NCBI GenBank assembly: GCA_013314855.1
Contig: JABUEW010000034.1
Span: forward strand, 1-35,535
DNA length: 35,535 bases
Source: Bacillota bacterium
GTDB lineage: Bacteria > Bacillota > Clostridia > Acetivibrionales > DUMC01
Reading direction: 5' to 3'
The notes under the pieces are model-generated. The model did no database searches and was not told the origin of the DNA. It saw nothing but the letters and a program-made list of their open reading frames with translations. Of the stretch, positions 1 through 35,535 are shown one piece after another. Every line of letters starts with the position of its first letter. Position 1 is the stretch's first letter. The translations under genes were made by a program, and so were the position numbers.

Positions 1-538
1 TTCCATTTATAAGCATGCAATATTTTACTGTTGACAAATCAGCTTTAAGCTTTTTTGTTTCCGACAGAAGAGACGTAAAACGGTCGGAGTTGGCATAGTT
101 AGTCAAATATTCATAGAAGGCCAAAAGACCGCGCGATTTAAAATTTGCAAAGTTTAAATCATGTACTAAGCAACTAACAGCTTCGCAATAAATTTCTGCC
201 GCCTCCAAAAACCATCCTTCTTTATGGTATTTGTAGTAAAGCTTATCCAATAAGGCAAGATATCGGCGCATTGTGCGCATCTTTAGCGCAAATGATCTTA
301 TGTTTTCTAATAGAGTTTCATTTTCAAGGTCCAGCATTATTTCTTGACGGTACTTGATTGCATCGATATCTTTCAAAGTAATGTAAAAAAAAGGTTTTAA
401 ATTATATTCCTGCCTACCAGCAGTGATTTCGTTTATGATTTGGTCAAGATTTAAATCAATAAAAAAGGTAGGTACCTCAACTGTTTCTTCTTTTATGCTG
501 TCTTCAGTTCTTTTAAATAGTATGCTGTGAAAAGTCAT
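1..538 (-). CDS. MutS-family ATPase-like protein, N-terminal part (runs off window)
   Basis: The frame opens with ATG at 538-536 and continues without a stop through base 1, giving about 179 residues of the N-terminus. A ribosome binding site (AGGAGG) lies about 8 nt upstream. The protein begins MTFHSILFKR and contains 'FFIDLNLDQII', 'YNLKPFFYITL' and 'EIMLDLENETLLENI', followed by a helical region with 'KMRTMRRYL'. I recognise this from memory as the start of a clostridial protein usually called MutS-like: a core/lever region followed by a C-terminal MutS ATPase domain, about 550-600 aa in all. The ATPase part would lie beyond the window, so Walker motifs cannot be checked. It has no mutL neighbour here, and such stand-alone MutS relatives need not act in mismatch repair. 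The long structured leader upstream suggests conditional expression. Confidence 0.7.
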   Translation of the reverse strand, partial: MTFHSILFKRTEDSIKEETVEVPTFFIDLNLDQIINEITAGRQEYNLKPFFYITLKDIDAIKYRQEIMLDLENETLLENIRSFALKMRTMRRYLALLDKLYYKYHKEGWFLEAAEIYCEAVSCLVHDLNFANFKSRGLLAFYEYLTNYANSDRFTSLLSETKKLKADLSTVKYCMLING

Positions 539-775
539 TGAAAAAACACCTCCTGGCAATGATATAGACTCACAGCATCAACTCTACCGCTGCAAACGCC
601 TGAGTGGTAAGAGTTATCAGCCCGTCCTTGACATTTGTTAGGGCAACTCATCCCCAAGCATCACACCAAGTAAACCATCGACACATAAAAAAGCTGACAA
701 CCCCTACGTTTTTCCGTAGAAGCCATCAGCTGTCATAAGCGGTTCGGATTTTTCCTAAGGGGAGCTTCATCCCTT
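539..775 (-). promoter_or_regulatory. Structured 5' leader of the MutS-family gene
   Basis: About 240 nt lie between the predicted transcription start (near 775) and the ATG at 538. Reading the minus strand, an AAGGG/CCCTT hairpin comes first. The early terminator hairpin (687-730) follows, and then about 150 nt with further pairing potential, including GCCC/GGGC arms near 619-644. Several tiny reading frames sit inside, for example MTADGFYGKT (736-704), whose stop lies in the terminator hairpin. CCCCT near 757-761 could pair with AGGGG in the 3' arm of the terminator and form a competing structure. The layout fits transcription attenuation by a riboswitch or a leader peptide. I cannot assign it to a known RNA family. 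Confidence 0.6.
687..730 (-). terminator. Early intrinsic terminator in the leader
   Basis: On the minus strand, an imperfect GCTGATGGCTTCTACG / CGTAGGGGTTGTCAGC hairpin (693-730) with a GAAAAA-type loop is followed at once by TTTTTT (687-692). It lies upstream of the gene, about 45-85 nt after the predicted start of transcription. It should therefore truncate the message unless it is disrupted. Confidence 0.8.
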
Positions 776-781
776 TGATTT

Positions 782-810
782 AGTATAACACTTTTTGGTG
801 TAGTCTGCAA
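782..810 (-). promoter_or_regulatory. Sigma-A-type promoter for the MutS-family leader
   Basis: Minus strand TTGCAG (805-810), a 17-bp spacer and TATACT (782-787). It predicts a start near 775 and so a long leader before the gene at 538. Confidence 0.65.
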
Positions 811-1083
811 GAATATAAAATGTAAAATTATGAATATTCTGTGATAATGTCATGTTGAAATTATTCTGATATAATGTCACTTATGAAAAAGAAGATATTC
901 AGCATGACTCAAAATGAAATGACAAATCTAAAATACAATTTATGTAATTTTATCATTTTTTGTTTTATCCTTTTGCACCTTCCATTTTAAATAAAACTGT
1001 TGTATCTATTGTTTACTAATATTTTGCTGTTCTTATGTTTGTTTGTAAATTCAGTACAATAAATTAAAATCTTTACATCAATT

Positions 1084-1132
1084 GGTTGACATCGTCAACC
1101 TTTTGATATAAAATATGGTTGTTGATATCAAC
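1084..1132 (+). promoter_or_regulatory. marR promoter with two palindromic operators
   Basis: TTGACA (1086-1091), a 17-bp spacer and TAAAAT (1109-1114) form a near-consensus promoter. Two perfect inverted repeats overlay it: GGTTGAC-ATC-GTCAACC (1084-1100), covering the -35 box, and GTTGATATCAAC (1121-1132), just after the -10 box. TTGA...TCAA palindromes are typical MarR-family sites, and their positions would block RNA polymerase, so autorepression is likely. Confidence 0.8.
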
Positions 1133-1158
1133 TATATTTATAAAGGAAGAATCATAAG

Positions 1159-1596
1159 ATGAATAAAAACATATCAAATGTTTACAATTTACTGCAAGAA
1201 ATAGCCTGGGTTTTTGGTGACCACGGCTTTAACGGGGGGTGTTGTAAAGACCTTTCGCTAGTCGAATTCATGGCGCTAAAAAGAGTTTACGAAAATAAAG
1301 ATTTTTCTATCAGAGAAGTAGGTACATCTTTAAATTTTACTAAAAGTGGAGCGACTAGAGTTATTGATCGCCTTGAAAGCAAGGGGTATGTAATACGGGA
1401 ACATTCTCCTATTGATGGAAGGGTTTGCTGTGTTAGAGCTACCAATAAAGGAATTAACATACTAACAGAAGTTATTAAGGAAAATACAGAATATCTGGAA
1501 AAGGTATTTAAAAACATGAAACCTGAAATGATCTATAATATTGAAAATGTTTTAAAAATGCTTGTTGAATTATTACAAGAACAGAGTTCTAAATAA
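1159..1596 (+). CDS. MarR-family transcriptional regulator with paired cysteines
   Basis: This 145-aa winged-helix regulator is of normal size for MarR. The DNA-binding part runs from about residue 33 to 98: 'SIREVGTSLNFTKSGATRVIDRLESKGYV' is the recognition helix region, and 'REHSPIDGRVCCVRATNKG' is the wing with the usual D-x-R motif. The N- and C-terminal helices form the dimer interface. Two Cys pairs stand out, C28-C29 near the N-terminal helix and C90-C91 in the wing. They could sense thiol-reactive compounds, oxidants or metals/metalloids, but this is inference. An AAGGAAG ribosome binding site precedes the ATG. Two palindromes over the promoter suggest autorepression. The gene 23 nt downstream was a permease and is now broken, so the regulator may have lost its main target. 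Confidence 0.88.
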   Translation: MNKNISNVYNLLQEIAWVFGDHGFNGGCCKDLSLVEFMALKRVYENKDFSIREVGTSLNFTKSGATRVIDRLESKGYVIREHSPIDGRVCCVRATNKGINILTEVIKENTEYLEKVFKNMKPEMIYNIENVLKMLVELLQEQSSK

Positions 1597-1632
1597 TGTA
1601 AAATTTTGGAGCGCTTTAAGGAGATGATTTTC

Positions 1633-1713
1633 TTGAATTCAGTAATAACTACTCTTAAATACTTTTTCACAATAACTTTGGAACAGGCTTTGAGAAAGGC
1701 AGTGAGGTGTTAG
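1633..1713 (+). pseudogene. Remnant: 5' end of a YraQ-family (DUF318) permease gene
   Basis: A good ribosome binding site (AAGGAG, 1618-1623) sits 9 nt before a TTG start. The frame reads 'MNSVITTLKYFFTITLE', which resembles the first membrane segment of YraQ/UPF0718 permeases. It then runs into unrelated residues and a stop at 1711-1713 after 26 codons. The position directly behind marR suggests a former operon partner, probably an efflux permease. The break looks like a deletion that joined this start to material further down. Confidence 0.55.
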
Positions 1714-1861
1714 GCATGACTATTTCTACTAAATGAATCTTCCATACTTAAAGGAAACCAGGTATTCATTACAGAGCCGGCATTGTTATCGATGGAAACA
1801 AATTCAGGAGCAAGACTTTCGGGTATTCAAATTAAGATTTGAGGATAGGAAGGTGATTTGG

Positions 1862-2026
1862 ATGGCTACCATTGCACTTGGAACTCTTCCAACAGGTCCA
1901 TTATATGTTGCGTTTCCTATGGTAGGCTCCCTGCTGAGAAAAGGTGCACGTATCAGCAACATGGTTATTTTTCTTGGCTCATGGGCAGCTCTGAAAATTC
2001 CACAGCTTATGGTGGAGATTTATTGA
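1862..2026 (+). pseudogene. Remnant: C-terminal part of a YraQ-type permease
   Basis: The frame encodes 'ALGTLPTGPLYVAFPMVGSL', then 'KGARISNMVIFLGSWAALKI' and 'PQLMVEI'. This matches in character the conserved 'GxLxxGPLYxAFP...KKGA...N...FxGxWxxxKIPxxxxE' segment of small YraQ/DUF318 permeases. A stop follows immediately (2024-2026), while intact members continue for several more helices. The sequence between 1714 and 1861 has no recognisable coding content. Together with the start at 1633 this looks like one or two decayed membrane transporter genes. An intact short protein is possible but unlikely. Confidence 0.6.
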
Positions 2027-2113
2027 GCATAATCATCACCCTGTATGCTCTTTTAATTTTTAATATTATACAGAATGATTGTGCTTTAAGCACTCCTAAA
2101 AAAGATAGTTTGT

Positions 2114-3058
2114 TTATTTTTGCCAGCTAATATTTTCTTTTATTCCAATCTCATCCAAATTATATGGTGTCTCCTGGTAAACATAATAATTCAGCCAGTT
2201 GGAAAACAGAAGATTTGCATGCCCTCTCCATTTCACGATAGGAGGCATCTGAGGATTATCTCCAGGAAAATAGTCCTTTGGAAGGTGTATATCGAGTCCC
2301 TTTGCGACATCCCTCTCATATTCATATTTAAGTGTAAAGGGGTCATATTCCGAATGTCCTGTTACAAAGATCTGTCTACCATTTTTAGAAACCACAATAT
2401 AAACACCGGCTTCTTCAGACTCGGCCAGAATCTCTAGTTCCCTCACTTTTACAATGTCCCCCTTCCTTACCTCCGTATGTCTTGAATGAGGAACATAAAA
2501 AATGTCGTCAAACCCCCTTAAAAGCTTTTCGTTGTGCTTACAAACCTTGTGAGGAAAAACGCCAAACATTTTTTGGGGCAGTGGATATTTTGGTATTCCA
2601 TAGTGATGGTACAGGGCTGCCTGAGCTCCCCAACATATATGGAATGTAGAAAATACATGTGTAGTGCTCCAATCCATAATTTCTTTTAATTCATCCCAGT
2701 AATCCACTTCCTCAAATTCCAAGTGCTCTACAGGTGCTCCTGTTACAATCATCCCATCAAATTTATTCTTGCAAATCTCATCAAAGGTGTTATAGAACTT
2801 AATAAGGTGCTCCCTGGACGTATTTTTTGAAATATGAGTTTTGGGGTGGAGTAGTGTAATATCCACCTGCAGTGGCGAATTCCCAAGGAGACGCAATATT
2901 TGAGTTTCGGTTATTATTTTAGTTGGCATCAAATTTAATATGATTATATTCAAAGGTCTAATATCCTGGTGTAAAGCTCTATCTTCATACATTAAAAATA
3001 TATTTTCATTACTTAATGTTTCAGCTGCAGGAAGATTGTTTGGTATTTTAATCGGCAT
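2114..3058 (-). CDS. metA: Homoserine O-acetyltransferase of the MetA family
   Basis: This 314-aa protein acylates the hydroxyl of L-homoserine, the first committed step of methionine synthesis in the cytosol. It is full length for MetA. The nucleophile Cys142 lies in '[20 protein letters not shown]', and the catalytic pair His235/Glu237 lies in 'VTGHSEYDP'. Residue 111 is Glu ('[10 protein letters not shown]'). In studied MetA enzymes Glu111 goes with acetyl-CoA use and Gly111 (E. coli) with succinyl-CoA. The default 'succinyltransferase' label is therefore probably wrong here. The product, O-acetylhomoserine, is the substrate of the metY enzyme upstream. It is the last gene of the metY-rrf2-cysK-metA block, 75 bp after cysK, with AAAGGGTG before its start. 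Confidence 0.92.
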
Positions 3059-3133
3059 ATATTACACCCTTTCCCATACTATTTATTCTTTTACTTTATT
3101 CCGGTTTCTTTATTCTTTTGCATTGCTTGTTTT

Positions 3134-4069
3134 CTATACTCCTTGAAATAAATCCGTAGATAAATATCTCTCCCCCGTATCAGGCAAAATTACCACAATT
3201 GTTTTTCCCTTATTTTCATCCCTTTTAGCAATTTCAGTCGCTGCGAAAGCTGCAGCACCCGAAGATATTCCTACCAGCAAACCCTCAGTTTTTGCAAGTT
3301 CCCGGGAAGTACTAAAAGCATCCTCGTTTCGTACTTTAAATACTTCATCTATAATTTTTATATTTAAAACTTCAGGAATAAATCCGGCACCTATTCCCTG
3401 AATTTTATGAGGTCCCGGTTTCCCTCCCGAAAGTACCGGTGAATCAAAAGGTTCTACCGCTATAACCTTAATATCGGGATTCCGCTGTTTCAAAATTTCG
3501 CCTGTACCTGTCAGCGTGCCTCCTGTTCCCACTCCTGAAATAAAAATGTCAATCTGCCCGTCGGTATCCCTCCATATTTCCTCTGCTGTTGTTCTTCTGT
3601 GTATTTCAGGGTTGGCAGGATTTCTGAATTGCTGCGGCATAAATGAACCTGGTATGCTTGTTGCCAGTTCTTCAGCTTTCCTTATTGCTCCTTTCATTCC
3701 TTCAGCCCCTGGAGTAAGGACCAACTCTGCGCCGAGGGCTTTTAAAAGGCTTCTGCGCTCTGTACTCATGGTATCGGGCATTGTAAGAATCAGTCGGTAT
3801 CCTTTGGATGCTGCAACTAAAGCTAGGGCAATACCGGTATTCCCGCTTGTAGGCTCAATAATTGTCGAGTTTTTATCTATTAAACCTTTACTTTCCGCAT
3901 CTTCAATCATTGCAATCCCAATCCTGTCTTTTACACTTCCACCAGGGTTAAAATACTCTAATTTTGCAATTAATCGTGCATTCAAATTATTCACACTGCT
4001 ATAGTTCGCCAATTCTAATAGCGGAGTGTTACCTATAAGATCAGTCAACTTCTTTGCAATTTTCGCCAT
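3134..4069 (-). CDS. cysK: Cysteine synthase (O-acetylserine sulfhydrylase)
   Basis: This 311-aa PLP enzyme, of usual CysK length, makes L-cysteine from O-acetylserine and sulfide. The PLP lysine is K47 in '[11 protein letters not shown]'. '[11 protein letters not shown]' is the substrate/cofactor loop, '[11 protein letters not shown]' binds the PLP phosphate, and 'GISSGAA' closes the active site. A GGGAGG ribosome binding site precedes the ATG. It lies 34 bp after an Rrf2 regulator gene and before metA, so cysteine and methionine synthesis are encoded together. Closely related enzymes (cystathionine beta-synthase type, CysM) share these motifs, but length and context favour CysK. Confidence 0.93.
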
Positions 4070-4103
4070 ATTATCATCCTCCCACCAAATATCCTAATCA
4101 AAT

Positions 4104-4562
4104 TCAAATATAATATATATACCCATCCATAATATCCTTTTCATATGCTTCATATGCATCAATCAAATCTTTTAAAGTAATACTGTCAATAACCTCGTTA
4201 ACCCCATCTTTTATCTTCATCCAAATATACTTTGTTATACAACTCTCAGATCTTTTACATTTGTTTTTCCCTTTATTCTGACCTATACACTTAACAGGTG
4301 CAAGATCGCCTTCAAGTGCCCTAAGGACATCACCTACAGTAATGTTCTCAGGTTGTTTTGAAAGTGAGTATCCCCCCAAAGGTCCCCTTATGCTTTTCAC
4401 CAGTCCGGCTTTTCTAAGAGTAGATAACAGCTGTTCAAGAAATTTCTCAGGGATATTTTGCCTCTCGGCAATGCTTTTTACAGTAACTTTTTCGCCGTAG
4501 GAATACATGGCTAAATCTAGCATAGCTTTAATTCCATATTTTCCTTTAACAGAAATAGTCAT
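4104..4562 (-). CDS. Rrf2-family regulator with Fe-S cysteine triad (IscR-like)
   Basis: This 152-aa Rrf2 protein has a winged helix at residues 1-85 ('KYGIKAMLDLA', 'SIAERQNIPEKFLEQLLSTL', 'SIRGPLGGYSL'). Cysteines C92, C102 and C108 match the triad that holds a [2Fe-2S] cluster in IscR, although the spacing (9 then 5 residues) is looser than the E. coli 5/5 pattern. It starts 2 bp after the metY stop and is followed by cysK, so it sits inside a sulfur amino acid operon. It may tie cysteine supply to Fe-S or redox status. The motif is visible; the regulatory role is inferred. A GGGGAG ribosome binding site lies within the end of metY. Confidence 0.85.
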   Translation of the reverse strand: MTISVKGKYGIKAMLDLAMYSYGEKVTVKSIAERQNIPEKFLEQLLSTLRKAGLVKSIRGPLGGYSLSKQPENITVGDVLRALEGDLAPVKCIGQNKGKNKCKRSESCITKYIWMKIKDGVNEVIDSITLKDLIDAYEAYEKDIMDGYIYYI

Positions 4563-4564
4563 AC

Positions 4565-5869
<1,305 letters not shown>

Positions 5870-5933
5870 TTATTTCAAAACATTTGTATTACCATTTTTC
5901 TTTTATGACTTCCTTTAAGCTTAAATGTAGTAC

Positions 5934-6380
5934 TTAAATATGGTAGATGAATGAAGATGTCTCCACCATTTTTTTATATTCCATTACCAAGTCGTCAAGG
6001 GTTATGGAATTTACTATACTATTAATTTTACTGTCTATTTTTCTCCATACATTCTTATTCAAGAATTCTTCCATTGGGTCAGTTGCATTGTTCTCCTTTT
6101 CAGAATCCGGTATTACCGAAAGTTTGCCTTCCAGCACTCTCAGGATATCTCCAACGCTTATAACTGCACTGTTGCATGCAAGTATATATCCTCCTTGCGC
6201 CCCTTTAACACTTTTCACCAGGCCCGCTTTTTTTAATACCGAAAACACGTGCTCAAGGTATTTTTCTGAAACCTCCTGTCTTTCCGCTATACTATTTAAT
6301 GCGGTATAACCATATTTTGAGTATAGAGCCAAATCAACCATTGCCCTTAACCCATACCTGCCTTTTGTTGAGATTTTCAT
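5934..6380 (-). CDS. Rrf2-family regulator lacking Fe-S cysteines (CymR-like)
   Basis: This 148-aa Rrf2 protein shares the winged helix of its neighbour ('KGRYGLRAMVDLALYS', 'SIAERQEVSEKYLEHVFSVL', 'SVKGAQGGYIL') but has none of the triad cysteines in the following segment. That makes it closer to CymR, the Firmicutes repressor of cysteine metabolism, than to IscR. Two in-frame ATGs are present. The first (6386) directly abuts AGGAG, leaving no spacer, so I chose the second (6380), which has a 6-nt spacing. It is transcribed towards metY, 76 bp away. It may regulate that block, possibly through the CysK interaction known for CymR, but no binding data can be read from the sequence. Confidence 0.85.
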   Translation of the reverse strand: MKISTKGRYGLRAMVDLALYSKYGYTALNSIAERQEVSEKYLEHVFSVLKKAGLVKSVKGAQGGYILACNSAVISVGDILRVLEGKLSVIPDSEKENNATDPMEEFLNKNVWRKIDSKINSIVNSITLDDLVMEYKKMVETSSFIYHI

Positions 6381-6391
6381 TTTCATCTCCT

Positions 6392-6403
6392 ATACTATAG
6401 TAT
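6392..6403. promoter_or_regulatory. 12-bp perfect palindrome at the rrf2 start
   Basis: ATACTATAGTAT lies immediately upstream of the AGGAG ribosome binding site of the CymR-like gene. It could be an operator for autorepression or a short hairpin limiting translation. I found no second copy upstream of metY. Confidence 0.4.
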
Positions 6404-6464
6404 TCCTATATGAATAATATGATATATATTACTACATTTTTTCCCTTGTGTCAATAAGTCAATT

Positions 6465-6719
6465 ATTTATGGGCGCATTTTATTTAAGTGAAGAAAATAT
6501 TGGTAAGGAGCATTAGTGAAGCTGCTGTAGAGCCTTTTAATCTGAGCGGAGGAAAAGCAAAATCGTTGTTTGAGTAAAATTATTTCTTAGTTTTTGTTCA
6601 AATAATTTTACTAATTTTACGAGTTCGATTTTGCCCGTAGCTGAATTTAAAGGCTCTAAGCAGCGTAACGATAGCTCCTGGTAAATATTTCTTCACTTTT
6701 AATAAATGCGCCCGTAAAT
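6465..6719. repeat. Long palindromic (MITE-like) repeat, copy A
   Basis: An imperfect inverted repeat of about 255 bp fills the spacer between the divergent rrf2 and GerMN genes. Outer arms are ATTTATGGGCGCATTT (6465-6480) and AAATGCGCCCGTAAAT (6704-6719). Pairing continues inward through 'AGTGAAGAAA', 'AGGAGC', 'GCTGCT', 'AGAGCCTTT' and 'GCAAAATCG' to an AT-rich centre near 6575-6620. No reading frame of note lies inside. The ends and several internal blocks recur in copy B (19646-19903), in the opposite orientation. No flanking target duplication is evident here. Confidence 0.85.
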
Positions 6720-6728
6720 GGCCTTTGT

Positions 6729-6756
6729 TTGCAATAAAATTCTAATATGGTATAAT
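6729..6756 (+). promoter_or_regulatory. Promoter of the GerMN lipoprotein gene
   Basis: TATAAT (6751-6756) preceded by TG one base earlier (TGGTATAAT, extended -10), with TTGCAA (6729-6734) 16 bp upstream. It sits just outside the right end of palindromic repeat A. Confidence 0.65.
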
Positions 6757-6803
6757 TTACTTATATTGAGGATATGTTATTTATGAGGAGGTTTATAATA
6801 AAA

Positions 6804-7868
6804 ATGAAAAAATCCGTATTAACCTTTTTAATTCCGATACTTCTATCCGTTACCCTATTTGCTTCATGTACAACCGGCAACGGCTCCGGGAACGGACAAG
6901 GTGATAAAACTACTGATACTGAATTAAAAGTATCCGACTATTTTCCTTTCATTGAAAATATCCATATGGCTTATAAAGGTAACGGCAACGAGTATGCCCA
7001 GTATGAAACATACGTAGAATATATAAAAGATAACATTATGCAAATCAGAAACGTTAATCCGGGCACTTCATCGGCGGTTGTATATGAATTAAAGGACGGG
7101 GAATTAAGGAGAATATTAAACCGTGGTGAAGTATATTACCGTTACGATTATACTACCTCAAGAGGTGAAGAAGAAATACTCATAAAAGAGCCTATAAAGG
7201 AAGGTACTTCCTGGACGCTTAAAGACGGGACCAAAAGGAGCATAACTTCACTTGGAAAAGCTATTTCAACTCCTTCCGGCAATTATTCTGCCCTTGAAGT
7301 TACATCAGAAAGACCTAGTTCAACTGTAATTGATTATTATGTGAAGAATATCGGGCTTGTAAAGAGGGTATTTAAATCAAAGGAAAATGATACTACAATA
7401 TCAAGCGAGCTTGAAAAAATTGAGAAGAATGTGCCATATGTGGAGCGGATACGGATTTATTTTCCCGATTTCAACAAAGATAAGCTTGCTTACATTAATA
7501 GAGAAATTGAATTCCTTACCAACCAAGATGTAAAAGAAGTTCTTGAAAAAGCAATGAAGAACATACCGGAAGGCAGTGGATTATCAAAAGTCCTCTCGGA
7601 TAACACTAAAATATTGAATATAGAGTTGGACGACAATAATGATATAGTAACAGTCGACTTTTCATCCCAATTTGTCACAGAAATGAACGCAGGTACCACT
7701 CTTGAATCCATGATTTTAAAGAGCGTTACAAACACCTTTGGTGAATACTTCCAAAAGCAAAAAGTTAAAATTACTCTTGAAGGTAAGCCTTATTCATCAG
7801 GCCATGTATTAATGGAGCCGGAAGATTATTTTACAGTAGATACCGAAAATACTTATGAATACAAATGA
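6804..7868 (+). CDS. GerMN-domain lipoprotein (sporulation/germination type)
   Basis: From the ATG at 6804 the protein has 354 residues. Residues 1-20 form a lipoprotein signal peptide ('MKKSVLTFLIPILLSVTLFA') with the lipobox-like 'LFASC', so the protein should be anchored to the outer face of the membrane. A middle region of about 170 residues resembles beta-rich extracellular domains. The C-terminal ~125 residues, from 'RIRIYFPDFNKDKLAYINRE' to 'HVLMEPEDYF', are a GerMN domain, found in GerM of endospore formers. In-frame ATGs at 6774 and 6783 would add residues ahead of the signal peptide. AGGAGG (6786-6791) supports the later start, though with a long 12-nt spacing. The gene stands alone and converges with hemZ. 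Confidence 0.85.
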   Translation: MKKSVLTFLIPILLSVTLFASCTTGNGSGNGQGDKTTDTELKVSDYFPFIENIHMAYKGNGNEYAQYETYVEYIKDNIMQIRNVNPGTSSAVVYELKDGELRRILNRGEVYYRYDYTTSRGEEEILIKEPIKEGTSWTLKDGTKRSITSLGKAISTPSGNYSALEVTSERPSSTVIDYYVKNIGLVKRVFKSKENDTTISSELEKIEKNVPYVERIRIYFPDFNKDKLAYINREIEFLTNQDVKEVLEKAMKNIPEGSGLSKVLSDNTKILNIELDDNNDIVTVDFSSQFVTEMNAGTTLESMILKSVTNTFGEYFQKQKVKITLEGKPYSSGHVLMEPEDYFTVDTENTYEYK

Positions 7869-7898
7869 AACGCAAACTATTTGATTTAGGATTTGGAT

Positions 7899-9464
7899 TT
7901 AGGATTTGAAAAGCCTCCTTTTCCTCTCCACCATTTCATCCACCCTGTTGATATATTCTTCAGGGCTTTTTACATTAAAAGCCCTTTCTATTCTATTTTC
8001 ACAAGGGTAGACCACTTTCGATACGGCCCCTGCCCCGAATGCAAAAATAGTTTGTTTTTCTTCCATTATCTGTACATTGTATATGCTTTCAAATCCCGGT
8101 TTGCAATATCCCACATTTTCAAGATTCCCCGCTATATTTTTCTGGCGGTACATGTAATACGGACGCATGCCCATGGACAATGCACACTCATATGCTTTGT
8201 CAGTCATGATACTTGCCTCTTCATATGAAATTTGTGAAAACCTCTCCTGCTCTTCCCTTAACCTTGAAGCCCTTTTAATTGCAAGTGCATGCACTGTTAA
8301 GCTTTCAGGTTCCATTACCTCCACTTCTCGTAAAGTGTTTTCGAACATCTTAAGATTCTCTCCGGGAAGTCCCACAATAACGTCCATATTAATATTATTA
8401 AACCCCATATCCCTGGCAAGATAAAAAGCCCTCCTTACATCATCCGGCGAATGGTTCCGACCAATAACCTTCAGGGTATTCTCATTCATGGTCTGGGGAT
8501 TTATGCTTATCCTGTCCACCATGCTATTCTTGATAACAAAAAGTTTCTCTTCCTCAATGCTGTCCGGTCTTCCTGCTTCAAGGGTAAACTCTTCGAGGCT
8601 TCCGGTATTAAATGTTCTCTCAATGAATTGCAAAAAATCCTCTAAATACTTCACACTTATTGATGTAGGTGTTCCGCCGCCTATATAGATACTCTGTACT
8701 TCATATCCTTTTTCCCTTATTATCTCATTACCCAGAGAAATTTCTTTTTTCAATACCTCGATATATTTACCTATAAGCTGTTCATATCTGGTTATGCAAT
8801 AGGACGTAAATGAGCAATAAAGGCACCTGCTCTTGCAAAAAGGAATTCCAATATAGATGCTTATCATATTATCTTTAGATCTATCAAGTATCCTTTTTTC
8901 TGCACAAGCAACTTCCAAAGCAAGCCTCGCTTTTTTACGGGACACCATATAATACTGCTCAAGGCGGCGCAAAATTTCACTTTCTTCCATTCCTTCCTCA
9001 ATCATTTCATATACAATTTTTGCAGGACGTATCCCCGTCAATATACCCCAGGGTATTTTTTTCCCTGTATATTCAACTAATGCGCTATAAAGAAGGCGGG
9101 ACAATTCTTTTTTTACTTCTCGGTTTTCATCCCTTCCATTCCATACAACTCCATTGCGTACAGCTCCATTGCATCCAACTTGATTTTTCGGATTTTTTAG
9201 GCCCTCGCCCAAATATCTTGAGCCCAAATATCTTGAATAAAAAGCTTCGTAACTCCCTGCTTTTAACTCCACTTTGAGATAAGGAGGAATTCCTGCATTG
9301 TCTGTTATGCTTGCCGACACCAGTATAAACATGTCTTTATTTTCAATTTCTTCTTTATTCTCTGAATTTTGTAATAAAACTACCTCTTCTTTGACAAAAA
9401 ACATTTTAATTATATGGTATATGTCATACCAGAAAGATTCATTGTCAAGTTGTACAAATATCAT
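7899..9464 (-). CDS. hemZ: HemZ-type radical SAM coproporphyrinogen dehydrogenase-like protein
   Basis: This 521-aa protein is of the HemZ subfamily of oxygen-independent coproporphyrinogen oxidases. Residues 1-200 are the HemZ-specific N-terminal region, with 'GKKIPWGILTGIRPAKIVYE'. The radical SAM cluster motif C210-x3-C214-x2-C217 follows ('GIPFCKSRCLYCSFTSY'), then 'YIGGGTPTS' (SAM binding) and 'VIVGLPGE'. HemZ is the common clostridial name, but true coproporphyrinogen activity is uncertain for many members and no other heme gene is nearby. Residues 79-111 contain in-frame 5-residue duplications ('SRYLG' twice, x-N-G-x-x three times) in a region likely to be a surface loop. It is the last gene of the recJ operon, 16 bp after the MBL hydrolase gene. 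The AAAGG upstream is rather far from the ATG, so the exact start is uncertain. Confidence 0.85.
   Translation of the reverse strand: MIFVQLDNESFWYDIYHIIKMFFVKEEVVLLQNSENKEEIENKDMFILVSASITDNAGIPPYLKVELKAGSYEAFYSRYLGSRYLGEGLKNPKNQVGCNGAVRNGVVWNGRDENREVKKELSRLLYSALVEYTGKKIPWGILTGIRPAKIVYEMIEEGMEESEILRRLEQYYMVSRKKARLALEVACAEKRILDRSKDNMISIYIGIPFCKSRCLYCSFTSYCITRYEQLIGKYIEVLKKEISLGNEIIREKGYEVQSIYIGGGTPTSISVKYLEDFLQFIERTFNTGSLEEFTLEAGRPDSIEEEKLFVIKNSMVDRISINPQTMNENTLKVIGRNHSPDDVRRAFYLARDMGFNNINMDVIVGLPGENLKMFENTLREVEVMEPESLTVHALAIKRASRLREEQERFSQISYEEASIMTDKAYECALSMGMRPYYMYRQKNIAGNLENVGYCKPGFESIYNVQIMEEKQTIFAFGAGAVSKVVYPCENRIERAFNVKSPEEYINRVDEMVERKRRLFKS
9133..9236. repeat. In-frame 15-bp tandem duplications inside hemZ
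   Basis: A perfect 15-bp direct repeat, GCCCAAATATCTTGA, occurs twice head to tail (9207-9236). Nearby, three imperfect 15-bp copies with the core CTCCATTGC lie at 9133-9177. Both preserve the frame and encode 5-residue repeats. They look like recent slippage duplications. Confidence 0.85.
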
Positions 9465-9480
9465 TTATAATTCACGCCTT

Positions 9481-10092
9481 TTAGATAAAGGGGTTATTCT
9501 TTTTCTCATAGCCTATAGTTGTTGTCGTGCCATGTCCTGGGTACACTACTGTTCTATCATCTAAAATCATCAGTTTATTTTTTATTGAGTCTATTAAATG
9601 ATCATAATCTCCGTTTCCCAAATCAGTCCGGCCTATTGACATTCTAAATAAAGTATCCCCTGTAAAAAGATTCCCATTAGTTTTTATGCATATACCTCCC
9701 GGAGTGTGTCCAGGCGTATGGATAATCTCCAATTCCAATCCACCTACATCAACAACATCCTTATCTTTCAGTAAAATATCCGCAGGACTAAAAGTTTTAT
9801 TGATCCCAAAAAGCTTAGAACCGTTATACCAGGGATTAGCCAGGGATTGTGCATCATCCTTGTGTATAAGTACCTTAGCCTTAAGTCTTTGACGCAACTC
9901 TTCCATTGAAATTATATGGTCTACATGGGCATGAGTAAGGATAATATATTCAATGTCGAGTCCTGTCTGTCTTACCATTTCCATTATGTCTTCACTATTT
10001 GCTCCAGGATCGATAATAACACCTTTTTTATTTTCACCTATTATATAACAATTCGATGCCAACATGCCTGTAGGCAATCTCCTTAAAACCAT
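9481..10092 (-). CDS. MBL-fold metallohydrolase (glyoxalase II-like)
   Basis: This 203-aa metallo-beta-lactamase-fold hydrolase has the zinc ligand motif 'THAHVDHI' (H-x-H-x-D-H), a further His in 'HTPGHTPGG', the bridging Asp in 'GDTLF' and the last His in 'YPGHGTTTTIG'. This is the pattern of the short YqgX/GloB-like Firmicutes branch, which lacks the C-terminal glutathione-binding domain of true glyoxalase II. The substrate is therefore unknown, probably a thioester or similar small molecule. It begins 3 bp after the dtd stop and precedes hemZ, a gene order I recall as common after relA-dtd in Clostridia. Confidence 0.85.
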   Translation of the reverse strand: MVLRRLPTGMLASNCYIIGENKKGVIIDPGANSEDIMEMVRQTGLDIEYIILTHAHVDHIISMEELRQRLKAKVLIHKDDAQSLANPWYNGSKLFGINKTFSPADILLKDKDVVDVGGLELEIIHTPGHTPGGICIKTNGNLFTGDTLFRMSIGRTDLGNGDYDHLIDSIKNKLMILDDRTVVYPGHGTTTTIGYEKKNNPFI

Positions 10093-10095
10093 ATC

Positions 10096-10545
10096 TCAAA
10101 ACTCCTTTTTACTATCCAGTAATAAAGTTACAGGTCCATCATTAAAAATTTCCACCATCATTTCAGCTTGGAACCTGCCCGTTTCTACCTTAATATTAAA
10201 ACTTCTACAGTATTTTATAAAGGTTTCATATAAACTATTAGCCATTGTAGGGGCTGCAGCCCTGTCATAACTTGGCCTGCGCCCTTTTCTACAATCTCCG
10301 TATAATGTAAATTGAGAAACCACAAGCAATTCACCATATATATCTAATAAAGACAGATTCATTTTACCATCTTCATCATCAAATACACGAAGATTTACAA
10401 CTTTACTCGCCAGGTACTCTGCATCCTTTTCAGTATCTTCATTGCTAACACCAAGTAAAATCAATAAACCTTTTCCAATTTGCCCAACAATATCTTCTCC
10501 AATTAATACTCGCGCATTAGAAACCCTTTGTACAACTACTCTCAT
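10096..10545 (-). CDS. dtd: D-aminoacyl-tRNA deacylase
   Basis: This 149-aa protein hydrolyses D-amino acids (and glycine from tRNA-Ala) off mischarged tRNAs. It begins '[13 protein letters not shown]' and carries the two family signatures that form the active site across the dimer: '[17 protein letters not shown]' and '[12 protein letters not shown]' (the N-x-GPVT motif). Length is standard for DTD. It lies between relA and the MBL hydrolase, 63 bp and 3 bp away. Confidence 0.95.
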
Positions 10546-10608
10546 TATATAAATTCCCCTTTGAATTCCTGTTTAATTCCTATTTAATTTAACTCCCTTT
10601 AATCAACT

Positions 10609-12786
10609 TCAGTTTTTATTTCTTGTAACTTCAAATACTGCATCAACCTTTTTAAGCTTCCTTATTATTTTATTAAGCTGTTCTGCGTCAGTTATTTCCA
10701 AAGTGAGGACCATTATTACCGTCTGGTCTCTTGTAGTCCTGGCATTAATCCCTTTTAAAGGTATTTTTGCATCATTTATCTCGTTCGTGATATCCATGAG
10801 AAGGGCATTTCTGTCTTTAGCCATAAGGGTAATATCAGCCTTGTAAGCTGCATTTCTATTGTTATACCAACTAACCTCAATTAACCTCTCCTCTTCACCG
10901 GGGTTATTCTTTATATTAATGCAGTCGCTTCTGTGGACTGATACCCCTCTTCCCCTGGTAATATAACCGATAATGCTGTCTCCCGGCACCGGGTTACAGC
11001 ACCTTGAAAGCCTAATAAGGCAGTTATCTATCCCTTTTACTATAACACCGTTTGTAGGTACATTCTTTTTCCTTCTTTCTGTTCTTGATATAACACCATC
11101 AATACTTTGCTGTGCCAACTCTTCAGATTTAACAGCCTTTCTATATTCTTCCTTCAACCTGGAAATAACTCTGTTTGGTGTTATGGCGCCATACCCTATT
11201 GCTGCATAAAGGTCATCCAAACTTATAAATGTATACTTTTTCAATATGGGCTCAACCCACTCGGATTTAAAAAGCTGGCTATGAGTGAAACCGTGTTTTT
11301 TGAGTTCTTTTTCAATAAGCTCCTTACCCCTTACTATATTCTCTTCTCTTTTTTCCTTCTTGAACCATTGTTTTATTTTATTTTTAGCCTGTGAACTTTT
11401 AACTATCTTTAGCCAGTCGCGGCTTGGCCCGCTTGCATTTTGGGAAGTTAGTATTTCAACAATTTCTCCAGTGTTAAGTTTATACTCAAGGGGTACTATG
11501 CGTCCGTTTACCTTTGCCCCCACCATCTTATTACCTATAGCGCTATGGATTGCATAAGCAAAATCAATAGGTGTAGCCCCTTTAGGAAGACTGATAACAT
11601 CACCCTTTGGAGTAAACACAAACACCTCGTCCGTAAATAAATCTATTTTCAAAGTCTCCATAAACTCTCTTGCATCGGGCATTTCCTTTTGCCATTCCAG
11701 CAATTGCCTCAGCCAGGTAAGTTTTTCATCCAAATTGCTTTTACCTGAATAACCCTCCTTATACTTCCAATGAGCTGCTATACCAACTTCTGCAACCCTG
11801 TGCATCTCCCATGTCCTTATTTGCACCTCAAAAGGCTGCCCTTCATGGCCTATTACAGTAGTGTGAAGAGACTGGTACATATTAGGTTTAGGCATTGCTA
11901 TATAGTCTTTAAATCTCCCGGGAATAGGTTTATATAGCTCGTGTACCATTCCAAGGACTGCGTAACAGTCTTTAACGGAATTAACAATAAGCCTTACGGC
12001 AAAAAGGTCGTAAATCTGTTCCAAGGTCCTATTTTGTTCCTTCATTTTCTTATATATACTGTAGAAGTGTTTTGCTCTCCCGTCAATAGTAGCCTCAATA
12101 CCAAGTTCTTGAGTTTTTTCCTTTAATGTTCCAATGATTTGATTTATAAAAGCTTCTCTTTCTTTTCTCTTTTTCGCTATTTTTTCTACAAGTTCATAAT
12201 ATCCTTTAGGGTCAATATACCTTAAACAAATGTCTTCCAACTCCCATTTTATCTTTGATATGCCAAGCCTGTGTGCAATAGGAGCATAAATTTCAAGAGT
12301 TTCTTTTGCCTTCTCTATCTGCTTTTCCGGACTCATATATTTCAGGGTACGCATATTATGCAGCCTGTCTGCAAGTTTTATCATTATAACCCTTATGTCT
12401 TTAGCCATTGCCATGAACATTTTCCGCAAATTCTCAACCTGTTCTTCTTCTTTTGTTGTATAAGGAATTCTACCTAATTTTGTAACCCCATCTACAAGAA
12501 TTGCTACTTCCTCTCCAAAATCCTGTTTTAACTGTTCTAACGTACACGTGGTATCCTCTATTGTATCGTGAAGAAGTCCTGCAATTATAGTAGTGCAATC
12601 CAATTCCAATTCAGCCAGAATATAGGCAACCTCAACAGGATGAACAATAAAAGGCTCCCCTGAGACCCTCTGCTGTCCCCTATGTGCATTTCTTGAGATC
12701 ACATAAGCCTTTTTTAACATATCCATGTCACAGTCCAGATTATACCTTTCTATCCTGGACACTAAACTACTAAAATTTACGGACAT
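10609..12786 (-). CDS. relA: Bifunctional (p)ppGpp synthetase/hydrolase, long RSH type
   Basis: This 725-aa Rel protein controls the stringent response. Domains in order: HD hydrolase (residues about 20-200, with H73-D74 in 'GLLHDTIEDTT' and 'MIKLADRLHNMRTL'); synthetase (about 240-350, with 'GRFKDYIAMPKPNMYQSLHT' and 'VQIRTWEMHRVAEVGIAAHW'); TGS (about 390-450, 'VFVFTPKGDVISLPKGATPI'); a zinc-finger/CC region ('LSRCCNPVPGDSIIGYITRG'); and a C-terminal ACT domain. The basic R-F-K-D synthetase motif is the one found in bifunctional Rel/SpoT enzymes; synthetase-only RelA has E-x-D-D. The intact HD residues agree. It is in the recJ-apt-relA-dtd operon, 37 bp after apt. Confidence 0.95.
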   Translation of the reverse strand: MSVNFSSLVSRIERYNLDCDMDMLKKAYVISRNAHRGQQRVSGEPFIVHPVEVAYILAELELDCTTIIAGLLHDTIEDTTCTLEQLKQDFGEEVAILVDGVTKLGRIPYTTKEEEQVENLRKMFMAMAKDIRVIMIKLADRLHNMRTLKYMSPEKQIEKAKETLEIYAPIAHRLGISKIKWELEDICLRYIDPKGYYELVEKIAKKRKEREAFINQIIGTLKEKTQELGIEATIDGRAKHFYSIYKKMKEQNRTLEQIYDLFAVRLIVNSVKDCYAVLGMVHELYKPIPGRFKDYIAMPKPNMYQSLHTTVIGHEGQPFEVQIRTWEMHRVAEVGIAAHWKYKEGYSGKSNLDEKLTWLRQLLEWQKEMPDAREFMETLKIDLFTDEVFVFTPKGDVISLPKGATPIDFAYAIHSAIGNKMVGAKVNGRIVPLEYKLNTGEIVEILTSQNASGPSRDWLKIVKSSQAKNKIKQWFKKEKREENIVRGKELIEKELKKHGFTHSQLFKSEWVEPILKKYTFISLDDLYAAIGYGAITPNRVISRLKEEYRKAVKSEELAQQSIDGVISRTERRKKNVPTNGVIVKGIDNCLIRLSRCCNPVPGDSIIGYITRGRGVSVHRSDCINIKNNPGEEERLIEVSWYNNRNAAYKADITLMAKDRNALLMDITNEINDAKIPLKGINARTTRDQTVIMVLTLEITDAEQLNKIIRKLKKVDAVFEVTRNKN

Positions 12787-12823
12787 TAAAACTCCTTCAC
12801 TCTCCTTATGCCCATCTTAATTA

Positions 12824-13345
12824 TCAGCTATTTATCTTAACAAGGGATTCCACTCTGTAATCCTTTAGTCTTTCTCTACCTTTCAAATAAGTCAATTCCA
12901 CAAAGTATACCAAGCCAATTACTTCTCCACCCAACTTTTTTACAAGTTCTATATTAGAATAGGACGTCCCTCCTGTTGCCAGAAGGTCATCAACAACAAC
13001 CACCTTTTGGCCCGGTTTAATTGCATCTGCGTGTATCTCAAGGATATCGATGCCATACTCTAACTCATATTCCACACTTACAGTTTTGTACGGGAGCTTG
13101 CCTTTTTTTCTGATAAGGACAAATCCCTTACCCAGCATATAGGCTAAAGGTGCCCCAAAAATAAATCCCCTGGACTCAGGACCTACTATTAAATCAAAAT
13201 CTCCCATTCCCAGGATTTTTTCTTTCATTTGCTCGAGGCATTGCTTAAGAGCACAGGCATCCTGTAAAACAGGAGTAATGTCGATAAAATCGATCCCCGG
13301 CTTTGGGAAATCCATAACATGTCTAAGTTTTGACTCCAAATCCAT
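12824..13345 (-). CDS. apt: Adenine phosphoribosyltransferase
   Basis: This 173-aa type I PRTase salvages adenine to AMP using PRPP. The PRPP-binding signature is 'VVVVDDLLATGGTSYSNIEL'. The N-terminal 'FPKPGIDFIDITPVL' and 'GPESRGFIFGAPLAYMLGKG' are typical of APT as opposed to xanthine or hypoxanthine enzymes. Length is standard. It lies between recJ and relA, a common Firmicutes order that links purine salvage with (p)ppGpp control. Confidence 0.95.
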   Translation of the reverse strand: MDLESKLRHVMDFPKPGIDFIDITPVLQDACALKQCLEQMKEKILGMGDFDLIVGPESRGFIFGAPLAYMLGKGFVLIRKKGKLPYKTVSVEYELEYGIDILEIHADAIKPGQKVVVVDDLLATGGTSYSNIELVKKLGGEVIGLVYFVELTYLKGRERLKDYRVESLVKINS

Positions 13346-13385
13346 AAAATTTGCCTCCCTGTATTTTTATTTTGTTTTTATAGCT

Positions 13386-15926
13386 TCAATTTAAATGCAT
13401 TTTAAGTTTTTGTAAGTTTCTAAAAATAAATGAGTCCTCCAAGCTTACTTGTTTTACTCTCTCTATATCATATTTTACCAGCGCACCGTATAACCCTGAC
13501 GGGAGCATCTCCAAAAGTCCCAGCTCACACAATATTTCCAGTCCTTTTTTAGCCTTAACATAATTCATAGGTACATTATATACCTCCGAGATTTCTGAAG
13601 CAAATATAAATAAATCATCAATTATCAGGTTGTTTCGACAATTTGCCCTGATATAGCGATATAGTACAGCCAAATCATCCCTTTCAGGTATAATTTCGTC
13701 AATCTCTAAATTACACTCACCTTCCCTTTTATAAAAAATAATTTCCTTACTCGCATGTACTGTCTTATTGAGCACCCCCGATAAGCAACTGGGATTCAAC
13801 CACCTTCCGGCAACTATAGCTACGTCAAACTTCATATAATCAATATTCTCGGGAATGGGATTAATTACCATAGTTAATTCTGCCTTGTTGTCATCAAAAT
13901 TAGTATAGCAAATATCATGAGATTTTTTAATATCTCTTGGGAATTTTTCTAATATTTTTTCCAATTCTGCCGTCATAACTATAGAATTTACAAATACTAC
14001 TGTTTTTTTCTTTTGCTCCAATAACTCACCCAGGATTTTAATTAAGTCTTTTTCTTCTACTATTTCTATTACATCCTTTAACACCTTTTTTGTGCTTTTC
14101 ATAATATCTTCTATAATATCTTCTATTGTATTTACACCACTATGCTTTGATTCAAGATACTGCAGATATTTACATTCGACTCCAATGCACTTGTCGAGAC
14201 TATAGTAATAATCTCTAATATTCTGTTTTTTTCTTATATCTCTTAAGTTTAATTGTACCTTAGCCGTTGAGTTCCAACAATTTAACTCAGGTTTAGCTGC
14301 AACATCCAGCGTATCATTCACCCGGAGAAATTCAGCTACATGGCCCATATTGAATCCAATAGCATCTAACTGTAACCCATGGCTATTTAGTTTTAATTTT
14401 AAATGTTTTGAATCTGCACCCACATTCCTGACTTCGTTTATTTTAAGGTCCCTATAGCCAAAAACAGGCGCAGGATTCCCTGGACCGAAAGGAGATAAGA
14501 GTTCCAGCTGTTCTACACTTTCCACGTTTATATCTTCATTATTTATATATGCATCAATCTTTATTTTTGGTATCAGCAACTCCTCAGTCAGAACCCTGTC
14601 TGCGTATTTATTAATTGCCTGCCTAAAATCATTAATTCGCCTAGCATCAAGTTTTAATCCTGCCGCCAGTTCATGACCTCCATATTTTTCCAAGAAGCTC
14701 TCACAGCTGTTTAATGCAGCAAAAAGGTTGAAGCCTTCCACGCTTCTTCCTGACCCTGTTCCCTTATTTTCATCTATGGATATTAATATACAAGGCCGGT
14801 AGTACTTTTCTGTTATCCTGGACGCAACTATCCCTATTACTCCGTGATGCCACCCTTCCCTTGCAACAACAATAACTTTTTCTTTATTAAGGTTAATTTT
14901 TGTCTCAACTATTTCTACAGCCTGTTGATATATAGTCTGCTCTATCTCCTGCCTTAAACTGTTTGCTTCTTCCAACTTTTGGGCAATGCTTGAAGCTTCA
15001 TTTTGATCTTGAGTTATAAACATTTTAACAGCCTTTATAGCATCCCCTGTCCTGCCTGCAGCATTTATCCTTGGTCCTATTATAAATCCTATTTCATAGG
15101 GACCTATTAATTTTCCTTCAAGCCCGGATTTATTCAACAATGCACGCAAGCCAATATTTAATGTGCGAGGAATCATCTCCATTCCGTATTTTACTATTAT
15201 TCTGTTTTCATCTTTTAGAGATACGATATCAGCTACAGTACCAATTGCAACCATATCGAGGTATTTTAAATGCAAATCACCTAATCCCATTTTCATACAT
15301 ATGGCATTAATAAGTTTAAATACAACACCTACCCCTGCAAGTTCTTTAAAGGGGTATTTACAGTCAGGCCTGCAGGGATTCACTACAGCATAAGCGTCCG
15401 GCAATGTTTCTGCGCACTCATGATGGTCCGTTATTATCATATCTAACTTGTTTTCCCTTGTATAGGCTGCTTCATCAACGGCAGTAATGCCGCAATCAAT
15501 AGTTACTATCAGATTAGAACCTTGCTTTATTAATGCTTCCAGGGCATCCCTGGAAACCCCATACCCTTCTTCAAGCCTGTCAGGTATATAAAAGGTCACG
15601 TCACCTCCAAGTTCAGACAAAAAACTATATAAAATTGAAGTACCTGTAACCCCATCAACATCATAATCACCGTATAGGGTTATTTTTTCTTTATTGTCTA
15701 TGGCTCTAATTATCCTGTCAACAGCCTTTTCCATATCCACCAGTAAAAAAGGATTATGTAAATCCTTAATGTCCGGGTTAAGAAACCTTTTAATATTATC
15801 CGTATCTTTTATATTCCGGCTGATTAACACTTTGGCCACAAGCCTGGAAACCCCGGTTTCATTTATCAACCTTTCAATGTCTCTTTCATCAATTTCATTA
15901 TACACCCAATTTTTCTCATTTAACAT
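13386..15926 (-). CDS. recJ: Single-stranded-DNA 5'-3' exonuclease RecJ, long form
   Basis: This 846-aa RecJ acts in recombination and repair. The DHH phosphoesterase part shows 'TLYGDYDVDGVTGTSILY' (Asp ligands at 87, 89 and 91) and 'IITDHHECAE' (D167-H168-H169). The DHHA1 part follows with 'REGWHHGVIGIVASRITEKY' and 'GTGSGRSVEGFNLFAAL' around residues 350-400, and then an OB-fold region. About 270 further C-terminal residues go beyond the roughly 577-aa E. coli enzyme, as in other Firmicutes RecJ proteins (B. subtilis about 786 aa). This segment has no motif I can name. It is the first gene of the operon, with a clear promoter upstream. Confidence 0.94.
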   Translation of the reverse strand: MLNEKNWVYNEIDERDIERLINETGVSRLVAKVLISRNIKDTDNIKRFLNPDIKDLHNPFLLVDMEKAVDRIIRAIDNKEKITLYGDYDVDGVTGTSILYSFLSELGGDVTFYIPDRLEEGYGVSRDALEALIKQGSNLIVTIDCGITAVDEAAYTRENKLDMIITDHHECAETLPDAYAVVNPCRPDCKYPFKELAGVGVVFKLINAICMKMGLGDLHLKYLDMVAIGTVADIVSLKDENRIIVKYGMEMIPRTLNIGLRALLNKSGLEGKLIGPYEIGFIIGPRINAAGRTGDAIKAVKMFITQDQNEASSIAQKLEEANSLRQEIEQTIYQQAVEIVETKINLNKEKVIVVAREGWHHGVIGIVASRITEKYYRPCILISIDENKGTGSGRSVEGFNLFAALNSCESFLEKYGGHELAAGLKLDARRINDFRQAINKYADRVLTEELLIPKIKIDAYINNEDINVESVEQLELLSPFGPGNPAPVFGYRDLKINEVRNVGADSKHLKLKLNSHGLQLDAIGFNMGHVAEFLRVNDTLDVAAKPELNCWNSTAKVQLNLRDIRKKQNIRDYYYSLDKCIGVECKYLQYLESKHSGVNTIEDIIEDIMKSTKKVLKDVIEIVEEKDLIKILGELLEQKKKTVVFVNSIVMTAELEKILEKFPRDIKKSHDICYTNFDDNKAELTMVINPIPENIDYMKFDVAIVAGRWLNPSCLSGVLNKTVHASKEIIFYKREGECNLEIDEIIPERDDLAVLYRYIRANCRNNLIIDDLFIFASEISEVYNVPMNYVKAKKGLEILCELGLLEMLPSGLYGALVKYDIERVKQVSLEDSFIFRNLQKLKMHLN

Positions 15927-15974
15927 AAAACTACATCACCTGCAAATATTTTGCGATAATAATTGAACGATTTA

Positions 15975-16003
15975 ATTATAAGTGATTTATTTAATTTATT
16001 CAA
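15975..16003 (-). promoter_or_regulatory. Promoter of the recJ-apt-relA-dtd-MBL-hemZ operon
   Basis: Minus strand TTGAAT (15998-16003), a 17-bp spacer and a perfect TATAAT (15975-15980). It leaves a leader of about 40 nt before the recJ ATG. Confidence 0.75.
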
Positions 16004-16219
16004 ATAAATAAAACCATAAGAAAAGGATTTTTTATGTGTGCATTTTTTACTTCAATTCATAATATGAGAGTACAGCAGTATGTGCAAATTGAAATAAGCA
16101 TAAAGTGAGCTTACTACGGCAACAGTCAAGATGATGAAGAAATCCAGCTTGGAACACCACGCTGGATTAACAGAAATATTGACAAAAAGATATTGGCATC
16201 AACGTAAGCTATAAACTCT
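16004..16219. other. Spacer between recJ promoter and isomerase gene; no gene seen
   Basis: Only very short frames occur. One plus-strand stretch (about 16100-16205) reads 'YYGNSQDDEEIQLGTPRWIN' in one frame without a start, which could be the tail of a decayed gene, but I do not recognise it. No convincing terminator for the isomerase gene was found. Confidence 0.3.
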
Positions 16220-16978
16220 TTATTTCCCAACAATCCTCTTTAGTGCTTCAGCATCTTTTAAAAACTGTTCCGGTGCATCATCTTTGACAAACTCAATCAT
16301 ACAATACCGGGTGCCTTCTACACTTTTAATTATTTCCATATACTTCGACCATTTTTCAATTCCATCTTCCAGGGGCATCCTGCTCCTTGATATCCAATAG
16401 AATATATGTATATTACTCAGCCAGGGAATTATTTTTCTCAGTCCGTCCAAGCACTCTTCCAGGCCGGTATCCACAGGTGGTTGCCAATAAGAGCGAATGT
16501 TATTGTGGGCAACCTCTTTTAAAAGTTTGTAAGCCGATTCACCGGTATCAGTGAGAGTGTTGCCATGGTATTCATAGGCTACGGTGATGCCTTCTTTTAA
16601 GGCCATATCCGCAATTCTCCGCGATTCATCTACAACCGTGTTCCACCAGGATTGGTCGGAATTACCTGACCCTCGGTTTCCAGCCCATACCCTAATGGTT
16701 GGAGACTTTAACTCCAGTGCCGTTTCCAAGACTCTCTCAAAAGGAAGATTTTGTTCCTTTTCACACCCTACTCTGTAATAAGAACCATAAGAGGCAACTT
16801 CTAATCCGGCATCCTCCGTCATTTTTGCAACTTCCCTTGCCCGGTTAATGTTCCCATGGGGCACATGGATGTCTCCGCCCCATTCAATCCCATGCAATCC
16901 TGCATCAGAGACAAGTTTTATAATATTCTGCGGGGAAAGCCCCCTGAATGTTATTGATACTAATCCTGTTTTTAAAAT
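16220..16978 (-). CDS. Sugar phosphate isomerase/epimerase (AP endonuclease 2 fold), non-ATG start
   Basis: This TIM-barrel protein of the xylose isomerase-like/AP-endonuclease family 2 fold has about 252 residues. The N-terminal strand reads 'LKTGLVSITFRGLSPQNII' and 'GLHGIEWGGDIHVPHG'. Later come 'VAYEYHGNTLTDTGESAYKL' and 'YWQPPVDTGLEECLDGL', with Glu, His and Asp residues typical of metal-dependent isomerases. The substrate is unknown. No ATG, GTG or TTG exists in the conserved N-terminus. A strong GGAGGG (16986-16991) lies 7 nt before ATT (16978-16976) and 4 nt before ATA (16981-16979), so the start is probably ATT, or an ATG mutated to ATA. The first conventional-type start, TTG at 16897, would remove the first barrel strand. 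The gene follows the tRNA terminator with no clear promoter of its own. Confidence 0.75.
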   Translation of the reverse strand: MLKTGLVSITFRGLSPQNIIKLVSDAGLHGIEWGGDIHVPHGNINRAREVAKMTEDAGLEVASYGSYYRVGCEKEQNLPFERVLETALELKSPTIRVWAGNRGSGNSDQSWWNTVVDESRRIADMALKEGITVAYEYHGNTLTDTGESAYKLLKEVAHNNIRSYWQPPVDTGLEECLDGLRKIIPWLSNIHIFYWISRSRMPLEDGIEKWSKYMEIIKSVEGTRYCMIEFVKDDAPEQFLKDAEALKRIVGK

Positions 16979-16995
16979 TATTTATCCCTCCAATC

Positions 16996-17038
16996 TTAAA
17001 AAGGCAATTGTTTACTGTCATTAAGTAAACAACTGCCT
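16996..17038 (-). terminator. Intrinsic terminator of the tRNA cluster
   Basis: On the minus strand AGGCAGTTGTTTACT pairs with AGTAAACAATTGCCT (17002-17038; one G-T pair), with a 7-nt loop, followed by TTTTT. It sits just after tRNA-Lys and ends about 5 bp before the isomerase ribosome binding site. Confidence 0.85.
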
Positions 17039-17047
17039 GTCTCACTC

Positions 17048-17123
17048 TGGTGACCCATCGGCGATTCGAACGCCGGACACCTTGATTAAAAGTCAAGTGC
17101 TCTGCCTACTGAGCTAATGGGTC
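17048..17123 (-). tRNA. tRNA-Lys (TTT)
   Basis: 76 nt including encoded CCA. Acceptor GACCCAT pairs with ATGGGTC, D-arm AGCTC...GAGC, anticodon loop CTTTTAA (anticodon TTT, stem TTGA/TCAA), T-loop TTCGAAT. Last of three clustered tRNAs, followed by a strong terminator. Confidence 0.96.
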
Positions 17124-17130
17124 AAATAAC

Positions 17131-17205
17131 TGGCTGGGATGGCAGGATTCGAACCTACGGGTGCCAGAGTCAAAGTCTGGTGCCTTACCACTTGGCTACA
17201 TCCCA
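17131..17205 (-). tRNA. tRNA-Gln (TTG)
   Basis: 75 nt including encoded CCA. Acceptor TGGGATG pairs with CATCCCA, anticodon loop CTTTGAC (anticodon TTG) and T-loop TTCGAAT. The middle gene of the His-Gln-Lys cluster, 7 bp from tRNA-Lys. Confidence 0.96.
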
Positions 17206-17211
17206 ACGGTT

Positions 17212-17289
17212 TGGGGTGAATAGTGGGAGTCGAACCCACGACCTCCAGGGCCACAACCTGGCGCTCTGACCAACTAAGCTATATCCACC
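17212..17289 (-). tRNA. tRNA-His (GTG)
   Basis: 78 nt including encoded CCA and the extra G at position -1 that marks tRNA-His, opposite C73. Acceptor GTGGATA pairs with TATTCAC (one G-T pair). Anticodon loop TTGTGGC (anticodon GTG), T-loop TTCGACT. First gene of the cluster, about 60 nt after the predicted transcription start. Confidence 0.96.
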
Positions 17290-17354
17290 GTAAATACTCA
17301 CCGTCTATATGCCAATCTGCTCAACATTCCTAATTTTAAAAGAAGCCATTGACT

Positions 17355-17383
17355 ATTTTAAGATAAAATTAAGCTTTTGTCAA
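17355..17383 (-). promoter_or_regulatory. Promoter of the tRNA-His-Gln-Lys cluster
   Basis: Minus strand TTGACA (17378-17383, perfect), a 17-bp spacer and TAAAAT (17355-17360). A strong promoter as expected for tRNA genes. Confidence 0.85.
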
Positions 17384-17420
17384 GACTAAAAAATTTTTTC
17401 CGGAACTTCTCACTTCATAG

Positions 17421-18428
17421 CTATTTTTCTTCTTTTTCTTCATACTTGATTCCAAGGTGTTCATATGCAAGTCTTGTTGCCACCCGCCCTCTTGATGTTT
17501 TACCGATAAATCCCAGTTGGAGCAGGTAGGGTTCATATACATCTTCTATTGTGCCCGCCTCTTCATTAATGGATGCCGCAAGGGTATCCAAGCCTACAGG
17601 ACCCCCTCCAAACTTCTCTATTATACAATGTAGCAATTCCCTATCTATGCCATCAAGTCCCATGCTGTCCACTTCAAGGGCATCCAGTGCCATTTTGGTA
17701 ATTTCTCTGTTAATAAAACCGTCTCCCTTTACCTGTGCAAAATCCCTAACCCGTTTTAATAACCTGTTGGCTATCCTGGGAGTGCCTCTGGATCTGGCAG
17801 CTATCTCTAAAGCCCCTTCTTCGTCAATCCCAATATTTAAAATGGAAGATGACCTGGTTACAATTGATCTAAGTTCCTCAACCGTGTACATTTCCAACCT
17901 GTTTATAACCCCAAACCTGTCTCTTAAAGGTGATGTCAAAAGGCCAATACGTGTAGTTGCACCTATCAAAGTAAATTTTGGAAGGTCAAGCCTTATAGAC
18001 CTTGCACTGGGACCTTTGCCTATTACTATATCCAGGGCATACTCCTCCATTGCGGGATACATTATTTCTTCCACACTCCTGCTTAACCTGTGGATTTCAT
18101 CAATAAAAAGCACATCATAATTCCCGAGGTTGGTAAGTATGGCAGCCAGGTCACCGGGTTTTTCAATGGCAGGTCCTGATGTAACCCTGATATTAACACC
18201 CAGTTCTGAGGCAATTATCCACGCAAGAGTAGTTTTTCCAAGGCCCGGAGGTCCATATAAAAGTACATGATCAAGGGCCTCTTTCCTTTGCTTTGCTGCT
18301 TCAATAAACACCGATAGATTTTCCTTGACCTTGGTTTGGCCGATATATTCACTTAGCCTTCTTGGTCTTAAAGTTGCCTCATCAGCGTCCTCCAGGACTG
18401 CTTCACGGGCAACAAGCCTTTCTTCCAT
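17421..18428 (-). CDS. ruvB: Holliday junction branch migration ATPase RuvB
   Basis: This 335-aa AAA+ motor of the RuvAB complex drives branch migration during recombination. Walker A is 'GPPGLGKTT' (59-67), Walker B 'LFIDEIH' (ending at 112), sensor 1 region '[20 protein letters not shown]', and the C-terminal winged helix has '[11 protein letters not shown]' and '[10 protein letters not shown]...TSRGR'. Full length. It is the last gene of ruvC-ruvA-ruvB, 86 bp after ruvA. Confidence 0.97.
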
Positions 18429-18514
18429 CGATTCATCATCCCCTGTTTTTTATTATTCATAATTATCTGATTAATCTGTAAAAAGTGTTGCTTCCTAAAT
18501 CTATACAAATATTC

Positions 18515-19120
18515 CTACATAAGTTCTTTCAGCGAGTTTTTAATTATAGTTTCAATATCCAATTCTTCAGAGTAAACTGCTGAAACAGCTTTAGTCGCTT
18601 CTAACGGGGTATATCCCAACACCATCAAAGCGGTTATAGCTTCCTGGGCTTTTACGGTTTCTCTGCCTGACATCGGAGCCTCTTTTCTATAAACAAATTC
18701 AGCAAATTCTCCTTGTTCTTTCTTTATTTTATCTTTAAGCTCCAATATTATCCTTTGGGCTGTCTTGCTGCCTATTCCCGGGGCCTTAGTGAGTGTTTTC
18801 ACATCATCTGTAATAACTGCGAGACTAAATTTTGAAGGAGGTATAGCAGACATCAGTGATACCGCCACTTTTGGCCCCACTCCTGTAACTGAAATAAGAT
18901 GCTCAAACATTTTAAGTTCATCAGGGGTAAGAAACCCATACAGGTTTATATTGTCTTCCCGCACATGTAAATATGTGTATACTTTAACTTCATTACCTAC
19001 AGCACCTGATGCTTGTATGGTAGCGAGAGAGGTAAAAATCTTGTATCCTATCCCATTAGCCTCAATGATTATATGGTCCGTATGTTTATATTCAACGCGT
19101 CCTTTTATGTATGCCAACAT
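18515..19120 (-). CDS. ruvA: Holliday junction-binding protein RuvA
   Basis: This 201-aa protein forms the tetrameric platform that holds four-way junctions and loads RuvB. An N-terminal OB fold ('MLAYIKGRVEYKHTDHIIIE', 'GIGYKIFTS', 'YTYLHVREDNINLYGF') is followed by two helix-hairpin-helix motifs ('LISVTGVGPKVAVSLM' and 'TKAPGIGSKTAQRIILELKD'). A flexible linker leads to the C-terminal domain III ('EAITALMVLGYTPLEATKAV') that contacts RuvB. Normal length. It starts 16 bp after ruvC. Confidence 0.96.
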   Translation of the reverse strand: MLAYIKGRVEYKHTDHIIIEANGIGYKIFTSLATIQASGAVGNEVKVYTYLHVREDNINLYGFLTPDELKMFEHLISVTGVGPKVAVSLMSAIPPSKFSLAVITDDVKTLTKAPGIGSKTAQRIILELKDKIKKEQGEFAEFVYRKEAPMSGRETVKAQEAITALMVLGYTPLEATKAVSAVYSEELDIETIIKNSLKELM

Positions 19121-19136
19121 TCTATTTACGCCTCCG

Positions 19137-19622
19137 TCATTTTAATGTGCCCAGCTTATATGAATGTCCATGGCAGATTGCTACCGCCAGGGCATCTGCA
19201 ACATCATCAGGTTTTGGTATTTCAGGCAGGTTCAATATTACTTTCACCATTTGCTGGATCTGCCCCTTTTCAGCCCTGCCATATCCTACAACAGCCTGTT
19301 TTACCTGCAGGGGAGTATATTCAAAAACCTCTACACCATTCTTTGCAGCAGCCAGTATTGCCGCTCCCCTGCCTTGCGCTGCAGTTAAAGCAGTTTTGGT
19401 ATTTTTGTTGAAAAAAAGTTCCTCTACCGAAACCGCTTCCGGTTTAAACATTTTAATCAAGTCTTCCAACCTCAGGTTAAGCTTAAGTAACCTTTTTGCA
19501 AGGGGTTCTGATGCCTTCGTTGTAATTGCCCCGTACTCTATTACCGTAAAATGGTTACCTTCATATTTTACTATACCATAACCCGTTATTGCAAATCCAG
19601 GGTCGATTCCCATAATTAACAC
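19137..19622 (-). CDS. ruvC: Crossover junction endonuclease RuvC
   Basis: From a GTG at 19622 the protein has 161 residues, the normal RuvC size. The RNase H-like core shows the first acidic residue in '[14 protein letters not shown]', the second in '[11 protein letters not shown]' and the last pair in '[13 protein letters not shown]'. It cuts Holliday junctions held by RuvAB. The frame stays open 35 codons further upstream, to 19727, but that part lies inside palindromic repeat B and its flanking duplication and has no RuvC character. I therefore chose GTG 19622 (GAGAGG 10 nt upstream) or ATG 19613. The repeat sits where the ruvC promoter is expected. Confidence 0.92.
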
Positions 19623-19637
19623 TGAAAAAAGACCTCT

Positions 19638-19911
19638 CTTTCTAGTGCGCATTTTCTTTTCATGACCCATTATATTCCAGAAACGATGCTCCAGGCCTCT
19701 AGAGCCTGTAAATTCACTTCGGGGCAAATCAAACTCGCAAAATAATTTGAATAGAATTTAATTTGAATAGAATTTAATAATATTTCAATGTAATTATTTT
19801 GCTTATACAGTTGATTTGCTTATCCCTCGTCGGATTAACAGGCTCTACGAGACCTTTCGCAATGTTTCTGTCATTATATGGGTCATATATGGAAAATGCG
19901 CCCCTTTCTAG
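19638..19911. repeat. Long palindromic (MITE-like) repeat, copy B, with 8-bp flanking duplication
   Basis: The body (19646-19903, 258 bp) has terminal arms TGCGCATTTTC and GAAAATGCGCCC, and pairs imperfectly over most of its length ('CATGACCCAT', 'CAGAAAC', 'AGAGCCTGT'). It is flanked by the 8-bp direct repeat CTTTCTAG (19638-19645 and 19904-19911), a likely target-site duplication. The arm-specific blocks AGAGCCTGTAAATTCA (plus strand, left) and AGAGCCTGTTAATC (minus strand, right) match the right and left arms of copy A respectively, so B is inverted relative to A. The centre holds a direct repeat of TTTGAATAGAATTTAAT. It fills the ruvC-argG spacer and has no coding capacity. Confidence 0.85.
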
Positions 19912-19934
19912 TTGTATTTTCTTACGCATTAATA

Positions 19935-19963
19935 TTGCATATTTATTCATTTTATTGTATAAT
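19935..19963 (+). promoter_or_regulatory. argGH promoter with ArgR box
   Basis: TTGCAT (19935-19940), a 17-bp spacer and TATAAT (19958-19963). TGCATATTTATTCA (19936-19949) differs by one base from the TGAAT-N4-ATTCA core of the arginine repressor box and overlaps the -35 region. Repression by ArgR with arginine is the natural reading. Confidence 0.7.
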
Positions 19964-20032
19964 AATAAAATATTATATCTTAGCAAATGATTCTTAATTA
20001 ATATTGTAACATAAATAAGGAGGTAATAATAT

Positions 20033-21244
20033 ATGAACAAAAAAGAAAAAGTTGTCCTTGCTTATTCGGGCGGACTTGATACATCAATTATAATACCATG
20101 GCTTAAAGAAAATTTCGACTGTGAAGTTATTGCAATGGCTGCCGATGTTGGGCAGGGGGAAGAACTGGAGCCCCTTAAGGAGAAGGCTGTTAAGACCGGT
20201 GCAAGTAAAATATATATAGAGGATATAAAAGAGGAGTTTGTAACCGATTATGTGTTCCCTACTCTTAAGGCAGGAGCCGTATACGAAGGAAAATATCTTT
20301 TGGGTACATCTTTTGCAAGGCCCATTATTGCAAAAAGGCTGGTGGAAATAGCTGCAAAAGAGGGTGCAACTGCCGTTGCCCATGGTGCAACAGGGAAAGG
20401 AAACGACCAGGTAAGGTTTGAACTTACAGTAAAAGCCCTTGCTCCCCACCTTAAAATTATTGCTCCCTGGAGGATTTGGGACATAAAATCAAGGGAAGAT
20501 GCCATTGACTATGCCCAGGCAAGAGGCATACCTATTCCTGTAACAAAAAAAGATAACTACAGTATGGACAGAAACTTGTGGCATTTAAGCCACGAGGGTT
20601 CCGACCTGGAAGACCCCTGGAATGAACCTATATACGAAAAAATTTTAAAACTGGTGGTCCCCCCTGAAAAGGCTCCGGACAAACCCACCTATGTTGAGAT
20701 ATATTTTGAGAAGGGAATACCGAAAAAAGTTAATGGAGTTGAATATCCCCCGGTGGAATTAATAGAAGTTTTAAATAAAATTGGTGGAGAAAATGGCATA
20801 GGTATAGTAGATATGGTGGAAAACAGGCTTGTCGGCATGAAATCCAGGGGAGTGTATGAAACACCGGGCGGCACAATACTGTATGCAGCCCATAGGGAGT
20901 TGGAGCTTCTTTGCCTTGACAGGGAAACCCTGCATTATAAAGACATGGTAGCTCAGAAATTTGCAGAACTTGTGTACTACGGGCAATGGTTTACACCTCT
21001 CAGGGAAGCCCTGTCCGCTTTTGTAGACAAAACCCAGGAGACAGTCACAGGCACTGTAAAAATGAAGCTTTATAAAGGCAATTGTGTGCCGGCAGGCTCT
21101 AAATCGGAGTATTCATTATATAGTCAGGAGTTGTCTACTTTCGGCAGAGACGAAGTATACAACCAGAAAGATGCCGAAGGATTTATAAATCTTTTTGGAC
21201 TGCCGTTGAAAGTGAGAGCATTAATGATGGAAAAACACAAATAA
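20033..21244 (+). CDS. argG: Argininosuccinate synthase
   Basis: This 403-aa enzyme condenses citrulline and aspartate with ATP, the penultimate step of arginine synthesis. The ATP pyrophosphatase loop 'AYSGGLDTS' (residues 10-18) starts the protein. Further signatures are '[13 protein letters not shown]' and '[19 protein letters not shown]'. Full length. A consensus AAGGAGG ribosome binding site precedes the ATG. It is followed 47 bp later by argH, and the ArgR box upstream fits joint control by arginine. Confidence 0.97.
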
Positions 21245-21291
21245 TAGCAAGCAATAACAAGTAATAACAATAAAGCGAGTGTGATTGTTAA

Positions 21292-22671
21292 ATGAAACTT
21301 TGGGGCGGAAGGTTCATAAAAGCAACTGATGAGGCTGTAAATGATTTTAATTCATCAATTAAATTTGATTGTAGAATGTATAGGCAGGATATTCTTGGAA
21401 GCATAGCCCATGCAAAGATGCTGGGGAAATGCGGCATTATACCTCAACAAGAAGCAAGCCTTATCCAGGATACCCTGCTCGATATTTTGAAAGATATTGA
21501 TAACGGCATAATTGAGTTGGATGAAAATGCAGAAGACATTCATACCAATATTGAAAGCATATTAGTATCACGGATTGGAAATATGGGTAAAAAGCTTCAT
21601 ACAGGAAGGAGCAGGAATGACCAGGTTGCCCTTGACATAAGGATGTATCTTAAAGATGAAATAAAAGAGATTAAAAAATTATTGATGTCTCTTGAATCTA
21701 CCCTTGTAAGAATAGCTGAAAATCATCTTGATACCATACTTCCCGGTTATACCCATCTTCAAAGGGCTCAACCTGTTACTCTTGCTCATCATGTAATGTC
21801 TTATTTCCAGATGTTTAAAAGAGATATTGAAAGGCTTACGGACTGCTATAAAAGAGTGGATGTAATGCCCCTGGGTTCAGGTGCATTGGCAGGGACTACA
21901 TATCCTCTTGACAGAGAAATGGTTGCAAGGGAATTAGGGTTTTCATCTATCACCGAAAACAGTCTTGACGCTGTTAGTGATAGGGACTTCATTATTGAAT
22001 TGCTTTCATGTCTTTCAATCATTATGATGCATTTAAGCAGGTTCTGTGAAGAATTGGTATTGTGGTCATCCCATGAGTTCAGGTTTATCGAAATGGATGA
22101 TTCTTTTAGTACCGGCAGCAGCATAATGCCCCAGAAAAAAAACCCTGATGTAGCTGAACTAGTGAGAGGAAAAACCGGCAGGGTTTATGGGTCGCTTATG
22201 GCTATGCTTACCGTAATGAAAGCTCTTCCCCTGGCATATAATAAGGATATGCAGGAAGATAAGGAGGCAGTTTTTGATGCAATTGATACAGTTAAAATGT
22301 GTCTTCCCGTATTTACAAATATGATATCTGCAATGAAAATATGTAAAGAAATCATGTACAATGCTGCCAGAGGCGGATTTACCAATGCAACAGACGTGGC
22401 CGATTATTTGGTGAAAAAAGGCGTTGCCTTTAGAGATGCACATGAAATAACAGGTAAAATAGTTCTCTATTGCATTGATACAGGGAAAGCCATAGAACAA
22501 CTTACAATAGATGAATTTAAATCTTTCTCACTATTAATACAAGAGGATATTTATAATGAAATAACCCTTGAAAAATGCATATCCGGTAGAAATCTTCCCG
22601 GCGGGCCTTCAAGGGAAAGTGTTATAACTTCGATTATAAAAGCAAAGAAGTTTTTGGAAGCGGAGTTTTAA
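21292..22671 (+). CDS. argH: Argininosuccinate lyase
   Basis: This 459-aa fumarase/aspartase-superfamily enzyme splits argininosuccinate into arginine and fumarate. Visible signatures are 'MKLWGGRF', '[13 protein letters not shown]', '[13 protein letters not shown]' and the flexible catalytic loop '[12 protein letters not shown]' (275-286) with the catalytic serine. Full length. The ribosome binding site is weak (GAGTGTG), which suggests partial coupling to argG. The stop codon is embedded in a perfect 12-bp-arm palindrome (22657-22681). Confidence 0.97.
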
Positions 22672-22716
22672 ACTCCGCTTCCCGTACAAATGAATAAACC
22701 CGGTTGTTAGCCGGGT
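22657..22716. terminator. Two hairpins at the end of argH, probable bidirectional terminator
   Basis: The first hairpin has arms GAAGCGGAGTTT and AAACTCCGCTTC around one base (22657-22681) and contains the argH stop. The second, ACCCGG-N7-CCGGGT (22698-22716), is followed on the minus strand by a T-rich run. The minus-strand gene starting at 23071 ends at 22760, so the second hairpin could serve both converging genes. Neither has a classic plus-strand T tract. Confidence 0.5.
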
Positions 22717-22759
22717 CAATTCACGTTATTCATTATTAATCTGACGTTGTTGTTTGATA

Positions 22760-23071
22760 CTACTTTTGTTTTACCTTTTTATCCAACGCCCTACCCAAGC
22801 TATACCACGAATCCCTTATTTTAAATCTCATTTCCTCATCAAGTGTACGTTCAATTACATCATTTAGTTTTTTCCTCATTTCAAAATATTCTACTATATC
22901 AAATTCTGGCTTACTTAATACTTCCTCCATTTCGGCAATCCAGTTTTCTACATGCTCTTTACCAATATACTCTTTTTCTACCTTTTTCTTTAAATGGGTA
23001 ATCACAAGCTTGACAGCTTTTCTCTTTACATCAGCATCCGTTTGGACTTTTTTTGTTTTGCCTTTTACCAT
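22760..23071 (-). CDS. Small hypothetical protein, highly charged and helical
   Basis: This 103-aa protein belongs to no family I recognise. It is rich in Lys and Glu, has no cysteine, signal peptide or membrane segment, and looks fully helical ('KLVITHLKKKVEKEYIG', 'NWIAEMEEVLSKPEF', 'VEYFEMRKKLNDVIERTLDE'). An AAGGAG ribosome binding site lies 8-9 nt before the ATG, which supports real expression. It stands alone between argH (converging) and the polysaccharide deacetylase gene. An (AAT)7 run lies just upstream of its ribosome binding site. Confidence 0.65.
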   Translation of the reverse strand: MVKGKTKKVQTDADVKRKAVKLVITHLKKKVEKEYIGKEHVENWIAEMEEVLSKPEFDIVEYFEMRKKLNDVIERTLDEEMRFKIRDSWYSLGRALDKKVKQK

Positions 23072-23090
23072 TTATAAACACTCCTTACCC

Positions 23091-23111
23091 AATAATAATA
23101 ATAATAATAAT
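23091..23111. repeat. (AAT)7 trinucleotide run
   Basis: Seven perfect AAT units in the promoter/leader region of the 103-aa protein gene. It is prone to slippage and could vary the promoter-to-start distance. Confidence 0.8.
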
Positions 23112-23165
23112 GATATTATCTATTAACTATTATATACTAAAAAGGTTAAACTTGCAAACTTTATA

Positions 23166-23225
23166 CTCCCTTAGAAGCGGGCGCATTTTCTTCATAAAAA
23201 TAAAATGCGCCCCTCCCTTAGAAGC
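23166..23225. repeat. Short palindromic repeat with 13-bp flanking duplication
   Basis: A 34-bp element (23179-23212) has perfect 11-bp ends, GGGCGCATTTT and AAAATGCGCCC, around a 12-bp AT-rich centre. Its right part, from CTTCA to the end, resembles the right end of long copy A, so it looks like an internal-deletion form. It is flanked by a perfect 13-bp direct repeat CTCCCTTAGAAGC (23166-23178 and 23213-23225). Confidence 0.85.
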
Positions 23226-23232
23226 CTTGCTT

Positions 23233-24408
23233 TTAATTATCATATACAACAAGTTCCTTATCATTAAGCTTGCCAATGTCAATATTTTCTGCCTTACTTC
23301 CGGGAACGGTTATAGTATCAGGATTTCCATCGCTTATAAATTCATCTTCTCTTGAGAGGTTTTCCAACCACCAGTTAAGGTCAAATTTTACAGGATTAAT
23401 TCCAGGTGCTCTTATCCTGTGAATAGAATAAGGATTGAAATTTTTGTTTACAGGAGATAATGCCGGGTCCCATCCCACTTCCATAATTGCTAAATTCTCA
23501 TATTTTTCTCCTTCATACTCACCGCTTATTACATATTCCATAAGATCATTTGGAGGAGCCCCATATGGAAGGGAAAAAGCAAACATTTTATAACCTGGTA
23601 CCAGTTCATACATTCTTTTCTGGTTACCTCCTACTTCCTGTCGGATTTTTTCAATGCTTTTAATAGTTGTGAGATCTACATGTCTCAAAGTATGGTTCCC
23701 TATTTCAAAGCCTTTGTCAATTAAATATTTAAGCCTTTCAGATAAAGTTCCCTTCCCGCTGAAAACCGACAATCCCAGGTTCACAAAAAAAGTTCCTTTT
23801 AGGCCAAAATCCGGATACTTGCTGTAAAACTCCTCCATTATCCCGACGGCAGAGTTTCTATTAGCTTTAAGCACTCCATCCTCTTCTACCAGGTTAAATT
23901 GCCCTGACGTTCCATCATCAAAGGTGAATACCATAGGAATATACCCCGCAGGTATTGATATATTGTTTTCAAGGTAATCTTTAAGGCTGATTAAGCGGTA
24001 ACCTTTATCATACAATTTATAAAGCAGCTCTTCAAAAGCCTGGAAAGTCATGGTATACTCTCCATTACCATATTTTGTCGCAGTAAAAGTTTCCACAAAA
24101 TTGTGAAACATCACAACCATTATTTTACCTGCTTCATTTGGCTTAATTTTTTCCGGATCTATTTGTAATTCAGGCTGCCCTTTTCCTTTATCTTCAGTAA
24201 TGTCTTCTTTTTGGCCTTTACCTTCTATTTGCTCTGTAAGCTTCTCATCAGCATTGCTATTATTCCCTATCTCCTGTCCGTTATATTCTTTGGGGGTATT
24301 ATTTTCCATATCTTTTTTCTCTTTTTTCCAATACCCGTATCCCATAATAACTATGGTAACTGACAATAATAAAAATATTACTAAAAGTATTTTTACAATC
24401 TTTTGCAT
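23233..24408 (-). CDS. Membrane-anchored polysaccharide deacetylase (NodB/CE4 family)
   Basis: This 391-aa protein has an N-terminal membrane anchor (residues 4-25, 'IVKILLVIFLLLSVTIVIM'). A charged, low-complexity linker (about 30-90) is followed by an extracellular NodB domain. The metal/catalytic Asp pair is in 'VFTFDDGTSG' (D164-D165) and the metal-binding histidines are in 'EIGNHTLRH' (H239, H243). The first motif is preceded by an N-terminal 'VVMFHNF' strand, as in PgaB-like/PdaB-like enzymes. It probably removes acetyl groups from a cell-surface polysaccharide or peptidoglycan. The substrate is not evident. It begins 27 bp after glgD in the same direction, so co-transcription with glgCD is possible. 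GAGGTG precedes the ATG. Confidence 0.88.
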   Translation of the reverse strand: MQKIVKILLVIFLLLSVTIVIMGYGYWKKEKKDMENNTPKEYNGQEIGNNSNADEKLTEQIEGKGQKEDITEDKGKGQPELQIDPEKIKPNEAGKIMVVMFHNFVETFTATKYGNGEYTMTFQAFEELLYKLYDKGYRLISLKDYLENNISIPAGYIPMVFTFDDGTSGQFNLVEEDGVLKANRNSAVGIMEEFYSKYPDFGLKGTFFVNLGLSVFSGKGTLSERLKYLIDKGFEIGNHTLRHVDLTTIKSIEKIRQEVGGNQKRMYELVPGYKMFAFSLPYGAPPNDLMEYVISGEYEGEKYENLAIMEVGWDPALSPVNKNFNPYSIHRIRAPGINPVKFDLNWWLENLSREDEFISDGNPDTITVPGSKAENIDIGKLNDKELVVYDN

Positions 24409-24435
24409 TTCTACACCTCATTTTTTAGTTTTACG

Positions 24436-25557
24436 TTAAACCACTGTATCTTTACCTATAATAACAGGCCAGTCCGGTTCACCTTTGAATTGTTTACTGG
24501 AAGTTATAACAACATTCTTGTCCAAAATAACGTTTTGAATGTATGCATTTTCTCCGATTGAAGAGCTCTGCATAATTATACTATTTTTTATTACAGCACC
24601 TTTTCTCACGGTAACTCCCCTGAAAAGCACACTGTTTTCTACTCTGCCTTCAATAATGCAACCATCTGCTACAATGGAATTTCTAACTTCAGCCTCATCA
24701 TTATATTTCGCAGGTGTTTCATCTTTTACCTTGGTATAAATTTTTCCGTTGTTTATAAACAATTCTTCCCTCACAACCGGATCAAGTAATTCCATATTGC
24801 ATCTGTAATACATCCTCACTGTACTTAAATTTCTCCAATATCCATTAAATTTATAACCATAAACTTTTAAGTCTTTAAGCTTTTTTATTAATATATCCTT
24901 TACAAAGTCATAACTGCCATGAGCAGCACACTCTTCTAAAAGAAAAATCAACAAATCCTTGTTTAATAAATATATTCCCATAGAACCATTTATTGTAGGG
25001 GGATTTAAAGGTTTCTCCCAAAAATCAATAACTCTGCCGTCTTTATCAATAGATACTATACCTAAAACGGATAATTCCGTCTGAATATAATCATGCATTT
25101 CCCTGTATGCAATGGTTATATCCGCATTTTTTTCAATGTGGTATTCAAACATGGGGTCAAAAACCATTTTATACACACAATTTCCTTGCGCAACAAGCAC
25201 ATATTCTTCATTGCTCCGTTTCAAAAACGTAATATTCTTATATATTGCATCAGCACTTCCAAGGTATATTCCCGAATCATCACCGGATAAAGATGGAGGG
25301 AATATAAAAAGGCCGTCATACCTCCTGTCAAGATCCCATTCCTTTCCTGAACCCAGATGGTCCATTAATGAACGGAAACTGTATTGAGTAATAACACCTA
25401 CCTTCTTTATGCCCGAATTTACCATATTAGATAAAGCAAAATCAATGGCACGGTATTTCCCTCCTACAGGCACGGCAGAACCTGAGCGTATAGCAGAAAG
25501 GTCTTTAAGTTCACGGTACTTTCCACCTGTTAAAATTAACCCTATAGTATTTTTCAT
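24436..25557 (-). CDS. glgD: GlgD-type subunit of glucose-1-phosphate adenylyltransferase
   Basis: This 373-aa paralogue of GlgC has a nucleotidyltransferase domain (1-240) followed by left-handed beta-helix repeats (about 285-365). The N-terminal nucleotide-binding motif is eroded: '[20 protein letters not shown]' replaces the GGxGxRLxxLTxxxAKPAV pattern seen in the neighbouring GlgC. '[20 protein letters not shown]' is kept. In Firmicutes GlgD is known as a poorly active partner that modulates GlgC. Its ATG overlaps the glgC stop (ATGA), so the two are translationally coupled and likely made in equal amounts. Confidence 0.93.
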
Positions 25558-26834
25558 TCGTATACACCATCCTTAAATACATTTCTTCCTGAAGGAACGT
25601 CCAAGCAATAAAAATCTTTATAACTTGCTCCCATATCAACCATTACATTTTTTCCTATTGTTACATTATCGGGGATATCAGCATCATCACCTATAACAGT
25701 AATACCGGAATTATAAATTGCCGGCTTGTACTCATTGACTACAGCTTCACCTATACCTATTATTACATTGTTACCTACCCGTACGTTTTCGCCTACAATA
25801 GTATGGCTTATATATGCACCTTTTCCTATTCTGCTATTTGCCATTATAATTGAATCCTCAATTAATGCCCCATCTTCTATTATTACACCGGGGAATATCA
25901 CTGATCTTCTTACACTCCCATAAATCATACACCCCTCTGCAATAACTGAAGTTTTCACGTTTCCCTCATGTCCCACATAATGGGGAGGCATGGCAGGATT
26001 AGGAGAATAAATCTTCCAGGCCTGATCATAAAGGTTGAATTCAGGAACTCTCTTGACAAGCTCCATATTAGATTCCCAATAGGCCTGGATAGTACCTACA
26101 TCTTTCCAATACCCTTCAAAACTGTATGCCCACAGATTCCTTCCGTCCTTCAACATGGCTGGTATAATGTCTTTCCCAAAATCATGTTCTGATTCTGCAT
26201 CTTTATCGTCTTTCGCCAGATAATCTTTAAGGACCTCCCATGTAAATATGTATACTCCCATAGAAGCAAGAGTACTCTTTGGGTTTTTAGGCTTTTCTTC
26301 AAATTTGTAAATTTTTCCATATCCATCTACATTCATTATTCCATACCTGCTTGCTTCTTCATACGGAACATTTATCACAGAAATAGTTGCCTCTGCATTA
26401 TTCTTTTTATGGAAATCCAGCATTTTGGAATAATTCATTTTATATACATGGTCTCCCGATAGTATTAAAATGTAGCGGGGTGACAGTTTATCAACAAAAT
26501 CAATATTCTGGTATACTGCATTTGCTGTCCCTTTATACCACTCACCAGTCTCACCTTTCACGTATGGCGATAGTATTGTTACTCCTCCATTTAACCTATC
26601 CAAGTCCCAGGGTTTTCCTATACCTATATGGGAATTCAGCTTGAGGGGTTGATACTGGGTAAGCACTCCTACAGTATCTATTCCTGAATTAACACAATTA
26701 CTAAGGGTAAAATCAATAATCCTATATTTCCCGCCATACATAACAGCAGGTTTTGCAATTTTTTTGGTCAGGACTCCAAGCCGGCTACCCTGTCCTCCAG
26801 CCAATATCATTGCAATTATTTCTTTTCGGACCAT
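25554..26834 (-). CDS. glgC: Glucose-1-phosphate adenylyltransferase, catalytic subunit
   Basis: This 426-aa enzyme makes ADP-glucose from ATP and glucose-1-phosphate for glycogen synthesis. The catalytic motif is intact: '[20 protein letters not shown]' followed by '[20 protein letters not shown]'. Other signatures are '[12 protein letters not shown]', '[19 protein letters not shown]' and '[19 protein letters not shown]'. The C-terminal part is a beta-helix with hexapeptide repeats. A strong GGAGGAGAGAGG region precedes the ATG. No glycogen synthase or branching enzyme gene lies within the window. Confidence 0.96.
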
Positions 26835-26929
26835 GCCTCTCTCCTCCAGTGCCTTACTTTTTCCTGTTTGTGTTACGTTTATTAGTTAATTATGCACACA
26901 ATTTAAATTTATATTTTTCCGCTATTAAA

Positions 26930-26938
26930 ATTATACCA
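26930..26938 (-). promoter_or_regulatory. Extended -10 promoter element of glgCD
   Basis: Minus strand TGGTATAAT, a perfect extended -10 element, about 100 nt before the glgC ATG. The -35 region is weak. Confidence 0.5.
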
Positions 26939-27013
26939 ACTTTTTAATAATACAACCACACTGTTTTAATACTTAACAATATTTACACTAAAGACTTGGA
27001 GCATTTAGTTGCT

Positions 27014-27046
27014 GGAAGCATTTTCTTCAGAAAATAAAATGCGCCC
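27014..27046. repeat. Short palindromic repeat, degenerate copy
   Basis: A 33-bp element with ends GGAAGCATTTT and AAAATGCGCCC and centre CTTCAGAAAAT. It is nearly identical to the element at 23179-23212, except for two changed bases in the left arm and a slightly different centre. No flanking duplication is visible. Confidence 0.75.
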
Positions 27047-27164
27047 CTATTTTTCGGAATAATATGGTAACAATATAGGAATTATGCTACAATAAATTTA
27101 ATGTTAAGTATGTAGTATAAATGCCAATAATTAATAATGCAAAAATTACATTCGGAGGATTATT

Positions 27165-27704
27165 ATGAGTCGGTTCGGCAATAATAAAGAATTGGCGGCA
27201 AACAAATTAATATTGCTATATATTATAGATAAATTAAATATGCCTGTGAGTAATCTTCAAATTACAAAGCTTATAATGGAAAATGGTTTAATGAACTATT
27301 TTTTTCTTCAGCAATTTTTAAATGAATTGTGTGATGATAATTTGCTCTCCAGCGAAGTTGTAGATAATAAAACTTTTTACACAATTACTGGTACAGGTAA
27401 AAATACGCTTAAATACTTAGATTATCTCATTCCGATAAATGTAAAGAATAGAATTGACAATACAATAAAAACCGTTAGAAAAAAGATCAGGAATGAAACA
27501 TCAATAACAGCAGAATTCATTCCTGAAAGTGAAAATAAATATATGGTTAATTGTTCGGTACGTGAGGATGATTTCACCTTAATAGAGCTTAAAGTAGCTG
27601 TTGGCAATAGAAATGATGCCCGCAGTATCTGTGATAACTGGAAAAACTATTCTCAACATATTTATTCGGAAATAATTGAGAGCCTTACAAAAAAAAGAGA
27701 TTAA
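27165..27704 (+). CDS. DUF4364-family protein (winged-helix-like)
   Basis: This 179-aa protein is recognised as DUF4364 from its opening 'ELAANKLILLYIIDKLNMPV', 'SNLQITKLIMENGLMNYFFL' and 'QQFLNELCDDNLLSS'. The N-terminal ~80 residues have the look of a winged-helix DNA-binding domain ('YTITGTGKNTLKYLD' as the wing). The C-terminal half is a mixed alpha/beta domain. The family is of unknown function. A GGAGG ribosome binding site lies 7 nt before the ATG. The gene stands alone, transcribed away from glgC and converging on yhbY. Confidence 0.85.
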   Translation: MSRFGNNKELAANKLILLYIIDKLNMPVSNLQITKLIMENGLMNYFFLQQFLNELCDDNLLSSEVVDNKTFYTITGTGKNTLKYLDYLIPINVKNRIDNTIKTVRKKIRNETSITAEFIPESENKYMVNCSVREDDFTLIELKVAVGNRNDARSICDNWKNYSQHIYSEIIESLTKKRD

Positions 27705-27716
27705 TTCTTCTTTGCA

Positions 27717-28007
27717 TCACGGCAAAACTATACTTTTATTATCCTTTGATTCTCTGTACAACACAAATTTGTTCCCAATTATTTGTACTATCTCTGAGTT
27801 TGTTTTTTCAGCTATTTGTGCACAAATAACTTCCACATCCTCTTCAGAATTTTTTAAGACTGTCGCTTTAACAAGCTCCCGTGCTTCCAGAGCATCATTA
27901 AATTGTTTTATTACGTTTTCATTAATACCGCATTTTCCTACCTGGAATAATGATTGTATGGAATTGGCAAGTCCTTTCAAATAGCTGCGCTGCTTCCCTG
28001 TAAGCAT
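27717..28007 (-). CDS. yhbY: Ribosome assembly RNA-binding protein YhbY (CRM domain)
   Basis: This 96-aa single CRM-domain protein begins 'MLTGKQRSYLKGLANSIQSL' and has the RNA-binding 'VGKCGINENVIKQFNDALEA' and 'ELVKATVLKN' segments. YhbY binds precursors of the large ribosomal subunit. The full CRM length is present. It follows obg and the small Cys-motif gene on the same strand, so three ribosome-related functions cluster here. It ends 12 bp from the converging DUF4364 gene. Confidence 0.93.
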   Translation of the reverse strand: MLTGKQRSYLKGLANSIQSLFQVGKCGINENVIKQFNDALEARELVKATVLKNSEEDVEVICAQIAEKTNSEIVQIIGNKFVLYRESKDNKSIVLP

Positions 28008-28049
28008 GGTAGACTTCCTGCTCCTCCTCTTATTCTTGTTTTCAATTCG

Positions 28050-28238
28050 TCAGACCTCTATTTCTTTACGGGCTTTTCTCCTATGAGTTTCGTAATTGGG
28101 GTGACCCTTTTTCCATCCGCTTCTGCTTTTTTCAATTACAGTCGATTTAATTTCTTCATTTGCAACAAAGTCATTTTTCATCGGGCAAAAATATGCAATA
28201 CTCCCACTTTTACAATTGCCACACTTAAAGCATTCCAT
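28050..28238 (-). CDS. Small protein with four-cysteine motif, unknown function
   Basis: From the ATG at 28238 the protein has 62 residues. Its N-terminus carries C3-x2-C6-x2-C9-x8-C18 ('MECFKCGNCKSGSIAYFC'), a plausible zinc-binding site. A basic C-terminus follows ('GWKKGHPNYETHRRKARKEI'). An upstream in-frame ATG at 28262 overlaps the likely ribosome binding sequence, and AAAGG 9 nt before 28238 supports the shorter form. It lies between obg and yhbY on the same strand. A link to ribosomes or RNA is only suggested by position and charge. Confidence 0.6.
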   Translation of the reverse strand: MECFKCGNCKSGSIAYFCPMKNDFVANEEIKSTVIEKSRSGWKKGHPNYETHRRKARKEIEV

Positions 28239-28414
28239 AAAACTAAACCTTTGTCCCTCCATTCAATGATTCAATAATTATCTTTGTAATTGTTATATCT
28301 GTAATAAATTCCTATGAAAGTACTGTAATTACATTTTATAATATATACCATATTTTTGTCTAGTGGGTATTTCTAATATTCTGTTATTACGTACATTCAC
28401 TATTCTTTCATTTA

Positions 28415-29713
<1,299 letters not shown>

Positions 29714-29747
29714 TCACATCATACTTTAAGTTATGTTATTTTCTAAA

Positions 29748-29775
29748 AAAAATCCCGGTACATACCGGGATTTTT
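29748..29775 (-). terminator. Intrinsic terminator after rpmA
   Basis: Minus strand AAAAATCCCGGT / ACCGGGATTTTT with a 4-nt loop, followed by more T residues. It should end most rplU-prp-rpmA transcripts about 90 nt after rpmA and separate obg. The arms are symmetric, but the longer T run is on the minus strand. Confidence 0.88.
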
Positions 29776-29826
29776 GAACCTGAAAGCCGACTTTACAATA
29801 TTAATTTGACTTACATATTAATTATC

Positions 29827-29862
29827 TTAATATAATATAATTAATATAATTAATATAATTAA
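29827..29862. repeat. AT-rich tandem repeat (TTAATATAA units)
   Basis: Several head-to-tail TTAATATAA-like 9-bp units lie between rpmA and its terminator. No base composition other than A and T is present in the core. It has no evident function. Confidence 0.6.
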
Positions 29863-29866
29863 CTCA

Positions 29867-30145
29867 TTATACAGCAACTACGCTTACCTTTTTTCTGTCT
29901 TTGCCATATCTTTCAAATTTTACTACACCGTCAGCTAGTGCAAAAAGTGTATCATCTTTTCCTTTTCCTACATAATCACCCGGATGGATTTTTGTACCTC
30001 TTTGCCTTACAATAATACTTCCTGCCCGTACAAACTGTCCGTCTCCGGTTTTAACTCCCAACCTCTTCGACTCACTGTCACGTCCATTCCTGGAACTGCC
30101 TACTCCTTTTTTATGAGCAAATAATTGAAGATTTACTCTAATCAT
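29867..30145 (-). CDS. rpmA: 50S ribosomal protein L27 with cleavable N-terminal extension
   Basis: This 92-aa L27 carries the Firmicutes leader '[10 protein letters not shown]' before the mature start '[14 protein letters not shown]'. In this phylum the protease Prp cleaves after the phenylalanine-alanine, exposing the conserved N-terminus that reaches the peptidyl transferase centre. The cleavage motif L-Q-x-F-A is intact. The gene begins 2 bp after prp, and its AGGAGG ribosome binding site lies within the last prp codons, so the two are coupled. Confidence 0.96.
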
Positions 30146-30147
30146 AA

Positions 30148-30477
30148 CTACACCTCCTGTTCTTTAATAACCACGTATTCTCTATATGAGTTTTCAATTT
30201 GTTTTAGGCCAATAACTACGGTTTCAAGGATAATTCTAATTATCGGCTTTAAATCCTCTTTAACATCCTCAGGAATACTGCATCTTATATATCCTTCTTT
30301 TTCTGCATAACTCTCTATACCGGCCAATTCTGCCAGAGCCCCCACTGCAGTGTACCCTAAAGCCGACACCCCTGCACAAACAATATCTTCTCCCTGTTGT
30401 CCAAACCCTGAATGTCCTTTAATTTCAAATTCCCATATAAAGCCTTCTTTATCTCTCAAAACCTGTATTTTTATCAT
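30148..30477 (-). CDS. prp: Ribosomal-processing cysteine protease Prp
   Basis: This 109-aa protease (YsxB family) removes the N-terminal extension of L27. The catalytic dyad H22 and C34 is present in '[20 protein letters not shown]'. Full length for Prp. It lies between rplU and rpmA as in other Firmicutes, next to its substrate gene. The ribosome binding site is weak, and translation may depend on rplU. Confidence 0.94.
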
Positions 30478-30524
30478 TGTTGCTAATCCATATACTTTTT
30501 TCTTATTGCTGTTAATTCCACCTG

Positions 30525-30917
30525 CTATTCTTCAATTTGTACCGATTGCTCTTCAGTTTGTACTGATGAGCCTTCCTGTACTGATAATTCTTGAGCTGAT
30601 GCCCCCTCAGTAACTATTCTCTCAATTTGGACTCTAGTATAAGGCTGCCTGTGTCCTTGTTTTCTTCTATAGTTTTTCTTTGGCTTATATTTAAATACAA
30701 TGATTTTTTTATGCTTTCCATGCCCTAGAACTCTGGCTTCTACCATAACATTATCCAACAAAGGCTTTCCAAAAGTAACTACACCTTCTTTAGAAAGTGC
30801 CAGCACCTTTTCAAAAGTAACTATAGAACCTTCTTCAGCCGATATCCTATCAACAAACAACACATCACCTTCCTGCACCTTATACTGTTTTCCGCCCGTT
30901 TCTATAACTGCATACAT
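30525..30917 (-). CDS. rplU: 50S ribosomal protein L21 with acidic C-terminal tail
   Basis: From the ATG at 30917, which has a strong GGAGGAGG upstream, the protein has 130 residues and starts '[18 protein letters not shown]', as L21 does. Upstream in-frame residues to 30968 belong to the leader. The core ends with '[20 protein letters not shown]', after which typical L21 proteins (about 103 aa) stop. Here about 25 more residues follow, acidic and repetitive (SVQ-x-E/G units such as 'SVQEGS', 'SVQTEEQ', 'SVQIEE'). The tail is a lineage-specific addition of unknown role. Confidence 0.95.
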
Positions 30918-31022
30918 ATGCAAACACCTCCTCCTGCCAGTCTCGCCATTCAAAAGGCAGCAGCGCAAAAATCTTATTAATTTTACGCATACTTTAAATA
31001 AAGGCCTTTAATGAGCGGCTAC
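30918..31022 (-). promoter_or_regulatory. Structured leader of rplU (candidate L21 leader)
   Basis: The RNA from the predicted start to the rplU ATG can fold with outer arms GGTAGC (near 31017-31022) and GCTGCC (near 30957-30962). They enclose a TAAAGGCCTTTA palindrome and a GCG/CGC stem. The placement matches the ribosomal-protein leader known upstream of rplU in Firmicutes, where L21 represses its own operon. Assignment to that family needs a covariance search. Confidence 0.55.
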
Positions 31023-31028
31023 CGTGAT

Positions 31029-31057
31029 ATTCTAACACATTATACGATTAATGTCAA
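31029..31057 (-). promoter_or_regulatory. Promoter of rplU-prp-rpmA
   Basis: Minus strand TTGACA (31052-31057, perfect), a 17-bp spacer and TAGAAT (31029-31034). It overlaps the last codons of rng (stop at 31032), so the ribosomal protein operon has its own start inside the previous gene. Confidence 0.8.
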
Positions 31058-32393
31058 TCTGTCGGTTTTCAATTTGTCGGTTTTCAATTTTTTCGCAGGC
31101 TAAAGACAAACCAGTCTTTTTACCTGTTCCGCTACAGTAAGGACATTCATCAATAAAAATTGAAGAAAGATCGCAACTGACTTTTTTTCTTGTCATTTCA
31201 ATAAGTCCTAATTCGGTCATACCAATTACTGTTGTTTTTGTTCTATCTTTTTTCAATGCATTTTTTAATTCATCTATAACCATTTTTTTATGCATTTGGT
31301 TATTCATATCTATAAAATCAATTATAATAATACCGCCAATATCTCTAAGCCTTAACTGCTTTGCAATCTCATTGGCAGCCTCCAGGTTCGTTTTGAGGAC
31401 AGTATTCTCAAGGTTATCTGCACCAACGTATTTGCCCGTGTTAACATCTATAACCGTAAGAGCTTCAGTACGGTCAATAATAATATATCCGCCACACTTC
31501 AACCAGACTTTTCTTGAAAGCGCTTTTTGCAGCCTATAATCAATATAATAATAGTCAAACAGGCTCTTGCTTTTATCAAAACACTCCACTCTATCCTTTA
31601 GTGAAGGAGAAATCATACCAACATATTCAATTGCATTTACATACTGTTCACTGTCATTAATTATAAATTTGTCTATATTGGGAGTAAAAAAATCCCTTAT
31701 AGCCCTGTAAAGCAAGTTATGATCCCTATGTATACATCTTGGTACACACCCCTTCGCTTCTTTTTGTTGTATTGTTTCCCATAACCTTATTAAAAAATTC
31801 ATATCATTTTGAAAGTCTTCCTCACTCTTTCCTTCTGCTACAGTTCTTATAATTAACCCCATATTTTCAGGCTTTATTTTTTCAGCAATTTTCTTTAGCC
31901 TGCTTCTTTCCCATTCATTTTCAATTCTTCTTGATACTCCTACATAATCTGCATTAGGTAATAAAACCAAATATCGTCCCGGTAAAGTTATATGTGTTGT
32001 TATTCTCGGGCCTTTGTTTCCTGATGGTCCCTTAATAACCTGAACAGTTATTTCCTGTCCTGAAGTCAAAAGTTCACTGATATTAGGGCCTCTATAATCC
32101 GTATATATTTCGTCTTCTTCATCGGTTTCACCATTTCCACCATTATATCTGCTATTATAATAATGGTTGCAAACCGCATCGCTTACATACAAAAAAGCAT
32201 TTTTTGAGTAGCCTATATCCACAAAGGCTGCCTGCATGCCAGGCAATACACTAGATACCTTTCCCCTGTAAATGTTCCCCACCATTCTTCTCTGATCAGA
32301 CCTTTCTATATATATTTCTACAAGCTCCCTATTTTCTAATACAGCAACTTTCGTTTCTTCAGGTAAAACTTCTACGAGGATTTCATTTGCCAA
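31032..32393 (-). CDS. rng: Ribonuclease G/E family endoribonuclease
   Basis: This 453-aa enzyme processes rRNA and mRNA. An S1 domain (about 35-125) begins 'GNIYRGKVSSVLPGMQAAFV'. The catalytic DNase I-like part has 'YIIIDRTEALTVIDVNTGKY' with a metal-binding Asp, and the second Asp in 'GGIIIIDFIDM'. The zinc-link cysteines are in 'DECPYCSGTG' near the C-terminus. It is shorter than E. coli RNase G (489 aa) and ends with a duplicated 'ENRQI' tail generated by a 15-bp DNA repeat. Its position next to L21 is usual in Clostridia. Confidence 0.94.
   Translation of the reverse strand: MANEILVEVLPEETKVAVLENRELVEIYIERSDQRRMVGNIYRGKVSSVLPGMQAAFVDIGYSKNAFLYVSDAVCNHYYNSRYNGGNGETDEEDEIYTDYRGPNISELLTSGQEITVQVIKGPSGNKGPRITTHITLPGRYLVLLPNADYVGVSRRIENEWERSRLKKIAEKIKPENMGLIIRTVAEGKSEEDFQNDMNFLIRLWETIQQKEAKGCVPRCIHRDHNLLYRAIRDFFTPNIDKFIINDSEQYVNAIEYVGMISPSLKDRVECFDKSKSLFDYYYIDYRLQKALSRKVWLKCGGYIIIDRTEALTVIDVNTGKYVGADNLENTVLKTNLEAANEIAKQLRLRDIGGIIIIDFIDMNNQMHKKMVIDELKNALKKDRTKTTVIGMTELGLIEMTRKKVSCDLSSIFIDECPYCSGTGKKTGLSLACEKIENRQIENRQIDINRIMC
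31060..31089. repeat. Perfect 15-bp tandem duplication at the end of rng
   Basis: TGTCGGTTTTCAATT occurs twice head to tail. It adds a second ENRQI to the RNase G tail and lies directly upstream of the rplU -35 box. Confidence 0.88.
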
Positions 32394-32433
32394 TTATTTC
32401 ACCTCCAATACTTCTAATCTTCAAAACTTCCAA

Positions 32434-33189
32434 TTAATATTCCAAAGCTTGGGAATCTAAAGGATCAATTATTTCCTCGCCCTTTTTTATAAATAATCCT
32501 GTACGGTGTATATGTATAATCCGGAAATCTGTTACTGTATACATATTTAATGCAGTTACCAGCATTTCAGGTTTTAAATTGACTGTACCTCCTGCACTTA
32601 ATAATGCAGAAATGATAAACTCCTCAGCATATTCTTCAATATGTTTATCAATATATTTATCAATGCATTCATCTATCTTAAGCTTATGGATCATAGGTTT
32701 TATATCTATTTCCCTTGCCGTTTTTTTACTATCCTTTTGTACTATTATGTTTTCCATTTTTTTAAATGCATTAACTTTTTGCCTAACTTCATTTATTCCC
32801 AAATTAAGGGAAGAGTATACAAATATTTTATACGAAGCCGCAACTATCTTTGCCATAATATTATCTTTATTGTGCTTAATCTTTGCTTCAATAACTTTCA
32901 GTCCTGGCGGCAATTCCTTATTTAAGCGCCGAGTAAAATCATTGGGCTCTATATATTCTACAAACTGGAAGTCTGCATAATCTGCTTCGCTTGTAACTCC
33001 AATTGCCAACGGAAGCCCGAATACTATTTGAGGTTGAGGGTTAAACCCTCTGGAATAACCGATGGGGATATGGGAACGCCTTATTGCCCTTTTAAAAGTC
33101 CTCATAATATCCAGATGCGAAATGTATTTTATTTCTTCCCCCCGTATAAATTTTACCCGCATGCTGTATGAGTTACTATTAAGGCTCAA
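32434..33189 (-). CDS. Radical-SAM-associated DUF2344 protein (TIGR03936 type)
   Basis: From a TTG at 33189 the protein has 251 residues. The DUF2344 hallmark is the N-terminal 'MRVKFIRGEEIKYISHLDIM' and 'AIRRSHIPIGYSRGFNPQPQ', followed by 'VFGLPLAIGVTSEADYADFQ'. The TTG has an excellent GGAGGAGG 8 nt upstream, whereas the internal ATG (33162) has no ribosome binding site, so I prefer TTG. It overlaps the upstream radical SAM gene by 11 bp and is thus coupled to it. In some bacteria the two are fused. The biochemical role is unknown; the pairing and the rng/rplU context hint at RNA or ribosome modification. Confidence 0.85.
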   Translation of the reverse strand: MSLNSNSYSMRVKFIRGEEIKYISHLDIMRTFKRAIRRSHIPIGYSRGFNPQPQIVFGLPLAIGVTSEADYADFQFVEYIEPNDFTRRLNKELPPGLKVIEAKIKHNKDNIMAKIVAASYKIFVYSSLNLGINEVRQKVNAFKKMENIIVQKDSKKTAREIDIKPMIHKLKIDECIDKYIDKHIEEYAEEFIISALLSAGGTVNLKPEMLVTALNMYTVTDFRIIHIHRTGLFIKKGEEIIDPLDSQALEY

Positions 33190-35017
33190 AGCAGACACCT
33201 CCTCCAAAGGAAGCCGCTCCGCAACCACTGCATTTTAACCTGCAATTCGGTGTAGTTTCGGCTCTATAGGCTTTTTCATTTTCAGAAATAAGAAACTTTT
33301 TTGTAACTCCTATATCAATGTGTTCCCAGGGAAATATTTCATCATAATCCCGTTTCCTATTCGCATAAAAGCTAGGGTCAATGCCACATTCTTCAAATGC
33401 ATCCATCCATTTATCATATTTGAAGCATTCTCCCCAGCCGTCAAATTTGCACCCTTTTTGCCATGCTCTTATTAAAACTTGCCCCGTTCTCCTATCACCC
33501 CTTGAGAATACGGCTTCAAGTAAACTTAATTCAGGATCGTGCCAGTTATATTTTATATACCTGGATTTGATCATGTTTTTTAGGTATTTTTGCTTTTCCC
33601 TTAAGGTCTCAATGGTATCCTGTACTTCCCACTGGAAAGGTGTAAAGGGCTTAGGTACAAAAGAAGAAGTACTTATTGTTACATTAAGGCCTTTTCCCCT
33701 CTTTTCTTTAGGCACATTCATATAAGCATTAACAACTTTTTCTCCCAGCTCTGCAATACCTTCAATATCATTATAGGTTTCAGTGGGCAACCCAATCATA
33801 AAATACAGTTTTACATTGTTCCAACCTCCATTAAAAGCCAGTTTCACCGAATTCAACAAATCCTCTTCGGTAACTCCCTTATTAATTACATCTCTTAATC
33901 TTTGGGTCCCGGCCTCCGGAGCAAATGTAAGTCCGCTTTTCCTTACTTCCTGGGCCTTCTTCATTAAATCAAGTGAAAAAGAGTCTATCCGCAATGACGG
34001 AAGAGATAAACTTACCTTCCTTTCTCCCATCTCTCTTACCAAACCTTCAGTTAATTTACCGAGCTGGGTATAATCACTGGTACTGAGGGAAGTCAGGGAT
34101 ATTTCTTCATAACCTGTACTATCTTCCAGCTTCTTAGCAATGTCAAGAAGTTTATCACAGGTTCTTTCCCTTACAGGCCTGTATATGAACCCTGCCTGGC
34201 AAAATCTGCAACCTCTTATACAGCCTCTGAAAAGTTCAAGCATTATTCTGTCATGTACAATATTTATATATGGTACAATGATCTTTTCAGGGAAGTAAAC
34301 TCCATCATAATCTTTTATAATTCTCTTTTTTATCTTTCTTGGAAATTTACTATTTACAGGCTCTATCTTTTTGATAGTGCCTTCGGTATTATATTCCGCT
34401 TCATAAAACCTAGGTACATATACCCCTTCAATCAACGCTATTGTTTCTAAAAATTCCTCCTTGGAAGCACCGGCCTTTTTCCATGTCTTATACAAGTCCA
34501 GAATTTCATTTATTACTTCCTCTCCCTCACCAAGTACAAAAAAGTCTATAATATCTGCTAGAGGTTCGGGATTATATGCACATGGACCGCCGGCACATAC
34601 AAACGGATACTTTTCCAACCTTTCTTCCGCCTTTAGGGGTACCTTTGCCAAATCAAGCATATTAATAATATTGGTATAGCTCATTTCGTATTGCAAAGTA
34701 AAACCAATAAAATCAAATAAATAAATAGGGTCTTTAGTTTCAAGGGAAAAAAGGGGAATATCATTTTCTCTCATTTTAGATTCCATGTCCACCCATGGAG
34801 TAAATACCCTTTCACAAAAGGTATCCTCCCTTTCATTAAGAAGGTGGTATAATATTTTCATTCCCAGGTGGGACATGCCTACTTCATATATATCGGGAAA
34901 ACAAAAAGCAAACCGTATGTCTACATTTTCAGGATTCTTATATACCATATTCCATTCATTCCCTGTATATCTTGCAGGCTTTTCTACATTCTTCAGTATA
35001 TTATCACTTATTAACAT
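33179..35017 (-). CDS. B12-binding-domain radical SAM protein (TIGR03960 type)
   Basis: From the ATG at 35017 (GGAGG 9 nt upstream) the protein has 612 residues. An upstream ATG at 35053 is in frame but has no such site. The N-terminal ~200 residues look like a cobalamin-binding-like domain ('FCFPDIYEVGMSHLGMKILY', 'FVCAGGPCAYNPEPLADI', 'FFVLGEGEEVI'). The radical SAM cluster motif is C-x3-C-x2-C in 'FRGCIRGCRFCQAGFIYRPV'. 'FAPEAGTQRLRDVINKG' and 'YFMIGLPTET' follow. The C-terminus has a further cysteine cluster ('CRLKCSGCGA', 'GGGVC') that could hold another Fe-S centre or zinc. It is encoded just before the DUF2344 partner with an 11-bp overlap. The substrate is unknown. Confidence 0.9.
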   Translation of the reverse strand: MLISDNILKNVEKPARYTGNEWNMVYKNPENVDIRFAFCFPDIYEVGMSHLGMKILYHLLNEREDTFCERVFTPWVDMESKMRENDIPLFSLETKDPIYLFDFIGFTLQYEMSYTNIINMLDLAKVPLKAEERLEKYPFVCAGGPCAYNPEPLADIIDFFVLGEGEEVINEILDLYKTWKKAGASKEEFLETIALIEGVYVPRFYEAEYNTEGTIKKIEPVNSKFPRKIKKRIIKDYDGVYFPEKIIVPYINIVHDRIMLELFRGCIRGCRFCQAGFIYRPVRERTCDKLLDIAKKLEDSTGYEEISLTSLSTSDYTQLGKLTEGLVREMGERKVSLSLPSLRIDSFSLDLMKKAQEVRKSGLTFAPEAGTQRLRDVINKGVTEEDLLNSVKLAFNGGWNNVKLYFMIGLPTETYNDIEGIAELGEKVVNAYMNVPKEKRGKGLNVTISTSSFVPKPFTPFQWEVQDTIETLREKQKYLKNMIKSRYIKYNWHDPELSLLEAVFSRGDRRTGQVLIRAWQKGCKFDGWGECFKYDKWMDAFEECGIDPSFYANRKRDYDEIFPWEHIDIGVTKKFLISENEKAYRAETTPNCRLKCSGCGAASFGGGVCFEP

Positions 35018-35188
35018 TAATGTTGGCCTCCGTAATTTTTCGCATGTTTTCATCTGCTGCCTTCATCCGTAATTTTTCATAAGTTTATTTTTATTTTATA
35101 TGTCCCATGCCTTTTACTTAATTATTGTATTACTTACTTATATACTTATATACTTATAATATCCAATAGCCGATAATTTAGCAACATT

Positions 35189-35229
35189 AAAAAATAAAAG
35201 AAAAACCCGATTACACGAGTTTTTCTTTT
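35189..35229 (-). terminator. Intrinsic terminator after tRNA-Pro
   Basis: Minus strand AAAAGAAAAACTCG pairs with CGGGTTTTTCTTTT (one G-T pair, 6-nt loop, 35196-35229), followed by ATTTTTT. It lies 20 bp beyond the tRNA 3' end. Confidence 0.8.
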
Positions 35230-35249
35230 ATACGAATGTACATACCTGT

Positions 35250-35327
35250 TGGTCGGGATGACAGGATTTGAACCTGCGACCTCTTGGTCCCGAACCAAGC
35301 GCGCTAGCCAAACTGCGCCACATCCCG
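35250..35327 (-). tRNA. tRNA-Pro (CGG)
   Basis: 78 nt including encoded CCA. Acceptor CGGGATG pairs with CATCCCG; anticodon stem CTTGG/CCAAG with loop TTCGGGA, anticodon CGG; T-loop TTCAAAT. It has its own promoter and terminator. A CGG anticodon reads only CCG, so a second tRNA-Pro should exist elsewhere in the genome. Confidence 0.95.
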
Positions 35328-35360
35328 ATAATATGCCCACTTATTTATCAACTCTTGTAT

Positions 35361-35390
35361 ATTTTAGCACAAATACTAATGTGAATTCAA
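35361..35390 (-). promoter_or_regulatory. Promoter of tRNA-Pro
   Basis: Minus strand TTGAAT (35385-35390), an 18-bp spacer and TAAAAT (35361-35366), about 35 bp before the tRNA. Confidence 0.6.
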
Positions 35391-35535
35391 GAGTAAGAAC
35401 GAATTATTCAGGACCTATTCATAAAAACTCAAACTTTTTACCCTAAATCATTCATAGTACCCAGATTATTCCATATGACGTTTATCAGTTTTAAAAAATA
35501 AAACTTTCATTGTCACAAATGAAGACATGCCTGTA
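35391..35535. other. Window end, no gene seen
   Basis: AT-rich sequence with only short frames on both strands. I see no RNA gene or clear promoter in it. Confidence 0.5.

Follow-up and report, generated by a model that had tools for sequence, protein, structure and literature searches.

Palindromic repeats with ISKra4-type ends in a clostridial genome are probably promoter-preferring MITEs

RESULTS

The palindrome between two divergent genes

The window (the whole stretch of DNA analyzed, 35,535 nt) carries a long palindrome in the spacer between two divergent genes, one Rrf2-like and one lipoprotein-like. The nearest homologues of the Rrf2-like gene were 41 to 59% identical, and none was found in genome G001. 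The palindrome had been described in a first-pass annotation as being about 255 bp long (6465 to 6719) and without coding capacity. The end-to-end fold was borne out by a predicted energy of −104.7 kcal/mol for this segment, compared to a shuffle mean of −53.6 (z = −11.4), and no ORF of ≥90 aa was found inside the element. The extent, however, was revised: conserved termini were located at 6471 to 6481 (GGGCGCATTTT) and 6703 to 6713 (ATAAATGCGCCC), from which the element was deduced to be 243 bp (6471 to 6713), the outer 6 bp on either side being flank. On the basis of its termini, fold, and genome matches, this element (copy A) was assigned to the A type of a putative MITE family, with the TTAATC arm first; like the other elements described below, it was given no strand. 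No target duplication was found at copy A, the best flank match being 4/9.

Two sigma-A-like promoters directed outward from copy A were predicted, each with a consensus match of 10/12. The first, on the minus strand at 6426 to 6454, faces the Rrf2-like gene and has its −35 box (TTGACA) 16 bp from the element, a 17-bp spacer, and TAATAT as the −10 box. The second, on the plus strand at 6729 to 6756, faces the lipoprotein-like gene with TTGCAA at 15 bp, a 16-bp spacer, and TATAAT. Promoters at 16 and 15 bp would explain why copy A fills the spacer between the divergent genes. Elsewhere in the window, a fluoride riboswitch (RF01734, 40.4 bits) was found at 710 to 783 on the minus strand, and a 61-nt inverted repeat pair, 87% complementary, lies at 1677 to 1737 and 4541 to 4601, 2.8 kb apart.

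Related elements in the window

The recurrence previously placed at 19646 to 19903 was confirmed as copy B, a 257-bp element (19647 to 19903) assigned to the B type by its sequence, fold, and genome matches. It is oriented opposite to copy A, and the swapped order of the arms held, as a single alignment takes copy A on the plus strand and copy B on the minus strand. Copy B folded over its whole length (19638 to 19908, z = −10.4), and its left terminus has lost GG. It is flanked by a perfect direct repeat on the plus strand, CTTTCTAGT, at 19638 to 19646 on the left and 19904 to 19912 on the right, which was taken to be a target duplication. The ruvC-argG spacer of G002, a genome of another genus in the same family, aligned with the sequence on either flank of copy B but lacked the element, although the spacer sequence is diverged and does not retain the insertion point nucleotide for nucleotide. 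The family is thus not confined to orthologous sites. No synteny with G001 was found at argG.

The two further recurrences, described earlier as ends at 23179 to 23212 and 27014 to 27046, were indeed family sequence but were found to be something other than isolated ends. The first is a complete 34-bp short element (23179 to 23212) between 13-bp direct repeats of CTCCCTTAGAAGC at 23166 to 23178 and 23213 to 23225. The second is the right part of a truncated C-type long copy spanning about 26991 to 27046, as judged by comparison with the right ends of copies at loci L048 and L044. The true ends, the completeness of the 34-bp elements, and the promoter spacing reported below had all been absent from the first-pass annotation.

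Copy number and types in the genome

The family was found to be dispersed in many copies through the window's assembly (4,427,354 bases in 252 contigs). Exact GGGCGCATTTT occurred 117 times (50 forward and 67 reverse) compared to once for the reversed pattern, and short palindromes of the form GCGCATTTT-N0-30-AAAATGCGC occurred 17 times compared to none for the control. Similarity searches returned 57 matches with copy A and 64 with copy B, counts in which each arm of a palindrome is a match of its own. At least 40 places related to copy B were scored, which is a lower bound because 40 of 110 candidates were scored. The family extends well beyond the copies in the window, with different flanks from copy to copy, and 6 of 34 insertion points fell within open frames of ≥100 codons. 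Many contigs terminated within copies, as expected for a repeat that breaks assemblies. Among the forty small contigs C213 to C252, a terminus with ≤1 mismatch was found in two, both of which held ordinary copies.

The elements ranged from 34 to 272 bp, with 15 delimited long copies of 233 to 272 bp. Three long types (A, B, and C) share a common core, AGAGCCTG...CAGGCTCT, and are unlike in their outer parts. A-type copies were found on contigs C34 and C73, B-type ends carry CATGACCCATTATATTCC, and C-type ends carry ATTTTTATGAAGAAAATGC or CAAATTTTGAAGAAAATGC. A fourth type of 272 bp, at C69:8392-8663 (L130, 1893 to 2164), has the same termini and an unrelated interior. The 34-bp copies match the remnant expected, for either end, from deletion between the two AAAATGC (or GCATTTT) repeats of a C-type copy, and it was deduced that they are probably deletion products arisen between these 7-bp hairpin repeats. 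Three copies of 129 to 131 bp, on contigs C6, C64, and C79, lie at different sites yet have a deletion junction in common, which suggests that the deleted form itself transposed.

At the end of contig C5 (L134) and the starts of contigs C6 (L284) and C66 (L285), a short-element terminus was followed within about 20 to 35 bp by another repeated sequence of possibly IS21-like kind. These contig ends, where a terminus gives way to unrelated sequence, were first read as an autonomous partner. This reading was rejected since the C5/C6 element was present at six places, the terminus being missing from four of them, and had therefore inserted into short copies, as seen at the other two.

Target duplications

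Two tests were applied to the flanks. In the first, the best 9-mer was sought with a boundary shift of ≤2 nt and a match of ≥7/9, chance being estimated from re-paired flanks. By this test, duplications were present at 8 of 15 long copies and 6 of 19 short copies of the window's genome (chance, 2 to 3%); the remaining 7 long and 13 short copies fell below 7/9. In the second test, for which the repeats had to be strictly adjacent with zero shift and either 8 or 9 bp was allowed, the numbers were 8/15 for long copies (chance, 0) and 7/19 for short copies (chance, 0.9%). The strongest result was obtained for Acetivibrio alkalicellulosi DSM 17461 (G042), where 17 of 21 delimited long copies had a duplication by the first test, 11 of them perfect, compared to 2% by chance; 3 of the 23 core-pattern stretches of this genome yielded no delimited copy. 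At locus L243 of the same genome (997 to 1026), a 30-bp element lies beside a long copy, with three copies of the 9-bp repeat TGATAAATT separating and flanking the two.

An insertion sequence with matching ends

The first-pass annotation had proposed a MITE-like family whose transposase would be elsewhere and a search for an insertion sequence (IS) with the same terminal repeats. The proposal is supported by the numerous copies and the many 8- to 9-bp duplications, and the search succeeded in A. alkalicellulosi, where an IS with such ends makes the same 9-bp duplication. Six ISKra4-family matches were found there at five places, three of which had both ends: one intact IS of 1,641 bp with a perfect 9-bp duplication (AAAAACATC) and two internally deleted copies of 1,229 and 920 bp, also with perfect 9-bp duplications (AGTACCAAA and AGAAAAAAG). 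All three have the ends GGGTGCAT. The transposase profile score was 300.7 bits, compared to the ISKra4 cutoff of 205.

The left end of this IS was 88% identical to the left terminus of copy A over 25 bp (E = 9.5e−5), 86% identical to one A. alkalicellulosi MITE over 28 bp (E = 2e−5), and 84% identical to the C type over 25 bp; B-type ends matched the IS at the terminal bases only. No similarity was found between the inside of the MITE and the IS. It is this left end that each of the two MITE ends resembles, and the element thus has the appearance of a doubled left end. From these similarities, the A. alkalicellulosi IS is the likely helper.

In the window's genome, the search for the family yielded five matches, none above the cutoff; the full-length one, on contig C17, proved to be an ISLre2-family element with other ends (see below), and of ISKra4 itself only fragments were found. 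With a shortest contig of 2,029 bp, the assembly may have lost a collapsed IS. One fragment, on contig C179 (L136), was judged a relic, with 52% identity to the A. alkalicellulosi transposase over 112 aa. The relic gene appears by eye to be interrupted by an IS256-like element and lies beside fragments of another transposase.

Spacing between insertions and promoters

Several IS elements of the ISKra4 group, as well as ISLre2, have been reported with a sigma-A −35 box about 16 bp from the inserted element; for those with near-identical ends, promoters were described on both sides, and the repeats were 8 to 9 bp (portions of PMC3942029). A promoter scan was made outward from every terminus for TTGACA-16/18-TATAAT with ≥9/12 matches. 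A −35 box lay 15 to 17 bp away at 55 of 242 junctions, compared to 3 of 242 at 5 to 7 bp and 7 of 242 at 25 to 27 bp. By offset, over 244 junctions, there were 14, 32, and 18 hits at 15, 16, and 17 bp, compared to a mean of 3.6 per offset for the remaining 27. The per-junction counts are the figures to use, as the Poisson value obtained from the hits includes overlapping ones of a single promoter and is nominal.

The peak was present in both genomes, at 37 of 156 junctions in the window's genome and 18 of 86 in A. alkalicellulosi. By class, the former gave 7/28 for long B, 4/23 for long C, 3/8 for A-type, 11/39 for short, and 12/58 for unclassified elements, and the latter gave 9/39 for long MITEs, 3/14 for short, and 3/26 for unclassified elements. 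The ends of the A. alkalicellulosi IS had the −35 box at this distance in three of four cases on the right and none of three on the left. The spacing is a property of the MITEs as a population and not of every copy: copy B had no promoter at 15 to 17 bp (nearest −35 box at 30 to 32 bp), and the 34-bp element at 23179 had a −35 box at 20 to 21 bp, outside this range.

DISCUSSION

Proposed mechanism and its consequences

Taken together, these data led us to conclude, with a probability of roughly 0.9, that the palindrome is a nonautonomous DNA transposon (MITE) with ISKra4-type ends, moved in trans and preferring promoters. Its two ends resemble the left end of an IS of the ISKra4 family, present twice in inverted orientation; the Mutator-like DDE transposase of this family belongs to p-MULT 4. 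Such a transposase, acting in trans, would cut at GGGYGCAT and insert the element with an 8- to 9-bp target duplication, preferentially at sites where a sigma-A promoter has its −35 box 15 to 17 bp farther downstream. We infer that the copies in the window's genome, too, were mobilized by a transposase of the ISKra4 type.

MITEs are mostly regarded as inserting wherever the DNA permits. In a family directed to promoters, a single gene-less element can substitute for the sequence immediately upstream of one promoter after another throughout a genome. The inserts described here appear to have done so, and regulation may change as a result. The promoter targeting reported for ISKra4 and ISLre2 transposases would thereby be extended to nonautonomous elements, and the insertion set offers natural sites for studying how these transposases find promoters. 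The open-licence literature yielded no description of this MITE family or of promoter-targeted MITEs, and the term "MITE" does not occur in PMC3942029.

The ISKra4 family is the closest known system. As in the MITE, its ends begin with GGG, its duplications are 8 to 9 bp, and the −35 box lies about 16 bp away (portions of PMC3942029), and its member in A. alkalicellulosi scored over the family cutoff. Unlike ISKra4 elements, the MITE has no transposase gene, resembles the IS left end at both of its ends, and is a long imperfect palindrome inside. A comparable partnership is that of MITEAba12 of Acinetobacter, a short noncoding element with 9-bp duplications that is moved by a coresident IS with matching ends (portions of PMC6382973). 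It differs in that its partner, ISAba12, has GGCTTTGTTGCA ends and in its length of 111 to 114 bp; the same portions report a preference for AT-rich DNA and do not mention a fixed promoter distance.

The hairpin core and a structured RNA

Related sequence was found in 12 of 59 other genomes at E = 0.001, weakly in two of them (G002 and G054). A core-pattern search of GTDB species genomes gave 59 stretches. Three of these, in unrelated taxa (Marinilabiliaceae, Flavobacteriaceae, and Paenibacillus), were set aside as pattern matches only; the others came from A. alkalicellulosi, A. straminisolvens, A. mesophilus, and a number of uncultured Clostridia. No match to the element was found among plasmids, phages, and viral contigs. 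The core was aligned from 29 of 45 extracted copies, originating from the window's genome, A. alkalicellulosi, A. straminisolvens, A. mesophilus, DTU079, SKW182, AS24, and G016. In the consensus hairpin, 95.7% of cells were paired, compared to 24 to 51% for slid versions. At 16 of 40 pairs, both sides changed (93 cells), and the covariation score was 0.283 versus 0.136, with none of 500 shuffles as high; relatedness among the rows weakens this control, and the alignment tested had also served for predicting the structure. Across several genera, the core thus appears to have been maintained by compensatory changes. Parts of the core, including TAGAGC and TTAAT, were invariant in sequence. Asymmetric positions were also kept, with TTAATNCGA on one arm and GAATTTA or ATTTA on the other, and simple palindrome correction is therefore not the whole explanation.

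The covariation and the invariant motifs are what would be seen if the palindrome were a conserved structured RNA or host regulatory hairpin, spread by duplication and kept by selection rather than a transposon. Such an origin would also accommodate the copies in SKW182, which have different ends, and those in DTU079, which have locus-specific outer stems, as neither set showed a clear target duplication. The outermost DTU079 stem varies yet remains complementary (GTGGAG/CTCCAC, GTTAAG/CTTAAC, and GAGAAG/CTTCTC, at loci such as L191, L207, L222, and L239). An origin as a structured RNA or host hairpin is nevertheless very unlikely given the inverted ends, the 8- to 9-bp duplications, and the IS with the same ends. 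Furthermore, no Rfam family overlapped the element in the window at the gathering score, and no credible match appeared under relaxed searches at E values up to 5, or up to 1 for two relatives. A fold-energy bias toward one strand in 27 of 29 copies was gone when compared to shuffles (mean z, −6.99 versus −7.01), so it is explained by composition and a preference for one RNA strand was dropped.

A different proposal, compatible with transposition, is that selection acts on the core TAGAGCNTGTTAATNCGA ... GAATTTACAGGCTCT as a single-strand structure, either RNA or DNA, which is carried by different transposable shells and serves as a portable cis-element just upstream of promoters. This is tentative and, in our view, rather unlikely. 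If true, the shells of the core would have ends of the ISKra4 type in A. alkalicellulosi and the window's genome and different ends in SKW182, while in DTU079 they would consist of outer stems specific to each locus. In its position near a promoter, the core might protect or adjust it, for example by forming a cruciform or by being transcribed into a hairpin.

Other transposases and passive spread

Movement of the MITE by another transposase making 9-bp duplications was considered because contig C17 of the window's genome holds a resident ISLre2-family element (L137, 1200 to 2820). Its transposase scored 312.9 bits against a cutoff of 200, and an apparent 9-bp duplication, TGCCTTGCT, flanks it. 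TnGBS and ISLre2 (p-MULT 3), like the MITE, are reported to insert upstream of promoters, 15 to 17 bases from the sigma-A −35 box (portions of PMC3942029). Unlike the MITE, they are autonomous and have other ends: the C17 element reads GATAGTGT and GTTAGTGT and not GGGYGCAT, and no 11-mer within two mismatches of a MITE terminus was found at the C17 locus, whereas the A. alkalicellulosi ISKra4 copies do have GGGTGCAT. The C17 element was thus rejected as the helper, and an origin of this kind is highly improbable.

ERIC and Correia repeats are intergenic palindromic repeats present in many copies. The intergenic bias, full palindromy, and deletion variants of the present family would equally suit passive palindromes of the REP or ERIC kind, spread without any transposase through recombination or slippage during replication, but the A. 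alkalicellulosi duplications far above chance and the fixed distance to promoters leave this origin with a negligible probability. REP/GTAG and CGTC palindromes with RAYT transposases are likewise multicopy intergenic palindromic repeats (portions of PMC3733652). They are 20 to 40 bp long and associated with tyrosine transposases, whereas the MITE described here has a DDE-type duplication and GGGYGCAT ends.
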